Positions 1 through 64,000 of a DNA stretch of 64,000 nucleotides are shown here, in pieces (the first letter of the stretch is position 1; each line of letters starts with the position of its first letter). The stretch lies in assembly GCF_001429285.1 (NCBI RefSeq), contig NZ_LMJJ01000044.1, forward strand, positions 26,842 through 90,841, in the 5' to 3' direction. The stretch comes from Ensifer sp. Root278 (GTDB lineage: Bacteria > Pseudomonadota > Alphaproteobacteria > Rhizobiales > Rhizobiaceae). The notes under the pieces are model-generated. The model worked only from the letters and a program-made list of their open reading frames with translations, was not told the DNA's origin and made no database searches. The position numbers and the translations under genes were made by a program.

Positions 1-520
<520 letters not shown>

Positions 521-589
521 CTATTTTCTCCCTAGGACAAAAATGGTTTCGGGCCGCCAGGGCGGCGGCCCGTTGGAATCGACAATAAG

Positions 590-988
590 CTAACGAATGT
601 TCTGTTGAACGCGATTGAGTTCCATCTCAAGTGCGGCGATGGCCTTGCCGGTCTGTTCGTGCAGCTTCTTGACCAGGGCAAGCTGCTCGCGAAGGCCGTC
701 GCGCTCGTCATCGACCGCGTCCGAATCCGGCGCCTTGCCGAGGCCGGCGATCAGCCAGGCCGGGGTAACGCCCAGCACGCCGGCAAGCATGAAGAGCCGG
801 TTCGTCCGGGGTTCGGCGCGGTCGCGCTCCCAGGCGGCGACCGTTTCAGCGCGGACTCCGAGTTGGTCTGCCAGGTCCTTGGTGCTGATGTTGGCGGCGT
901 CGCGCGCCCTCCAGATGCGTCCTCCCAGCGTATCACCGTCGCTGGTGTCGCGCAGGCGGGCAATCATCGTTTCGGTGGACAAGCGCAT
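590..988 (-). CDS. XRE-family helix-turn-helix transcriptional regulator
   Basis: A 132-residue protein. Residues about 20-80 form a Cro/C1-type HTH (RIWRARDAANISTKDLADQL, then TVAAWERDRAEPR), which binds DNA as a dimer. Residues about 92-130 are charged and heptad-like (LREQLALVKKLHEQ), probably a dimerising coiled coil. The start at 988 is chosen because an AAGGAGATATCC Shine-Dalgarno lies directly before it; an ATG 40 codons upstream lacks homology and a ribosome site. The gene sits alone between adhC and a divergent exporter gene. Target genes cannot be told from the sequence. Confidence 0.85.
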   Translation of the reverse strand: MRLSTETMIARLRDTSDGDTLGGRIWRARDAANISTKDLADQLGVRAETVAAWERDRAEPRTNRLFMLAGVLGVTPAWLIAGLGKAPDSDAVDDERDGLREQLALVKKLHEQTGKAIAALEMELNRVQQNIR

Positions 989-1233
989 GGATATCTCCTT
1001 TGCCACGGTTACGTTCAAAGGTCCCGGAGAGACGGCAGGAAGCCGCTTTTGACTTCCGGGGCGGAAGATGGTCCTGAGCTTATAGGCATTCGGCCAGCGA
1101 GGGACCACCCCGAAGCGCCAAAAACACCGTCAATTGCGGCTAAGGCGCGGATAGTTCGGCCTCCGGCGCATCCTCGGCCGTTGAAAACCGTAGCCTAGGC
1201 TCTAATGTGCGGCGGCCAACCGGAGCTTGCCCG

Positions 1234-2148
1234 ATGACCGATGCCCGAACCGCGGCTGCCGAGCCTGCCGATACCGTGATGCAAGGCGTCGCCATCATGC
1301 TCTTTGCGATGGTCATCCTGCCCGGCATGGACGTGATCGCGAAGTATATGGCCGTCTACGAAGGCATGTCGCCCGGCCAGGTGACCTTCTACCGGTTCTT
1401 CTTCCAGCTGGTGGCGACGCTGCCGATGCTGCTTGGCGCCGGCGGCCTGCGGGCGCTGAAGCCGAAGCGACCCTGGGCCAATCTGCTGCGCGGCGTGCTG
1501 CTGGCGACCGCGGCCCTGTTCTTCTTCATTTCCGTGAAGTACATGCCGCTGGCCGATACCTTTGCCATCTATTTCGTCGAGCCCTTCATCCTGACCTGCC
1601 TTTCGGCGGTGTTCCTGAAGGAAAGAGTCGGCTGGCGACGCTGGCTTGCCATCATCGTCGGCTTCGGTGGGGCGATGATCGTCATCCAGCCGAGTTTCGC
1701 GGCTTTCGGCGTGACGGCCTTGCTGCCGGTGGCCTGCGCCTTCGTGTTTGCCTGCTATCTGCTTCTCAATCGCGCGGTCGGTACGGGTGACTCGCCGCTG
1801 ACGATGCAGACCATCGCTGGCATCGGCGGCACATTGATGATGGCGCTGGTGATCCTGGTCGGCAACGGCATGGGCAGCCCCGACTTCGTGCCGTCCTTGC
1901 CCAAATCGGCGCTTGGCTGGACGCTGGTGGTTATCCTCGGCGCGCTCTCCGGTTACGGCCATCTGCTGGTCGTCAAAGCCTTCCGGGCGGCACCTGTCTC
2001 CTTGTTGGCGCCATTCCACTATTTCGAGATCGTCACGGCGACGGCGCTCGGCTATCTCATCTTCGGAGACTTCCCGTCGCTCTCCAAATGGCTTGGCATC
2101 GCCATCATCGTCGGCTCGGGCCTCTTTATTATCTGGCGCGAGCGGTAG
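1234..2148 (+). CDS. EamA/DMT-superfamily transporter
   Basis: A 304-residue inner-membrane protein made almost wholly of hydrophobic segments, about ten, arranged as two EamA repeats. The first covers about residues 10-145 and the second about 155-300. Motifs typical of the family include LADTFAIYFVEP and LLAPFHYFEIV. Members export metabolites or amino acids, but the substrate is not predictable here. ATG 1234 is preceded by GGAG at 9 bases; a GTG at 1207 in the same frame is less likely. The gene converges on lipB with 15 bases between the stops. Confidence 0.85.
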   Translation: MTDARTAAAEPADTVMQGVAIMLFAMVILPGMDVIAKYMAVYEGMSPGQVTFYRFFFQLVATLPMLLGAGGLRALKPKRPWANLLRGVLLATAALFFFISVKYMPLADTFAIYFVEPFILTCLSAVFLKERVGWRRWLAIIVGFGGAMIVIQPSFAAFGVTALLPVACAFVFACYLLLNRAVGTGDSPLTMQTIAGIGGTLMMALVILVGNGMGSPDFVPSLPKSALGWTLVVILGALSGYGHLLVVKAFRAAPVSLLAPFHYFEIVTATALGYLIFGDFPSLSKWLGIAIIVGSGLFIIWRER

Positions 2149-2163
2149 GCGGGACGTCGAGGT

Positions 2164-2883
2164 TCAGGCGCCGTCGGTCTTTGTCGGGCCGAACACCGTC
2201 TCGAAGGCCTCGCGCAGCCGGATATCGACATCCGGCATCATCACCGGCAGGCCGAGGTCGACGAGGCTTGTTACGCCGTAGCCGCGAATACCGCAGGGCA
2301 CGATGCCGCCGAAATGGTCGAGATCCGGATCGACGTTCAGTGCGAAGCCGTGGAAGCTTACCCATTTGCGCAGGCGAATGCCGATCGCGGCAATCTTGTC
2401 TTCCGCCACCGAACCATCGGGCAGGGCGGGCTTTTCCGGGCGGCGAACCCAGACGCCGACCCGATCTTCGCGGCGCTCACCTCTCACATTCATCGAATCG
2501 AGCGTGGAGATCACGACGCTTTCCAGCGCAGCGACGAAGGCGCGCACGTCCTGCTTTCGGCGCTTGAGGTCGAGCATAACGTAAACGACGCGCTGGCCCG
2601 GCCCGTGATAGGTGTATTCACCGCCGCGACCCGTCGAGAACACCGGAAAGCGATCCGGCATCACCAGATCAGCAACATCGGCGCTGGTACCGGCTGTGTA
2701 TAGCGGCGGATGTTCGACCAGCCAGACGAGTTCGTCCGCGGTGCCGGCGGCGATCGCGGCAGCTTCCTGTTCCATCAGTTCGACTGCCTGTGGATAATCC
2801 ACCAGATCAGAGGCAATCCGCCAGCGAACCGGGGGTGATTCCGGGGGGGCGAACATGGTCTGGCTCAGATTCTCACGCTGCAT
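2164..2883 (-). CDS. lipB: octanoyltransferase LipB
   Basis: LipB moves the octanoyl group from acyl carrier protein to the lipoyl domains of dehydrogenase complexes and glycine cleavage H protein, the first step of lipoate synthesis. With ATG at 2883 the protein has 239 residues. The family signature [12 protein letters not shown] lies at about 86-97. The catalytic Lys is in [10 protein letters not shown] (about 163) and the catalytic Cys in [12 protein letters not shown] (about 197). A downstream ATG at 2856 is an alternative start. The product would serve the pyruvate dehydrogenase subunits encoded at the other end of the window. It appears monocistronic. Confidence 0.93.
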
Positions 2884-3011
2884 TCGGTCTGCATTCCTGT
2901 TTTCAGAGCTTGTAAATGGGATGGCGCGTGACAAGAGTCCAGCGTTTCCAACGCTTCCCCAGCGGGCTGTTGAAATAGTTTCATTTCCCGTCAAATTTCT
3001 GTCGTCATCCC

Positions 3012-3040
3012 CTTGTGCCCCCCAGGGGCTTTTGCTACAT
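3012..3040 (+). promoter_or_regulatory. sigma70-type promoter of tRNA-Leu copy 1
   Basis: CTTGTG (3012-3017), 17 bases, CTACAT (3035-3040). This is close to the Sinorhizobium vegetative consensus CTTGAC-N17-CTATAT. The same pair and spacing occur 472 bases downstream before the second tRNA copy, while the spacers differ. Confidence 0.75.
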
Positions 3041-3076
3041 GCAGCCCCGTCGACGCAGGTCGACACCTACCACGAT

Positions 3077-3161
3077 GCGGTCGTGGCGGAATTGGTAGAC
3101 GCGCAGCGTTGAGGTCGCTGTGGGGCAACCCGTGGAAGTTCGAGTCTTCTCGACCGCACCA
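3077..3161 (+). tRNA. tRNA-Leu(GAG), copy 1
   Basis: The 85 bases fold as a class II tRNA. The acceptor stem is GCGGTCG/CGACCGC with discriminator A and encoded CCA. The anticodon stem CAGCG/CGCTG encloses loop TTGAGGT with anticodon GAG. There is a long variable arm and a T-arm with TTCGAGT. It reads CUC and CUU leucine codons. It is base-for-base identical to the copy at 3549-3633. Confidence 0.96.
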
Positions 3162-3166
3162 AAAAA

Positions 3167-3195
3167 ACCCGGCTTTGGCCGGGTTTTTTGTTTTT
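3167..3195 (+). terminator. Rho-independent terminator of tRNA-Leu copy 1
   Basis: The stem CCCGGC/GCCGGG, extended by flanking A/T pairs, has a four-base loop. It is followed by TTTTTTGTTTTT, six bases after the tRNA CCA end. Confidence 0.9.
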
Positions 3196-3483
3196 ATCCT
3201 GCCTAGCGAACACGGCGAGCTGCGCGGAATCGCGTCGCTGACACATCCCTTTTCTGGACGTTTCCAATCAAGCGTAGGCGTTTGGCACGGTGGGAAGGAG
3301 CGCGCTCTCTTTGCTGGCGAATGGCCGAAGACGAACGGGATCCCGCGCCCAACAATCGGTCTCGGCGCGGTGGCCGACAAGGTGCGCGCGCTTGATGCGC
3401 GGAAAGGCGACCTGGCCGGTTCGCTCGCAATGCGACGGGCCGCTGAGTTCTGTCATGATCGCCCGAATTGTGCACAGCCATCT

Positions 3484-3512
3484 CTTGTGCACTGCGGGGG
3501 CTTTTGCTACAT
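3484..3512 (+). promoter_or_regulatory. sigma70-type promoter of tRNA-Leu copy 2
   Basis: CTTGTG (3484-3489), 17 bases, CTACAT (3507-3512). The boxes are identical to those of copy 1, the spacer sequence is diverged, and the distance to the tRNA is the same. Confidence 0.75.
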
Positions 3513-3548
3513 GCACCCCCGCCGGCGCAGGTCGGCATCTACCACGAT

Positions 3549-3633
3549 GCGGTCGTGGCGGAATTGGTAGACGCGCAGCGTTGAGGTCGCTGTGGGGCAA
3601 CCCGTGGAAGTTCGAGTCTTCTCGACCGCACCA
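3549..3633 (+). tRNA. tRNA-Leu(GAG), copy 2
   Basis: An exact repeat of the tRNA at 3077-3161, with the same anticodon GAG and encoded CCA. Upstream similarity begins at the promoter -35 box, so promoter plus tRNA was duplicated as a unit of roughly 150 bases. The 322 bases between the two units hold no gene I can support. Confidence 0.96.
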
Positions 3634-3658
3634 AAACCGGCTTCGGCCGGTTTTTTCG
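3634..3658 (+). terminator. Rho-independent terminator of tRNA-Leu copy 2
   Basis: The stem AACCGGC/GCCGGTT with a stable TTCG tetraloop is followed by TTTTTTCGTTTTT, immediately after the CCA end. Confidence 0.9.
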
Positions 3659-3957
3659 TTTTTATCTCCAACGCTTAGGTCTTGAGCCCACCGCGCGGCT
3701 CAGCCTCGGGCCGACGCTGCAAGCCCGCAAACCTCAATACATCTTCCGACCGCACTTCGGCGTGCATAGCGCTTGCCGCCGCGGAAAAAGAGTGAACGAG
3801 CACCGCCACGTTGCAGGCGAAATGGCTTGGAATGTTATTTGGTGCTAACCTTGGCGCGGTATTCCAGAACGAGGGCCGGGCTGGAGCAGTTTTCTGGGCG
3901 CGGCGGTGGCTGGGCGACCTGCACCAATGACGAAGCCTGTTTGCTTGGGAGGTTCCT

Positions 3958-5142
3958 TTGGGCGGCGATCTCAGGGCTGTTGCCGATGCAATCCTCAATA
4001 CCGTCGTCAGCGCCGCGGATGGCGTGCCCGGCGTCGTCGCGATTGCCACAGATAGACGGGGCGATATCTACACCGGTGCAGCCGGAAAGCGAGCATTGGG
4101 TGGCGATGCGGACATGACCGCCGACAGCGTCTTCGGGCTCTTCTCGATGACGAAAGCGATCACCGGCACTGCCTGCCTGCAACTGGTCGAAGAGGGCAGG
4201 CTCGATCTCGATGCTCCAGCCAGGCGATACGCTCCCGAGATCGGCAAGCTGCAGGTGATCGATGGCTTTGATTCCTCCGGGAACCCGAAGCTCCGCCCGC
4301 CCAAGCGGGATATCACGACGCGCATGCTGCTTTTGCATACGGCTGGCTTTGGATACGACTTCTTCAATGAGACCTACGCCAGGTTGGCCCGGCAGCATGG
4401 GCAGCCCAGCGTGATCACGAGCTCCTATGCGTCCATCCGCACCCCATTGCTGTTCGATCCAGGCGACGACTGGGAATATGGAAGCAACCTGGACTGGGCC
4501 GGACAGGTGGTGGAGGGCATAGCCGGTAAGCGATTGGGCGAGGTGATGACCGAGCGAATCCTTCAGCCGCTCGGCATGGACGATACCGGTTTTGCATTGA
4601 CCCCAGCGATGGCCTCACGCGTGGTCACGCTGCATCAGCGGGACGATGCAGGGCGATTGCAGCCGGTGCCCGATTTCCGGTTCCCCCAGGAACCCGAGGT
4701 CCAAATGGGTGGGCATGGCCTCTACTCGACAGCTACCGATTACTCAAAATTTATTCGCATGTGGCTGAACGACGGGGTGGCACCCGGCGGCCGCGTGCTG
4801 AAACCCGAAACCGTCGCAATGGCGGAAAAGAATGGCCTCGGAGAAAAGAAGATCAAAAAGCTTCCCGGGGTGATACCGAGCCTTTCGCACGACGTCGAAT
4901 TTTTCCCCGGAATGCCGAAATCCTGGGGGCTTAGCTTCATGATCAATGATGAAGCCGCGCCGACAGGCCGACCGGCCGGCGCGCTGGCCTGGGCTGGGCT
5001 TGCAAACCTCTATTACTGGATAGACCGCCAAAATGGTCTCGGCGGCCTCTGGGCGACGCAGATATTGCCCTTCGTCGACCCGGCCTCGATCGGGGGCTAC
5101 CTTGACTTCGAAACGGCGGTCTACTCCGCCTTTCCAAGGTAG
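3958..5142 (+). CDS. beta-lactamase-family serine hydrolase (class C-like/esterase)
   Basis: A 394-residue protein of the beta-lactamase/transpeptidase-like family (PF00144), whose members are esterases, peptidases or lactamases with a Ser nucleophile activated by Lys. The SxxK motif is SMTK at about 63-66. The Tyr motif is YGSN at about 174-177. [12 protein letters not shown] is typical of the family. The third motif region may be [12 protein letters not shown] near the C-terminus. No signal peptide is visible, so it is probably cytosolic and not a true periplasmic lactamase. The start is TTG at 3958, with GGAGG just upstream; no nearby ATG fits. Confidence 0.85.
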
Positions 5143-5227
5143 TCGGCCGAAACATTTGATTGCACACGCCAAGCCTGGGTCGCTTGCACCGCGCGCCGCG
5201 CGCTTGCCCCGCCCTGCGTCCACGTCG

Positions 5228-5497
5228 TCAGCTGTTGCCTTGCGGTCCGCTCTGGTCCATGCGGCGGCGGATAAGCTTGAAGCTGTGATCGGGCTGAACC
5301 TCATAGGTTTCGTAGACCATCTGCCCTTCATACATGAAACGGTGCTGAACCATGGTGCCGGGAGCGGCCTGCGTCTTTCTTTTGCTGGCGTTTTCGCCGT
5401 AGGTCAGGCTCTCGGGCAGGGGCTCAAGACTCTGTTGGGCACTGTTGCAACCGGCGAGGGCCAGGAGGCCGATGACTGCAAGATATGTTGGCTTCAT
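5228..5497 (-). CDS. small putative lipoprotein
   Basis: An 89-residue protein with a signal peptide and lipobox: MKPTYLAVIGLLALAGC, with lipidation expected at Cys17. The remainder is hydrophilic with no motif I recognise (EGQMVYETYEVQPDHSF). It lies about 50 bases downstream of the deformylase-like gene on the same strand and may be cotranscribed with it. Its function is unknown. Confidence 0.75.
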   Translation of the reverse strand: MKPTYLAVIGLLALAGCNSAQQSLEPLPESLTYGENASKRKTQAAPGTMVQHRFMYEGQMVYETYEVQPDHSFKLIRRRMDQSGPQGNS

Positions 5498-5548
5498 TGT
5501 TCGATCCTTGGTGAACTGGGAGTCATTGGATGCTGTCCGCGGGAAGTC

Positions 5549-6058
5549 CTAGACGCGCGTCTGTTCCCTTGTCAGCTTTTCGAATTTCTTGATCGCCCGA
5601 TCGCGTTTCAGGCGCGAGAGGCGTTGGGTCCAGAAAATACCGTCGAGCTGGTCGATCTCATGTTGCAGGCAAATGGCCATCAGCCCTTCGGCTTCCTCTT
5701 CGACCTTTTCGCCTGAAAGGCTTTGATAGCGAACGCGCACGGTTTGCGGTCGCTCGATGTCTTCCGAGACCCCTGGCATCGAAACACTGCCTTCCGCATG
5801 TTTCATGACTTCGGCGGAGTTCCAGACGATCTCAGGATTGATGTAAATCCTGACGCCGCTCTCCCGGTCGAGCTCGATCACCGTCACCCTTTGCAGCACG
5901 CCGAGATGCGGAGCGGTGATACCGATGCCCGGTGCCGCTCGCATCGTGTCCAGAAGGTCGTCCGCAAGGGCCTCGAGCGCCGCATCAAAGCGGGTAACGG
6001 TGTCCGCCTTCTGGCTCAGCAAGGGACTGGGAAAACGGACAATGGGACGGATCGCCAT
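5549..6058 (-). CDS. peptide deformylase-like protein with altered active site
   Basis: A 169-residue protein with the full length and fold pattern of peptide deformylase, which removes the N-formyl group from nascent proteins using a metal held by one Cys and two His. All three motifs are changed. GxGxAAxQ reads GIGITAPH (44-51). EGCLS reads EGSVS (89-93), so the metal Cys is lost. HExDH reads HEIDQ (133-137), so the second His is lost. Deformylase activity is therefore unlikely. Related deformylase-like proteins occur in rhizobia beside a true deformylase encoded elsewhere. Confidence 0.85.
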   Translation of the reverse strand: MAIRPIVRFPSPLLSQKADTVTRFDAALEALADDLLDTMRAAPGIGITAPHLGVLQRVTVIELDRESGVRIYINPEIVWNSAEVMKHAEGSVSMPGVSEDIERPQTVRVRYQSLSGEKVEEEAEGLMAICLQHEIDQLDGIFWTQRLSRLKRDRAIKKFEKLTREQTRV

Positions 6059-6449
6059 CAGATGTTCCTCGGCTGCAGCGTTTGCGGCGCCGTACGTCCC
6101 GTTGAGGAGCGCAAGAGGCGGCGTAAACCTTGGGCTGCTGTTTCGTCCTCTGAAATCGATTCCGGTTCCAGGGAACGAAGAGAAGTGCTAGCCGATCGCG
6201 CGATCGATGTCGACCGTGTCGAGATGCAGCCGGTTTCTCATGTATTTGCAACAGCTTGAATAAAACTGTTATCGCCGCGCACAGGGTGGTATCTGTGCTG
6301 TGGACCTCGGCGGGGCTTTGCGCTAGCAGGGCTGTAGGACCCAACTTCCGGAGCACGGCAGCGGAAGAGGGGCACCAACCGTCAGTGACGCATTCTTTCC
6401 GGCCCGTATGATGGAGCACCGGAAAGCAGCAATCGTTTCGAGGGCGCCC

Positions 6450-7871
6450 ATGAGCAATATCGGCGACGACGACAGCGGTATCGAAGACGTCAAGACCTTT
6501 GACGGCTCGGACATCTATGCCGACGACGGTTCGGTCCGTTCCGATTTCCTCATGCATGTCGGGGCCGCGATCGCCGATCGCGATACGATCTATCTGCGCC
6601 AGCACGTCGCCGGCCTGCATTCGTCGGAACTCGGCGACCTGCTTGAAGCGATCCAGCCTGACCAGCGCCTGGCGCTGGTCTCACTGCTCGGCAAGGAATT
6701 CGACCTTTCGGCGCTGACGGAGGTCGACGAGGCCATCCGTCTCGATATCGTCGAGCATCTGCCGAACGAGCAGATCGCCGAGGCTATCGGCGAAATGGAC
6801 TCGGACGACGCCGTCTACATTCTCGAGGACCTCGACCAGGAAGATCAGGACGAGATCCTGGCGAAGCTTCCCTTTACGGAACGGGTTCGCCTTCGCCGCT
6901 CGCTCGATTATCCGGAGAGCACCGCCGGCCGGCGCATGCAGACCGAGTTCGTGGCGGTGCCGCCATTCTGGACCGTTGGCCAGACGATCGACTACATGCG
7001 CGAAGACGAGGACCTGCCCGAGAGCTTCACGCAGATCTTTGTCATCGACCCGACCTTCAAGCTGCTCGGTGCCATGGACCTCGACCGCATTCTACGGACC
7101 AAGCGCTCGGTCAAGGTCGATGCGATCATGCACGACACGAGTCATGCGATTCCGGCCGAGATGGACCAGGAAGAGGCAGCGCAACTGTTTGAGCAATATG
7201 ACCTTCTCTCCGCCGCGGTCGTCGATGACAACGGAAGGCTGGTCGGAGTGCTCACCATCGATGACGTCGTCGACGTCATTCAAGAAGAAGCGGAAGAAGA
7301 CCTCTTGCGCTTGAGCGGTGTCGGCGATGAAGAGCTCTCGGACTCGGTTGCCGAGGCATCGCGCTCACGCGTGCCGTGGCTGTTCATCAATTCGATGACG
7401 GCGTGCATGTCCGCCTCGGTCATCGGGCTTTTCGATGCGACCATTCAGCAGATCGTCGCGCTCGCCATTCTGATGCCGATTGTCGCCGGCATGGGCGGCA
7501 ATGCCGGTTCGCAGACCATGACCGTTACCGTCCGCGCGCTTGCGACCCGCGGCCTCGACATTCACAACGCGCCGCGCATTATCCGGCGCGAAGCCGGGGT
7601 CGGGCTGTTGAACGGCATGATCTTCGGCACGCTGATCGGCCTGCTCGCCGGTCTCTGGTTTCAGGACCCGAACATCGGCGGTATCATCGCCACGGCCATG
7701 CTGATCAATATGATGGCCGCAGCACTTGGCGGCATCCTCGTTCCGCTCTGCCTGGACCGCTTCGGTGCCGATCCGGCCGTGTCTTCCGCCGTTTTCGTGA
7801 CGGCCATCACCGACATCACCGGTTTCTTCAGTTTTCTCGGCATCGCCACGTGGTGGTTTCACGTCACGTGA
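6450..7871 (+). CDS. mgtE: magnesium transporter MgtE
   Basis: A 473-residue MgtE-family Mg2+ channel of the inner membrane. The N-terminal helical domain (about 30-135, with repeats such as LPNEQIAEAIGEMDSDDAVY) and two CBS domains (about 145-270, VVDDNGRLVGVLTIDDVVDV) sense cytosolic Mg2+ and gate the pore. Five membrane segments follow from about residue 310, with the conserved PIVAGMGGNAGSQT and FVTAITDITGF stretches that line the pore. ATG 6450 has GAGG six bases upstream; ATGs at 6408 and 6411 are possible but have no ribosome site. The 390-base upstream gap shows no riboswitch I recognise. Confidence 0.93.
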   Translation: MSNIGDDDSGIEDVKTFDGSDIYADDGSVRSDFLMHVGAAIADRDTIYLRQHVAGLHSSELGDLLEAIQPDQRLALVSLLGKEFDLSALTEVDEAIRLDIVEHLPNEQIAEAIGEMDSDDAVYILEDLDQEDQDEILAKLPFTERVRLRRSLDYPESTAGRRMQTEFVAVPPFWTVGQTIDYMREDEDLPESFTQIFVIDPTFKLLGAMDLDRILRTKRSVKVDAIMHDTSHAIPAEMDQEEAAQLFEQYDLLSAAVVDDNGRLVGVLTIDDVVDVIQEEAEEDLLRLSGVGDEELSDSVAEASRSRVPWLFINSMTACMSASVIGLFDATIQQIVALAILMPIVAGMGGNAGSQTMTVTVRALATRGLDIHNAPRIIRREAGVGLLNGMIFGTLIGLLAGLWFQDPNIGGIIATAMLINMMAAALGGILVPLCLDRFGADPAVSSAVFVTAITDITGFFSFLGIATWWFHVT

Positions 7872-7886
7872 GGTGAACGCCGTTGT

Positions 7887-7902
7887 TTGACTTTTACGTC
7901 AA
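7887..7902. promoter_or_regulatory. inverted repeat TTGAC-N6-GTCAA, candidate MerR-type operator
   Basis: TTGACTTTTACGTCAA has perfect 5-base arms and lies 145 bases upstream of the MerR-family gene. MerR-type regulators commonly bind such dyads in their own promoters, and LiuR-type sites in proteobacteria are of similar design. Assignment to this gene is inference. Confidence 0.4.
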
Positions 7903-7993
7903 GGTCAACGATAGTGTATACGCATTACAGCGCGCGCGTCTTCCATGACACGCTGAGATCGCTGTAACACTTTGACCTGCTGCATAATTTTGA

Positions 7994-8030
7994 CCTTAAA
8001 TCGATACCGATTTTAGGAACGATGCAGTAA
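7994..8030. repeat. intergenic mosaic element, module A only
   Basis: The hairpin CCTTAAATCG-ATAC-CGATTTTAGG is followed by a tail ending GATGCAGTAAAT. The same module occurs at 11417 and 21254. It resembles half of a rhizobial RIME-like palindromic element and lies just before the merR start. Confidence 0.7.
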
Positions 8031-8046
8031 ATCATGGAATGGCAGC

Positions 8047-8433
8047 GTGAATAAATATTATAGCATCACCGAATTGACGCGGGAATTCGGCATTTCCACC
8101 CGAACGCTGCGGTTCTATGAGGACGAGGGCCTCATTCATCCTGAACGCCGTGGACGCACGCGCCTGTTCCGGCCTGCGGATCGGCGGCTGATCCAGGAAA
8201 TTCTGCGTGGCCGGCGCATCGGCTTCACGATTGCCGAAATCCGCGAAATCATCCAGGTCTACAAGGATCCACCCGGCGAGATGGGCCAGCTTCGGCTCTT
8301 GATGAACCGTGTCGAGGAAAAGCGCGAGGAGCTTCGGCAGAAGCGCAAGGATATCGAAGACACGCTGGCAGAGCTCGACAATGTCGAGGAGGCTTGCCTG
8401 ACGCGTCTCGCGGAGATCGGCGTCGGTACCTGA
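8047..8433 (+). CDS. MerR-family transcriptional regulator
   Basis: A 128-residue protein with an N-terminal winged HTH (YYSITELTREFGISTRTLRFYEDEGL, residues about 4-30), an RGRTRLF turn and a C-terminal dimerisation helix (about 75-115, VEEKREELRQKRKDIEDTL). No Cys pattern for metal or redox sensing is present (a single Cys, in EEACLTRL). This resembles the LiuR-type regulators of branched-chain amino acid or fatty acid breakdown, but that is only a similarity. The start is GTG at 8047; upstream ATGs at 8035 and 8040 give only a few codons. A dyad upstream may be its operator. Confidence 0.88.
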   Translation: MNKYYSITELTREFGISTRTLRFYEDEGLIHPERRGRTRLFRPADRRLIQEILRGRRIGFTIAEIREIIQVYKDPPGEMGQLRLLMNRVEEKREELRQKRKDIEDTLAELDNVEEACLTRLAEIGVGT

Positions 8434-8519
8434 GCAGGCGGGCGTATTCTTAAAGGCGAAAGTTTCGAAGGGTGGCGTCCGCGCTGCCCTTTTTGGTTTT
8501 GGGCTGTGCGGTCTTTTGG

Positions 8520-8993
8520 TCAGATCCAGCGGCTGGTGTGCCGGCAATAACGCTCGAACTCGAAGCCGAAGCGCGACAGCAGATGCCGCTCTTCGTTGCG
8601 AATGGCAAAGACGGTCGTCAGCATCACCGCTGCGATCGCCGTGATGAAGAACCAAGGATTGAGCGTCGCCAGACCGAAGCCGACCATCATCAGGGTGTAG
8701 CCGAGATAGATCGGGTTGCGTGTGAAGCGGAAGGGGCCGTAGGTGACGAGGCAGGTCGCCGACCGGTAGGGCATGACGGCCGTGTGCCGGTCGAGCAAGG
8801 TCTTGACTGCCCAGAGATCCAGCCAGATGGCGACGATGATCAGTGTGCCGCCGCTGATCCAGGGAAACCAGCTGTGTCCGTGTGCGACGGGGATGGGGGA
8901 ATATCGCGCCAGAACAAGGGCCGCGAGCGTGGCGACGCCGTAGAGCAGGGCGGGCCACGGGAAATTCAGCGGCTTGGCACGATAGGCATTCAT
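8520..8993 (-). CDS. isoprenylcysteine/phospholipid methyltransferase-family membrane protein
   Basis: A 157-residue membrane protein with about four hydrophobic segments. It carries the family hallmark GPFRFTRNPIYLG (about residues 86-98) and a C-terminal RNEERHL...F..Y pattern (about 130-150), which together bind S-adenosylmethionine in ICMT/PEMT-like enzymes. Bacterial members methylate lipids or unknown substrates. It begins three bases after the stop of the acyltransferase-like membrane protein gene, so the two form an operon. The true substrate is unknown. Confidence 0.8.
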   Translation of the reverse strand: MNAYRAKPLNFPWPALLYGVATLAALVLARYSPIPVAHGHSWFPWISGGTLIIVAIWLDLWAVKTLLDRHTAVMPYRSATCLVTYGPFRFTRNPIYLGYTLMMVGFGLATLNPWFFITAIAAVMLTTVFAIRNEERHLLSRFGFEFERYCRHTSRWI

Positions 8994-8996
8994 GTC

Positions 8997-10013
8997 CTAG
9001 TCCCCTGATTGCACGTCCATTGTGCACTGTCGCGCGATTCGCGCAATGCGTTCATCGGTGCTGACGTTGATCTCTCCCCTGTTCAGGCTATCGAACAGGT
9101 TCTGTTGTACCAGAAGGTCGAGCGTACAGCCGCAGAAGGCCTCGCACGGCACGGCCGGGTTCCCCTGGTTGCAGGCCGCGACGCAATTGCTGCGGTAGGC
9201 TTGCTTGGGATCCGGCAATGTCGGCGGTGAAATCAGCGAGAAGAGATAGACCAGTCCGATGAGCACGGGCTGGTGAATGAGGTATATGGCCAGACTGTGA
9301 CGGCCGCCGAAGACGAGCGGGCTCATCCACAGTTTGCCCTTGCCACCTGTGGACGGACGGTTTGCGAGGACCGCGACGAGCCGCGCATGGAAGAGCTTGG
9401 CTGCGGCAAGGCCGAAGAGGAAAGGCCCGAGCCACGGCAGCAGCGGCACATAGTCGTTGGAGCGCGGGAAGGATTCCGACAGTCCGACCCACCAGAGCCA
9501 GGGTGCATCGAAGGCCGGCGAGCGCAAATAGAACGGTGCCGCGATGGCTGCTGCCGCCGCAACAAGGGAAACGACGGCGGGAAGCCGCAGGAAGACAAGG
9601 CCGATCACGCTTGCCGCGGCGATCGCATGCAGGATGCCGAAGAAGATGAAGGTGTCCGGGAACGCGAAATAGGTCGCGATCGTGATCAGCGCTGCCGCAC
9701 CGGCGATTTTGGCAAAGCGCCGCATGAACGCGTCGAGGCGAAGCTTCGGCCATTGTCCGAGCACAAGGCTGTACCCGGCGAGAAACAGGAAGCTGCTGGC
9801 GATGAGCCGGGCAAAGATCTTCCAGCCGCCGGTGCCGGCGGTTCCCGCGGCAACGTAGCCGAAGAACTCGAGGTCCCAGACGAAATGATAGGTAGCCATG
9901 GCGAGCAGTGCCACGCCGCGTGCGACGTCGATGAAGGCGAGCCGCCCCCGTGCGGCAGATTGAGCCGGTATCTGTGTCGTCGGTGAAGTCACATTGCTGT
10001 CGGACATGGGCAT
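8997..10013 (-). CDS. DUF1624/HGSNAT-like membrane acyltransferase-family protein
   Basis: A 338-residue multispanning protein. It begins with GRLAFIDVARGVALLAMATYH, the signature of the heparan-alpha-glucosaminide N-acetyltransferase-like family (DUF1624); the ARG and HFVWD elements lie at about residues 28-45. Later it has GRHSLAIYLIHQP, common to membrane acyltransferases. After the last membrane segment comes an unusual tail with five Cys in about 22 residues (NCVAACNQGNPAVPCEAFCGC). ATG 10013 has AGGA seven bases upstream; an ATG at 10007 is an alternative. It is the first gene of a two-gene operon with the methyltransferase-like gene. Confidence 0.75.
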   Translation of the reverse strand: MPMSDSNVTSPTTQIPAQSAARGRLAFIDVARGVALLAMATYHFVWDLEFFGYVAAGTAGTGGWKIFARLIASSFLFLAGYSLVLGQWPKLRLDAFMRRFAKIAGAAALITIATYFAFPDTFIFFGILHAIAAASVIGLVFLRLPAVVSLVAAAAAIAAPFYLRSPAFDAPWLWWVGLSESFPRSNDYVPLLPWLGPFLFGLAAAKLFHARLVAVLANRPSTGGKGKLWMSPLVFGGRHSLAIYLIHQPVLIGLVYLFSLISPPTLPDPKQAYRSNCVAACNQGNPAVPCEAFCGCTLDLLVQQNLFDSLNRGEINVSTDERIARIARQCTMDVQSGD

Positions 10014-10137
10014 TCGCCATCCTGTGGGCGTGAAGAAGAATGACATGTTTGGCTTGTGCCAAACACGCGTCGTTGGCTGATGGTGGAAGTGGTCAGGCCT
10101 GGTCTGTTTCCGTTCAGCGCGATGGGCGCGCGTGCTG

Positions 10138-10830
10138 TCAGGGCGTTGCGTCCGGCAGCAGCGCCGCGCGTGCCTCCGAGAAGAACTGCCTGCGGGTCAG
10201 CACGAAGATGACGAAGACGGTGAGCCCGACGAAGACATAGGGGCTGATGAACCAGCCGAGATATCCGATCGACAGGAAAATCGCCCGAAGCCCGGCGTTG
10301 AAGTGCTTGGCGGCCAGCACGTTCATGCGGATCGCCCGTTCGGCTGCCTTCTCCGCCGCCTGCAGGTCGCGTTGCATGTCGGCGGTCATTGGAATGCCGC
10401 CCATCAGGATTGAGCAATAGTTGAACAGCCGGTAGGACCAGCCGAACTTGAAGAAGGAATAGCCGAAGAGACAGGTGAGGCCACCGACCTTCAGCTCGAA
10501 CGCGGTCCGACCGCCATGGAAGACATAGGGCATGTCCGCGAAGATCATTTGCACCTGTTCGGTTGCGCCGAGCAGAGCGAAGCAGCCACCGAGGGCGAAG
10601 ATCGTCGTCGAGGCAAAGAAGGCGGTGCCGGCCTGCAGCCCCGCGATGATCTGCGTATCGATCATCTTCAGATCGCGGTTGAGCGAATTGCGGATCCAGC
10701 GGCCACGATGCTCGTTCATGAGGCGGGTGAGACTCACCCGCTTGAAGCCGCGCGTGCCGTCGGTCGCCCAGCTGAAACCCGCCCAAAGCAGGATAAACAC
10801 GACAAGCGCTATGTAATCTTCGAAGGTCAT
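10138..10830 (-). CDS. DUF599 family membrane protein
   Basis: A 230-residue inner-membrane protein of the DUF599 family. Four hydrophobic segments are visible (about 6-20, 62-88, 108-130, 185-215), with conserved stretches WSYRLFNYCSILMG and HFNAGLRAIFLSIGYLGWF. ATG 10830 gives the natural N-terminus MTFEDYIALVVF; a longer reading from 10902 adds a basic, unconserved stretch. The biochemical role of the family is not established. Confidence 0.8.
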   Translation of the reverse strand: MTFEDYIALVVFILLWAGFSWATDGTRGFKRVSLTRLMNEHRGRWIRNSLNRDLKMIDTQIIAGLQAGTAFFASTTIFALGGCFALLGATEQVQMIFADMPYVFHGGRTAFELKVGGLTCLFGYSFFKFGWSYRLFNYCSILMGGIPMTADMQRDLQAAEKAAERAIRMNVLAAKHFNAGLRAIFLSIGYLGWFISPYVFVGLTVFVIFVLTRRQFFSEARAALLPDATP

Positions 10831-11112
10831 ACACGTGTTTTTGGCATGGCTTTTGGAAAATGCAAGGTGGCCGCGGCGGCGCGGGAATCGACGGCGCGTC
10901 AACTACTGTGATGAAATTGCGGCGGAATTTTTCTCCGCTCCCGCCGGCCAATTGCGCGGTTTTCACCAGCTTAGTGTACTGAGCGGCGAGGGCCTGACAC
11001 CTTTCCGCCACATTTCCCCATTGCGCAGTAACACTTTCTTCAATATGCAAGGCCCCAGACGCGGGCACCCAATGTGCTGCTCGCGGCCGTTGAGAGTGTT
11101 TTCGGAGACATC

Positions 11113-11214
11113 ATGGACAATACAATTCAGAAATCTTGCTGGGGCGTAACTGCACGCGCCGTGGCTGGTTTCGCTGGCGTTCTTGTTCTTGCTTATCTTT
11201 TCGGCGGCCTTTGA
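11113..11214 (+). CDS. 33-residue putative small membrane protein
   Basis: A short ORF starts ATG at 11113 with GGAG six bases upstream and ends TGA at 11212-11214. The peptide has a polar head (MDNTIQKSCWGVTARA) and a hydrophobic helix (VAGFAGVLVLAYLFGGL), long enough to span or insert in the membrane. Thirty bases after the stop comes a perfect 12-base-pair terminator hairpin. A promoter-like TTGCGC-N17-TATGCA lies near 11025-11055. It lies between the divergent DUF599 gene and sdaA. Start, helix, stop and terminator together make a real transcript likely; the function is unknown. Confidence 0.6.
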   Translation: MDNTIQKSCWGVTARAVAGFAGVLVLAYLFGGL

Positions 11215-11244
11215 TATCTGGTATCTAGAAAAGACCACTGATTG

Positions 11245-11277
11245 ACGGCGCGGCTTCCCAAAAGCCGCGCCGTTTTT
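11245..11277 (+). terminator. strong Rho-independent terminator
   Basis: A perfect 12-base stem ACGGCGCGGCTT/AAGCCGCGCCGT with a five-base loop runs into TTTTT. It ends the transcript carrying the 33-codon ORF. Confidence 0.9.
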
Positions 11278-11416
11278 GATTCCAGGCAGCCAATCTCGAC
11301 ACCCCGGAGCCTTTGCGGGATGACAATGTCGCACGGATGGGATCGAATGTCGGTTGACCGCCTGACCGTCTGCTATGGGATCGCTTAGGCTTCGTTCCTA
11401 TATTTGTTGCGGATTT

Positions 11417-11459
11417 CCTTAAATCGGTGCCGATCTGAGGATAAAATCGCGCAGTAAAT
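11417..11459. repeat. intergenic mosaic element, module A only (decayed)
   Basis: CCTTAAATCG-GTGC-CGATCTGAGG is followed by ATAAAATCGCGCAGTAAAT. It matches the module at 7994 and 21254 with a few changes in the 3' arm, and lies upstream of sdaA. Confidence 0.65.
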
Positions 11460-11578
11460 ATGAGGATAGCGCGCCGGTTCGCACAGACCGTGAAGCGTGA
11501 TATCGAGGCAATCGTGAATGCGGTGCTCGGGCAATCATGCCGGTGCGCCGCGAGTCAGTCTCCGGGGCAGGCAAACTT

Positions 11579-12979
11579 ATGTTTCTTTCCGTCTTCGACG
11601 TGTTCAAGATCGGTATCGGGCCTTCGAGCTCGCATACGATGGGGCCGATGTCGGCCGCCAACCGCTTTCTCGAACTCATTCTTTCCGACGACTGGCCGCG
11701 CCCGTCCCATGCTGCCGTTGCGGCGATCAAGGTCAGCCTGCACGGTTCGCTGGCCCATACCGGTATCGGCCACGGCACGGGCAGGGCGGTTGTCCTTGGT
11801 CTCGTCGGCGAACGCCCCGACCTGGTCGATCCTGATCGCATGGACGGCTTGATCGACGAGGTCGAGCGCAGCGGCCGCATTTCGCCGCCGGGACATCCGT
11901 CCTATGAATTCCAGCCGAAGACGGACCTGGTCTTCGACAAGAAGGTGCCGCTGCCCGGCCATGCCAACGGCATGTCCTTCTCCGCGTTCGACCGCGACGG
12001 CCGGCTCCTGCTGAAGCGGATCTATTATTCGATCGGCGGCGGCTTCGTCGTGACCGATACGGAACTCGAGGCGATGCGTGCCTCGAAGAACAAGGCGGCC
12101 GGCGTCAAGGTGCCATTCCCGTTCTCGTCGGCCCAGGAGATGCTGGACATGGCGGCCCGCTCCGGGATGACGATCGCCCAGATGAAACGGGCGAACGAAG
12201 AAGCGACCATGTCGCCGGATGAGCTGAATGCCGGGCTCGACCGCATCTGGGGCGCGATGAGCAACTGTATCGACCGTGGGCTGAGCCAGGAGGGCATCAT
12301 GCCCGGTGGCTTGAAGGTCCGCCGCCGCGCACGCTCGATCCACGACAAGCTGCAGGAAGAATGGCGCTCCAACAAGACCAACCCGCTGCTCGCCAACGAC
12401 TGGCTGAGCGTCTACGCGATGGCGGTCAATGAAGAGAATGCCGCCGGCGGCCGCGTCGTCACGTCGCCGACCAACGGTGCAGCAGGCGTCGTCCCCGCCA
12501 CTATCCGCTACTACATGCATTTCCATGACGACGCGGATCAGGAGGGCATCCGCGACTATCTGCTGACGGCTGCCGCAATCGGTGGCATCATCAAGCACAA
12601 CGCCTCGATCTCCGGTGCCGAGGTCGGCTGTCAGGGTGAGGTCGGCTCAGCGTCCGCCATGGCCGCTGCCGGCCTTGCTGCCGTCATGGGCGGTACGCCC
12701 GAGCAGATCGAAAATGCCGCCGAGATCGCACTCGAGCACCACCTCGGCATGACCTGTGATCCGGTCGCCGGCCTGGTTCAGGTTCCGTGCATCGAGCGCA
12801 ACGCGCTCGGTGCGGTCAAGGCGGTGACGGCAGCCTCGCTGGCGCTCAAGGGCGACGGTAAGCATTTTGTGCCGCTCGATGCCTGCATCGAGACGATGCG
12901 CCAAACCGGCGTCGACATGAACGAGAAGTACAAGGAAACATCGACCGGCGGTCTCGCGGTCAACGTCGTCGAATGTTGA
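11579..12979 (+). CDS. sdaA: L-serine ammonia-lyase (iron-sulfur type)
   Basis: This enzyme converts L-serine to pyruvate and ammonia with an oxygen-sensitive [4Fe-4S] cluster. The 466-residue single-chain form has the beta-type domain first ([20 protein letters not shown], residues about 3-22) and the alpha-type catalytic domain from about 190. The cluster Cys residues are in [22 protein letters not shown] and [11 protein letters not shown] 11579 begins at the conserved [12 protein letters not shown]; a longer in-frame reading from 11537 is unconserved. It appears monocistronic. Confidence 0.95.
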
Positions 12980-13053
12980 GCCGCCACGGTGATTGTGGAT
13001 GAACAGCGTCCGGCCGCTTGACCGCAACGGCCGGACGGGTGTTCAAAACAGCT

Positions 13054-13491
13054 ATGTCTCTGCATCTCATAAAGCTCTGCGTCGGAGCGGAATCGATCGA
13101 GGACCTGCGCGAATGGGTTTCGCGCAAGGCTATGGCCGCCATGGCCGCTGGCCTCGAGCCCCATTCCTTCCACACGACCCGCATGGTGCCGAAACGGGTG
13201 GAGGAACTGCTGAGCGGCGGTTCGCTCTACTGGGTGATCAAGGGGACCGTGCAGGCGCGACAGTCCTTGATCGGTATCGAAACCTTCACGGATGGCGAGG
13301 GTATCGGCCGCTGCAATCTGCTGCTTGGCCCTGAAGTGGTCGAGACGGAGTTGCAGCCGCGGCGTGCCTTCCAGGGCTGGCGCTATCTCACCGACAAGGA
13401 TGCGCCGCGCGACCTTGCGTCGCTTTCCGGTGGCGGTGCCGAGATGCCGCTCGAGCTGCGCCGCGAATTGGCGGAACTCGGACTTCTCTAA
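13054..13491 (+). CDS. DUF1489 family protein
   Basis: A 145-residue protein typical of the alphaproteobacterial DUF1489 family, starting MSLHLIKLCVGAESIEDL and containing HTTRMVPKRVEELLSGGSLYWVIKG and FQGWRYLTDKDAPRDL. It has no membrane segment or signal peptide. It follows sdaA by 75 bases on the same strand. The family function is unknown. ATG 13054 is chosen because family similarity begins there. Confidence 0.8.
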   Translation: MSLHLIKLCVGAESIEDLREWVSRKAMAAMAAGLEPHSFHTTRMVPKRVEELLSGGSLYWVIKGTVQARQSLIGIETFTDGEGIGRCNLLLGPEVVETELQPRRAFQGWRYLTDKDAPRDLASLSGGGAEMPLELRRELAELGLL

Positions 13492-13574
13492 TCTTCAATA
13501 TGGATGACCTGACGACCCATCACAGGGCAGGTTGCGATGCTGGCACGCGCATGGTTGCGGCGGTGTCGCAACAA

Positions 13575-13605
13575 GAAAAAAGGCGGCACAGGCCGCCTTT
13601 TGGAA
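13575..13605 (-). terminator. bidirectional hairpin terminator between convergent genes
   Basis: AAAGGCGGC-ACAG-GCCGCCTTT with T-runs on both sides. The better T-run (TTTTTTCTTGTT) is on the minus strand, ending the small hypothetical gene at 13618. It can also serve the DUF1489 gene. Confidence 0.8.
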
Positions 13606-13617
13606 TTTCATGAACGT

Positions 13618-13887
13618 TCAGGTGATCCGCATTCTTAGGGGATGGCGCCGGTTCGGCCCCGTCACGTGAAGATGAATGCCGGCCCGCGGCTGCGTCGATC
13701 GCCAGGCGCGCGCTCCGTGCGTCAGGAGCATCCCGACCAGATCGCGCGTCTTCGCCTTCGACCGGTTCAGCCCGAGATCGGCAATGCGCATGGCCGCCTC
13801 GTGCAGGGGATGCAGGTTGATGCGCGACGGCTTAGCGCGCCGTCCCGGCAGCGGGGTGACACCCGGAACGTTTTCGTTCATCGCCAT
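13618..13887 (-). CDS. hypothetical protein (89 residues)
   Basis: A basic 89-residue protein that I do not recognise. ATG 13887 has a good GAGG ribosome site six bases upstream, and a terminator lies directly beyond its stop, both of which support a real gene. The middle (HPLHEAAMRIADLGLNRSKA then DLVGMLLTHGARAWRS) looks like a helical domain; the C-terminus is rich in Arg and His. It sits between the convergent DUF1489 gene and the downstream end of the D,D-carboxypeptidase gene. Confidence 0.65.
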   Translation of the reverse strand: MAMNENVPGVTPLPGRRAKPSRINLHPLHEAAMRIADLGLNRSKAKTRDLVGMLLTHGARAWRSTQPRAGIHLHVTGPNRRHPLRMRIT

Positions 13888-13965
13888 GATTTACCTCGTT
13901 ACGCTGTACAAATCCGAGGAAGGCGGCCGGAAAACAAACACATCCGGCCACCAAAACTTTTGACC

Positions 13966-15513
13966 TTACTGCTGGCTTGCCCAGCAGGAGATGCCTTTCT
14001 TCTTCAGGGCCTTGCAGGCATTGACCGCTGCATTCTGGTCGTCGAAGCCGCCGAAACGGGCGCGATAGACCTGGCCGAAAGCGACAGTGAAGGGCATTGC
14101 GTTGCGCAGGGCCTTGCCGCCCTTGTCCTTGGCATTGCCAAGGAGGGTCATGGCCTGATCCTTGTCCGGCGTCGCGCCGATCTGGATTACCCAGCCTTGC
14201 GACTGAGCCGGCATCGGTTCAGCCTTTGCGACCTCGACCGGCTCTGCCTTTGCGGTGGCCTCTGCCGTGGTGGCGTCGGCCTTCTTCGGAACGGAGTTGG
14301 TGATCTGGGCGTCGACCATGCCGGCGGCAACAGGCTGACGGAGCTTCAGGCTCTGGGCGTCGAGCGTGTTGGGAACGATCTTCGGGGAAAGAACGGGGTT
14401 GTCCGACGCGCGCTTGTTGCCGGCATAGGCCATCTGCACGCTGCTCGCGCTTTCGCCGTTGTAGCGGATGCCAGGAACCGGGCCGGTGTTGGGCAGGTCG
14501 TGACCGCTGGCAGCGGCCGCGACCACAGGTGTCTCAGCAACGGGCGCTGCGGAAGCGACTTCGGTCTCTTCGGCTGGAACGGGAGTAGGCTTGGTCTCGG
14601 CGATCAGATTGCCGTCACCACGGCGCGATGCCGACGGCATGTACTTTGCGACGAGCCGGCGCATCTGCGCATCACGGCTGGCGCCGGAGGTGCCGCCCAT
14701 GACCACGGCGACGATGCTGCGGCCCTCGAGTTGAGCCGAGGTCACGAGATTGAAGCCCGACGCACGGGTGTAACCGGTCTTGATCCCGTCGACGCCGCGG
14801 ACATTGCCGAGCAGGCGGTTGTGATTGCCGATCGTCTGCTTGCCGAAACGGAAGCTGCGGGTGGAGAAGTAGTCGTAATACTGCGGAAAATGCTGGCGAA
14901 GCGCGAGGCCGAGACGAGCCTGGTCGCGCGCGGTCGTGCGCTGTTCCGGGTCGGGCAGGCCGTTGGCATTGCGATAGGTCGTGCGCGTCATGCCGAGCGC
15001 CCGGGCCTTGTTCGTCATCATGCGGGCAAAACGCTGCTCCGAACCGCCGAGATATTCACCGAGCGCCGTCGACGCATCGTTGGCCGAGCGGGTGACGAGC
15101 GAAAGGATCGCCTGTTCGACGGTGATCGACTGTCCGGCACGCACACCAAGCTTCGATGGCGGCTCGGCGGAAGCGTTCTTCGAGAAGGGGATGGAGGTGG
15201 ACTTTGTGATCCGACCGGCTTCGAGCGCTTCGAAGGTCAGATAGAGCGTCATCATCTTGGTGAGAGACGCGGGATAGCGCAGTTCGTCGGCATCCTCGCC
15301 GTAAAGAATCTTGCCGGTCTTGGCATCGACGACGATGCCCGAATATTTCGGATTGGCATAGTTCGAGGCGGCGAAGGCCGGTGCGGCAAAGGCGGCCGAT
15401 GCAATGGCGCCCGCAAGGACGACCCGTCCTACCATCTTTGAAAGAGCACCGAACGGGCGCTTCGCGAGATCAAAAAAACCGGATTGGGACACTACGCTAC
15501 TCTTTATTCTCAT
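13966..15513 (-). CDS. D-alanyl-D-alanine carboxypeptidase (PBP5/6-type) with C-terminal SPOR domain
   Basis: A 515-residue exported penicillin-binding protein that trims the terminal D-Ala from peptidoglycan stem peptides. After a signal region (residues about 25-48) come the three peptidase S11 motifs: SLTK (83-86, Ser nucleophile), SAN (143-145) and KTG (245-247). A long Ala/Pro/Val-rich linker (about 285-430) leads to a SPOR domain (about 435-515, QGWVIQIGATPDKDQA through RFGGFDDQNAAVNAC), which binds denuded glycan strands and typically targets proteins to the septum. This fits a role in division-site wall remodelling. ATG 15513 lacks a clear ribosome site. Confidence 0.92.
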   Translation of the reverse strand: MRIKSSVVSQSGFFDLAKRPFGALSKMVGRVVLAGAIASAAFAAPAFAASNYANPKYSGIVVDAKTGKILYGEDADELRYPASLTKMMTLYLTFEALEAGRITKSTSIPFSKNASAEPPSKLGVRAGQSITVEQAILSLVTRSANDASTALGEYLGGSEQRFARMMTNKARALGMTRTTYRNANGLPDPEQRTTARDQARLGLALRQHFPQYYDYFSTRSFRFGKQTIGNHNRLLGNVRGVDGIKTGYTRASGFNLVTSAQLEGRSIVAVVMGGTSGASRDAQMRRLVAKYMPSASRRGDGNLIAETKPTPVPAEETEVASAAPVAETPVVAAAASGHDLPNTGPVPGIRYNGESASSVQMAYAGNKRASDNPVLSPKIVPNTLDAQSLKLRQPVAAGMVDAQITNSVPKKADATTAEATAKAEPVEVAKAEPMPAQSQGWVIQIGATPDKDQAMTLLGNAKDKGGKALRNAMPFTVAFGQVYRARFGGFDDQNAAVNACKALKKKGISCWASQQ

Positions 15514-15695
15514 GTCATGGGGTTGTCCGGACGCCGCCTCCGGGAACGACCGTTCTCGAGACAGTATCGGCATAGCGTTACCAATCGGTTTATGATGAAT
15601 GATTGGTTTCCGGAATCGAACGCATTTGTACAAGGGCGATGCCGGTGTAGCGCAATGGTGCGGCAGGCTGCCTGCACCACACCAGTTAGACGAAA

Positions 15696-16424
15696 TCAGG
15701 GCACGAGACGGTTTTTGACGAAGGCGGTGATCGCTTGGTCGATTTCGCGCCACCGCGGCAGCAGTTTGTTGGAGAATCTGTAGAGCACGGCGAGGTCCTT
15801 TCCGGCGTGAATGTCGCGCTGGCAATCGGCGCTGGTCGAGATGGATTGTGGGCCGAGGCAGCGCACCACGTAGGGCGCCTGGGTGCTCGTCTCAGCGGTA
15901 AAGAACACTTCGCCCGCATAGCTGGATGTCGGCTTGACTGCGTGCTCCGTCAGCCCGGCCGGGCCAGCCGTGGGCGCGCCGTCGAAGACCTGCGAATAGA
16001 TCGGCTCCAGCCGCCCGGACATGTCGCGCGACATCGTGCTTTGGGAAATCTGCAGGAAAAGGAGGCTTTCGGGTGCGTCGACATTGTTGAAGAGTGCCCG
16101 GCTCCGGGCGCTGTAACCTTCGAGCCCCGGCCAGGTCAGGTAGAGATCGACGCGCTCGACGATCGAGGTGGCGCGTTGTGCCTCGAAGCGGATCATGTTG
16201 GCCGGCAGGCGCAAGTGATCCTGGCCGATGAAGATGTCGAAAAGCTCGTTGCTCGCGGTGTGGCCGGCAAGGGCGAGGTTTTCGCCGAACCAACGCCCTG
16301 CAAATGAGATGGCAGCCGTCAGCGCCGCAAGCACCGCGACCGCTGCCATCACCCGGTAGACGAAGCCGGGCGACAGCAGCGGTCGGAGCTCCGGTTCGTG
16401 AATGTCGTTTGAAGAGCTGCTCAT
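15696..16424 (-). CDS. hypothetical membrane-anchored protein
   Basis: A 242-residue protein with a short cytosolic N-terminus and one hydrophobic helix at about residues 25-45 (VMAAVAVLAALTAAISFAG), followed by a presumably periplasmic domain with two Cys (VVRCLGPQ, SADCQRDI) that could form a disulfide. It contains LYLTWPGLEGYSARSRALF and ends VKNRLVP. I do not recognise a named family. It is upstream of the D,D-carboxypeptidase gene on the same strand, with a 182-base gap that contains no gene. Confidence 0.7.
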   Translation of the reverse strand: MSSSSNDIHEPELRPLLSPGFVYRVMAAVAVLAALTAAISFAGRWFGENLALAGHTASNELFDIFIGQDHLRLPANMIRFEAQRATSIVERVDLYLTWPGLEGYSARSRALFNNVDAPESLLFLQISQSTMSRDMSGRLEPIYSQVFDGAPTAGPAGLTEHAVKPTSSYAGEVFFTAETSTQAPYVVRCLGPQSISTSADCQRDIHAGKDLAVLYRFSNKLLPRWREIDQAITAFVKNRLVP

Positions 16425-16675
16425 CGTTGGGCTGTCCCATCGCGATGGCCGAACCCCGGCGGTCCGTTGTTCGGCTCACGCATTCCCGCGCATCGTAGGA
16501 TGGACGACGTCGCTTGCCCGACGCTGGTCGAGGATGGTTAATTTTCTGTGAATTCCCCTTCGAGCTGCGAAAGCATGTCGCGCAAAAGTGCGCAGCGGTT
16601 TTGCGAAAACGACATGCGAAACATCAAAAACTTAAAGAAAGATCGCGACACGGTTTAGCGCCGGGAATGCCGGTC

Positions 16676-16714
16676 ATAAAAACGGCCGGTTCCGAGGGAC
16701 GCGGAACCGGCCGA
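16676..16714 (-). terminator. Rho-independent terminator of the BTLCP gene
   Basis: On the minus strand CGGCCGGTTCC and GGAACCGGCCG form an 11-base stem around a nine-base loop, followed by TTTTTAT, about 90 bases after the protease gene stop. Confidence 0.85.
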
Positions 16715-16804
16715 GGCTCGGTCTGGACGGGGATGTTTATGACCGGTGCCCTGGAATGGTGGAGGCTGCTGCGAAAGGCGCGCCGCCTCCGATGTCTTCT
16801 GTGC

Positions 16805-17413
16805 TTACTGCGTCCGTACGCTGCCGACGGCGACGGTGCGGCCGTCCTGGAGCTTGACCCAGCGACCGGAGTGTTCGGTCGATTGGCGCTTGAGGTAGGT
16901 GTATTCGGTGTCCGACCACAGCAGCACCTTGTTGCGCATGTTGTCGAGAATGAAGTCGCCACGGTCAGTGCGCACGGTGAGAACGGCATGGCCATCACCG
17001 TTCGGTTGCAGAACGACGGTGATCAGGAGGTCCGACGGAGAGAAACCGTTCTCGATCAGTTTGCGACGCTTCAAGAGGACATAGTCTTCACAGTCGCCAA
17101 CCGTGTCTGGATAGGACCACTTCTCCTCGACGCCATGAATTTCCATGTCGGTCATCGGGGTGACCGCCTGATTGACGTCGTAGTTGACCTCGAGAATCTT
17201 CTGCCAGCCTTCGCGCGTCAGCATCATCGGGCCGCGGACCTTACCGTTGGAGGTGCACTCCGACGGATAGATCTTGCAGAACTCGTAGTGACCGATCGGC
17301 GGGTTGGTTGCACCGGTGACGACCATGTTGGCCGGAAGCGCCAGCGCCGTTTCGATCAGGCCGCCGGTGAAAAGGACCGCAACCGCGATCATCTTGGTGA
17401 TTGTCTTGAGCAT
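16805..17413 (-). CDS. bacterial transglutaminase-like cysteine proteinase (BTLCP) family protein
   Basis: A 202-residue exported protein with an N-terminal signal peptide (MLKTITKMIAVAVLFTGG, cleavage after ALA near residue 26). The catalytic triad of the transglutaminase-like fold is visible: Cys108 in TVGDCEDYV, His142 in DGHAVLTV and Asp157 in FILDNMR. Two extra Cys near residues 46 and 53 may form a disulfide. Relatives act as periplasmic peptidases, for instance LapG, which releases surface adhesins, but no lapD or adhesin gene is adjacent. ATG 17413 is preceded by GGGGAG. The upstream region is an AT-rich island. Confidence 0.85.
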   Translation of the reverse strand: MLKTITKMIAVAVLFTGGLIETALALPANMVVTGATNPPIGHYEFCKIYPSECTSNGKVRGPMMLTREGWQKILEVNYDVNQAVTPMTDMEIHGVEEKWSYPDTVGDCEDYVLLKRRKLIENGFSPSDLLITVVLQPNGDGHAVLTVRTDRGDFILDNMRNKVLLWSDTEYTYLKRQSTEHSGRWVKLQDGRTVAVGSVRTQ

Positions 17414-17464
17414 GATTGTCTCCCCGTTGTGGTTCGACAATGGCACAGACGTTTTTATCGCTCG

Positions 17465-17575
17465 CGAACTTGCGAACTAAAAACAAGTACAAATGAAAGC
17501 AGTATAAGAATAAAACAAGAATAGAATTTGATTTTTATTTAAATCGAATTTGAGTCAAATTTTATCGATTTCTCG
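17465..17575. promoter_or_regulatory. AT-rich upstream region with palindrome AATTTGA-G-TCAAATT
   Basis: About 110 bases of strongly AT-rich DNA lie in otherwise GC-rich surroundings, 50-160 bases before the BTLCP gene. They include a perfect 7-base dyad at 17547-17561 and an extra AATTTGA at 17526. This is probably the promoter and a regulator site; the binding protein is unknown. The remainder of the gap to 18093 holds no supported gene. Confidence 0.45.
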
Positions 17576-18093
17576 ACGGAGCGATCTTCCATTCATGTTT
17601 CCTTGACGATGTAAGCGATTGTAATCAATAGGCCTATGCCGATCCGCAGAGCGACAGGAGCAGTGGCTGCCGGAAAATCGCGGTCGCGATGCGTCGCGCC
17701 AGGGGCGGATGACGTCGATCTTGTCGTCGCTTTTCGACTTCAAATAAGCGTCGCGCCTTGAATTTGTTCGAAAAAATATTTGCGGTCAGAAGTCGCGGTC
17801 GGATCGAGATGTACCGAAATGAAGCAGTCGTCGTCAGCGAGGCGATGCCGGTCGCCCAGTCCGCGCGGACAGCGTCGTCGCGGCCCGTGGGGCAGGTCTA
17901 CTGTGAAAGCCAAGGTTGGTTTCGTGCCGCAGGATCGGGCCAGCGATTGGCTGGTCTGTCGTTGCGCATATCGGGGCGGCCCGCAATCACGCGTAAGAAG
18001 TGGCGCGGAGCCTCAGGGGGCTGGTGCGCGATCGGGGTGACAAGGCAACGATCTTGATCGGGGTAGGCCAGTGAGGGTCGCGCGGACACGCCC

Positions 18094-18702
18094 TTAGAGG
18101 AATTCCGTCAATGCTTCGCGCGACTGTACGCCCGAGAACTCGATGGCGCAGCCTTCCTGGAAATGGCGAACGATCTTGCCCTTCATGTTGCCGAGCAGGA
18201 CCGGGGTGCCGATCGGCGGGCGGTTCTCGATATCGACGGCCGCGCCGGAGAGCGAGAGGTCGATGATGCGGCAAGGGAATTTTTCGCCGGTGTCCAGCGT
18301 CAGCTCGGTTGACGTCTTGCGCGGCGCAAGGCGGTCGTGGCGCCGATCCTCGGGCAGACCGAGTTCGTGTTTGTTGGCGATCCAGGTGAGCTGCGCAGCC
18401 AACTTCTCGCGCTTGCGTTCGGTGGCGTTGAGCTGAATCACGAAGGCATCGTCGGCGATGCGCGACACGGTGCCTTCAAGGCGGCCGACATGGTCGATAT
18501 AGGCGATGATGCGCTCACCCGCCCGCGGCCGTGCCGGGGAGGAAAGCAGCACGTCACCCGGCGACATGTCGACGGCGGTGCAATCATATTCGTCGCGATT
18601 GGCCAGCATCAGCCGTCCAGCAAGGTTCACGGAAACGCGCTGGAACGCACCTTCGTGATGCGGCTTCGGAGCGGTATTCTGAGCGTGCTGGAATGAGAAC
18701 AT
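18094..18702 (-). CDS. tandem PilZ-domain protein (putative cyclic-di-GMP receptor)
   Basis: A 202-residue soluble protein with two PilZ-like halves. The first (about 20-95) has QRVSVNLAGRLML and CTAVDMSPGDVLLSS. The second (about 118-202) has the better motif set, RHDRLAPRK then IIDLSLSGAAVDI, matching the RxxxR and (D/N)xSxxG residues that bind cyclic-di-GMP. The first half lacks RxxxR and may be a non-binding YcgR-N-like or degenerate domain. Such proteins pass the second-messenger signal to motility, polysaccharide or division machinery. It lies alone, next to a PAS-protein gene on the same strand. Confidence 0.85.
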   Translation of the reverse strand: MFSFQHAQNTAPKPHHEGAFQRVSVNLAGRLMLANRDEYDCTAVDMSPGDVLLSSPARPRAGERIIAYIDHVGRLEGTVSRIADDAFVIQLNATERKREKLAAQLTWIANKHELGLPEDRRHDRLAPRKTSTELTLDTGEKFPCRIIDLSLSGAAVDIENRPPIGTPVLLGNMKGKIVRHFQEGCAIEFSGVQSREALTEFL

Positions 18703-18810
18703 GATGACTCTGCATGACGTATTTTGGCAGGCGGAGTTTAGAACGTTCGGGTTAATAGAATGTTCGTCCTGCGGTTGGTCCGCGTGGCCAACCCGGGACA
18801 GCAGCAGCGA

Positions 18811-19437
18811 TCATTCGCGTCGTCCGCCCTCCAGAATGCGAAGATGTCCGACGCGACGGGACTCTCCCAAAAACCCTTCGCCAGCGCGGGATTCTGCACG
18901 CGGGGAGACGTGTTCCACCGCCGGCTCTTCGCGAAACACGGCTGTGCGGTCGGGGTCGAGGATTTTCATGCCGGTGACGTCGAGGCCTTCCACCGATGTC
19001 GCATGCAACCAGTACGGGCGGGAAAGTGGCGAGAGCGCGCCAAGGATTCGGTCGCTTGCACCCTCGGTTGAGGCGAGCGGCAACAGCAGCATTTCGACCT
19101 CGACCTCGCGTGCATCGGCTGTGCGCCCTTTGGCGGACAGCATCACAGGCACCCGGTGCGTCATCACCTGGCCGGCGATGCGCTGCGTCTTGGCAGCCTG
19201 CGAGTTCAGCCACAGCATGCCGAATTGTCGCCCGCGCAGTTCAAGGCCGAAGAGTGCGCAGACATGGGTTCCCCCAAGACGAAACGAGATGCCGTTGCGA
19301 TCACGCTCGAGAATGAACAGGTTGGGCAACAGTGCGCGGATGTCCCCCGGCTCGAGTTCGTCCCGACAGGGAAGGTCGCGCTTGCCGCGAATGGTGTTCC
19401 AGTATCGGAAAAGCTCCATGGTCGTCTTGCTGCGCAT
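18811..19437 (-). CDS. PAS-domain (PAS_5) protein
   Basis: A 208-residue protein of the alphaproteobacterial PAS_5 group. Residues about 5-140 contain ELFRYWNTIRGKRDLPCRDEL, LLPNLFILERD, ISFRLGGTHVCALFGLELRGR and LLPLAS, the usual pattern of this PAS-like fold. The C-terminal 60 residues are variable and charged. No output domain is present, so it may be a stand-alone sensor or ligand-binding protein. ATG 19437 is preferred, as conserved sequence begins with MRSKTTMELFRYW; an ATG at 19485 would add 16 residues. Confidence 0.75.
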   Translation of the reverse strand: MRSKTTMELFRYWNTIRGKRDLPCRDELEPGDIRALLPNLFILERDRNGISFRLGGTHVCALFGLELRGRQFGMLWLNSQAAKTQRIAGQVMTHRVPVMLSAKGRTADAREVEVEMLLLPLASTEGASDRILGALSPLSRPYWLHATSVEGLDVTGMKILDPDRTAVFREEPAVEHVSPRAESRAGEGFLGESRRVGHLRILEGGRRE

Positions 19438-19499
19438 CTTGCGTTCATTCCATTTCTGCGGCCCGCTTGTGCCGGTCTGGCACATGTTTGGCCGATCAT

Positions 19500-19691
19500 T
19501 GCGGTCTTGAGATCAATGGAGCGAAAAGCATGCCAGCTCGAAATTAAGGTTAACGAATGGTTTCGATTGCGCTGGAGCACTGCGACTGGCACTGAAAGAC
19601 ATGACTTCACGAAGCGTTGGCTTCGGCACTTGAACTGGAGCTCGGATCTGAGCTTGGCGACCGTTCAGTTTTTACTGGACGGTCTTTTTTT
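19500..19691 (+). ncRNA. candidate small RNA ending at an orphan terminator
   Basis: A strong terminator at 19659-19691 faces right, but no protein-coding gene precedes it on the plus strand; the gene upstream is on the minus strand and begins at 19437. The 150-200 bases before it are therefore a candidate short noncoding transcript, or an antisense/leader RNA. The 5' end is only a guess. An ORF that reads through the region would have to pass the terminator and looks unlike protein. Confidence 0.35.
19659..19691 (+). terminator. orphan Rho-independent terminator
   Basis: The stem GACCGTTCAG/CTGGACGGTC, ten pairs with one G-T, has a six-base loop and is followed by seven T residues. Confidence 0.85.
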
Positions 19692-19798
19692 GTTTGCTTA
19701 TGGCTGGTCGCCCCAGTCCGGTCCGAATCCCGCGATGTCATGCCATCGCCTCGATCGAATGCGATCGAACGGGCCAATCGATGGAGAAAGCAGCAACC

Positions 19799-20530
19799 AT
19801 GGAACGAGATCAGACGGCAACGCCACCGGAGACGGACCGGGACAGCGCCGCCAGTCCGTCACGTGAGCCTGCCTTCAATCTGCCGGCCGGACTTACCGGC
19901 ATTCTGCTGTTTCTGATCGCCATTCATGCCTTGCGCACCTATGTTCTGGCGCCTGCGATCGATCAGGAGATCATCTTCAACTTCGCCTTTCTGCCGGCGC
20001 GCTACGATCATCCCCTGGCCGAGCAGGGGCTCGCCTGGCTCTGGAGCCCCATTACCTATTCGTTCCTGCATGGCAGCTGGGAGCACCTGATCTTCAATAT
20101 CTTCTGGATGGTCGCTTTCGGTGCGCCGGTCGTGCGCCGCATCGGCATGGGACGGCTTGCGGTATTCTGGTGCCTTTCGGCTGCGGCCGCAGTTGCGCTG
20201 CACACGGCATTTCACTGGGGCGAGATGATCGTGGTCGTCGGTGCCTCGGGCGTCGTTTCCGGTTTCATGGGCGCGGCGGCGCGCTTCGTCTTTTCGCCAA
20301 GCGGGCGGATCAGCCGGCAATTTGCCCATCTCAACCGGCGGCTGCCCGTCAGTGAGGCGCTGGCAAATCGCTCTGTCGTGATGTTCGCCGGGATCTGGTT
20401 CCTCACCAACTTTCTGATCGGGCTCGGCATGTTCACGCCTGGGGGGGCGGGTAGCATCGCCTGGGAAGCGCATATCGGCGGCTTCCTCTTCGGCTTCCTT
20501 CTCTTCGGCCTTTTCGACCCCCGCGACTGA
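19799..20530 (+). CDS. rhomboid-family intramembrane serine protease
   Basis: A 243-residue membrane protein with about six membrane segments. The catalytic Ser lies in VVVGASGVVSGFMG and the catalytic His in WEAHIGGFLFGFLLFG; a HLIFN element occurs in the second segment (SWEHLIFNIFWM). Rhomboids cleave membrane proteins within or near the bilayer. ATG 19799 is chosen, with GGAG about 12 bases upstream; an ATG at 19781 adds six residues. It follows an orphan terminator and is probably transcribed alone. Confidence 0.9.
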   Translation: MERDQTATPPETDRDSAASPSREPAFNLPAGLTGILLFLIAIHALRTYVLAPAIDQEIIFNFAFLPARYDHPLAEQGLAWLWSPITYSFLHGSWEHLIFNIFWMVAFGAPVVRRIGMGRLAVFWCLSAAAAVALHTAFHWGEMIVVVGASGVVSGFMGAAARFVFSPSGRISRQFAHLNRRLPVSEALANRSVVMFAGIWFLTNFLIGLGMFTPGGAGSIAWEAHIGGFLFGFLLFGLFDPRD

Positions 20531-20793
20531 CGACGTCGAAAGATCGGCGGACGGCGCTTGTGAGCGCTTGATTTCCCCGGAGCGCTGGCGCACCATTTGT
20601 TACGGTCGCCGATTGTCGAAAGGCTAGGCGGCCCGTGAAGGCCGGGTATAGAAAGCCCGTCCGCGTCTGAGGAGCACGCGGGCAGGCGATCATAAGCGGC
20701 CAGGGTACAGGTTCCATCGCCCGACCGTACCGCACGAGAGACGGCTGGACCTTGCCCTGCCGACCCGGAGTTGTCGCAACGGGAGATGTGCGC

Positions 20794-21222
20794 ATGTCAG
20801 TAAAAGCAATACTCGATGAAAAGGGTCGCAACGTCGTAACGGTCGGCCCGCAGATGACAGTCCAACAGGCTGCCATTCTCTTGCGTGACAATCATATCGG
20901 TGCGGTCATCATCGTCGATGCGGATGATCAGATCGCAGGCATCCTCACCGAGCGCGACATCGTCGCAGCGATCGCCAAGCAGGGAGCGACCTGTCTCGAA
21001 AGGTCGGTCGCGGCCGTCATGTGGCAAAATGTCTACTGCTGCACCGAGGAAATGTCCGTTCAGGCCCTGATGGAAATGATGAGCAAGCTCAGGGCCCGCC
21101 ACCTGCCGGTCGAAAAAAATGGCCAGCTCGCCGGCATTGTTTCGATCGGCGACGTGATCAAACACCACATCCGTGCGATCGAGCACGAGACCGAGCAGAT
21201 CAAGGCCTATATCGCCGGCTAA
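20794..21222 (+). CDS. CBS-domain pair protein
   Basis: A 142-residue protein made of two CBS domains (about 1-65, with AILLRDNHIGAVIIVDADDQ and GILTERDIVAAIA; about 75-135, with LRARHLPVEKNGQLAGIVSIGDVI). The pair forms a Bateman module that binds adenine nucleotides. No catalytic domain is attached. ATG 20794 has GGGAG about 11 bases upstream. The stop is followed by a complete mosaic repeat element. Confidence 0.88.
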   Translation: MSVKAILDEKGRNVVTVGPQMTVQQAAILLRDNHIGAVIIVDADDQIAGILTERDIVAAIAKQGATCLERSVAAVMWQNVYCCTEEMSVQALMEMMSKLRARHLPVEKNGQLAGIVSIGDVIKHHIRAIEHETEQIKAYIAG

Positions 21223-21253
21223 ATGCTTTGCCCTGTTCGTGCCTACTGCATGT

Positions 21254-21350
21254 CTCCTTAAATCGACCTCGATTTAAGGACAAAGACATGCAGAAAATCA
21301 AAGTGCTGCAGCGACCTTTGCGTGTCTGATAAGGCGCGCGGCGCTGTAGC
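21254..21350. repeat. intergenic mosaic element, complete (modules A+B)
   Basis: Module A is a perfect 11-base hairpin TCCTTAAATCG-ACCT-CGATTTAAGGA with a tail ending CATGCAGAAAATC. Module B follows (AAGTGCTGCAGCGACCTTTG ... CGGCGCTGTAG), whose ends CTGCAGCG/CGCTGTAG pair. Partial copies lie at 7994, 11417, 26171, 31539 and 61410. It resembles Sinorhizobium RIME-type intergenic repeats. Confidence 0.8.
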
Positions 21351-21482
21351 GATCGGGCGGCAAGGTCTTATGGCGCGATGCGGCCTGCTCGCGGTTCGCG
21401 ACGCATTCCCCGTAATGGGACAACGACCCCGCGCACAATCGCTGCGCGGATAACCCGCAACAGATCGACGGAAGATCGCTCG

Positions 21483-22448
21483 TCAGCGCACGAGGGCGTC
21501 CTGCATCCGGCGGATCTCCACGAGCTTGGCCTTCGCTTCGTGGTAGCCTCGGTCGATCGCCTCACCTGCACGGTGAAACTCCGATAGGCCGATATCGTTG
21601 AGCTTGGGGTGCAAAGCCAGGTCCGGAGGGTCGCCGGCAAGACGAGCACGGGAAATACGATCCTGGATGATGTTGAAGGCCTGAACCATCACGCCGGTCA
21701 TGCCGAGGCGGGAGTGAAGGGTCGCTTCCTTTTCCTGCGCCGGGGCATCCGGCGTCCCCATGCCGGCGCTGTGTTTGACGACGGCTGAGCGGCCATAGAG
21801 CTCGTAGTTGAGGTTCACGGCGACGACGAGCTGCTGCTCGTGAGCGCGGCAGACAGAGACCGGGACGGGGTTGACGAGCGCGCCGTCGATGAGCGTGCGT
21901 CCGTTCGCCTTGATCGGCTCGAAGATGCCGGGCAAGGCGTAGGAAGCGCGGATCGCGGTGATGAGCGATCCTTTTTCGAGCCAAACCTCATGCCCACTAT
22001 GCACTTCGGTCGCAACGGCAATGAATGGCCTGTCGAGGCTTTCGATGCTAAGTCCCTGCAGATGCTCCTGCATGCGCTTGGTCAGCCTCAGTCCGCCAAA
22101 GAGACCGCCGCCGCCAATAGCGAAATCGAGCAGTCCCGCAATCCGCCGGACGGTGAGGGAGCGTGCGAAGGTCTCGAGTTCGTCGAGCTTGCCGGCAAGA
22201 TAGCAACCGCCGACGAGCGCGCCGATCGAGGTGCCCGCAATCATGCCAACTTCGATGCCTTCTTCGTCGAGCGCTCGCAGCACGCCGATATGGGCCCAGC
22301 CGCGCGCGGCGCCGCCCCCAAGGGCAATTGCGATCTTCGGTCTCTGCGGAGGTGTCGCAGGTTCTGGTGGTGTTGTTGAAATCGATGTGCCGTCCGGGCC
22401 GGACAGATCTGCAATCTGGTTGCTACGCGTAAAAGTCCAATTCAACAT
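21483..22448 (-). CDS. patatin-like phospholipase (RssA/YchK type)
   Basis: A 321-residue predicted lipid acyl hydrolase. It has the oxyanion-hole motif LGGGAARGWAHIG (about 43-55), the nucleophile elbow GTSIG (72-76, Ser74) and the catalytic Asp in LIDGALVNPVP (DGA at about 188-190), forming the Ser-Asp dyad of patatins. No signal peptide is present, so it is probably cytosolic or membrane-associated. GGAGG lies seven bases before ATG 22448. It is transcribed alone. The 398 bases between its start and the end of hisI contain no gene I can support. Confidence 0.9.
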   Translation of the reverse strand: MLNWTFTRSNQIADLSGPDGTSISTTPPEPATPPQRPKIAIALGGGAARGWAHIGVLRALDEEGIEVGMIAGTSIGALVGGCYLAGKLDELETFARSLTVRRIAGLLDFAIGGGGLFGGLRLTKRMQEHLQGLSIESLDRPFIAVATEVHSGHEVWLEKGSLITAIRASYALPGIFEPIKANGRTLIDGALVNPVPVSVCRAHEQQLVVAVNLNYELYGRSAVVKHSAGMGTPDAPAQEKEATLHSRLGMTGVMVQAFNIIQDRISRARLAGDPPDLALHPKLNDIGLSEFHRAGEAIDRGYHEAKAKLVEIRRMQDALVR

Positions 22449-22846
22449 CCGGCACCTCCAACACCGCCGAATACTCCGCAGCGCGACACGTCGATGAAGA
22501 TGCGCGAAGGTCGCTGTGGTAATTCACGACTGACTTAACTTTCAGGGATCGGATTCGATCCTGAAGGAACGCAATTTCTTGCACGCGTCCTGGGGAGGCT
22601 CCGCCAAGCCGGCGCAGGTGCCGGCCTCGTCCTGTCCATTGCTGAAAGACTGGCACCGTTCTTAGGTATATCACCGATCCCGTCGCCGATTGCGGCAGGA
22701 TCGATAAACATTGGATACAGTTTGCAATACAGCCGGGAACGTTGCCGTTCCCTCGTAGCGCCGCATCCTTGCCAAAGGATTAGGCGCTCGCTTGGTTTCC
22801 AAAAGATAAATATAGCATGTGCCCGCACCAAAAAGATGCGCGATGC

Positions 22847-23299
22847 TTAATTTTTATCATAGATTTCTGCGGGGTCGAAGTGCCTATGGTCGTCGGTGAT
22901 TTCGACCATGGCCTTGCCGTTTTCGGCGCCGACCATGCGGTAGAAGCAGGACCGGCGGCCGGTATGGCAGGTGGCGTCGTGACCGGCGACGGACACTTTC
23001 AACCAGATCGCATCCTGGTCGCAATCGGTGCGGATCTCCTTGACCGTCTGCAGGTTGCCGGAGCTTTCGCCCTTCTTCCAGAGGCTCTTGCGCGAACGGC
23101 TGTAATAGTGCGCGACACCCGTCTCGATCGTCAAAGCCAGGGCCTCGGCGTTCATGTGGGCGACCATCAAAAGCTCACCGTCCCGCGCATCCGTGACGAC
23201 AGCCGTGATCAGCCCCTTTTCATCGAAGCGCGGGGTGAAGGCCGGACCGGTTTCCAGTTCAGCCTTGTTGGAGGAGGGAGCGTCGAAGGTGAGCGTCAT
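22847..23299 (-). CDS. hisI: phosphoribosyl-AMP cyclohydrolase
   Basis: This enzyme opens the adenine ring of phosphoribosyl-AMP in the third step of histidine synthesis. The 150-residue monofunctional protein carries the zinc and metal motifs [10 protein letters not shown] and [11 protein letters not shown], plus [15 protein letters not shown]. It follows folE by 24 bases in the same direction. The only plausible ribosome site (GGAG about nine bases before ATG 23299) lies inside a nine-base-pair intercistronic hairpin, suggesting control of its translation relative to folE. Confidence 0.95.
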
Positions 23300-23302
23300 G
23301 GA

Positions 23303-23325
23303 AAGGCTCCGTCTGTCGGAGCCTT
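23303..23325 (-). promoter_or_regulatory. intercistronic hairpin covering the hisI ribosome site
   Basis: On the minus strand AAGGCTCCG-ACAGA-CGGAGCCTT, with nine base pairs, starts inside the folE stop codon and ends four bases before the hisI ATG. Its 3' arm contains GGAG, the likely Shine-Dalgarno. Confidence 0.5.
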
Positions 23326-23941
23326 ACTTGAAGCCCCTGAGCATCGTCATGAACCGGGCCTGTTCAGCCGGTTCCGTCTGGAACGTACCCGTAAATGTGG
23401 TGGTTAGCGTTGTCGAGCCTTGCTTCTGCACGCCACGCATCGCCATGCACATATGTTCGGCTTCGATCATCACCGCGACGCCGCGCGGGGCAAGCGTTTC
23501 GTCGATCGCCTTGGCGATCTGCGCCGTCATCGATTCCTGCGTCTGCAGCCGGCGGCCATAGATATCGACCACCCGGGCGATCTTGGAAAGGCCGAGCACG
23601 CGGCCATTCGGCAGATAGGCGACATGCGCCTTGCCGATGATCGGCACCATGTGATGCTCGCAATGCGAATAGAACGGGATGTCCTTGACGAGTACCATGT
23701 CGTCGTAGCCGGCGACTTCCTCGAAGGTCCGTCCGAGTACGTCTTCGGCAGCGAGATCATAGCCGCTGAAAAGCTCGCGGTAGGACTTGGCGACGCGCGC
23801 CGGCGTGTCCAGCAGCCCTTCGCGTTCCGGGTCTTCACCGGCCCAGCGCAGGAGAACGCGCACGGCTTCCTCGGCCTCCTTCTGGGTCGGGCGGCCGCTC
23901 GCATCGTCGAGCACGGGAAAATTCTTCACTATGGCGTCCAT
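23324..23941 (-). CDS. folE: GTP cyclohydrolase I
   Basis: This enzyme converts GTP to 7,8-dihydroneopterin triphosphate, the first step of folate synthesis (also feeding queuosine). The 205-residue protein has the zinc site [18 protein letters not shown] and the later [12 protein letters not shown], with [20 protein letters not shown] in between. ATG 23941 gives the natural [13 protein letters not shown] start; an in-frame ATG at 24001 adds an unconserved stretch. The gene heads a two-gene operon with hisI. Confidence 0.95.
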
Positions 23942-24281
23942 AATGGCCTCTTTTAGCAATACGGGATTGCTTGACGTTTTATCTTTCGGACAACTCGCCA
24001 CTGGCCATTCGCCTAACCCTGCAGGCTTGGGTTCCGTCGGCGGGCTCCGGGGCTTTCCGGTCCTGGCTTAGCAGTGCACTGGACCTTCCGGCACGGTTTC
24101 CCAAACAACAGGCGACATTGTTCCTCTTGCGGAACTGTCGCCCCAACACGACATAGCATATAGTATGGTGCCACAGAGATGAAAGAGGCGGAGCGTGTCG
24201 CGTCGTGCTTTTTTCCTGCCTACCGGAGAAAATCATGCGTCGATCACTCAAAACCGCGAAAAATCAGCCGGATCGCGTCAA

Positions 24282-24728
24282 ATGATGGATGACATCTACA
24301 ACAGCCGAATTCTCGAATTTGCCGGCAATATTCCGCGCATCGGAACGATTGCCGACGCCGACGCGGACGCGACCGCGCACTCGAAGCTCTGTGGTTCGAA
24401 AGTGCATATCTGGCTGAAGATGGACGGCGACGTGGTCACCGATTTTGCCCATGACGTGAAGGCCTGCGCGCTCGGCCAAGCCTCGTCCTCGATCATGGCG
24501 CGCCATGTCGTCGGCGCCGGCGCGGAAGAAATCCGACAGGCGCGCGCGGACATGCTTGCCATGTTGAAGGCGGACGGCGAGGGCCCATCCGGGCGCTTCG
24601 AGGATATGCGCTTCCTGCGTCCGGTGAAGGATTACAAGGCGCGTCACGCGTCGACGATGCTGACCTTTGATGCCGTCGTCGATGCCATCGAGCAGATCGA
24701 GGCCAAGCGACTGCTCGCGGCCGTCTGA
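24282..24728 (+). CDS. NifU/IscU-like iron-sulfur scaffold-family protein
   Basis: A 148-residue protein related to the N-terminal scaffold domain of NifU/IscU. It starts MMDDIYNSRILEFAGNIPRIG and has two of the usual cluster Cys (SKLCGSKVHIWL, about 38; KACALGQASSSIMA, about 65). The third Cys is absent; only His and charged residues follow. It may hold clusters poorly or do another job. This gene pairs with yidD, which starts two bases after its stop. An upstream start at 24195 would add 29 unconserved residues. Confidence 0.8.
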   Translation: MMDDIYNSRILEFAGNIPRIGTIADADADATAHSKLCGSKVHIWLKMDGDVVTDFAHDVKACALGQASSSIMARHVVGAGAEEIRQARADMLAMLKADGEGPSGRFEDMRFLRPVKDYKARHASTMLTFDAVVDAIEQIEAKRLLAAV

Positions 24729-24729
24729 C

Positions 24730-25104
24730 ATGTGCGGCGAACCGAATTGTCGGCATACGCCGGACAACGGTGCGAAGCCTGCAGTGCGTGGCCGAAACTG
24801 GGATGGTCCGTTTCGCAAGACGCCAGGGCGGCTGATCGGGATGACGCTGATCCGCGTCTATCAGCTCACGCTTTCGAGCTTCATCGGCAATTCGTGCCGG
24901 CACCTGCCGACCTGTTCGGAATACGGCTATGAGGCAATCGCCCGCCATGGCTTCTGGGCCGGAGGGTGGATGACGCTGTTTCGCGTGGCGCGCTGCGGCC
25001 CGGGCGGGACGCACGGCTTCGATCCGGTGCCGGAGCGGCTTGAAGCTCGCCTGACCTGGTACGCGCCGTGGCGCTACTGGCGGCCGCGGCCGAAGGCTGG
25101 ATGA
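24730..25104 (+). CDS. yidD: membrane protein insertion efficiency factor YidD
   Basis: YidD is a small inner-membrane-associated protein that helps the YidC insertase. The 124-residue protein contains the family core LIRVYQLTLSSFIGNSCRHL and PTCSEYGYEAIARHG, then RCGPGGTHGFDPVP. It has an N-terminal extension of about 35 residues with two Cys. Here it is not next to rnpA/yidC but follows the NifU-like gene by one base and overlaps the start of the DUF2267 gene. Confidence 0.93.
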   Translation: MCGEPNCRHTPDNGAKPAVRGRNWDGPFRKTPGRLIGMTLIRVYQLTLSSFIGNSCRHLPTCSEYGYEAIARHGFWAGGWMTLFRVARCGPGGTHGFDPVPERLEARLTWYAPWRYWRPRPKAG

Positions 25105-25529
25105 CCCCCATGACCATGCCGATGGAATACCGTCAGGCCTCCGCGGATTTCGAGCGTTTCATCGTCGACGCGCGCGACCTTGCCGGGCTGCAGACGACGA
25201 ACCAGGCCTACACGATGGTGCAGGCCGTGCTGCAGACGTTTCGCCGGCGGCTGGAGCTGGAGGATGCCATCCTGTTCGCGGATGTCTTGCCGCCGGTGCT
25301 ACGCGCGATCTTCGTGGCTGAATGGGACCTCGAAGAACCGAGGGTCCCGTTTTCGGGCCGCATCGCCATGACCCGCGAGGTGCAGTCGCTGCGGCCGGAT
25401 CACAATATTTCCCCCGACAGCGCCATTGCCGACGTGGCTGGCGCCTTGCGTCGCAACCTCGATGAGGTGAAGCTCGACCGGGTTCTTGCCCGGCTTCCGG
25501 CAGGCGCTGCCGATTTCTGGCGAGCCTGA
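25101..25529 (+). CDS. DUF2267 family protein
   Basis: A 142-residue all-helical protein of the DUF2267 family (FERFIVDARDLAGLQTTNQA, then VLQTFRRRLELEDAILFADVLPPVLRAIFVAEW). ATG 25101 overlaps the yidD stop as ATGA, indicating translational coupling; three further in-frame ATGs follow within 20 bases. The function of the family is not established. Confidence 0.75.
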   Translation: MTPMTMPMEYRQASADFERFIVDARDLAGLQTTNQAYTMVQAVLQTFRRRLELEDAILFADVLPPVLRAIFVAEWDLEEPRVPFSGRIAMTREVQSLRPDHNISPDSAIADVAGALRRNLDEVKLDRVLARLPAGAADFWRA

Positions 25530-25540
25530 AGGGAGGGTGG

Positions 25541-26080
25541 ATGAACAGCTACGTTGCCTTGCTTTACAGCATTGTTCTTGGTGCCGGGCGACGTGTCGTG
25601 ATGGTCGATCTCAGAGAGATGGCCGAAGGCCTCGGCTATCGCTCGCCGCGAACCCTGGTTGCGACAGGCAATCTCGTGTTCGAGACCGGACAAACGTCCA
25701 TCGGCGACTTAGAATCGCCGCTTGAGAAGGCCTTCTCCGAGACATTCGGTCGGCATGTCGACATCATTGTTCGTTCCGGTGCCGGTTGGCTGAAGCTCGC
25801 GGCATCCAATCCATTTCACGACGAAGGCGAAGAGGATGCCACGCGCGTGCATGTCCGCGTGATGCGCGACCCGCTCACCGAACCCGCGCTCGAAGGACTT
25901 CAGCGTTACTGCGTCGCTGGGGAACGTCTGGCAATCGTTGACGGCGATCTCTGGGTGCATTTTCCCGGCAAGGCCAGCAAATCGAAACTGCTGGGTGCAA
26001 TGACGACCAAGCGTTTGGGCATCGGGACGTTTCGCAACTGGAACACCGTCAAGGGGCTCGCCGAGATGCTGCGCGGCTAG
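25541..26080 (+). CDS. DUF1697 family protein
   Basis: A 179-residue protein of the DUF1697 family: YVALLYSIVLGAGRRVVMVDL at the start, LVATGNLVFETGQTS, and the C-terminal VHFPGKASKSKLLGAMTTKR and GTFRNWNTVKGLAEML. The start is 11 bases after the DUF2267 stop, with GGGAGG upstream. The function is unknown. It probably ends the operon that starts with the NifU-like gene. Confidence 0.8.
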   Translation: MNSYVALLYSIVLGAGRRVVMVDLREMAEGLGYRSPRTLVATGNLVFETGQTSIGDLESPLEKAFSETFGRHVDIIVRSGAGWLKLAASNPFHDEGEEDATRVHVRVMRDPLTEPALEGLQRYCVAGERLAIVDGDLWVHFPGKASKSKLLGAMTTKRLGIGTFRNWNTVKGLAEMLRG

Positions 26081-26170
26081 GCTCTGTCGCAGCCTTCGCC
26101 TTTACTCACTTTCGAAAACCCTTTATCAGGCTACGGCGTGTTTTCCTGGGTCGTCTCGGCCTAGGGCAAA

Positions 26171-26231
26171 ACATGCGGCAATCCAAAGCACTACAGCGAC
26201 CTTTGCGCGTCTGACGGATGCGACGCTGTAT
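26171..26231. repeat. intergenic mosaic element, module B with part of A tail
   Basis: ACATGCGGCAATCCAAAGCA is followed by CTACAGCGACCTTTGCGCGT...CGACGCTGTA. This is the same design as module B at 21300, without the module A hairpin. It lies between the DUF1697 gene and thrS. Confidence 0.7.
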
Positions 26232-26303
26232 CGTCAATTCACCGGTCGTTTCCGGTCAACCATACCACCCGCATTCGTTGGCGGGACTGGATAGGAGATC
26301 ATC

Positions 26304-28286
26304 ATGTCGAATCCTGTTTCCCTTACATTTCCAGATGGCTCGGTGCGCGAATATCCTTTCGGCACGACCGGCCGCGACGTGGCAGAATCGATTTCGAAAT
26401 CGCTCGCCAAGAAGGCGGTCGCGATTGCGCTCGACGACGAGCTGCGCGACCTGTCCGATCCGGTGACCAATGGCCGGCTCGAGATCGTCGTGCGCGACGA
26501 CAAGCGTTCGCTTGAGCTTATCCGTCACGATGCCGCACACGTGATGGCCGAGGCCGTGCAGGAACTGTGGCCGGGAACGCAGGTGACTATCGGTCCGGTC
26601 ATCGACAATGGCTTCTACTACGACTTCGCCCGCAACGAGCCCTTCACGCCGGATGATCTGCCGCTCATCGAAAAGCGGATGAAGGAGATCATCGCCCGCA
26701 ACAAGCCTTTCACCAAGGAAGTCTGGTCGCGCGAAAAGGCACGGCAGGTCTTTGCCGACAAGGGCGAGGCCTACAAGGTCGAGCTCGTCGATGCGATCCC
26801 CGAGGGACAGGATCTCAAGATCTATTACCAGGGCGACTGGTTCGATCTTTGCCGCGGTCCGCACATGGCCTCGACCGGTCAAATCGGCACCGCCTTCAAG
26901 CTGATGAAGGTGGCCGGCGCCTATTGGCGCGGCGACAGCAACAACGCGATGCTGACCCGCATCTACGGCACCGCCTGGCACACCCAGGAAGAGCTGGACC
27001 AGTATCTCCACGTGCTCGCCGAGGCCGAGAAGCGCGATCACCGCCGCCTTGGCCGCGAAATGGACCTGTTCCATTTCCAGGAAGAGGGTCCGGGCGTCGT
27101 CTTCTGGCACGGCAAGGGCTGGCGCATGTTCCAGACGCTGACGGCCTATATGCGCCGTCGGCTTGCGAACACCTACCAGGAAGTCAATGCGCCGCAGGTG
27201 CTCGACAAGTCGCTGTGGGAAACCTCGGGTCACTGGGGTTGGTACCGCGACAACATGTTCAAGGTGACGGTTGCCGGCGATGAAACCGACGACGATCGCG
27301 TCTTCGCGCTGAAGCCGATGAACTGCCCGGGCCATATCCAGATCTTCAAGCATGGCCTGAAGTCCTACCGCGAGCTTCCGGTTCGCCTGGCCGAATTCGG
27401 CAACGTTCACCGCTACGAGCCCTCCGGTGCTCTACACGGCCTGATGCGCGTGCGCGGCTTTACCCAGGACGATGCCCACGTCTTCTGCACCGACGAGCAG
27501 ATGGCGGCTGAATGCCTGCGCATCAACGACCTCATCCTCTCGGTCTACGAGGACTTCGGCTTCAAGGAAGTGGTGGTCAAACTCTCCACCCGTCCGGACA
27601 AGCGCGTCGGCTCCGACGAGCTGTGGGATCGCGCCGAAAGCGTGATGATGGACGTGTTGAAGACGATCGAGGCGCAGTCGGAAGGCCGCATCAAGACTGG
27701 CATCCTGCCGGGCGAGGGCGCTTTCTACGGTCCGAAGTTCGAATACACGCTGAAGGACGCGATCGGCCGCGAATGGCAGTGCGGCACGACCCAGGTCGAC
27801 TTCAACCTGCCAGAGCGGTTCGGTGCCTTCTATATCGACAAGGAATCGGAAAAGCGCCAGCCGGTGATGATCCACCGCGCCATCTGCGGTTCGATGGAGC
27901 GCTTCCTCGGGATCTTGATCGAGAACTTCGCCGGCCACATGCCGCTTTGGGTTTCGCCGCTGCAAGTGGTGGTCGCAACGATCACCTCGGAAGCCGACGA
28001 CTATGGTCGCGAGGTTGCCGAGCTCCTGCGTGACGCCGGCCTCACCGTCGAGACCGACTTCCGCAACGAGAAGATCAACTACAAGGTCCGCGAACATTCG
28101 GTGACCAAGGTTCCGGTCATCGTCGTTTGCGGCAAGCGCGAAGCCGAAGAGCGTTCGGTCAACATCCGCCGTCTCGGCTCCCAGGCCCAGACCGCGATGT
28201 CGCTCGACGAGGCAATTTCCTCGCTCGCCTTCGAGGCGATGGCGCCGGATCTCAAGCGCAAGGCGGAAAAGAAAGCCCGGGGTTGA
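26304..28286 (+). CDS. thrS: threonyl-tRNA synthetase
   Basis: This enzyme charges tRNA-Thr. The full-length 660-residue protein has an N-terminal TGS domain (about 1-64), the editing domain with the HxxxH site in [11 protein letters not shown] (about 73-83), and the class II core with zinc ligands in [14 protein letters not shown] (Cys), [12 protein letters not shown] to [13 protein letters not shown] (His). The C-terminal anticodon-binding domain runs from about 550 to 650. ATG 26304 has GGAG nine bases upstream. The preceding gap holds a mosaic repeat but no visible leader regulation. Confidence 0.97.
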
Positions 28287-28298
28287 ACCCCCGGGCAC
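28276..28298 (+). terminator. hairpin at the thrS stop
   Basis: GCCCGGGGG-type arms (GCCCGGGG/CCCCGGGC) flank a loop containing the stop codon and are followed by ACTTGCTTTG. The stem is strong but the T-run is weak. Confidence 0.5.
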
Positions 28299-28359
28299 TT
28301 GCTTTGTCAGCAAACTGTCATATTAGCGGAATATCCGGATAAGATTATATCCATCGGAG

Positions 28360-29205
28360 ATGTCCGTGCAGTTCAAAGAGCTGTCCTACGCCAATGAAAA
28401 CGACCGGCGCCTGAAGCGCTGGTTCATTCGCTCCATCGAAGGTCTGTCGGGTCGCAATCGCTACGCAAAGCTTTACACGCGCTGGCGGTCCGACATCGTC
28501 GGCAAGAGCGATCGGGTCTTCGGCGAGATGCTGCAGCTCATCGATGTGAAGCTGCGAACCCAGGGTGAGTGGCCGCCGCGGCACTTGCCCGACACGCCGA
28601 TCGTCATCATCGCCAATCATCCCTTCGGCATCGGCGACGGCATCGCTGTGCTGGCGCTTGCCGAACAGCTCGGCCGCCCGTTCCGTGTGCTCATCAACAA
28701 CGAACTGCTGAAGGTGCCAGAAATGGCGCCCTATTCCTTGCCCGTGTCGTTCGAGGAGACGAAGGAGGCGCTCGCGGTCAATATGGCGACACGCCATGAG
28801 GCGCTGCGCCTGCTGAAGGAAGGCGTGACGATCGTGATCTTTCCCGCCGGCGGTGTCGCGACCGCGCCGAAGGGCTTCGGTCGCGCCGAGGATCTGCCCT
28901 GGAAGATCTTTCCGGCGAAGCTGATCCAGGCCGCGCGGGCGAGCGTGATCCCGATCTACTTCGAGGGACAGAACGGTCCCTTTTTCCACCTGGCGAGCAA
29001 GATTTCACTGACGCTGAGGCTGTCGCTGCTGATCCGCGAGTTTCGCCGTCTGTCCGGTTCGACGATCGCGGCGCGCATCGGCCGTGTGCTGACGCCGGAG
29101 GACCTCGGTGCCTGTGGCGATCGCAAGGATTTGCTGGCCCGCATCTATGAAGCGGTCTTCTCCATGGCGCCGCCGCGCCGGCGGTTCATGAGACGGGTGG
29201 GTTGA
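28360..29205 (+). CDS. lysophospholipid acyltransferase-family protein
   Basis: A 281-residue PlsC-superfamily protein, predicted to acylate a lysophospholipid or related lipid at the inner membrane. The catalytic motif is IIANHPFGIGDG (about 84-95), with His and Asp separated by five residues instead of the usual four. The second motif FRVLINNELLKVPEM and a third, VIFPAGGVATAPKG, replacing FPEGTR, place it nearer the hemolysin-like acyltransferases (OlsA-type) than classic PlsC. It follows thrS in the same direction after a hairpin. The acyl acceptor is unknown. Confidence 0.82.
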   Translation: MSVQFKELSYANENDRRLKRWFIRSIEGLSGRNRYAKLYTRWRSDIVGKSDRVFGEMLQLIDVKLRTQGEWPPRHLPDTPIVIIANHPFGIGDGIAVLALAEQLGRPFRVLINNELLKVPEMAPYSLPVSFEETKEALAVNMATRHEALRLLKEGVTIVIFPAGGVATAPKGFGRAEDLPWKIFPAKLIQAARASVIPIYFEGQNGPFFHLASKISLTLRLSLLIREFRRLSGSTIAARIGRVLTPEDLGACGDRKDLLARIYEAVFSMAPPRRRFMRRVG

Positions 29206-29240
29206 CGTAGCGTCAGCTGGTTGATGTTGGAAGGAAGATC

Positions 29241-30251
29241 CTAGTCGGCCGCGTCGGAGATTGCGCCCGGGTTGGAATTGGCGTCGTTGCCGCCGCTGCT
29301 GAGCAACACTTCCACATCCGTGTTGACGCCGGCCTTCACGGCGAAGTCGCGTTCGTAGATCTTGTCCTTGTAGCGTGCGACGGCGGAGTAGCTACCTTCG
29401 AGCAGAACCAGCGTCGGGAAGGCGCCGTTTTCTTCGTCCACCGTGTCGCCCGCGGACGTCAGGATCGTCCATGCGGTGTTGGCAATCGCTTCGCCGCCGG
29501 GCTCGGAGACGAGCTTGAGCGTCAGCTTGGCAGCGCGATGCTGGATGGTCGCTTCCGTCAGCTTGCCGGCTTCGACCTGGATGTCGGCGGCCGTCGAGGC
29601 GTTGGTGGCACCGTAGCTCGAGGTCACATGATAGGTTCCGGCGCCGAGCCGGATCACCGTATTCGGCTTCACATCCGACATGATGAGCGCCCGTTCGCCG
29701 TCGCTCTTGGTATCGGCAGAATAGACGGAGAAGCTGAGTTCGGCCGGTGGTATGCGCACATCGCTGCCGGAGACGGCGTTCAGCTTGATGCCGCCCGCAT
29801 CCAGGACCAGAACCTGCTTTTCGAGCGTGCCTTCCTGGGGAACGCGGATCTTGCGTGTCGCGGACGCACGTCCGAAGGAAACGTTGACGAAATAATCGCC
29901 CGGCACGACGTTGAACGCCGTCGATCCACCTTCCGACGTTGCAAGAAGCGGCAGCTTGCCGTCGCTTCCGGGGATCGGGCTGAACACGCGCCAGGTCAGG
30001 CCGGCCTCGACGGGGGCGCCTTTCTCAGTGAGCAGCGCTTCGAGCTTGACATCCCTCAAGGTACCGTCGGCGATCGGATCCGTCGTCATTGGGCTGAAGC
30101 CCGTAAGCTTCGGCATCTTGCGCGGGCCGGCGATCGAAGGAAAGCTCTCGAAGGCCTGCGTTGCATCCTCAGCAAGCACGCTTCCTGCAGCAGCGCCGGC
30201 GACAAGGATCGCGAGTCCGGTTCTGAGGAAAATACGAGAGCATGCACGCAT
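29241..30251 (-). CDS. secreted protein with Ig-like repeats, unknown function
   Basis: A 336-residue protein with a clear signal peptide (MRACSRIFLRTGLAILVAGA, cleavage near AEDA). The mature part has three to four repeated beta-rich units of about 80 residues, each ending in a GxYxVxxxY/F pattern (VPGDYFVNVSFGRAS, GAGTYHVTSSYGATN, LEGSYSAVARYKDK). These resemble carboxypeptidase-regulatory or Ig-like folds. The C-terminus is Asn/Ser/Gly-rich. It is probably periplasmic. ATG 30251 is preferred for the signal peptide; ATG 30305 would add 18 residues. Confidence 0.7.
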   Translation of the reverse strand: MRACSRIFLRTGLAILVAGAAAGSVLAEDATQAFESFPSIAGPRKMPKLTGFSPMTTDPIADGTLRDVKLEALLTEKGAPVEAGLTWRVFSPIPGSDGKLPLLATSEGGSTAFNVVPGDYFVNVSFGRASATRKIRVPQEGTLEKQVLVLDAGGIKLNAVSGSDVRIPPAELSFSVYSADTKSDGERALIMSDVKPNTVIRLGAGTYHVTSSYGATNASTAADIQVEAGKLTEATIQHRAAKLTLKLVSEPGGEAIANTAWTILTSAGDTVDEENGAFPTLVLLEGSYSAVARYKDKIYERDFAVKAGVNTDVEVLLSSGGNDANSNPGAISDAAD

Positions 30252-30351
30252 GAGAGCAGTTGACTTCCTGACTGAGTGACTCCACTTGGGACGCCGATAT
30301 GGCATTTTCGTGGCTGCCGATGCTGCGGCAAATTAGTGGAATTCATCCGAC

Positions 30352-30936
30352 ATGAAAACCGAAATTAAGCTTGTTGATTATCTCGCGTCCCGTCGCTCGA
30401 TCCCCGCATTCCAGATGGGCGAACCCGGCCCCAGCAAGGCCGAGGTCGAGGAGATGTTGAAGCTCGCCTCCCGCGTCCCGGACCACGGCAAGCTCGCACC
30501 CTGGCGCTTTATCGTCTACCGCGGTGAGGAGCGGGCGCGCATCAGCGCCGAGCTGAAGGCGATGGCGCTCGCAGTGAAGCCCGATCTCTCGGAAGAAATG
30601 ATCAAGGTCGAGGAAACGCGGCTGACGCGGGCGCCGGTCGTGGTCGCCGTGGTCAGCACGGCTGCGCCGCACTTCAAGATTCCGGAATGGGAGCAACAGA
30701 TGTCTGCCGGTGCCGTGTGCCTCAACCTGCTGATGGCCGCAAACGCACTTGGCTACGCCTCCAACTGGCTGACCGAATGGTTTGCCTTCGACGAGCGCGC
30801 CTATCCCTTGCTGGGCGTCAAGCCGGGTGAGAAGCCAGCCGGCTTCATTCATATCGGCACTGCGATGGTGCCGCCGACGGAGCGGCCGAGGCCCGAGCTT
30901 GAAGAGATCGTCACCTGGGTTGGCGAGGGCGCCTGA
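30352..30936 (+). CDS. nitroreductase-family protein
   Basis: A 194-residue FMN-binding oxidoreductase of the YdjA-like branch. It starts with [14 protein letters not shown] (FMN phosphate contact), followed by [35 protein letters not shown] and [18 protein letters not shown], all family marks. It would use NAD(P)H to reduce nitro or quinone-like compounds; the natural substrate is unknown. Its stop overlaps the start of the flavin reductase-like gene (TGATG), so the two flavoproteins are made together. Confidence 0.88.
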
Positions 30937-31538
30937 TGTTCTACGATACGGCCTCGAATCGTCACGGCTTGCCGCATGACCCCTTCAAGGCCATCGTCTC
31001 GCCGCGGCCGATCGGTTGGATCGGCACGCGTGGGCGCGACGGTTCGCATAACCTCGCGCCCTATTCTTTCTTCAATGCCATCAGTGATCGGCCGAAGCTC
31101 GTGATGTTCTCATCGAGCGGCTACAAGGATTCGGTCCGCAACATCGAAGCAACCGGTGAGTTCACGGCGAGCTTCGCCAGCCGCAGTCTTGCCGAGGCTG
31201 TGAACAAGACGTCAATTCCCGCGCCGCACGGTGAGAGTGAATTCGAGATCGCCGGGCTCACGCCAGTCGACGGCACTCTGGTGAAGGCGCCGTTCGTCGG
31301 TGAGGCCTTTGCTGCGCTCGAGTGCCGGATGACGGAGATGTTTCAACCGAAGGGCCTGGATGGCGAAGTGTCCGACAACTATGTCGTCATCGGCCAGGTC
31401 GTCGGCATTCATATCCGCGAGGAAGCAATCCGCGATGGCCGCTTCGACATGGCGACGGTCAGGCCGCTCGCCCGTCTCGGCTACATGGACTATTGCGACG
31501 GCGGCGACGTCTTCCAGATGACACGCCCGACCCTCTGA
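30936..31538 (+). CDS. flavin reductase-like domain protein
   Basis: A 200-residue protein of the flavin reductase-like FMN-binding split-barrel family: DPFKAIVSPRPIGWIGTRGR, NLAPYSFFNAISDRPKLVMF and the closing LARLGYMDYCDGGDVFQM. Such proteins supply reduced flavin or act directly on small molecules. Translationally coupled to the nitroreductase gene, it probably works in the same reaction chain. The stop is directly followed by a partial mosaic repeat. Confidence 0.88.
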   Translation: MFYDTASNRHGLPHDPFKAIVSPRPIGWIGTRGRDGSHNLAPYSFFNAISDRPKLVMFSSSGYKDSVRNIEATGEFTASFASRSLAEAVNKTSIPAPHGESEFEIAGLTPVDGTLVKAPFVGEAFAALECRMTEMFQPKGLDGEVSDNYVVIGQVVGIHIREEAIRDGRFDMATVRPLARLGYMDYCDGGDVFQMTRPTL

Positions 31539-31570
31539 GATCAGCGACTTTGCGCGCCTGATAGGTCACG
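31539..31570. repeat. intergenic mosaic element, fragment of module B
   Basis: CAGCGACTTTGCGCGCCTGA and following bases match the left half of module B at 21310 and 26194. The closing arm is lost. It begins right after the flavin reductase-like stop and reaches the convergent gene's stop. Confidence 0.5.
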
Positions 31571-32267
31571 TGTTGCTTACGATCGTTGCCTGTTCGATCG
31601 AGTTGCAAACGACCGAGGCAAAGCCGTTGTCCCGGCTCAGTGAATGCGCCCACCGTGTCGCGGCTTCGTCGGGGGTGGCAGCAGGTAGCACCTCATAGGC
31701 GGGCACACCAGCTTCGCACGCCCTCAGGACCACATATGCTCGTCCGGCAAGGATCGGCGCTGCGACGCGTTGATGGGGAGCGCTGGTCGGCTCCAGACAG
31801 CCAAGGGACTTGGCCAACGCTGCACCGTTGAAGATCAGCGCTTCCAGGCGGGACGACGAACCTGTCAGCGGATTGGGCGATAACAGGCCTCCCGGCGAGC
31901 CGCCGTATTCCGCATAGATCCGAATACGGTTGGGCGCGGTACCGTTGGCGGCTTCCGCAACCCGCAACATCACGTCGAGCCGTTGTATGTCGGCGCGCCC
32001 GCGGCATCCGGAAAGCACGATACCGTCGACACCGCTGTCGAGCAGCCGGTTCAATGCCTCTTCGTCCAGCCGCTCCAGCGGTTCGACGCGCGCAAGAAGG
32101 GCGAAGCTGCGGCCTGCCAAACGCGCCATGCTGCGCACTATTTCTGTGTCGCAACCGATATCCATGATGACACCGGCGAGCGCATTGAGCACAGCGACTT
32201 CCATCGCCGGAGCCGTACCCTTAACGATCAGCAACGGCTTCATGGTTTGGGAGCGGTTAACAGACAT
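31566..32267 (-). CDS. HpcH/HpaI aldolase (CitE-like)-related protein, probably degenerate
   Basis: A 233-residue protein with the outline of the HpcH/HpaI aldolase/citrate lyase beta family: VDGIVLSGCRGRADIQRLDV, IRIYAEYGGSPGG, SSRLEALIFNGAALAKSLG and a late VLRACEAGVPAYEVL. Where active members have a Glu/Asp pair in LVFGAEDL...LG, this one has NGAALAKS, so the Mg2+ site seems lost and catalysis is doubtful. ATG 32267 or 32243 could be the start. It is divergent from the DUF2336 gene with about 75 bases between them. The assignment rests on pattern similarity only. Confidence 0.55.
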   Translation of the reverse strand: MSVNRSQTMKPLLIVKGTAPAMEVAVLNALAGVIMDIGCDTEIVRSMARLAGRSFALLARVEPLERLDEEALNRLLDSGVDGIVLSGCRGRADIQRLDVMLRVAEAANGTAPNRIRIYAEYGGSPGGLLSPNPLTGSSSRLEALIFNGAALAKSLGCLEPTSAPHQRVAAPILAGRAYVVLRACEAGVPAYEVLPAATPDEAATRWAHSLSRDNGFASVVCNSIEQATIVSNT

Positions 32268-32341
32268 GGTGAACCAATCTTAAACCTTTGCCGGCTAGGG
32301 TTTGAACATCGGTGGCATTGGCGTGGTCTAGTGGGGCGTAG

Positions 32342-33475
32342 GTGATCATACAAGCATTTCTTCGCTGGGTGGAAACGGCGAGAACGGGTGAACGCACCCG
32401 CGCCGCCAGTGCGCTCGGTCGCGCCTATGTCGACGCGCAGATGAATGGCCTCGATCGCCGCGCCGCTGAGATGGCGATGACCTTCCTGCTCGACGATCCG
32501 TCGCCGAAGGTTCGGCGTGCACTCGCTGATGCGCTTTGTGGCTGCTCGTCCGTTCCGCGCGGCATCATTCTCGGCCTTGCCGAAGACCAGCCGGAAATTG
32601 CCTATGTCGTCATATCCCGCTCGCCTGTCCTGACCGATGAGGATCTGGTCGACCTTGCTGCTAGGGGAACGCTCGAAACGCGCGCTCTGATCGCGGCGCG
32701 CAGTTTCGTCTCCCGTGCCGTATCGGCCGCAATCGCTGAAATCGGCGGTGAGGAAGAAATTCTGATCCTCCTGGAAAACGCCGGCGCCAACCTGTCGCGC
32801 CGATCGTTGAAACGCATTGCCGAGCGTCTTGGCTGCTTCGCGGCCGTGCGCGACCTGTTGCTTGCCCGGCCGGACCTGCCAAGCGATGCCCGCCACGCGC
32901 TGGTGGAAGAGGTGGGAGCGGCGCTGGCAGCCTTCGGCCTGGTGCAGATGGCGATCGGCGAAGCCCGGGTCCAGCGGATCATGCGGGAAGCTTGCGATAT
33001 TGCTGCCGTCGGCATGGCCGGGACGCTGGCTGTGGACGAGTTGCCTGGCCTCGTGGTGCATCTGCGTGAGACCGGCCGCCTGACCCCAGCCTTCCTGCTG
33101 CACGCGCTGGTGACCGGCCGTGCGGAGTTTTTCTCGGCCGCGATCGTCGATCTCTCCGGCGTTTGCGAGAAGCGCGTGCGCTCCATCCTGTCCGGCGGCC
33201 GCGTTCATTCGATCCGTGCTCTGTTCGAGAGCGCCGGCCTCGGCCACGATGTCAGCGAAACCTTTGCTGCGGCTGTGCTTTTCTGGCGCCAGGACACTTC
33301 AGCTGGAAACGACAGCACGGCTTCCGTCTCCACGGCGCTGCTCGCGCGGCTGCGGAATGAGAGCCCGTCCTCGGTCAATACTGCGATGATCGATCTGCTC
33401 GAACGCCTGGCATTTGCCGAGGAACGGCAGTCGGCTCGCAATTATGCGGAACTTGCGGCGCGGCAGGCCGCCTGA
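32342..33475 (+). CDS. DUF2336 family protein
   Basis: A 377-residue soluble helical protein of the alphaproteobacterial DUF2336 family, probably with HEAT-like repeats: RTRAASALGRAYVDAQM, EMAMTFLLDDPSPKVRRAL, EDQPEIAYVVISRSPVLTDEDL and CEKRVRSILSGG. It starts with GTG at 32342 after a GGGGCG ribosome site. Its role is unknown; helical-repeat proteins usually bind other proteins. It is transcribed away from the HpcH-like gene. Confidence 0.78.
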   Translation: MIIQAFLRWVETARTGERTRAASALGRAYVDAQMNGLDRRAAEMAMTFLLDDPSPKVRRALADALCGCSSVPRGIILGLAEDQPEIAYVVISRSPVLTDEDLVDLAARGTLETRALIAARSFVSRAVSAAIAEIGGEEEILILLENAGANLSRRSLKRIAERLGCFAAVRDLLLARPDLPSDARHALVEEVGAALAAFGLVQMAIGEARVQRIMREACDIAAVGMAGTLAVDELPGLVVHLRETGRLTPAFLLHALVTGRAEFFSAAIVDLSGVCEKRVRSILSGGRVHSIRALFESAGLGHDVSETFAAAVLFWRQDTSAGNDSTASVSTALLARLRNESPSSVNTAMIDLLERLAFAEERQSARNYAELAARQAA

Positions 33476-33560
33476 CTTCTATTGCGGCGGATTGTATCCG
33501 CGACGTAATACTGCTGGCGGCCCGATGATTGCGGGTTCGCGGTCAATGAGGAACTGACGC

Positions 33561-34583
33561 ATGAACGCGAGGGCCGACGCAACCGTTGCTGTAACCGGCA
33601 TAGGCGGCTTTGTCGGGCGTCACGTCGCGCTCCTCTTGTTGCGGCGGGGCTATGACGTACGCGGCACCGTTCGGGACCTAGCGCGCGCAGAGGAGATCGA
33701 ACGATCAATCCGCGCCGCCGGCGGCACGGAGGCGGCCAAACTGAGTTTTGCTGAAGCGGACCTGCTGGGTGAAAAAGGCTGGGCCGATGCCTTCGCTGGC
33801 GTTTCCTATGTCATGCACACGGCATCGCCGTTTCCGGCGCGTCTGCCTGCCGACGAGGCCGATCTGATCGGACCAGCGCTGGACGGCACGCTGCGCGTTC
33901 TGAAAGCCGCCCGGTCGGCCGGCGTTCGCCGTGTCGTTCTAACCTCTTCGATTGCCGCGGTCATCTACGGGGCCGGTCGTGCGCCATACACCGAGGACGA
34001 CTGGACCGATCCGCAATCGCCGCTGGCGACGCCCTACTACCGCTCGAAGACCTTTGCGGAACACGCGGCATGGGACTATGCGGCTGGAAAAGGGCTTGAG
34101 TTGGTGGTCATCAATCCAGGCATGGTCCTCGGGCCGCTGCTCGGGCGCGAGATCGGCACCTCTGTTGCCGTGGTTCGAAACCTCCTGAAAGGCGGGTATC
34201 CCGCTCTGCCGAAGTTCGGCGTACCCGTCGTCGATGTTCGTGACGTCGCCGATGCCCATCTAAGGGCAATGACCGTTGCCGATGCGGCGGGCGAGCGGTT
34301 TCTGATCGCTGGAGAGACGTTGTCTATTGCCGACATCGCGTCCGTTCTGCGCCGTGCGTTTCCCGCGCATGCCGCCAAGCTGCCGAAGTTCATTCTGCCG
34401 AACTGGCTGGCAGGCTTGGCTGCTCCCTTCGATGCCGGTTTGCGCCTGATCGTCCGGGAGTTGGGACGCGACTCCCGCATTTCCAACGAGAAGGCGCGTC
34501 GCGTTCTGGGCTGGCAGCCGACGAACCAAAGAAGAGGCGGTCATGGCCAGCGCCGAAAGCCTGATCGGCACTGTCTGGTGTGA
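33561..34583 (+). CDS. NAD-dependent epimerase / dihydroflavonol reductase-like SDR, frameshifted near C-terminus
   Basis: An extended short-chain dehydrogenase. The NAD-binding motif is VTGIGGFVGRHVA (about 10-22). The catalytic region has TSSIAAVIYG and YYRSKTFAEHAAW (YxxxK), and the chain continues to RRVLGWQP at about 320. After codon 320 the annotated frame gives NQRRGGHGQRRKPDRHCLV, unlike the family. The +1 frame from 34525 gives TKEEAVMASAESLI, the expected C-terminal helix, and ends at TAG 34594-34596. One extra base near 34521-34525 explains this. The core domain is intact, so the protein may still work. Confidence 0.82.
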   Translation: MNARADATVAVTGIGGFVGRHVALLLLRRGYDVRGTVRDLARAEEIERSIRAAGGTEAAKLSFAEADLLGEKGWADAFAGVSYVMHTASPFPARLPADEADLIGPALDGTLRVLKAARSAGVRRVVLTSSIAAVIYGAGRAPYTEDDWTDPQSPLATPYYRSKTFAEHAAWDYAAGKGLELVVINPGMVLGPLLGREIGTSVAVVRNLLKGGYPALPKFGVPVVDVRDVADAHLRAMTVADAAGERFLIAGETLSIADIASVLRRAFPAHAAKLPKFILPNWLAGLAAPFDAGLRLIVRELGRDSRISNEKARRVLGWQPTNQRRGGHGQRRKPDRHCLV

Positions 34584-34592
34584 GCGTGCCCG

Positions 34593-35006
34593 CTAGTTGG
34601 TGAAGCGGCGAGCGACCCAGGAATAGCCGTCTTCGATGTAGTGCACCGGCTTTGTGACGATGGTCTTGAGCTTCTCCCGGTCCGGCATGGCGCCGGACAG
34701 GAAAGCCAGCGTCCGTTTCGGCAGGTTTTGTTCCGGCTCCGGTTCCGTCACCTGCGAGGGCGGCATCTGGCTCTGTTGCGAGCCGGCCGGTGGTGGGGTG
34801 AGGTCGGCAAGGGCTGGGCCGGAGGTTTCGCAAACCGCGACGACGACCGGATAGTTGGCGTTCGAGAACTTCGGCAGTTGCGCCTGCGAGTCCGTGTCGC
34901 ATTGGGCGATCGACGGCCATGTGCCGTTGACCGTCGAGATGTATTGGCATTGGCTGACATCGTGGTCGCAGCCGAGAATGGTCATGACAATCAGCGCCGC
35001 TTGCAT
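34593..35006 (-). CDS. hypothetical protein (137 residues)
   Basis: A protein starting MQAALIVMTILGCDHDVSQC, a short hydrophobic start that may be a signal or lipobox-like segment. It has four or five Cys in the N-terminal half (GCDHDVSQCQY, AQCDTDSQ, AVCETSGPAL), a Pro/Gln-rich middle and a C-terminal KTIVTKPVHYIEDGYSWVARR. I do not recognise a named family. Its stop overlaps the end of the frame-shifted SDR gene (convergent). The start at 35102 seems too long. Confidence 0.6.
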   Translation of the reverse strand: MQAALIVMTILGCDHDVSQCQYISTVNGTWPSIAQCDTDSQAQLPKFSNANYPVVVAVCETSGPALADLTPPPAGSQQSQMPPSQVTEPEPEQNLPKRTLAFLSGAMPDREKLKTIVTKPVHYIEDGYSWVARRFTN

Positions 35007-35233
35007 GGAGTTCCTGTCGGTCCCTGGAGGTTGTGATGCGATCAACCTATGCCTGTGCGATTCTCCCCGAAATAGGGCGGCGTTGCAGGTGATAGGGAAC
35101 AAATTGTTTCAGCCCGTTAGCCGGATTGATAGGGTGGCACCGGGCGCGCCTGCGTCATTTGCCGTATTGGCTGGCGGTACGGGTGGCACTAACGTCCGGC
35201 CGCAAACAGTTAAAATCGACAAGGACGAAACAA

Positions 35234-35704
35234 TTGCCTGCCGTAACCATAGCCCTGGAGTCGCCACGCCAAGCGCAGGTCGTGCGTCTGCTGAAACTCT
35301 CCGACGCCTATGCCGCTTCGCTCTATCCCGCCGAAAGCAACCACATGGTCGACCTTTCGAGCCTGGAGCAGCCGGGGGTTTCCTTCTTTGTGGCGCGGCG
35401 TGACGACAACATCGTCGGTTGCTGCGCCCTGGTAGAGGCCGGCGACGGTACGGCTGAGATCAAGCGTATGTTCGTCGATCCGGAGGCGAGGGGGCTGAGG
35501 CTCGGCAAGCTGCTGTTGCAGGCACTGGAAGCGCGCGCAGGTGAACTCGGCTACACGGCAATTCGCCTCGAAACCGGCATCTATCAGCCCGAGGCGATCG
35601 GACTTTACAAGGCGGCCGGCTATATCGAGCGTCCGCCCTTTGGTGACTATCAGCCGGATCCGCTCAGCCTGTTCATGGAAAAGCCTGTTCGCCAGGCGGC
35701 ATGA
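35234..35704 (+). CDS. GNAT-family N-acetyltransferase
   Basis: A 156-residue acetyltransferase. The acetyl-CoA motif is IKRMFVDPEARGLRLGKLLL (motif A, R/Q-x-x-G-x-G/A), with LGYTAIRLETGIYQPEAIGLYKAAGY at the C-terminal part. The start is a TTG at 35234 with AAGGA eight bases upstream; the in-frame ATG at 35126 has no conserved sequence behind it. The substrate is unknown. It converges on parE. Confidence 0.85.
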   Translation: MPAVTIALESPRQAQVVRLLKLSDAYAASLYPAESNHMVDLSSLEQPGVSFFVARRDDNIVGCCALVEAGDGTAEIKRMFVDPEARGLRLGKLLLQALEARAGELGYTAIRLETGIYQPEAIGLYKAAGYIERPPFGDYQPDPLSLFMEKPVRQAA

Positions 35705-35740
35705 TCTCGCCACGCCGAGTGGTGCCGTGAGCTGAAAATC

Positions 35741-35770
35741 AAAACGGCGGCGCGAGGGCCGCCGTTCTCA
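35741..35770 (-). terminator. terminator of parE (bidirectional hairpin)
   Basis: AACGGCGGC-CCTCGC-GCCGCCGTT on the minus strand is followed by TTTGATTTTC, about 70 bases after the parE stop. The hairpin could also end the GNAT transcript. Confidence 0.7.
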
Positions 35771-35833
35771 AACTTGATTTCTCAGGGAGTGCGGCGCGCA
35801 AAAACGCCATGCGCCTTCGCATCCATCGCCCAA

Positions 35834-37903
35834 TCAGATGTCCAGGTTTTCGGCGAACACGGCGCGCTCCTGGATGAAGCGGAAGCGGGCGTCAGCCTTC
35901 GTCCCCATCAGATTGTCCACCGCCTCGCGCGTGCCTTCGAAATCGATCTCGTCGATCTCGACCTTGAGCAACGTGCGAAACTTCGGGTCCATCGTCGTTT
36001 CCTTGAGCTGCGCCGGCAGCATCTCGCCGAGACCTTTGAACCTGCCGATCTCGACCTTGCCACGACCGGCGAATTCAGTCCGCATCAGTTCTTCGCGGTG
36101 CGCATCGTCGCGGGCGTAGAGCGTCTTCGAGCCTTGGCTGATGCGATAGAGCGGCGGTACGGCGAGATAGAGGTGACCGCCGCGAATGAGCTCTGGCATC
36201 TCCTGATAGAAGAAGGTGATGAGCAGCGAGGCGATATGCGCGCCGTCGACGTCGGCGTCGGTCATGACGACGATGCGTTCGTAGCGCAAATCCTCTTCGC
36301 GGTACTTGCTACGCGTGCCGCAGCCGAGTGCCTGAATGAGGTCGGTGATCTGCTGGTTGGCGCTGAGCTTTTCGCGGCCTGCGCTCGCGACGTTGAGGAT
36401 CTTGCCGCGAAGCGGCAGGATCGCCTGGTTGGCGCGGTTGCGCGCCTGCTTTGCCGATCCGCCAGCCGAGTCCCCTTCGACGATGAAGAGTTCAGCGCCT
36501 TCGGCCGTGTTCTGCGAGCAGTCCGCAAGCTTGCCCGGCAAGCGCAGCTTGCGCACTGCCGTCTTGCGGTTGACTTCCTTTTCCTTGCGCCGGCGGACGC
36601 GCTCTTCGGCGCGCTCGACCACCCAGTCGAGCAGCTTGGCGGCTTCTCCGGGATTGTCGGCAAGGTAGTGATCGAAGGGGTCGCGGAGCGCGTTTTCGAC
36701 GATGCGCTGTGCCTCGACCGTCGCGAGCTTGTCCTTCGTCTGGCCAACGAATTCCGGTTCGCGGATGAAGACCGACAGCATGCCCGCCGCCGAGATCATC
36801 ACGTCGTCGGTGGTGACGATCGACGCGCGCTTGTTCTGCGTCAGCTCGGCGTAATTTTTCAGGCCCTTGGTCAGCGCGATGCGGAAGCCCGCTTCGTGCG
36901 TGCCACCCTCGGGCGTCGGGATGGTGTTGCAGTAGGAATGGACCTGCTGGTCGCCACCATACCAGGTGACGGCCCATTCGAGCGAGCCGTGGCCGTTGGC
37001 CTTCTCCGACTTGCCGGCGAAGATCTCGCGGGTGACGGTGAATTCCTTGCCGAGTGTGGCGGCAAGATAATCCTTCAGGCCGCCCGGGAAGTGGAAGACG
37101 GCCTTGTCCGGGATCTCCGAGCCTTCCTGCAGCAGCGACGGATCGCAGGACCAGCGGATTTCGACGCCGCCGAAGAGATAGGCCTTCGAGCGCGCCATGC
37201 GGAAAAGCCGTCCGGGCTCGAAATGCGCGTGCGGACCGAAAATATCCGGGTCCGGATGGAAACGAACGCGCGTGCCACGGCGATTGTGAACGTCGCCGAG
37301 TTCCTCGAGCCCGCCCTGCGGAATGCCGCGGGAGAAGCGCTGCCGGTAGAGCTTGCGGTTGCGGGCGACCTCGACCTCGAGCGCGTCGGAAAGCGCATTG
37401 ACGACGGAAACGCCCACACCGTGAAGACCGCCCGACGTCTCGTAGGCCTTGCCGTCGAACTTGCCGCCGGCATGGAGCACGGTCATGACGACTTCAAGGC
37501 TCGACTTGCCGGGGAATTTCGGATGGTTCTCGACCGGGATACCACGGCCGTTGTCCGTGACCGTCAGGAAACCGTCGGCGTCGAGATGGACTTCGATGAA
37601 ATTCGCATGACCGGCGACCGCTTCGTCCATCGAGTTGTCGATGACTTCGGCGAAGAGGTGGTGCAGCGCCTTCTCGTCGGTGCCGCCGATATACATGCCC
37701 GGACGACGACGGACTGGCTCCAGGCCTTCGAGCACCTCGATCGCCGAAGCATCGTAGTCGCTGCCATCGCTGCCGCGCGGGGCAGGGCGCGGTTCGTCAC
37801 TGCCTGAAGCGGGCGCAGTCGGCGGCTTGCGCGGCGGAGCTCCAGCTTCAGCAGGCTTCGGCTGCAGGGGCGCGGAGGAGAAGAGGTCGCTGTTGTCGTC
37901 CAT
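35834..37903 (-). CDS. parE: DNA topoisomerase IV subunit B
   Basis: The ATPase subunit of topoisomerase IV, which unlinks replicated chromosomes together with ParC. The 689-residue protein has the GHKL ATPase site (EVIDNSMDEAVAGHA, VTDNGRGIPV, SGGLHGVGVSVVNALS), the transducer domain and the TOPRIM region (LFIVEGDSAGGSAKQARN, QAILPLRGKILNV, VMTDADVDGAHI). The ParE-type spacing, without the long GyrB insertion, supports parE over gyrB. ATG 37903 starts MDDNSDLF; a longer in-frame reading to 37969 is unconserved. Confidence 0.95.
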   Translation of the reverse strand: MDDNSDLFSSAPLQPKPAEAGAPPRKPPTAPASGSDEPRPAPRGSDGSDYDASAIEVLEGLEPVRRRPGMYIGGTDEKALHHLFAEVIDNSMDEAVAGHANFIEVHLDADGFLTVTDNGRGIPVENHPKFPGKSSLEVVMTVLHAGGKFDGKAYETSGGLHGVGVSVVNALSDALEVEVARNRKLYRQRFSRGIPQGGLEELGDVHNRRGTRVRFHPDPDIFGPHAHFEPGRLFRMARSKAYLFGGVEIRWSCDPSLLQEGSEIPDKAVFHFPGGLKDYLAATLGKEFTVTREIFAGKSEKANGHGSLEWAVTWYGGDQQVHSYCNTIPTPEGGTHEAGFRIALTKGLKNYAELTQNKRASIVTTDDVMISAAGMLSVFIREPEFVGQTKDKLATVEAQRIVENALRDPFDHYLADNPGEAAKLLDWVVERAEERVRRRKEKEVNRKTAVRKLRLPGKLADCSQNTAEGAELFIVEGDSAGGSAKQARNRANQAILPLRGKILNVASAGREKLSANQQITDLIQALGCGTRSKYREEDLRYERIVVMTDADVDGAHIASLLITFFYQEMPELIRGGHLYLAVPPLYRISQGSKTLYARDDAHREELMRTEFAGRGKVEIGRFKGLGEMLPAQLKETTMDPKFRTLLKVEIDEIDFEGTREAVDNLMGTKADARFRFIQERAVFAENLDI

Positions 37904-38145
37904 GGGGCCGTTCGGATCGTTCCTGTCACTTGGGGAGAGGCCATAGCAAGACCTCGACTTTGCCGCCATCCCCCGGCGGTCGAATCACCTGAATTCTGCC
38001 AGACTCCCGCCGAAAGAGCGAACAAAAGGAGAATGCTGGGCATCGCTTGCAGGTGAAATGCCGCCTTTGCGGCCCTGTTACGGAGCAAGTGTTGCTTTGG
38101 CGTCCGTGCGATGGCAAGGCTTCCGGCCAAAGAGGGAGCCCGTCA

Positions 38146-39030
38146 TTGGCCGTGTCCACAACTGTTTTTCCGTTTCGCCGGCTTTTTCTGGCTGCGGCCT
38201 TCGCCGCAGGCGCTTCCGCGGCTCAAGCGCAGACGTTGAAACCCTTCAAGGATGAGCTTTTCTCCTATGCCAAGGTGCTGCAACAAAATGATGGCGGCGA
38301 CGACCTGACGGTGGAATATCAGGAACTGCGCGACATCAACGAACGGGACGAAATTCCGGAACGCCGGGTGAAGCGCGCCTATGTTTCGCTGGGCGTGAAA
38401 AGCGAGCAGGTCAACGAGACGCTCGACATTGGCGGTCGCTCGCTTGACGTGACCCGCGTCGGTCCGGACCGCGGCGCTGCCTTTACGGTGATCTTCATCC
38501 ACGGCCGCGGCGGTGATCGCCGGCTCGGCATCAACGATTTTTCCTTCGGCGGCAACTTCAACCGGCTGAAAAACCTCGCCGTCGCCAATGGCGGAGTCTA
38601 CTACGCGCCGAGCGTCCGCTCCTTCGACACGGCAGGTGCTGCTGATATTGCCGGCCTGGTCAAACAGGTTTCCGAGCGTTCCGGCGGTCGCCCCGTGGTG
38701 CTGGCCTGCGCCTCGATGGGAAGCTTCATCTGCTGGGGCGTTTCGCGCGATGCCTCCGCGGTCGCGGCTCTCGGCGGCATGATGGTCATGGGGGGCGTAA
38801 GTGACCCCGATTTCACCAAGAGCGCCGCCTACAAGGCGAAGCTGCCCATGTTCTTCAGCCATGGCAGCCGCGACAGCGTTTATCCGGCCGAGAGCCAGAA
38901 AGCGCTCTATCGCACGCTGAAGGGCCAAGGCTACCCGACACGCTTCGTCCTCTTCGAAACCGGCTCGCACGGCACCCCGGTGCGCATGACCGACTGGCGG
39001 GATGCGTTGAACTGGATCGGTCGCCGCTGA
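38146..39030 (+). CDS. exported alpha/beta-hydrolase-like protein
   Basis: A 294-residue protein with a signal peptide (FRRLFLAAAFAAGASAAQA). The alpha/beta-hydrolase core has the oxyanion-side FIHGRGGDRRLGI, a nucleophile elbow VLACASMGSFICWG with Ser in a Cx-AS-MG context, an Asp region FFSHGSRDSVYP and the His region ETGSHGTPVRMTDW. It is expected in the periplasm; its substrate is unknown. The start is probably TTG at 38146 with GGGAG about eight bases upstream; a GTG at 38152 is possible. Confidence 0.78.
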   Translation: MAVSTTVFPFRRLFLAAAFAAGASAAQAQTLKPFKDELFSYAKVLQQNDGGDDLTVEYQELRDINERDEIPERRVKRAYVSLGVKSEQVNETLDIGGRSLDVTRVGPDRGAAFTVIFIHGRGGDRRLGINDFSFGGNFNRLKNLAVANGGVYYAPSVRSFDTAGAADIAGLVKQVSERSGGRPVVLACASMGSFICWGVSRDASAVAALGGMMVMGGVSDPDFTKSAAYKAKLPMFFSHGSRDSVYPAESQKALYRTLKGQGYPTRFVLFETGSHGTPVRMTDWRDALNWIGRR

Positions 39031-39157
39031 CCTTTGTCCGCGCCGCTGACTTTTGTTAACCAGCCCGACAGTTTCCGGGCGAGATTGTGGCCCGTGTTTC
39101 CACTCTGGAAAGTTGAAGACGTCATCATGCCCGGCAATTATTGCTGGGGTGGAAATC

Positions 39158-40600
39158 ATGGACGCGCGCACCGAGACACGGCACATTCCGCTGTGTGTGG
39201 ATCTGGACGGTACTTTGTTGGCCGCCGATACGCTGTGGGAAGGTGCGGCGATCATTCTCTTGCGCAATCCCCTGATGCTCTTTCCCATGCTGTTCTGGTT
39301 GGCGAAGGGCAAGGCGCGGCTGAAGCATGAGGTAGCCTTGCGTTCCGGCCGCAAGGCTCAGGACTGGCCCTACCGGCAGGCCGTCATCGATCGGCTCGCC
39401 GAGGAGAGAAAGGCGGGCCGCGAACTGGTGCTCGTCACCGGTGCTGCGCCGTCGGTCGCCAGAGACGTTGCCGATCATGTCGGACTTTTTTCCTCGGTCA
39501 TGCATTCGACCGATGCGCTCAATCTGACGAGCAGCCGCAAGCGCCAGGCGTTGGTCGATCGTTTCGGCGACGGTGCCTTCGACTATATGGGCAACAGCCG
39601 TGACGATATCGCCGTTTTCGAGGTAGCGCGGCGTGCGATCGTGGTCGCCCCGGATGCTGCGGCGGAGAAGTGGCGCCGCAATCATGACGCGGAACGGCTG
39701 GAGACCGGCAAGGTGAGCGCGCTTGCGCCGTTGAAGTCCATCCGCGTGCATCAATGGGCGAAAAACGTACTCATCGGCGTGCCGATGATCCTCAATCATG
39801 AGGTGCTGCATTTCGACGCGATCATGAGCGTCATCGTCGCCTTCTTCGCCTTCAGCTTCCTCGCCTCGGCGGTCTATGTCATCAACGATCTTTCGGACCT
39901 CGCCAATGATCGCCGCCATGCAAAGAAGCGTCACAGGCCGCTCGCCAGCGGCCAGATGTCGGTGCCGACAGCGCTCATACTTGCCGGCTGCCTCGTCCTG
40001 GCATCGCTGTCGCTGACGCTGTTGCTGCCATGGAAATTTGCCGGTGTGCTGGCGTTCTATGCCTGCGCGACGACCGCCTATACCTTCGTGCTGAAGCGCA
40101 AGCTGCTGGTCGACGTCTTCACGCTCGCCGGCCTCTACACCACGCGCATCGTTGCCGGCGCCGCGGCAACAGGAACGGAGCTCTCTTTCTGGCTGGTCTC
40201 CTTCGCGATCTTCTTTTTCCTCAGCCTGGCGCTGGTGAAGCGCTATGTCGAGCTGCATGAATTCGACGACAAGCACGGCGGCAACGTTCCGGGGCGCGGC
40301 TATCTCGCTGTCGATTTCGAGATGGTGGGGCAGGCTGGCGTCGCTTCCGCTTTCACCTCGGCTCTGGTCCTTGCGCTCTACGTGCACAGCAAGGAACTCC
40401 AGGAAATGTACACCACGCCGTGGGCGCTGTGGCCGCTTTGCCCGCTCGTGCTCTATATGTTGTTGCGCATCTGGATGCTCGCGCGTCGCGGCATGCTGCA
40501 TGAGGACCCTGTTGTCTTCATCATGCGTGACTGGCGCAGCCAATTGACCATGCTGGTCGGCGCGCTGTTGATCCTGTTTGGAGCCATCGGGCCGCAATGA
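39158..40600 (+). CDS. HAD phosphatase-UbiA prenyltransferase fusion protein
   Basis: A 480-residue two-domain protein. Residues about 10-190 form a HAD-like phosphatase: CVDLDGTLLAADTLW with the nucleophile Asp, LVLVTGAAPS and MGNSRDDIAVF. Residues about 195-480 form a UbiA-type polyprenyl transferase with eight or nine membrane helices, motif VINDLSDLANDRRHAKKRHR and the later VDVFTLAGLYTTRIVAGA. In mycobacteria a UbiA enzyme joins PRPP to decaprenyl phosphate, and a separate phosphatase removes the 5-phosphate; this fusion could do both. The next gene overlaps its stop (ATGA). ATG 39158 has GGTGG upstream. Confidence 0.88.
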   Translation: MDARTETRHIPLCVDLDGTLLAADTLWEGAAIILLRNPLMLFPMLFWLAKGKARLKHEVALRSGRKAQDWPYRQAVIDRLAEERKAGRELVLVTGAAPSVARDVADHVGLFSSVMHSTDALNLTSSRKRQALVDRFGDGAFDYMGNSRDDIAVFEVARRAIVVAPDAAAEKWRRNHDAERLETGKVSALAPLKSIRVHQWAKNVLIGVPMILNHEVLHFDAIMSVIVAFFAFSFLASAVYVINDLSDLANDRRHAKKRHRPLASGQMSVPTALILAGCLVLASLSLTLLLPWKFAGVLAFYACATTAYTFVLKRKLLVDVFTLAGLYTTRIVAGAAATGTELSFWLVSFAIFFFLSLALVKRYVELHEFDDKHGGNVPGRGYLAVDFEMVGQAGVASAFTSALVLALYVHSKELQEMYTTPWALWPLCPLVLYMLLRIWMLARRGMLHEDPVVFIMRDWRSQLTMLVGALLILFGAIGPQ

Positions 40601-41919
40601 GTTTGCAAGACCATGAAAGCTGGGGCCGCCTCGACAATCGCGCGCGGCCTGCCATTTCGCCTGACGACTATGAGGATCGCCTCGGCAAACTGGAGGCGGA
40701 AGGTTACTTGCCCTTCGGCAATGGCCGCAGCTACGGCGACAGTTGCCACAATGACCGAGGCACGCTGATCGAAAGCCGCCGGCATGGCCGGATCATCGCC
40801 TTCGATCCCGGCACCGGCATGATGACTTGCGAGGCCGGCGTGACGTTGCGCGAGGTGCTCGAGCGCGCGATCGAACATCGCTTCTTCCTGCCGGTCACCC
40901 CCGGCACGGCTTTAGTGACCGTCGGCGGCGCACTTGCCAACGACGTGCACGGCAAGAACCACCATGCGCGCGGCACCTTCGGCAATCACGTGACAGGTTT
41001 CACGCTTCTGCGCTCGAACGGGGATCGATTGACCTGTTCGCCGGGAGAGAACGCTGAACTCTACGCTGCGACGATCGGCGGCATGGGCCTGACGGGGCTG
41101 ATCCTGACCGTGGATCTGCAGCTGATGAAGGTGCCGTCGCCGCACGTGCAACAGCATGCGATCCGCTTCGATAATCTCGACCAATACTTCGCCCTCGTCG
41201 ATCGTGTCGACGAGGAGCACGAATATTCCGTTGCCTGGATCGACCAGCTCGCAACCGGAGCCCGCACGGGCAGGGGCGTACTGCTGGCCGGCGACCACGC
41301 CGACGGCTCCTGTGAACTGCCCGATATTCCCAAGGGATTGAAACTTTCGGTGCCCTTCACGCCGCCCTTCAATCTTCTGAACCGGGCAACGCTCAAGGCC
41401 TTCAACGAATACTACTTCCGCAAGGAAAAGTCCGGAGAAACCGTGGCCACGGTTCCCTGGACCTCCTATTTCTATCCGCTGGATGCGATCGGCGCCTGGA
41501 ACAGGCTTTACGGTCCGCGCGGTCTCTACCAGCACCAGAGCGTTTATCCTGCCGAGCGCGCGCCCGAGATCACCGCACAACTCATGGAAACGGCCCGCAG
41601 GGCCGGCCACGCGTCGTTCCTGACGGTTCTCAAGCGTTTTGGCGATATCGGCTCGCGCGGCGTTCTGTCCTTCCCGCGACCCGGTTTTACTTTGACATTG
41701 GACTTCGCCAATCAAGGTGAACGAACAGTAAAGCTGCTGGATGCGCTCGATCGCATCGTGGTGGAGGCAGGCGGTGCGGTCAATCCGTACAAGGATGCTC
41801 GCATGAGCCCGCAAGTCTTTGAAATGTCTTTCCCTTCCTGGAGGAAGATCGAGGCATTGCGCGATCCTGCGCTCGTTTCCAACTTCTGGAAGCGCACGGC
41901 TCTGGCTTTGCCAGAATGA
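40597..41919 (+). CDS. FAD-linked oxidoreductase related to DprE1
   Basis: A 440-residue protein of the PCMH/D-arabinono-1,4-lactone oxidase-like family, very like the mycobacterial DprE1 that oxidises C2 of decaprenylphosphoryl-ribose. The FAD-binding region has YLPFGNGRSYGDS (about 38-49) and PVTPGTALVTVGGALANDVHG, then KNHHARGTFGNHV (His131). The substrate domain has SFLTVLKRFGD, LSFPRPGFTLTLDF and NPYKDARM, with the catalytic Lys399. The position of the benzothiazinone-reactive Cys of DprE1 is Thr367. It is translationally coupled to the HAD-UbiA gene. Confidence 0.88.
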   Translation: MSLQDHESWGRLDNRARPAISPDDYEDRLGKLEAEGYLPFGNGRSYGDSCHNDRGTLIESRRHGRIIAFDPGTGMMTCEAGVTLREVLERAIEHRFFLPVTPGTALVTVGGALANDVHGKNHHARGTFGNHVTGFTLLRSNGDRLTCSPGENAELYAATIGGMGLTGLILTVDLQLMKVPSPHVQQHAIRFDNLDQYFALVDRVDEEHEYSVAWIDQLATGARTGRGVLLAGDHADGSCELPDIPKGLKLSVPFTPPFNLLNRATLKAFNEYYFRKEKSGETVATVPWTSYFYPLDAIGAWNRLYGPRGLYQHQSVYPAERAPEITAQLMETARRAGHASFLTVLKRFGDIGSRGVLSFPRPGFTLTLDFANQGERTVKLLDALDRIVVEAGGAVNPYKDARMSPQVFEMSFPSWRKIEALRDPALVSNFWKRTALALPE

Positions 41920-42012
41920 GAATGCAGACAATTTTATTCAAATAAACTTTCAAACTTCACGGAAAATCCGTCTCTTGCCCGTAAGTACATTTGCGGGACT
42001 GGGAGTAAAACA

Positions 42013-42453
42013 ATGAAATATATTCCATTCATTCTCTTTACGGTGCTTACCAACGCTGCCGCTCAGCTCATGCTGAAACAGGGCATGCTGACGCTCGGGC
42101 CGATTTCGATGACCGCTGAAACGGCGATCGTCCGGCTGTTCCAGATCGTCTTCAACCCCTGGGTCTTTGCCGGCCTCGCGACCTTCGTCATTTCGATGGC
42201 GTCGCATCTCTATGTGCTGTCGAAGGTCGAGCTTTCCTTTGCCTATCCGTTCCTGAGCCTCGCTTACGTCGCGGTCGCGGTCTTTGCCTATTTCGTCTTT
42301 CGCGAAGACCTCAATGCCTGGCGCATCGCCGGCATCGCGCTGATCTGCGCCGGAACCGTTCTTATCGCCCAGTCGGGCATCTCATCCCACGCCGATGACA
42401 AGCCGGCGGATGCAGCCGGGGTGAGCACTGCAGAATTCGGGAGCAAGTCATGA
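42013..42453 (+). CDS. SMR/EamA-type small membrane transporter (ArnE-like)
   Basis: A 146-residue protein with four hydrophobic segments: KYIPFILFTVLTNAAAQLML, VFAGLATFVISMASHLYVLS, PFLSLAYVAVAVFAYFVF and AGIALICAGTVLIAQS. The N-terminal NAAAQLMLKQGM and the central SKVELSFAYPFLSLAYV are typical of ArnE/ArnF-like members, which flip undecaprenyl-phosphate-aminoarabinose across the inner membrane. In this neighbourhood a role in moving a polyprenyl-phospho-sugar is attractive but inferred. It follows the DprE1-like gene by 93 AT-rich bases and overlaps the next gene (ATGA). Confidence 0.83.
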   Translation: MKYIPFILFTVLTNAAAQLMLKQGMLTLGPISMTAETAIVRLFQIVFNPWVFAGLATFVISMASHLYVLSKVELSFAYPFLSLAYVAVAVFAYFVFREDLNAWRIAGIALICAGTVLIAQSGISSHADDKPADAAGVSTAEFGSKS

Positions 42454-43460
42454 CACACATCATCTTTGGTGGCGACGGTTTCGTTGGCCGTCATCTGGCG
42501 GAACGTCTCGTCAAGGACGGCGAGGACGTGGTGATCGCCGATATCGTCAAGTCCGACCTGCCGCATTACGGCCGCGCCCGCTTCGTCCATTGCGACGTCA
42601 CTGACCTGAAGGCTGTACAGAAGGTCGGCATCGGTCCCGATGACATGGTCTACAATATGGCGGCCAAGATGCTGTCGCCGCTGCAGATCCGCTCGAAGCG
42701 CTGGGAATTCTTCTGGCCCGTCAACTATTACGGCGCCGAAAACATCATGAAGGCCATGGACGCCGCCGGCGCATCGCGCCTGGTGCAGTTCACCACCGAC
42801 ATGATCTACGGCCACACGGTGCAATCGCCGCAGACCGAAACCCATCCGGCAAAGCCGCTCGGCGAATACGGCAAGTCGAAATGGGCGACCGAGCAGCTTG
42901 CGGTGCAATGGCGCAAGCAGGGCATGAACATTTCGATCTTCCGCCCGCGCCTGATTATCGGGCCCGGTCGTCTCGGCATTCTCGAGAAGCTGTTCAAGCT
43001 GATCGACATGAACCTGCCGGTGCCGATGATCGGCTCGGGCAAGGTGCCGTATCAGTTTATCTCGGTCTTCGATTGCGCCGAAGCTGCGCGCCTTGCCTGG
43101 AAGGGTGGCGTGCCGAATGAAGCTTACAATCTCGGCTCCGACAATCCGCCCTCGGTGCGCGACCTGCTCGGCAATCTCATCAAGCACGCCGGTTCCAAAT
43201 CGTTCCTGCTGCCGACGCCCGCCTTCGCGGTCAAGCAGACGCTGGCCTTCTTCGATCTGATCAACAAGCCGATCATGGATCCGGAGCAGTATCTGATCGC
43301 CGACGAGATGTGCGTGCGTGAGACCGGCAAGCTGAAGCGCGAGCTCGGATGGCGTGCGGAATACAATGATGGCGACATGCTGGTCGCCGCCTATGACGAA
43401 TATCGGGCAAAGAAAATGGGTGCCGCGGCCACCGCCGCCTTCGCCGTGCCGGCCGAATGA
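42450..43460 (+). CDS. NAD-dependent epimerase/dehydratase (extended SDR)
   Basis: A 336-residue extended SDR. The Rossmann motif is FGGDGFVGRHLAERL (about 5-20). Catalytic residues are in LVQFTTDMIYG (Thr) and EYGKSKWATEQLA (YxxxK). FRPRLIIGPGR and YQFISVFDCAEAARLAW are typical of sugar-nucleotide epimerases. The substrate is unknown; in this cluster it may reduce, epimerise or oxidise the lipid-linked or nucleotide sugar. It overlaps the transporter gene at its start and adjoins the aminotransferase gene at its end. Confidence 0.88.
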   Translation: MTHIIFGGDGFVGRHLAERLVKDGEDVVIADIVKSDLPHYGRARFVHCDVTDLKAVQKVGIGPDDMVYNMAAKMLSPLQIRSKRWEFFWPVNYYGAENIMKAMDAAGASRLVQFTTDMIYGHTVQSPQTETHPAKPLGEYGKSKWATEQLAVQWRKQGMNISIFRPRLIIGPGRLGILEKLFKLIDMNLPVPMIGSGKVPYQFISVFDCAEAARLAWKGGVPNEAYNLGSDNPPSVRDLLGNLIKHAGSKSFLLPTPAFAVKQTLAFFDLINKPIMDPEQYLIADEMCVRETGKLKRELGWRAEYNDGDMLVAAYDEYRAKKMGAAATAAFAVPAE

Positions 43461-43471
43461 GGGGAGACACC

Positions 43472-44923
43472 ATGCTGGACATACCGAACCGTATCGCCGT
43501 TGCCGCCCCTTCGCTCGATGGTGGTGTGACAAAGCCCGAACTGATCACCGTGGAACAGGCAAAGGCCATGTCGATCGGCGACATCACCACGGCTTTCAAG
43601 GAGCATCTGAACCCCGGACAGCTTCACTTCATGAAGCTTCTCGGCTTCCACAAGGTGAAGATCGAAAGCGCCGAGGGCATGTTCTACACCGACCAGAACG
43701 GCCGCAAGATCCTCGATTTCTTCGGTGGCTTCGGCTCGCTGGCCTTCGGCCATAACCATCCCCGCATTCTTGAAGCGCGGCAGAAGTTCCAGGACGAGAA
43801 GCGTCACGAGATCGCTATCGCCTTCATGTCGCAATACGCGGCGGCGCTGGCGAAGAATATCGCTGCCTGCTCGCCGGGTGACCTCGACATGGTCTTCCTC
43901 GGCTCGTCCGGCTCGGAAGCGATGGAGGCTGCCGTCAAGCTCGCCGAGCGCGCCGCCGGCTCAAAGCGGCCTAAGGTCGTCTATGCCGAGAATTCCTTCC
44001 ACGGCAAGACCAAGGGTGTACTCGCCATCACCGACGGCCAGCTCTATCGCGCCGACTTCAAGCTCACCGACAATACGGTCCGCGTGCCATTCGCCGATAT
44101 CGACGCGGTGGAAAACGCCTTCAAGTCCGATCCTGAAATCGGTGTCATCGTGCTCGAAACCATCCAGGGAGGCGGCGGCATCATCCAGGCGCCGGCCGAG
44201 TATTGGCAGAAGCTTCGCGCGCTCTGCGACAAGTACGGCGTGCTCTGGGTCGCCGACGAGGTGCAGTGCGGTTATGGTCGCTCCGGCCGCTTCTATGCGT
44301 TCGAGCACTATGGTGTCGTGCCTGACGTGACAGCGCTCGCCAAGTCGCTCGGCGCCGGCAAGGCAGCCGTCGGCGCGATGATCGCGCGTCGCGAAGTCTA
44401 TATGAAGGCCTACGGCACGTCGAAGACCGCAATGATCCATGCCATGGCGACCTTTGGCGGCATGGGAGAGGCCTGCGTGACGGCAATCGAAGGCATCAAT
44501 GTGCTCTATGACGAGCACCTGATCGACCGCGCCGCCGACAGCGGCAACTATCTCATCGATCGCCTGCAGGCGCTGAAGGAAAAATACCCGAAGATCATCA
44601 AGGACGTTCGTGGCCAGGGTCTGATGGTCGGCCTGGAGTTCCAGGACTTCAGCCAGACGCTGCCGATGGTGCTGCGCCCCGTCGTCTCCATGCTTGACGA
44701 CAAACTCAAGGGTTCGCTGTCCGGCTTCATCGGCGCGCTGCTCCTACGCGACTACGATGTGCTGGTGGCCTTCACCGAATACAATCGCAACGTCATCCGG
44801 CTCGAGCCGCCGCTGATCTGCGAGCGCGCTCATGTCGACCAGTTCATCGCGGCGCTCGACGACCTGCTCGGCCGCGGTATCGTGCGCATCGTCAAGGATT
44901 TCGTCGGCAGCCAGATCGGCTGA
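43472..44923 (+). CDS. class III PLP-dependent aminotransferase
   Basis: A 483-residue class III aminotransferase. PLP-binding features include FLGSSGSEAMEAAVKLAERA (phosphate loop), AENSFHGKTKGVLA, LWVADEVQCGYGRSG (the Asp that pairs with the pyridine N) and VTALAKSLGAGKAAVGAMI with the Schiff-base Lys. The family usually transfers omega-amino groups of ornithine, putrescine or similar to an aldehyde, so it could aminate an aldehyde or keto product of this gene cluster. ATG 43472 has GGGGAG before it; an ATG at 43457 overlaps the previous stop and is also possible. Confidence 0.9.
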   Translation: MLDIPNRIAVAAPSLDGGVTKPELITVEQAKAMSIGDITTAFKEHLNPGQLHFMKLLGFHKVKIESAEGMFYTDQNGRKILDFFGGFGSLAFGHNHPRILEARQKFQDEKRHEIAIAFMSQYAAALAKNIAACSPGDLDMVFLGSSGSEAMEAAVKLAERAAGSKRPKVVYAENSFHGKTKGVLAITDGQLYRADFKLTDNTVRVPFADIDAVENAFKSDPEIGVIVLETIQGGGGIIQAPAEYWQKLRALCDKYGVLWVADEVQCGYGRSGRFYAFEHYGVVPDVTALAKSLGAGKAAVGAMIARREVYMKAYGTSKTAMIHAMATFGGMGEACVTAIEGINVLYDEHLIDRAADSGNYLIDRLQALKEKYPKIIKDVRGQGLMVGLEFQDFSQTLPMVLRPVVSMLDDKLKGSLSGFIGALLLRDYDVLVAFTEYNRNVIRLEPPLICERAHVDQFIAALDDLLGRGIVRIVKDFVGSQIG

Positions 44924-44958
44924 GCCAAGGACTTGCGTTCAGAAAGGGGCAGGGGCGT

Positions 44959-45558
44959 TCACCGCCTCTGCCCTTTGATATTCATGTCGAACTCGACGAC
45001 GTTGGAATAGATCGGCGTGCCGACATCCATGCCATAGGGCGAACGGTGGATGTTGCCGCGGATGTTGAAGGCGATCGAGCCGCGGTTCCAGTCAAGCAGC
45101 GTCACCGAGAAGCGTTCCTTTCGCGAGGTGCCGCGGGCGGTCAACGTTCCCTCGACCGCCGCGGTAGCGGGGCCGGTCTGCTTCACATTCGTCGAACGGA
45201 AGGTGACGGTGCTGTAGTTCGCGGTGTCGAAAACGGCGCTGGACTTCAGGAAATCCTCGGTCCGCTTCCCTCCCGTTTTCACACTTTCCGGATAGAGCGT
45301 GAACTCGACGGTCGAGTGGTCGACATCATTTCGGTCGATGCGGAAGCTGCCGGAAAATTTGCCGAAGTCGCCGGCGATTCCTCCGCCGCCTGCTTGTGCT
45401 ACCGTGAAATGGATACGGGAAGCGGACGTGATGCCGTAGTTTCCGGCCGCATCGGCAAGGTTTGGCGCGGCGCCGACAGCGAGCGATGGGCTGACGGACA
45501 TGGCAGCCAGCAAGGCGAGTGCAACTGCCCTGGGTGATGGTTGCAAGCGCAGTGTCAT
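44959..45558 (-). CDS. YceI-family periplasmic protein
   Basis: A 199-residue exported protein of the YceI lipocalin-like family. It has a signal peptide (about 1-29, ALALLAAMSVSPSLAVGA), then YGITSASRIHFTVAQ, GKFSGSFRIDRNDVDHSTVEF, FRSTNVKQTG and EGTLTARGTSRKERFSVTL. Such proteins bind polyprenoid or amphiphilic lipids. Its ATG overlaps the stop of the cytochrome b561 gene (ATGA), the usual pairing for this family. It converges on the aminotransferase gene. Confidence 0.9.
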   Translation of the reverse strand: MTLRLQPSPRAVALALLAAMSVSPSLAVGAAPNLADAAGNYGITSASRIHFTVAQAGGGGIAGDFGKFSGSFRIDRNDVDHSTVEFTLYPESVKTGGKRTEDFLKSSAVFDTANYSTVTFRSTNVKQTGPATAAVEGTLTARGTSRKERFSVTLLDWNRGSIAFNIRGNIHRSPYGMDVGTPIYSNVVEFDMNIKGQRR

Positions 45559-46175
45559 GGTTTCTTCCTTCCAGCGATGACCGGATTCGCGCCCGCCGTT
45601 TGGGAGCGTTTATGGCGGCGCGATCCGGTTGGCAGCATGCGGACGAGGACGTCGTCCCGCCGCGCAAAGTGGTGGTAGAGGGCGGCCAATACGTGAAGCG
45701 TCACAAAGGCGAGGAGCAGATAGGCGAGCGTCATATGGACGAGCGTCCAGAGGTTCTCAGCCGGTGCCGATTTCGCCATCGGCAGATGCGGTATGACGAC
45801 CCAGTTGAAGTAAAAGCTTGGGATGTTCAGCGTCGAGGTGGATGCGACGGCCCAACCGGCAAGCGGGACAGCGAGCGCAAGCCCCATGAGCACGATATGA
45901 GTGACGCTGCCTGCGCTCTGCTCAAGGGGGCTGAGGCCTTCCGGCGGCTTCGGATGAAGCTCGACCACGTGCCAGAGGGCGCGCACCACCGCCAGGCCAA
46001 GCGCGGTGAAACCCAGCGACTTGTGCCACTGGTACAGCGAAAACTGCAGCACTGGGTCGATCGGAACCCGGCGCATGATGAAGCCGAGTGCGAGCAAGGC
46101 AAGGATGATCGCCGCAATCGTCCAGTGAAGGATGATGGTGACCCAGCCGAACCCGGCCTTGTCGTTGCGCAACAT
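45555..46175 (-). CDS. cytochrome b561 family protein
   Basis: A 206-residue diheme-type membrane cytochrome b with four membrane helices. Heme His candidates are in VTIILHWTIAA (about 17), FSLYQWHKSLGF (about 51), LVHMTLAYLLLAFVTLHVLAALYHH (about 147-168). It would pass electrons in the inner membrane, perhaps to the coupled YceI protein. The YceI start overlaps its stop. Its own promoter region is the 190-base gap before the TPR-like gene, which is divergent. Confidence 0.9.
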   Translation of the reverse strand: MLRNDKAGFGWVTIILHWTIAAIILALLALGFIMRRVPIDPVLQFSLYQWHKSLGFTALGLAVVRALWHVVELHPKPPEGLSPLEQSAGSVTHIVLMGLALAVPLAGWAVASTSTLNIPSFYFNWVVIPHLPMAKSAPAENLWTLVHMTLAYLLLAFVTLHVLAALYHHFARRDDVLVRMLPTGSRRHKRSQTAGANPVIAGRKKP

Positions 46176-46367
46176 GTTCGTCTCCGTGGTCGCCAGCCCG
46201 GCCGCTACAACTCGGTTACGGCGGTGAGACCCATGAGCTCATGTTTTTATTCGCCGATAATACCGTAAAATTGCACTGCGATCTTGTTGACGTCGGCAAG
46301 CTGTGGTCCACTTGCGGTGGAAGGGGACACGGAGGGGTTGTTCCCGGAAGCAGTTGGGCTGGCGTAC

Positions 46368-46847
46368 ATGACGAAGAAAAAAACGACACCAATGAGTCCG
46401 CATGAGCGGGAGGCTTATGAACTGGCTCGCACGGGCATCCGCCTTGGAACCGAAGGCAAATATGGCGAGGCGATCGATGCCTGGCGTCTGGCATCCGACA
46501 TAGCCGATGCCCACCTCGCTTTCACGGACATGTATTACTGGATCAAGAGTGGTTACGGCGCGGCACTTTGCGATGCCGGGCAGTACCGCGAGAGCATCGC
46601 CGTCTCGCTGCTGTCCCGCGAGTGGACCTTGGAGCGGCGCCAGCCGCTTTCGTCGCTTTCGATCGCACGCTCCTACCTCGCTCTTGGCGAAGGCGAGGCG
46701 GCTGCCCCTTACCTGCGCGAGGTTCACGGCTTGATCGGCGATGCGATCTTCGAGCAGTTCGACGAAGACGTGGAGGCGGACGTTCACGCGGCGATTGCCG
46801 GCCTGGAGAACGGCGGTACACATCCGTCAGCAGGCCGACCAAAGTGA
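46368..46847 (+). CDS. TPR-like hypothetical protein
   Basis: A 159-residue soluble helical protein. The segment YELARTGIRLGTEGKYGEAIDAWRLASDIA (about 18-47) and later GYGAALCDAGQYRESIAVSLLSREW and SIARSYLALGEGEAAAPYLRE look like three tetratricopeptide-type helix pairs. It has no catalytic motif, so a protein-binding role is likely. ATG 46368 is chosen as the first Met near the conserved part; the frame is open from 46284. Confidence 0.65.
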   Translation: MTKKKTTPMSPHEREAYELARTGIRLGTEGKYGEAIDAWRLASDIADAHLAFTDMYYWIKSGYGAALCDAGQYRESIAVSLLSREWTLERRQPLSSLSIARSYLALGEGEAAAPYLREVHGLIGDAIFEQFDEDVEADVHAAIAGLENGGTHPSAGRPK

Positions 46848-47039
46848 CGTTGGGTTTCTAGGCTAGACCAGGACCATCTGCGAACCGGAGTCCAGCGCCG
46901 TTCGCTATCGCGAACGGTCAGGCGTTTTCTCGCCATGATTTCATCATGCGTGCCGTTTGCCCCTTTAGCGGGTGATCCGAAGTCGACCGTTCTGGTTCCG
47001 GCTCTTTTTTAACATTTTGATTTTTCTTGGGAGTTTCCA

Positions 47040-47525
47040 ATGGATGAGATCGTATTGCGGTCTGATGCCGAAATTACCCTCCGGCGCATTTCAGCCCTGA
47101 CCGTCTGCGACGTCTGCGAGCTCAGCGAAACGCTAAGCGACGAACAGCGCAACATGGTGGCGGACAACGGCACCTCGATTGCCGAGGCGCATTTTTCCGA
47201 GAATGCCTGGTTCCGCGCTGTTTATGCCGAAGAGACGCTGGTCGGCTTCATCATGCTGCATGAAGGATCCGACTGGGACGACGGTATCGATTGCCCCGGC
47301 GTCTACCTCTGGCGCTTCATGATTGCCCGCCCGTTCCAGGGCAAGGGCTTTGGCAAGCAGGCGATCGCCCTTGTCGTTCGTGATCTGAAGGCGCGCGGTC
47401 TTCGCGAACTCTACACGAGTTACGGACAGGGTTCCGGCAGCCCTGAAGGATTTTATCGTGGTCTCGGCTTTGAGCTGACGGGCGAGCACTATGATGACGA
47501 GCTTGAGGCGGTGCTGAAATTCTAA
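47040..47525 (+). CDS. GNAT-family N-acetyltransferase
   Basis: A 161-residue acetyltransferase resembling spermidine or diamine acetyltransferases. IVLRSDAEITLRRI opens the fold, LWRFMIARPFQGKGFGKQAI is the acetyl-CoA motif A, and LYTSYGQGSGSPEGFYRGLGFELTGE closes it. GGGAG lies seven bases before ATG 47040. It precedes the methyltransferase-GNAT fusion gene by 60 bases. The acceptor amine is unknown. Confidence 0.87.
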   Translation: MDEIVLRSDAEITLRRISALTVCDVCELSETLSDEQRNMVADNGTSIAEAHFSENAWFRAVYAEETLVGFIMLHEGSDWDDGIDCPGVYLWRFMIARPFQGKGFGKQAIALVVRDLKARGLRELYTSYGQGSGSPEGFYRGLGFELTGEHYDDELEAVLKF

Positions 47526-47584
47526 AAACAGTGCAGCATGGGGCCCTGGCTCCGTGTCTGCCGCACGATTTTCATGAGTAGACT

Positions 47585-48919
47585 ATGAGTAACGATCTAC
47601 ACGAGGCCAATCGCCTCTCCTGGAATGCGGCGACAGTCGCGCACAACAGCCATAAGGGCGACCAGGCGGCCTTTTTCCGTGCCGGGGGCTCCACGCTCTA
47701 TCCGGAGGAAATCGAACTGCTCGGTGATATCGCCGGGCTGGACCTCCTCCATCTCCAATGCAACTCCGGCCAGGACAGCCTGAGCCTTGCGCGCCTCGGC
47801 GCGAATGTGACCGGCGTCGACATCTCGGATGAGGCGATCGCCTTCGCCACGCGGCTTTCCGAAGAATGCAGGATCGCGGCCAGATTCGAACGGTCCGACC
47901 TGTTCGAATGGTTCGAGCGTGCCCGCGCAGACGAACGGCGGTTCGATCGCGTCTTTGCGTCCTACGGCACCATCTGCTGGCTGTCGGACCTCGGGGTCTG
48001 GGCGCGCGGTATCGCCGATGTACTCAAGCCCGGCGGGCGCTTCGCCTTCATCGAGTTCCATCCCTTCGCGATGGTCTTCGACCCAAGCTGGAAGCCGCAC
48101 TATGACTACGCGCCGAAGGAACCGGTCGCCGAAGCGGGCGTCGGCGACTATGTTGCGGATTCCGGTGCCGGTCTTGCGGCCGGAGGCTACCAGGAGGGTG
48201 TGGTGGGCTTTAGCAATCCCCACCCATCTTTCGAGTTCAACTGGGGCATCGCGGATGTGATCCAGGCGCTCATCGATGCCGGGCTCCGGATCGAGCGTCT
48301 GACGGAATATCCCTATTCCAACGGCTGGATCGGTTTCGAAGGCATGCGCGACCTTGGTGGCCGGCGTATGGCGCCGCCTGCAACCATGCCAAGCCTGCCG
48401 CTTATGTATGCGATTGCGGCATTGCAGCCGCAAGGGAAGCAGGGAGCGGGGGGCAGGGGCCGGGCGGTCGCTGGCGCCAAGCCCATCACCATCCGGCCCT
48501 GGCGCCCCGAGGAGGGCGAGCGGCTGTTGGCAATCTGGCTCGCGGCGTCGCGCTTCGGTCATCCGTTTCTCGGCGAGACGCGCCTTGTCGAGCAGCAGCA
48601 GGTGGTGCGCGACACCTACCTGCCGATGGCCGACAACTGGGTCGCCGAAATCGAAGGGAAGGTCGTGGGCTTCATCGGGCTGATCGGGAATTTCATCGGC
48701 GGGCTGTTCGTGGATCCGGACATTCGCGGTGCCGGTATCGGTCGCGCGCTTGTCGAGGATGCTACCGCCCGGCTCGGGCGACTGGATGTAAGCGTGTATG
48801 CCGACAACCAGGCGGCGGTCGCGTTCTATCTCCGCCTCGGTTTCGTCGAAACCGCACGCAAGGCGACCGACGACGAAGGGCTGCCGTTTGCCGTGGTCGA
48901 GATGACGCGCGCCGCATGA
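47585..48919 (+). CDS. fused SAM-dependent methyltransferase and GNAT acetyltransferase
   Basis: A 444-residue two-domain protein. Residues about 1-280 are a class I methyltransferase: [20 protein letters not shown] (motif I), [27 protein letters not shown] and [16 protein letters not shown] Gly/Arg-rich linker (about 282-297, [14 protein letters not shown]) joins it to a complete GNAT domain (about 300-444): [40 protein letters not shown] and [17 protein letters not shown]. No frameshift or stop lies at the join, so it is a real fusion. Substrates of both halves are unknown. Confidence 0.88.
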
Positions 48920-49040
48920 GGTGTCTTTGCGGCGGGGCAGGCAACCAGCCCTGCCGTCGGGAATAATCGCCGTCAGCGCTTTTATTTGCCGGCCGCATTT
49001 GCTAGGCCGCTTCGGGAGAAAAGCATCCGGAGGAAACTGC

Positions 49041-49811
49041 ATGACGCCCGATATCCGCCCGCTCGTCGCCGGCAACTGGAAGATGAACGGAACCCGCGCC
49101 TCGCTCGATCAGATCAAGGCGATGGCCGAAGGGGTCAAGGGCGAACTCTCCGCCAAGGTCGAAACGCTGATCTGCCCGCCTGCGACCCTGCTCTACGTGG
49201 CGACGGCGCTTTGCGACGATAGCCCGTTGCTGATCGGCGCGCAGGATTGCCATCAGAAGCAGTCGGGCGCCCACACCGGCGACGTTTCCGCCGAAATGAT
49301 CGCTGATTGTTTCGGCACCCACGTCATTGTCGGTCATTCCGAGCGCCGCACCGATCATGCCGAAAGCGATGCGCTGGTGCGTGCGAAGACGGAAGCCGCA
49401 CACGCCGCCGAACTCGTGGCGATCGTCTGCATCGGCGAAACCGGTGACGAGCGCAAGTCCGGCAAGACCCTTGATGTCCTGAGGCGCCAGCTCGCCGAGA
49501 GCTTGCCGGATGCGGCGACCGCCGAAGACACCGTCATCGCCTACGAACCTGTCTGGGCGATCGGCACGGGCCTGACCCCGACCGCAGCCGATGTCGAGGA
49601 AGCGCACGCCTTCATGCGCAAGGAACTCGTTTCGCGCTTTGCCGACGCGGGAGCCAAGATGCGTATCCTCTATGGTGGCTCGGTCAAGCCTTCCAATGCG
49701 AAGGAGTTGATGGGCGTCGCCAATGTCGACGGCGCACTGATCGGCGGCGCGAGCTTGAAAGCCGAAGACTTCCTCGCCATCTACCGGGCTTATGAAGAAT
49801 TGACGGCCTGA
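49041..49811 (+). CDS. tpiA: triosephosphate isomerase
   Basis: This enzyme interconverts dihydroxyacetone phosphate and glyceraldehyde 3-phosphate. The 256-residue protein has GNWKMNGT (Lys about 14), [12 protein letters not shown] with the electrophilic His, [15 protein letters not shown] with the catalytic Glu, and the phosphate loop [12 protein letters not shown] and [10 protein letters not shown] 49041 starts at the conserved N-terminus. secG and pyrG follow in the same direction, the usual rhizobial order. Confidence 0.97.
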
Positions 49812-49941
49812 TCGCCCGGGTTGCCGGGCAGGGGCTTGGAATGGCGTACGGCTTGGTATAAAGAGGCGAAAAATTGCGCCCGGCCAGGCCGAGTTTGCGC
49901 ATGGTTTGATTCGTGTGCCCCAAGGGCAGGACTGGAAGCTG

Positions 49942-50436
49942 ATGCAGACCGTACTACTCGTCATCTATCTCATGGTGGTCGTCGCCCTGATCGGCGTCGT
50001 TCTCATTCAGCGTTCCGAAGGCGGTGGTCTCGGCATCGGCGGCGGCTCGGGCTTCATGTCCGCCCGCGGCACGGCCAACGCGCTGACCCGCACGACGGCG
50101 ATCCTCGCCGCGCTCTTCTTCGTTCTGGCGCTCGCGATGGGCATCCTCGCTCGCTATCAGCCGCAGGCGACCGACATCCTCGACCGTATCCCGGGCACCA
50201 GCTCGAACGGCGGCGGCGTTCTCGATTCGCTCGGTGGCGGCAACACCCAGGCTCCGGCCGGTGGCGCCACGCAGCAGCAGCCGGGAACGGCCCCGGCAAC
50301 CGGTAACGGCGCTGCGACTGGCAACGGTGTCCCTTCGACGGCGCCGGCAACATCGGGCGAAGCTCCGGCAGGCGGCACAACGACTGAGACGCCCGCCAAC
50401 AACAATTCGGGATCGCAAGTTCCCAGCGGCCAATAA
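49942..50436 (+). CDS. secG: preprotein translocase subunit SecG
   Basis: SecG is a small inner-membrane subunit of the SecYEG export channel. The 164-residue protein has two membrane helices (about 2-20 and 50-72) around QRSEGGGLGIGGGSGFMSARGTA, the family signature. After them comes a long Gly/Ala/Pro/Thr/Gln-rich tail (about 85-164) that makes it about twice the length of E. coli SecG, as is common in alphaproteobacteria. ATG 49942 (MQTVLLVIYL) is favoured over an upstream in-frame start at 49906. Confidence 0.92.
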   Translation: MQTVLLVIYLMVVVALIGVVLIQRSEGGGLGIGGGSGFMSARGTANALTRTTAILAALFFVLALAMGILARYQPQATDILDRIPGTSSNGGGVLDSLGGGNTQAPAGGATQQQPGTAPATGNGAATGNGVPSTAPATSGEAPAGGTTTETPANNNSGSQVPSGQ

Positions 50437-50456
50437 GGCCGCAATTCAGAAGAACC

Positions 50457-50490
50457 CGCCGGCGGATGTTTCATCCGCCGGTTTTGTTTT
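50457..50490 (+). terminator. Rho-independent terminator after secG
   Basis: CCGGCGGATG-TTT-CATCCGCCGG forms a perfect ten-base stem followed by TTTTGTTTTG, about 20 bases after the secG stop. Confidence 0.88.
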
Positions 50491-50496
50491 GTGTGA

Positions 50497-52212
<1,716 letters not shown>

Positions 52213-52233
52213 GCCGGGATTGCATCGATCAGG

Positions 52234-52262
52234 AAAGGCCGGTCTCGCGACCGGCCTTTTTC
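52234..52262 (+). terminator. Rho-independent terminator of pyrG
   Basis: AAAGGCCGGTC-TCGC-GACCGGCCTTTTT, 11 base pairs followed by T residues, lies about 20 bases past the pyrG stop. Confidence 0.9.
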
Positions 52263-52311
52263 ATGTGCGCTGGTGGTTTTGGACTGCTCCCGCGGTCAGT
52301 CGGAGGTGTTG

Positions 52312-53499
52312 TCAGCGCGCGCCGACCGGTTTGCGCCATTGCGGCGCCCGCCAGATGGTGATGAAGCGCAGGACCCATTCGAGCGGGCCGTAGGCGAAAT
52401 AGGTCATCCACCAGCGGCTGGTGAAAAGCTGCGCCGTGAAGATGCCAAGCGCGATCAGCACGGTTGTCAGTGGTGTGACCTGGCCGATGAGGCCAAGGCC
52501 GTAGCCATGGAAGATCAGGGCGGCGATCAATGATTGCGTGAGGTAGTTGGAGAGCGCCATGCGGCCGGCAGGCGCGAGCACGTTGCGCAGCCGTTGGCCA
52601 GCTTTCGTTCCGAAGAACAGCATCACGCCGCCAACATAGGCACCCGTCAGGAACGGACCGGTGATCAGCCCGATCGAGAGCCCGATGATGGCGACAGGCG
52701 AATCGATCATCTCGACACTGGCATAGGCATAGACGATGGCGCCGGGCAGGCCGATCCGCAGGCCGGCGCGCAGCAGGCGTTGGAACAGCGCCTTGTTTTC
52801 CTCCGGCCGCGCCAGCGTCTTGTGACGCCCGGCGATCAGCCCGAGTACGAACATCGCGAGTGCGGAGGGTGCCTGCAGTAGGCCCAGGATCACCCAGACG
52901 GACGAAAGCTCCGTCAAGTGTTGGCCGATGATTGCCTGCCAGTCGCCTCGGAAGGCAAGTTCGGTTGCCTTGGCGGCGGCAAGGATGCCAGGCCGATCAA
53001 GCGGTGTTGGTTCCAGGATGGCAGCAATCCCGAGTGCGCCCCAGGCGACGGCGACGAGAATGACCAGCCATTTCGCCAGGCGGAAGAGGGCACCGTCGCT
53101 GCGGTTGCGCAGCATCAGGAGGACAATGCCGAGCACGGCATAGGTGGTGAGAATATCGCCATGGAAGAGCAGAACCGCATGGGCGACACCGATCAGCCAG
53201 AGGCCGGCCTGCCGACGCAAGAGCCGCGGCACGAAGGCCTCGCCGGATTTTTCCGCCGAGCGCATCTGCAGGGTGAAGCTGTAGCCGAACAGAAATGAGA
53301 ACAGCAGAAAGAACTTCATCTCGAAGAACAGCGCGATCACCAGATGAACGGAGCGATCGGTCATGCCGGTGAAGGCGGGGTCCGCAAGTTCCAGCCCATA
53401 GAAGGCGGAGGCGAAGGCCATGGTGTTGACGAGAAGGATTCCGAGCAGTGCAAAGCCGCGAAGTGCGTCGACATCGTCGATGCGGTCGGGGGTAGTCAT
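52312..53499 (-). CDS. DUF418/YeiB-family membrane protein
   Basis: A 395-residue membrane protein with about ten hydrophobic segments. It has the N-terminal family mark RIDDVDALRGFALLGILLVN, SFLFGYSFTLQM near residue 75, and the C-terminal DUF418 region (GRMALSNYLTQSLIAALIFHGYG, then SRWWMTYFAYGPLEWVLRF). The role is unknown; the N-terminus is like that of membrane acyltransferases. ATG 53499 has GGAG eight bases upstream. It converges on pyrG. Confidence 0.87.
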   Translation of the reverse strand: MTTPDRIDDVDALRGFALLGILLVNTMAFASAFYGLELADPAFTGMTDRSVHLVIALFFEMKFFLLFSFLFGYSFTLQMRSAEKSGEAFVPRLLRRQAGLWLIGVAHAVLLFHGDILTTYAVLGIVLLMLRNRSDGALFRLAKWLVILVAVAWGALGIAAILEPTPLDRPGILAAAKATELAFRGDWQAIIGQHLTELSSVWVILGLLQAPSALAMFVLGLIAGRHKTLARPEENKALFQRLLRAGLRIGLPGAIVYAYASVEMIDSPVAIIGLSIGLITGPFLTGAYVGGVMLFFGTKAGQRLRNVLAPAGRMALSNYLTQSLIAALIFHGYGLGLIGQVTPLTTVLIALGIFTAQLFTSRWWMTYFAYGPLEWVLRFITIWRAPQWRKPVGAR

Positions 53500-53733
53500 T
53501 TGTGTTCTCCGCAGCGGCAGGCGCTGGAGGATCGCGCCATAACCTGTTGAAACAGAAGTCTTTTGCGACAAATGAATCTCTCGATCGCCAGCGGGTGCAG
53601 GCAACGCCGCTCCCCGTCGAGTGTTCAAATTTAATAAAGCGACTAATCAATCTAATAATTGATGCAACGAAGCGTCAAGGGGCGCCTGCGGGTTATCGCG
53701 CGGGCGCCCTTCAGTTGTTGCGGTAAGGAACGA

Positions 53734-54384
53734 TCAGCCTTTCGGGGTGGCGTTGTGCCGGAGCCAGGCGATCTGGCGGCGGGCACGCAGGAGGGCGGTT
53801 AAGGCCGCGCCGATCGAGATCAACAGCAGCGCCGCCCAGAGGATTTCACCGTCGCCGAGCCAAAGACCTTCAAAGGCCGAGAGGACCGCAGCCAGCGTGA
53901 TTGTCGCCATGCGGTGCTGTTTGGCCATGGGGCCGGAGAAGTCGCTCGGGGCGCCATTGGCGCGGCCGAGTTCGCGTACATAGGCGGTCAGCACGGCGAA
54001 GGCGGCTGCGGCAAGTCCGAGGGCGGGGGCGCCAATCCCGTATCCGGCGCCGACGAAGATGAGGACATCCGCGACCCGATCCGGAAACTCGTTCCAGAAC
54101 GGACCGTCGGCCTCGCCCTTGCCGCCCTCGACGGCGACCATGCCGTCGAAGAGATTGCAGAGCAGGCGTAACTGGCAGAAGAGGGCGGCAGCGATGAACA
54201 GCGTAACCCTCGCGCCATCCTGGGTTTCGCCCGTCAGCCAGAAGGCAAGCCCGGCAAAGGCGGCGGCCAGCATGCTTGCCTGCGAGATCCGATTGGGCGT
54301 GACGTTCATCGATGCCAGGCGGCGGGCGATCGCCTGGGCCCAGCGAGTGTTGCGGCTTGCGAGCGGCCTGCGGTCACCGGTCAT
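53734..54384 (-). CDS. CDP-alcohol phosphatidyltransferase-family protein with variant motif
   Basis: A 216-residue membrane protein with the outline of enzymes that join CDP-diacylglycerol to an alcohol. The signature D-x2-DG-x2-AR-x8-G-x3-D-x3-D is recognisable at 77-102 but reads N-x2-DG-x2-AV-x8-G-x3-N-x3-D: the first and third Asp are Asn and the Arg is Val. Several hydrophobic helices surround it. It is the last gene of a four-gene coupled lipid operon, overlapping the previous gene by 11 bases. This set resembles E. coli YnbA/YnbB-like pairs. Activity is uncertain. Confidence 0.8.
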   Translation of the reverse strand: MTGDRRPLASRNTRWAQAIARRLASMNVTPNRISQASMLAAAFAGLAFWLTGETQDGARVTLFIAAALFCQLRLLCNLFDGMVAVEGGKGEADGPFWNEFPDRVADVLIFVGAGYGIGAPALGLAAAAFAVLTAYVRELGRANGAPSDFSGPMAKQHRMATITLAAVLSAFEGLWLGDGEILWAALLLISIGAALTALLRARRQIAWLRHNATPKG

Positions 54385-54772
54385 GCCCGGGCTCTCCTCG
54401 GTTGATGGAATAGTTGTAGATGGCGGCGTAGGTGGTCGACACCGCGAGCGGCAACGCGATCGTCCTCAGGACCTCCGGCGTGCCGCTCATCGTGTGGATT
54501 GCCACGAGCGCCGCCGACGAGCCGAGACAGGCGAGGAGCGGCGGCAGGAACAATCGCTTGGTTCCACGGAACCGCCGGGAAAGCGCGTCGACCGCTGTCT
54601 TGAGGTAAAGGGTCAGAAGCGCCGAGAGCGTACCCTGGATGACGGCGGCAAGAAGCGGCTTGGGCATCGGGTGATGGCGGTTGGCGAAAAGCGCCCAGCC
54701 GCCCATGGCGAAAAAGGCGAATGCCACGTGCACGACGCCGCTGCCCGCCAGTCCCTTCAGCTTCGCGGTCAT
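54374..54772 (-). CDS. small membrane protein of the phospholipid operon
   Basis: A 132-residue protein with four hydrophobic segments (VVHVAFAFFAMGGWALFA; PLLAAVIQGTLSALLTLYL; LFLPPLLACLGSSAALVAI; RTIALPLAVSTTYAAIYNY). It starts MTAKLKGLAGSG. I do not recognise a named family. Its ATG overlaps the stop of the CdsA-like gene as ATGA, and its 3' end overlaps the next gene by 11 bases. It probably works with the lipid enzymes on either side. Confidence 0.75.
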   Translation of the reverse strand: MTAKLKGLAGSGVVHVAFAFFAMGGWALFANRHHPMPKPLLAAVIQGTLSALLTLYLKTAVDALSRRFRGTKRLFLPPLLACLGSSAALVAIHTMSGTPEVLRTIALPLAVSTTYAAIYNYSINRGEPGHDR

Positions 54773-55719
54773 GTCAGCGACCACCAATAGCGCGTCAGAT
54801 GGAAGAAGATCGGCGCCGAGAAGACGACGGAATCCAGCCGGTCGATCAACCCGCCATGGCCCTCGATCAGATGGCCCCAGTCCTTGACGCCGCGGTCCCG
54901 CTTGATCGCCGACATGACGAGCCCTCCGAAGAAGCCCATCAGGGTGATGATGAAGGACATCAACGCCGCCTGGGCGGGCGTGAACGGTGTGATCCACCAG
55001 AGCGAGGCGCCGATCAGGGTGGCGCTTGCGACCCCGCCGACAAAACCCTCGACCGTCTTCGAGGGCGAAAGCGTTGGGGCGATCTTGGTCCTGCCGAATA
55101 GCTTGCCCCAGACATATTGCAGCACGTCGCTCGATTGGACGACGATGACCAGGAAGGCGATCAAGAGAACGTTGCGTCCCTCATAGCCCGGGATCTGCAG
55201 GGTCAGCAGCGCCGGCACATGCGAGGCGCAGAAGACACAGATCATCAGCGCCCATTGCACCTCCGAGATCCTGAGCAGGAAGTCGCGCGTGTCGCCGTGC
55301 AGAACCGCGATGATCGGCATCAGCAGAAAGGCATAGACCGGCACGAAGATCGAATAGATGCCGTATTGCTCGGCCCAGAGCAGGAAATAATTGATCGGCA
55401 GCACGACGAAGAAGGCCGCGGCGATCGCCCAGTGGTCACCGCGGCGGGTGTTGATGAGCGTGATGAATTCACGCAGCGCCGCGAAAGAACAAAATGCAAA
55501 GAGCAGCAGCACGCCGACCCGACCGGCAACGAAGGCGATGGCAATCAACACCACCATCGCCCACCAGGCCCTGATGCGGGCGTTGAGGTTCTCGATCGCG
55601 CCGTTCGATCCGTCCGGTGAAAGCTTCTGCTTGAGCACGTAGCCGATGCTCGATGCCAGGACGAGAATGCCGCCGACGCCGAGAAGCAGTTTGAGCATAT
55701 CCAGGCTCGCCGCGCTCAT
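54769..55719 (-). CDS. phosphatidate cytidylyltransferase (CdsA family)
   Basis: A 316-residue membrane protein that would make CDP-diacylglycerol from phosphatidate and CTP. The C-terminal CdsA signature is complete: SAIKRDRGVKDWGHLIEGHG then GLIDRLDS (about 275-300), preceded by SPSKTVEGFVGG. About eight membrane helices are visible. It lies between an acyltransferase gene (overlap ATGA) and a small membrane-protein gene, so this is an accessory CdsA inside a dedicated lipid operon; a housekeeping cdsA is expected elsewhere. Confidence 0.88.
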   Translation of the reverse strand: MSAASLDMLKLLLGVGGILVLASSIGYVLKQKLSPDGSNGAIENLNARIRAWWAMVVLIAIAFVAGRVGVLLLFAFCSFAALREFITLINTRRGDHWAIAAAFFVVLPINYFLLWAEQYGIYSIFVPVYAFLLMPIIAVLHGDTRDFLLRISEVQWALMICVFCASHVPALLTLQIPGYEGRNVLLIAFLVIVVQSSDVLQYVWGKLFGRTKIAPTLSPSKTVEGFVGGVASATLIGASLWWITPFTPAQAALMSFIITLMGFFGGLVMSAIKRDRGVKDWGHLIEGHGGLIDRLDSVVFSAPIFFHLTRYWWSLT

Positions 55720-56363
55720 GCATTGTCTTCCGTCGAGGAGGGGGCGAGCGAGAGCAGGGCGGCCTCGGCACGAGCGATGAACTCGTCCTTGGTCTCCTGT
55801 GCCTTGAGGCGCATCGGTTCGCCGAAACTTACGGTACAGATCAGCGGGATCGGCACGAACTCCCCCTTTGGCATCACGCGGTTGAGATTGTTGATCCAGA
55901 CGGGCACGAGCGCCACGTCCGGCCGCTTGCAGGCGAGGTGGTAGAGCCCGCTCTTGAACGGCAGGAGCCGCGCCTCGGTCTGGTTGCGTGTTCCCTCGGG
56001 AAAGAGAATAAGCGACGAGCCGTCGTTAAGGACGGCCGTCATCTGCTCGACCGGGTCCTGGGTGCGGGCCGCCGCGTCGCGCTCGATCAATACGGCGTCG
56101 AAGACGTCGCGACCGATGAAGGCCGAGAGCTTCGATTTCAGCCAGTATTCCGCCCCGGCAACGGGCCGCGCGCGTTCCCGAAGCCATGGCGGCAACACCG
56201 CCCAGACCAGCACGAAATCGCCATGGCTGGAATGATTGGCGAAATAGATGCTCTGCTTTGGCGGCAGGCCGGTCTCATGCCAGATGGCGCGCGCCGCAGT
56301 CAGCGCGCGCGCAAACATCATGATGGCGATGGAAGCCAGCTTGGCCATCAAATCGCGGATCAT
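55716..56363 (-). CDS. 1-acyl-glycerol-3-phosphate acyltransferase-family protein (PlsC-like)
   Basis: A 215-residue acyltransferase with the classic motifs: HX4D in FANHSSHGDFVLVW (about 43-48), a basic stretch LKSKLSAFIGRDVF, and LILFPEGTRNQTEARLLPFKSG (about 118-140). It would acylate lysophosphatidate and feed phosphatidate to the coupled CdsA-like enzyme. It is the first gene of the operon; its stop overlaps the CdsA-like start. The N-terminus has one hydrophobic helix. Confidence 0.9.
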   Translation of the reverse strand: MIRDLMAKLASIAIMMFARALTAARAIWHETGLPPKQSIYFANHSSHGDFVLVWAVLPPWLRERARPVAGAEYWLKSKLSAFIGRDVFDAVLIERDAAARTQDPVEQMTAVLNDGSSLILFPEGTRNQTEARLLPFKSGLYHLACKRPDVALVPVWINNLNRVMPKGEFVPIPLICTVSFGEPMRLKAQETKDEFIARAEAALLSLAPSSTEDNA

Positions 56364-56399
56364 GTGGGCTCACGTCCAGATGATAAACAGGCCGTCGTG

Positions 56400-56860
56400 C
56401 CGACGCGCTTTGCAGAGCGTACCGGTCGGCCCCGGATGTGTTCCATGCCTTGCAACAATAAGATCAAGCGCTGCCCCTCAGCCTGCGCCCGGCGTAACCC
56501 CAGGCTGCAATCGACCAACTTTACGCGATTGCGCCCGCTTCTCAAGCGGTTGAAATCACACGCAGGGTGATAACGGACCAGAAGCTCTGGATATTCGCTC
56601 CGGCTGAGAGGCGATCGAACGCAAACCGATGCGACGCCACGCCACAGCCATCGACTGCAAAGTCGTCGTCGCCGACATTGACCGCCTGCAACCCAGCCGC
56701 TAGCTTGCAGGCACAACAAGAGGAGCGTCGTCCAATGCGCCAGTAATGCCCGGTGAAAACCGAATTCGCCTCAACTTCGCTTGCGAAGGGGATGGACGAT
56801 GGCATTGCTCGACCCGCATTGACGGACAGACGCCGAGGCATTCCTCGCCTGCGATCTCTT
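56400..56860 (-). pseudogene. possible decayed GGDEF (diguanylate cyclase) gene remnant
   Basis: On the minus strand two frames read like worn pieces of a GGDEF domain. First is a segment with LAAGLQAVNVGDDDFAV, comparable with the RxGGDEFAV core, and VITLRVIST, comparable with the VTASIG strand. After a stop and a frame change comes NRLRSGRNRVKLVD, comparable with the closing K..GRNRV. No intact frame exists. This is pattern recognition without a search, so it may be wrong. Otherwise the 540-base gap shows no gene. Confidence 0.33.
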
Positions 56861-56906
56861 CTCCATCGTGAGCGGTCACATTTGGACAAGTTTCCAGGGA
56901 CCGAAC

Positions 56907-57713
56907 ATGCAAGATAGACCCAGTCTCGATATCATTGATCACAACCGCCAGGCCTGGGACAGGCAGGCAAGTCAGCACTGCGAGTGGTCGCGGCCGGTGA
57001 CGCCGGAAATGATCGCCGCGGCTCGTGCCGGGCAATGGCAGGCGCGGCTGACGCTCGGTGACCTACCGAAGGGGTGGCTGCCGGACATTCGCGGCCAGAA
57101 GATCCTGTGCCTGGCTTCGGCCGGCGGTCAGCAGGCGCCCATTCTGGCGGCCGCCGGTGCCGAGGTCACCGTCTTCGATATCTCCGAGGGGCAACTCGCG
57201 CAGGACCGGCTCGTTGCCGAACGCGAGGGGCTGTCGCTGACGGCCGTGCAGGGAGACATGCGCGACCTATCGGTGTTCGCTGATGATACCTTCGATTTCG
57301 TCTTTCATCCGATCTCCAATCTCTACATTCCGGACATTCAGCCGGTTTGGCGGGAATGCCACCGGGTGCTCAAGACGGGAGGTCGGCTGCTTGCCAGCTT
57401 TTTCAATCCGGTGGTTTTCGTTGGTGACCGGGATCCGAGCTATGCGGAAAACGGCCTCATTCGCCCGGCCTACGCGCTGCCCTTTGCCGAGGCTGAGCAT
57501 CTCGCTGCCGGTGTGGTAAAATCCAAGATCGAACGCGGCGAGGCGCTGGTGTTCGGGCATGGCCTGGCCGAACAGATCGATGGTCAATTACGGGCCGGAT
57601 TCGTGCTGGCGGGCTTCCACGAAGACTGGCAACCTGTGCCACGCTTCCTGATCGACAGGTTCGTGCCGACCTTCATCGCCACCTGCGCCATCAAGAGCGA
57701 TCTGCATCTTTGA
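56907..57713 (+). CDS. SAM-dependent class I methyltransferase
   Basis: A 268-residue methyltransferase. ILCLASAGGQQAPILAAAGA is the SAM-binding motif I (about 73-92), followed by VTVFDISEGQLAQDRLVA, DDTFDFVFHPISNLYI and VLKTGGRLLASFFNP. The relatively late motif I and the HCEWSRPVTPEMI region are typical of a widespread family of unknown substrate. ATG 56907 has AGGGA seven bases upstream; an in-frame start at 56868 is possible. Confidence 0.87.
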   Translation: MQDRPSLDIIDHNRQAWDRQASQHCEWSRPVTPEMIAAARAGQWQARLTLGDLPKGWLPDIRGQKILCLASAGGQQAPILAAAGAEVTVFDISEGQLAQDRLVAEREGLSLTAVQGDMRDLSVFADDTFDFVFHPISNLYIPDIQPVWRECHRVLKTGGRLLASFFNPVVFVGDRDPSYAENGLIRPAYALPFAEAEHLAAGVVKSKIERGEALVFGHGLAEQIDGQLRAGFVLAGFHEDWQPVPRFLIDRFVPTFIATCAIKSDLHL

Positions 57714-57910
57714 TGGGATTGGCCCGAGCGTGTTGTTCAGGCCGAAAACATAGGCGGAACGAGAATAACCGCGGCGGCCGACACGACGCTGCGGTTGCGG
57801 ATACCGGCCTCCTTTGCCGCCCTGTTACGTCGCGTTACTGTTACGTACTCGCCAAATCACCGGTTTCATTCTTTTCTGTTCGTCAGCGAAACTGGAAAGG
57901 GTCAATAGAT

Positions 57911-58078
57911 ATGCGCTTCATCGCTTCGTTGTTCGTACCGTTGGCGGTCGTTCTGGGGCTTGCGGGCTGTGCCACTACTTCCTCGACCAATACGACCTAC
58001 GCGCAGCCCCAAATCTTCGCCCCCGGTCTCGGGGCGGGAAATACGGCCAACTCCACGGCGGCTCCGGGCTACTACTGA
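57911..58078 (+). CDS. small lipoprotein (55 residues)
   Basis: A short ORF with a signal peptide and lipobox, MRFIASLFVPLAVVLGLAGC (Cys20), followed by a Thr/Ser/Asn/Gly-rich mature part ending APGYY. AAAGGG lies about 11 bases before ATG 57911. Similar tiny lipoproteins of unknown role are common in Rhizobiales envelopes. The reading frame is open further upstream, but the signal peptide fixes the start. Confidence 0.65.
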   Translation: MRFIASLFVPLAVVLGLAGCATTSSTNTTYAQPQIFAPGLGAGNTANSTAAPGYY

Positions 58079-58260
58079 GGCCCTGGCAGCCCGGCACCAT
58101 CAGGCAAGCATGACTCTGCGGCGGGCGCGGCCCGGCGCGGAGGGTTCCTGTTTGCGGCCTTTGTTTGGGCTCAAGCGGCCAATCGGCTCTGTGGCCGCCA
58201 GCCCGCTTGCATTCGCCGGCCAAAAGTTGCAAACAGCGGCGAACCATCAGGGAAAACGCC

Positions 58261-59151
58261 ATGAGCCTCTCCAAGCGAACCACCCGCCCGCTCGATCACC
58301 TCGTGCTGCCGGTGGATACGCTTACGCAGGCACGGCGCCGCCTGTCTAATCTCGGCTTCACGGTCGCTGAGGATGCCCGCCACCCCTTCGGTACCGAAAA
58401 CGCCTGCGTGTTCTTTTCTGATGGTACTTATCTCGAGCCGCTCGCCGTTGCTTCCCGCGAGGAATGCGAAGCCGCTGCACTTGAGGGCAATGCCTTTGTC
58501 GCGCGCGACCAGGCCTTCCGCTTCCGCCAGGGCCCGGAAGGTCTCTCGGCGCTGGTCTTCGGCACCGAGGATGCGGCGAGCGATCACATCCGCTTTCGGG
58601 CGCGCGGCATTTCCGGCGGCGACATGCTGGAGTTTTCCCGGCCGATGAAACTGCCGGATGGCCGTGAGGGATTGGGTTCCTTCCGCCTTGCCTTTGCCGC
58701 AGACCTGCGCTCGCCGGATCTCTTTCTCTTCAACTGTCAGCGCGTCCGGGCGCTGCCGACCGACCGGGCCGCGCTGGAGCAGCATGAAAACGGGGTGATC
58801 GGGATTGCCGAAGTGGTTCTGTCGGAAACCAATCCGACCGATTTCCAGTACCTGCTGCAGGAAGCGGTCGATGAGCGCGAGGTCGCGGCCCACTCCTTCG
58901 GCATGGATGTGTCGGCCACCAACGCCAAGATCTCGGTGCTGAACGCCGCCGGCATGGAAGCCTTCTTCGGCCGTTCGGTACGGGGTGCCGAGCGCGGCCT
59001 GCGTGGTCGCGCCATCGTCTTCCGCGTCGCCGACCTCGAGGCGACGCGTGCACTGTTTGCTGAGAACGATATCGAATTTGCAGAAATGGGCGGGCGCCTC
59101 ATTGTTCCCGAAATGCCGGGGCAAGGGGTGATCTTTGCTTTTGGAGCTTGA
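58261..59151 (+). CDS. VOC (glyoxalase/dioxygenase-fold) family protein
   Basis: A 296-residue protein with two VOC-type halves. The first (about 10-150) starts [20 protein letters not shown] with [19 protein letters not shown]. The second starts near [15 protein letters not shown] and ends [21 protein letters not shown] metal-site set typical of glyoxalase I is not obvious. It is probably a small-molecule-binding or metal-dependent enzyme of unknown substrate. Its TGA overlaps the start of kdsA, so the two are coupled. Confidence 0.75.
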
Positions 59152-59993
59152 TGATGAAAACCAATGCCAGAGTAGTAGTCGGCAACGGCGGCCATGAGGT
59201 CGCCTTCGCGCAAACCGAGAAGCTGTCGCTGATCGCCGGCCCCTGCCAGATGGAGAGCCGCGAGCACGCCTTCATGATGGCGGGCGCGCTCTCGGAACTC
59301 TGCAAGAAGCTCGATCTCGGCCTCGTCTACAAGTCCTCCTTCGACAAGGCGAACCGCACATCGCTCTCCGGCAAGCGCGGCATCGGCCTGGATAAGGCGA
59401 TGGAAATCTTTGCCGACCTCAAGAAGGAGTTCGGCTTTCCGGTCCTGACCGACGTGCACACCGAAGAGCAGTGCGCTCTCGTCGCCGAGACGGTCGACAT
59501 CCTGCAGATCCCGGCTTTCCTGTCGCGCCAGACGGACCTCTTGGTCGCGGCGGCCAAGACCGGCCGGGCAATCAACGTCAAGAAGGGCCAGTTCCTCGCC
59601 CCCTGGGACATGAAGAACGTACTGGCGAAATTCACCGAGAGCGGCAACCCGAATGTCATGCTCTGCGAGCGCGGCGCCTCCTTCGGCTACAACACGCTGG
59701 TTTCCGACATGCGCTCGCTGCCGATCATGGCTTCCCTCGGCGCACCCATCGTTTTCGATGCGACCCATTCCGTGCAGCAGCCGGGCGGGCAGGGCGGCTC
59801 TTCGGGCGGTCAGCGTGAATTCGTCGAGACCTTGGCGCGCGCCGCCGTCGCGGTCGGTGTCGCCGGTGTGTTCGTCGAGACGCACGAAGATCCGGACAAC
59901 GCGCCGTCGGACGGCCCGAACATGGTGCACCTGAAAGACATGCCGCGGCTGCTCGAAAAGCTGCTCGCCTTCGACGCGATCGCCAAGAGCTGA
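59151..59993 (+). CDS. kdsA: 3-deoxy-8-phosphooctulonate synthase
   Basis: This enzyme joins phosphoenolpyruvate and arabinose 5-phosphate to make KDO 8-phosphate for the LPS inner core. The 280-residue protein has [52 protein letters not shown], the [12 protein letters not shown] loop and [22 protein letters not shown] at 59151 overlaps the previous stop; GGAG lies upstream. The Cys-containing GPCQ and the DxN in the C-terminal motif leave metal dependence to be tested. eno follows after about 140 bases. Confidence 0.96.
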
Positions 59994-60090
59994 GCCATCA
60001 GCGGCGCTTCGTGAAATTTTCATGAACCGCAATGGCGCGAACGGTTTTGCATCTTGCGCGCCATTGAAATTTCGAGGCCTTGGCGTATGA

Positions 60091-61407
<1,317 letters not shown>

Positions 61408-61409
61408 TC

Positions 61410-61453
61410 CTGTAGCGCCGCGCGTCTTTTCAGACGCGCAAAGGTCGCTGTAG
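61410..61453. repeat. intergenic mosaic element, module B inverted
   Basis: CTGTAGCGCCGCGCGTCTTT...CAGACGCGCAAAGGTCGCTGTAG is module B in reverse. The outer ends CTGTAGCG pair partly, and the inner GCGCGTCT/AGACGCGC stem is perfect. It starts two bases after the eno stop codon. Confidence 0.75.
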
Positions 61454-61466
61454 CTGACAAACGAAG

Positions 61467-61500
61467 CCCGCCCACGTTCCCACGTGGGCGGGTTTCTGTT
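61467..61500 (+). terminator. Rho-independent terminator of eno
   Basis: CCCGCCCACGT-TCCC-ACGTGGGCGGG is a perfect 11-base stem followed by TTTCTGTTTT. Confidence 0.9.
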
Positions 61501-61580
61501 TTCCTGCCATTCATGGTCAACGGTCGGTTAATCAATCGACGCTAGTCTCATTTCCGTAATGCGTATCAGGGCGTGAATGG

Positions 61581-61901
61581 ATGTGGACACGGCATCATAA
61601 GAAACGGAAACTGGGCCGGCTGGTTATGCCGTTGATCGCGGTCGCCTTTCTCTCTTACTTCGGCTATCATTCCATCCACGGCGGCTATGGCTTGAAGGCG
61701 ACGGAGCAATTCGATCGCCAGATCGTCGAGCGGCAGGCGCGGCTGGATAAGCTCACGAAGCAGCGGATGATCCTTGAAAAAGAGGTCCAACTGATGAGTG
61801 ATGGGTCGCTGGAACGGGACATGCTGGATGAAAAAGCTCGCCTCGCGCTGAACATGTCGCGAAGTGACGAGATCGTTATTTTTCACCGCCCCGAAAATTA
61901 A
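61581..61901 (+). CDS. ftsB: FtsB/DivIC-family septum formation initiator
   Basis: A 106-residue bitopic inner-membrane protein of the divisome. After a basic cytosolic start (MWTRHHKKRKLGRL) comes a membrane helix (about 15-30), then a periplasmic coiled coil (about 42-75, FDRQIVERQARLDKLTKQRM) and the conserved LERDMLDEKARLALNMSRSDEIV. FtsB joins FtsL and FtsQ to activate septal wall synthesis. The position between eno and pdhA is conserved in rhizobia. Confidence 0.9.
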   Translation: MWTRHHKKRKLGRLVMPLIAVAFLSYFGYHSIHGGYGLKATEQFDRQIVERQARLDKLTKQRMILEKEVQLMSDGSLERDMLDEKARLALNMSRSDEIVIFHRPEN

Positions 61902-61914
61902 CTTGAATTCAGTT

Positions 61915-61978
61915 AATTGAAATTTGTGAAGCAAATTCAATTGTTTGCGTGGAATGCGAGCCATGCAAATATGGCATT
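61915..61978. promoter_or_regulatory. two inverted repeats upstream of pdhA
   Basis: AATTGAAATTTG-TGAAG-CAAATTCAATT (61915-61942, one unpaired base) is followed by GCCAT-GCAAAT-ATGGC (61960-61975). They lie in an AT-rich gap 60-120 bases before pdhA and could be operators of the pyruvate dehydrogenase operon, or the first could be part of an ftsB terminator. No T-run follows the first. Confidence 0.4.
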
Positions 61979-62037
61979 GCTGTGGCGCTTTTCTTTCCCT
62001 ATGGTAACCGCCAAAGGCTAACCATTGGGAGGAATGA

Positions 62038-63084
62038 ATGGCTCCGCGAAAAACCGCGTCCGTCTCCAGCCGTAAGGCCGCCGCAAAGCCGGCCAAGAAG
62101 GACTTCAACGGCGGCACCATCGCCGATTTCACCAAAGAAGATGACCTGAAGGCTTACCGCGAAATGCTGCTCATCCGGCGTTTCGAGGAAAAGGCCGGCC
62201 AGCTCTATGGCATGGGTTTCATCGGCGGCTTCTGTCACCTCTACATCGGCCAGGAGGCTGTTGTCGTCGGCATGCAGATGGCACTGAAAGACGGTGATCA
62301 GGTCATCACCGCCTATCGTGACCATGGCCACATGCTGGCCTGCGGCATGAGCGCTCGTGGCGTCATGGCCGAACTTACCGGTCGTCGCAGCGGTCTTTCC
62401 AAGGGGAAGGGCGGCTCGATGCACATGTTCTCCAAGGAAAAGCACTTCTACGGCGGTCACGGCATCGTCGGCGCCCAGGTGTCGCTCGGTACAGGCCTTG
62501 CATTCGCAAACCGCTATCGCGGCAACGACAATGTCAGCGTCGCCTATTTCGGTGACGGCGCTGCCAACCAGGGTCAGGTCTACGAAAGCTTCAACATGGC
62601 GCAGCTGTGGAAGCTGCCGGTGATCTACGTGATCGAGAACAACCGCTACGCCATGGGTACGGCAGTATCGCGTGCCTCGGCCCAGACCGACTTTTCGCAG
62701 CGCGGCGTTTCCTTCAACATTCCGGGCTTCCAGGTCGACGGCATGGACGTTCGCGCCGTCAAGGCGGCCGCCGACGAGGCCGTCGAGTATTGCCGTTCCG
62801 GCAAGGGCCCGATCATCCTCGAAATGCAGACCTACCGTTATCGTGGTCACTCCATGTCCGACCCGGCGAAATACCGCTCGAAGGACGAAGTGCAGAAGAT
62901 GCGGTCGGAACACGACCCGATTGAGCAGGTGAAAGCCCGTCTGACCGAAAAGGGCTGGGCGAGCGAAGACGAGCTGAAGCAGATCGACAAGGATGTCCGC
63001 GATATCGTTGCTGACAGCGCCGATTTCGCCCAGGCCGATCCGGAGCCGGATGCATCCGAGCTCTACACCGACATCCTGCTTTGA
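62038..63084 (+). CDS. pdhA: pyruvate dehydrogenase E1 component, alpha subunit
   Basis: Together with the beta subunit this thiamine-diphosphate enzyme decarboxylates pyruvate and acetylates lipoyl groups. The 348-residue protein has [41 protein letters not shown], the ThDP motif [20 protein letters not shown] ending near ENNRYAMGT, and the phosphorylation-loop-like [16 protein letters not shown]. The N-terminus is Ala/Lys-rich (about 1-25). GGGAGG precedes ATG 62038. pdhB follows after 17 bases in the same operon. Confidence 0.97.
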
Positions 63085-63101
63085 TCCGGGGAGGGACAAA
63101 C

Positions 63102-64000
63102 ATGCCAGTAGAAATTCTTATGCCCGCCCTTTCCCCGACGATGGAGGAAGGCACGCTCTCGAAATGGCTGAAGAACGAGGGGGACAAGGTGTCCTCCGGC
63201 GACGTCATCGCTGAAATCGAGACGGACAAGGCGACGATGGAAGTCGAAGCCGTCGACGAAGGCACGATCGGCAAGCTCTTGATTGCCGCCGGCACCGAGG
63301 GCGTCAAGGTCAACACGCCGATCGCCGTGTTGCTGCAGGACGGCGAAGCGGCAGGCGATATCGCCGCTCCGAAGGCCGAAGCGCCGAAGGCGGCAGCCAC
63401 TGAGGCTCCGGCTGCGTCCGCGCCGGCTCCGGTTGCAGCCCAGCCGAAGGTTGAAGTTGCCGCCGATCCGGCAATCCCGGCCGGCACCGAAATGGTGACG
63501 ATGACCGTTCGCGAAGCGCTTCGCGACGCCATGGCCGAAGAAATGCGCTTGAGCGACGACGTTTTCGTCATGGGCGAAGAAGTCGCCGAGTACCAGGGCG
63601 CCTACAAGATCACCCAAGGCCTGTTGCAGGAATTCGGTTCGCGTCGCGTCATCGACACCCCGATCACCGAGCACGGTTTTGCCGGTGTCGGCGTCGGCGC
63701 TGCCATGACCGGTCTTCGCCCGATCGTCGAGTTCATGACCTTCAACTTCGCCATGCAGGCGATCGACCAGATCATCAACTCCGCCGCCAAGACGCTCTAC
63801 ATGTCCGGTGGCCAGATGGGCGCGCCGATCGTCTTCCGTGGCCCGAGCGGTGCCGCTGCCCGCGTGGCTGCCCAGCACTCGCAGTGCTACGCCGCCTGGT
63901 ACAGCCATATCCCCGGCCTCAAGGTCGTCATGCCCTATACGGCAGCCGACGCCAAGGGTCTGCTGAAGGCCGCGATCCGCGACCCGAACCCGGTCATCTT
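63102..64000 (+). CDS. pdhB: pyruvate dehydrogenase E1 beta subunit with N-terminal lipoyl domain (partial, runs off right edge)
   Basis: About 299 residues are visible. Residues about 1-78 are a lipoyl domain ([20 protein letters not shown]; the lipoylated Lys in [12 protein letters not shown], about 43). An Ala/Pro/Glu-rich linker (about 85-125) follows. The E1 beta fold starts at [18 protein letters not shown] and contains [37 protein letters not shown] and [15 protein letters not shown] lipoyl domain on E1 beta is a known alphaproteobacterial feature. GGGGAGGG precedes ATG 63102. The 3' part lies outside the window. Confidence 0.96.

Follow-up and report, generated by a model that had tools for sequence, protein, structure and literature searches.

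A candidate gene cluster of Ensifer for an amino-pentofuranose on polyprenyl phosphate, with an aminotransferase apparently in the place of DprE2

Described pentofuranose systems and the Ensifer cluster

DprE1 is a well-known drug target in tuberculosis and belongs to the mycobacterial DPA pathway (Rv3806c, Rv3807c, DprE1, and DprE2). The Arn pathway (ArnB/ArnE/ArnF/ArnT) has UDP-glucuronate as its starting point and introduces the amine at C4 of a nucleotide sugar. Three-component systems for pentofuranose side chains have been described in Citrobacter youngae O1 and O2 by Kelly et al. 2024 (PMC11127046). The HAD-UbiA fusion is already known from that work, where ORF15 was biochemically tested, and in O2 the SDR epimerase ORF13 was shown by genetics and NMR to turn ribose side chains into xylose ones. 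Farnesyl phosphate was used there as an acceptor. The same source reports further candidate three-component systems in unknown glycans. In Azorhizobium and Rhizobium sp. IRBG74, noeC(N)HOP makes arabinose with an arabinosyltransferase of its own, noeP, with noeC, noeH, and noeO contributing to the synthesis of decaprenyl-P-arabinofuranose (PMC5080398). In the excerpts of PMC11127046, PMC10994848, and PMC5080398 used here, the only fate given for the ketone made by DprE1 is reduction by DprE2. No description of an aminotransferase in such a pathway was found in the open-licence literature. The word is absent from the main text of PMC11127046, whose supplementary figures may include such a cluster.

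Our analysis covered a stretch of 64,000 nucleotides (the window) from Ensifer sp. Root278, whose genome comprises 7.1 Mb in 44 contigs. The aminotransferase described below places the host near Ensifer adhaerens, as the closest named relatives in the GTDB-220 scan were E. adhaerens L18 and E. sesbaniae (98%). The ORF check of the window revealed five intact, co-directional ORFs, each with an ATG start and one terminal stop:

39158..40600, + strand: HAD-UbiA fusion, 480 aa (NF006088 and Rv3806c matches)
40597..41919, + strand: DprE1-type FAD oxidase, 440 aa (PDB 4aut match, motifs)
42013..42453, + strand: SMR/EamA transporter, 146 aa (EamA Pfam match, resemblance to ArnF)
42450..43460, + strand: extended SDR, 336 aa (Epimerase Pfam match, motifs)
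43457..44923, + strand: class III PLP aminotransferase (AT), 488 aa (Aminotran_3, PLP motifs)

The gaps between consecutive genes are −4, +93, −4, and −4 nt. With these three 4-nt overlaps, the first-pass annotation, which had three of the four junctions overlapping or adjoining, was right on this point, and its domain assignments for the five genes hold by Pfam, NCBIfam, and PDB matches, apart from the Arn label of the small transporter. An alternative AT start is possible at 43472. The G+C content was 60.6% in the cluster versus 61.5% in the window, and promoter- or terminator-like sites were in no excess over shuffled sequence. On the 5′ side lie an alpha/beta hydrolase and, on the opposite strand, an ORF whose sequence on inspection reads as topoisomerase-like. 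On the 3′ side, YceI-like and cytochrome b561-like genes are found on the opposite strand, both below the model cut-offs.

Like the mycobacterial DPA pathway, the cluster would use transfer from PRPP to polyprenyl phosphate, dephosphorylation, and oxidation by a DprE1-type enzyme. Unlike that pathway, it has the HAD phosphatase fused to UbiA and an aminotransferase, and no match to the DprE2 reductase. It would also differ from Arn, in that the start would be PRPP and the aminated position C2 of a lipid-linked sugar. With the C. youngae three-component systems, as described in PMC11127046, it shares a PRPP-fed HAD-UbiA synthase and a flippase, which is of the MATE type there and an SMR protein here, and it adds DprE1 and a class III aminotransferase to the set. 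An SDR is present here as it is in O2, which does not imply homology to ORF13. By sequence, a synthase with a phosphatase domain and a candidate flippase gene were identified; a GT-C transferase gene, which O1 and O2 possess, was not seen adjoining the cluster in the window. A link to Nod-factor arabinosylation in Azorhizobium had also been proposed; the noe genes do act in arabinose-donor synthesis, but they belong to another branch, and the excerpt of PMC5080398 mentions no aminotransferase with noeC(N)HOP, unlike the present cluster. The entry enzymes are those of the published three-component systems and of the DprE1/E2 arabinose pathway, and are not new. What is new here is that AT and DprE2 exclude each other among the DprE1 genomes searched, AT being found in DprE2's place.

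Entry enzymes and conservation of the gene set

The HAD-UbiA protein scored 93 bits with Pfam UbiA, 27 bits with HAD (precisely the HAD cut-off), and 578 bits with NCBIfam NF006088 (cut-off 351). It contains DLDGT and NDxxDxxxD motifs, and its best PDB match was the Rv3806c phosphoribosyltransferase 8j8j (E=7e-25, residues 191-463). The PRPP contacts of Rv3806c include R22, K28, Y70, N73, D77, K87, R90, Y138, K143, Y157, and K208 (PMC10994848). The ten other than K208 were all identical in the HAD-UbiA protein (10/10, alignment counted by eye), while no lysine was aligned to K208, the eleventh named contact. The fusion is predicted to be a polyprenyl-P 5-phosphoribosyltransferase with an N-terminal HAD phosphatase, leading from PRPP to polyprenyl-P-ribofuranose in two steps. 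In the first, the UbiA domain would move the 5-phosphoribose of PRPP onto polyprenyl phosphate, and in the second, the HAD domain would remove the 5-phosphate, as suggested by family knowledge and the conserved residues.

The DprE1-type protein matched the DprE1 structure 4aut (E=1e-68) and NF053785 at 338 bits, under the equivalog cut-off of 500, and keeps the HGKNHH, VAW, LKRFG, and KDAR motifs. By homology, it would carry out the third step, the oxidation of C2′ of polyprenyl-P-ribose to a 2′-keto intermediate. The first-pass annotation had proposed a PRPP-fed polyprenyl-phosphate-pentofuranose pathway with a phosphatase-transferase fusion, and this is supported by the NF006088 and 8j8j matches and the PRPP contacts. 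We hold it very probable that the cluster encodes such a pathway.

Gene order in relatives, which had been named as a check, was found to be conserved. The GTDB-220 scan gave 443 stretches encoding a relative, and the best 80 of these 443 loci were analysed. In 78 of these 80, all five genes share a strand and keep the gene order of the window; the remaining two were interrupted by contig ends. Most of the 80 loci are from Mesorhizobium, and they are not independent. This retention of order and strand in 78/80 loci indicates that the cluster is more than a chance arrangement. More diverse loci vary in order: L027 is divergent, and L029 and L030 have DprE1 after AT (G and L numbers are our handles for genomes and loci). 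In G274 the gene set is divided between two contigs. The spacing from DprE1 to AT is a 4-nt overlap in G499 and 5 nt in G158. Mesorhizobium-like genomes have either the whole set or nothing of it: AT, DprE1, and HAD-UbiA were present in 3/7 and all three absent in 4/7.

Among 297 genomes of the order, sampled evenly from a larger group, 14 contained the AT clade (limit 1e-100, weakest match 4e-219). It was also found in 2/385 genomes of the class sample, one of which is the host's own, and in 7/398 genomes of the phylum sample (limit 1e-130), all seven from the same taxonomic order; the three samples overlap. Matches to NF006088, some of them to the UbiA half only, were found in 77/297 order genomes, 73 of them above the cut-off, and DprE1 in 44/297 (limit 1e-40, weakest match 2.5e-81). 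In these 297-genome counts, at most five candidates per genome were scored for AT, NF006088, and DprE1, and at most nine for DprE2.

Since class III aminotransferases occur widely and are difficult to assign, one may suppose an ordinary polyprenyl-P-pentose pathway, with an unrelated AT retained by operon hitchhiking. However, every one of the 14 AT genomes among the 297 has both DprE1 and an NF006088 match, and AT stays in the set when it is split (G274) or re-ordered (L027, L029, and L030). Moreover, AT was 66-86% identical across the loci compared, against 42-56% for DprE1 and 37-54% for HAD-UbiA. We regard hitchhiking as very improbable.

Aminotransferase and DprE2 among genomes with DprE1

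AT reached 287 bits with Aminotran_3, whose cut-off is 30.5. Its PLP motifs ADEVQ and LAK[SA]LG were each present in 16/16 AT loci, namely the window's own, those of 13 order genomes and of G499, and one on a Neorhizobium plasmid. Among solved structures, the closest relatives of AT are 4ppm (PigE-type) and putrescine aminotransferases, which act on aldehydes. Sugar aminotransferases acting on ring ketones mostly belong to another family, DegT/DnrJ, which counts against the role proposed for AT below.

If AT acts on the product of DprE1, it should occupy the place that DprE2 holds elsewhere. A DprE2-like reductase was found in 30/297 order genomes (limit 1e-20). Among the 44 genomes with DprE1, AT was present in 14, the DprE2-like reductase in 29, both in none, and neither in one (G206). 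The thirtieth DprE2-like genome, G098, had a 76-bit match and is not among the 44. The DprE1 of G206 has altered motifs (YGRNHH for HGKNHH, KTRQ for KDAR), and no NF006088 match was found in that genome. Under independence of genomes, the absence of any overlap between AT and DprE2 would have a chance of 1.3e-10, a value that overstates the significance because related genomes are not independent. Families containing both AT and DprE2 types numbered four. A count of independent pairs gave four, three of them opposite and one without difference (p=0.25), and to a large extent the alternation reflects inheritance within clades.

All candidates were then scored for DprE2 in 16 genomes (the 15 AT genomes, G499 included, and G043; limit E<=1e-15). 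No match was found in the host genome among all 86 candidates, nor in the other 14 AT genomes, save for one stray 64-bit match in G105. The absences are weaker in G183 (91% complete, about 290 contigs), G161 (4% contamination, 15.8-kb contig), and G499 (91% complete), since these assemblies are incomplete, fragmented, or contaminated. G043 has DprE2 at 257 bits, located away from DprE1, and no clade AT, its best class III match having 36% identity.

We also fetched HAD-UbiA loci without AT from 40 of 63 genomes. DprE1 was nearby in 15 of the 40, and alongside it a DprE2-type classical SDR was found in 14, and an SMR protein with an SDR in the other one (G043). Two of the DprE2-like copies were tested; they scored 184 and 197 bits with NF053786 (DprE2), below its cut-off of 250, and 364 and 341 bits with NF005489, above its cut-off of 267. 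In L170, a DprE2 locus, a distant class III aminotransferase (27% identity, outside the AT clade) lies about 3.7 kb off.

A midpoint-rooted tree of 43 DprE1 rows placed 21 of the 23 AT-linked rows on one side; the opposite side contained the other two AT rows and the 18 DprE2-linked ones. Given the starred branches, the AT label must have changed at least four times, with G043 and G206 counted as without AT. A single clade of AT-linked DprE1 was rejected by the AU test (p-AU 0.0003), but not when G499 was left out. G499 has AT, with a DprE1 nested within the DprE2 lineage and a HAD-UbiA match spanning only about the UbiA half. The DprE1 of G043 lies within the AT lineage, in a UbiA-DprE1-SMR-SDR cluster. 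These two are opposite cases, and both fit the rule of one or the other, AT or DprE2.

The first-pass annotation had taken the aminotransferase to point to an amino sugar, and the mutual exclusion of AT and DprE2 over the 297 genomes supports this. AT probably aminates the keto product of DprE1 in DprE2's stead. In this fourth step, suggested by the gene alternation, the ketone would become an amine and not be reduced by DprE2, and polyprenyl-P-2-amino-2-deoxypentofuranose would result. The amine is placed at C2 because of the known chemistry of DprE1. For the cluster as a whole, the best explanation is that it makes an amino-pentofuranose on a polyprenyl-phosphate carrier, to which we assign a probability of roughly 0.6. 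The fuller claim is about evenly balanced: that Ensifer, Mesorhizobium, and other Hyphomicrobiales would make a PRPP-derived, polyprenyl-P-linked 2-amino-2-deoxypentofuranose by exchange of AT for DprE2, a second, independent route to a lipid-linked aminopentose beside Arn. If a lineage aminates the ketone, its product would add a new sugar to the building blocks of bacterial envelopes. Pentofuranose systems would then extend from epimers to amino sugars, and a rhizobial cluster of hitherto unknown product would be assigned a role. The reading predicts a specific mass, that of a nitrogen-containing pentose on polyprenyl phosphate.

SDR, transporter, and GT-C transferase

The SDR matched Pfam Epimerase at 117 bits and was present in 14 of the 16 AT loci, with the GGDGFVG and YGxSK motifs kept in 14/14 aligned copies. 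It was not found (no match at E<=1e-20) in G183 and G161, both of which retain AT and DprE1.

The SDR had been proposed to replace DprE2, in which case the pathway would lead to polyprenyl-P-arabinose and AT would act at a later stage or on a different target, such as another carbon or the acceptor glycan. Its frequency in AT loci and the intact YGxSK motif agree with this, and in AT genomes without DprE2 some enzyme must use the keto intermediate. G183 and G161, however, keep DprE1 and AT with neither an SDR nor a DprE2 match at the limits given, and G043 has the SDR and DprE2 together. In L207, a relative of the SDR (42% identity) lies beside HAD-UbiA and an SMR protein; the 16 kb retrieved for this locus contain no DprE1, and the genome it comes from falls outside the 44 DprE1-bearing ones. 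Later amination would also require a second carbonyl, and no oxidase for this is linked to the cluster. The proposed replacement was thus not supported, and we consider this course of the pathway unlikely. With two AT genomes lacking the SDR and one AT-less genome having both SDR and DprE2, it would be AT, not the SDR, that takes DprE2's place.

A sequential order, in which the SDR would first alter the pentose by epimerising or oxidising C3 or another carbon and DprE1 and AT would follow, so that the amine might not be at C2, draws on the same 14/16 loci and on the ribose-to-xylose change that the SDR determines in C. youngae O2 (PMC11127046). Against this order, G183 and G161 have AT but gave no SDR match, and we think it less likely still. 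Under amination of the DprE1 product by AT, the SDR would be an optional accessory epimerase of the lipid-linked pentose, as suggested by its distribution (G183 and G161, G043, and L207) and by the ORF13 precedent in the excerpts of PMC11127046. In this fifth step, where the SDR is present, it may epimerise another carbon, most likely C3.

The transporter matched Pfam EamA at 31 bits. It had been called ArnE-like; the resemblance stands, but membership of the family does not, the ArnF (54 bits, cut-off 99) and ArnE (36 bits, cut-off 92) scores both being under the NCBIfam cut-offs. The SMR gene was present in 15 of the 16 AT loci and GtrA in none, whereas the 18 loci with DprE1 and DprE2 had GtrA in 15 and SMR in none. 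SMR genes were also found without AT in six loci (L035, L176, L182, L190, L192 of G043, and L207), so the SMR protein does not mark the amine alone. It is likely the flippase of the lipid-linked pentose, as its occurrence with AT supports and as the first-pass annotation had suggested, and in the sixth step it would flip the product.

In the seventh step, a GT-C glycosyltransferase may attach the sugar to an envelope glycan. A search of the host genome with the Mesorhizobium GT-C protein, run without a positive control, gave no match. In the best 80 of the 443 GTDB loci, a membrane protein with a GT-C-like fold follows AT in 66, of which 64 have all five genes and two are cut by contig ends. 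Such a gene adjoins the cluster in most of the Mesorhizobium loci fetched.

The cysteine column of DprE1 and outlying relatives

Our DprE1 alignments showed that the LTLDF motif of the window DprE1 spans the column that corresponds to mycobacterial Cys387. In the same alignments, this column held Thr in 14 out of 16 DprE1 proteins from loci with the class III PLP aminotransferase (AT) and Ala in 17 of the 18 from loci with a DprE2-like reductase. Thr versus Ala at this position may be only a lineage marker.

The DprE1 relative at locus L219 (genome G206) stands alone, with altered HGKNHH, LKRFG, and KDAR motifs. HAD-UbiA, AT, and DprE2 were sought alongside it in G206, and none was found. This relative is probably decayed or re-purposed. 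The genome G043 has a DprE2-like gene (L218:8492-9229) that lies apart from its sole DprE1 match.

HAD-UbiA with other partner genes

A further HAD-UbiA variant was observed at two loci, L182 and L035 (a plasmid of Sinorhizobium garamanticum), where DprE1 and AT are absent and the partners are a GMC oxidoreductase, an SMR protein, and an extended SDR that is only distantly related (28–29%). The GMC oxidoreductase might be an alternative oxidase. Locus L207 (genome G230) carries HAD-UbiA, SMR, and extended SDR (42%) genes but lacks both DprE1 and AT; it may represent a minimal system for an epimerised pentose.

Neighbouring features in the window

38152-39030, alpha/beta hydrolase, immediately upstream of the cluster
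3012-3198 and 3484-3666, tandem duplication of tRNA-Leu(GAG)

Of 80 GTDB loci (the best 80 of 443 stretches), 13 retain the hydrolase next to the cluster; among the matches listed, the loci bearing it belong to Ensifer, Pararhizobium, Rhizobium, Ferranicluibacter, and a Rhizobiales isolate. It is probably kept by synteny and not a pathway member.

The two tandem tRNA-Leu(GAG) copies are spaced ~470 nt apart, and the duplication extends to 153 nt of upstream sequence (94% identity) and to the hairpin-and-T tail (34 nt, 88%).
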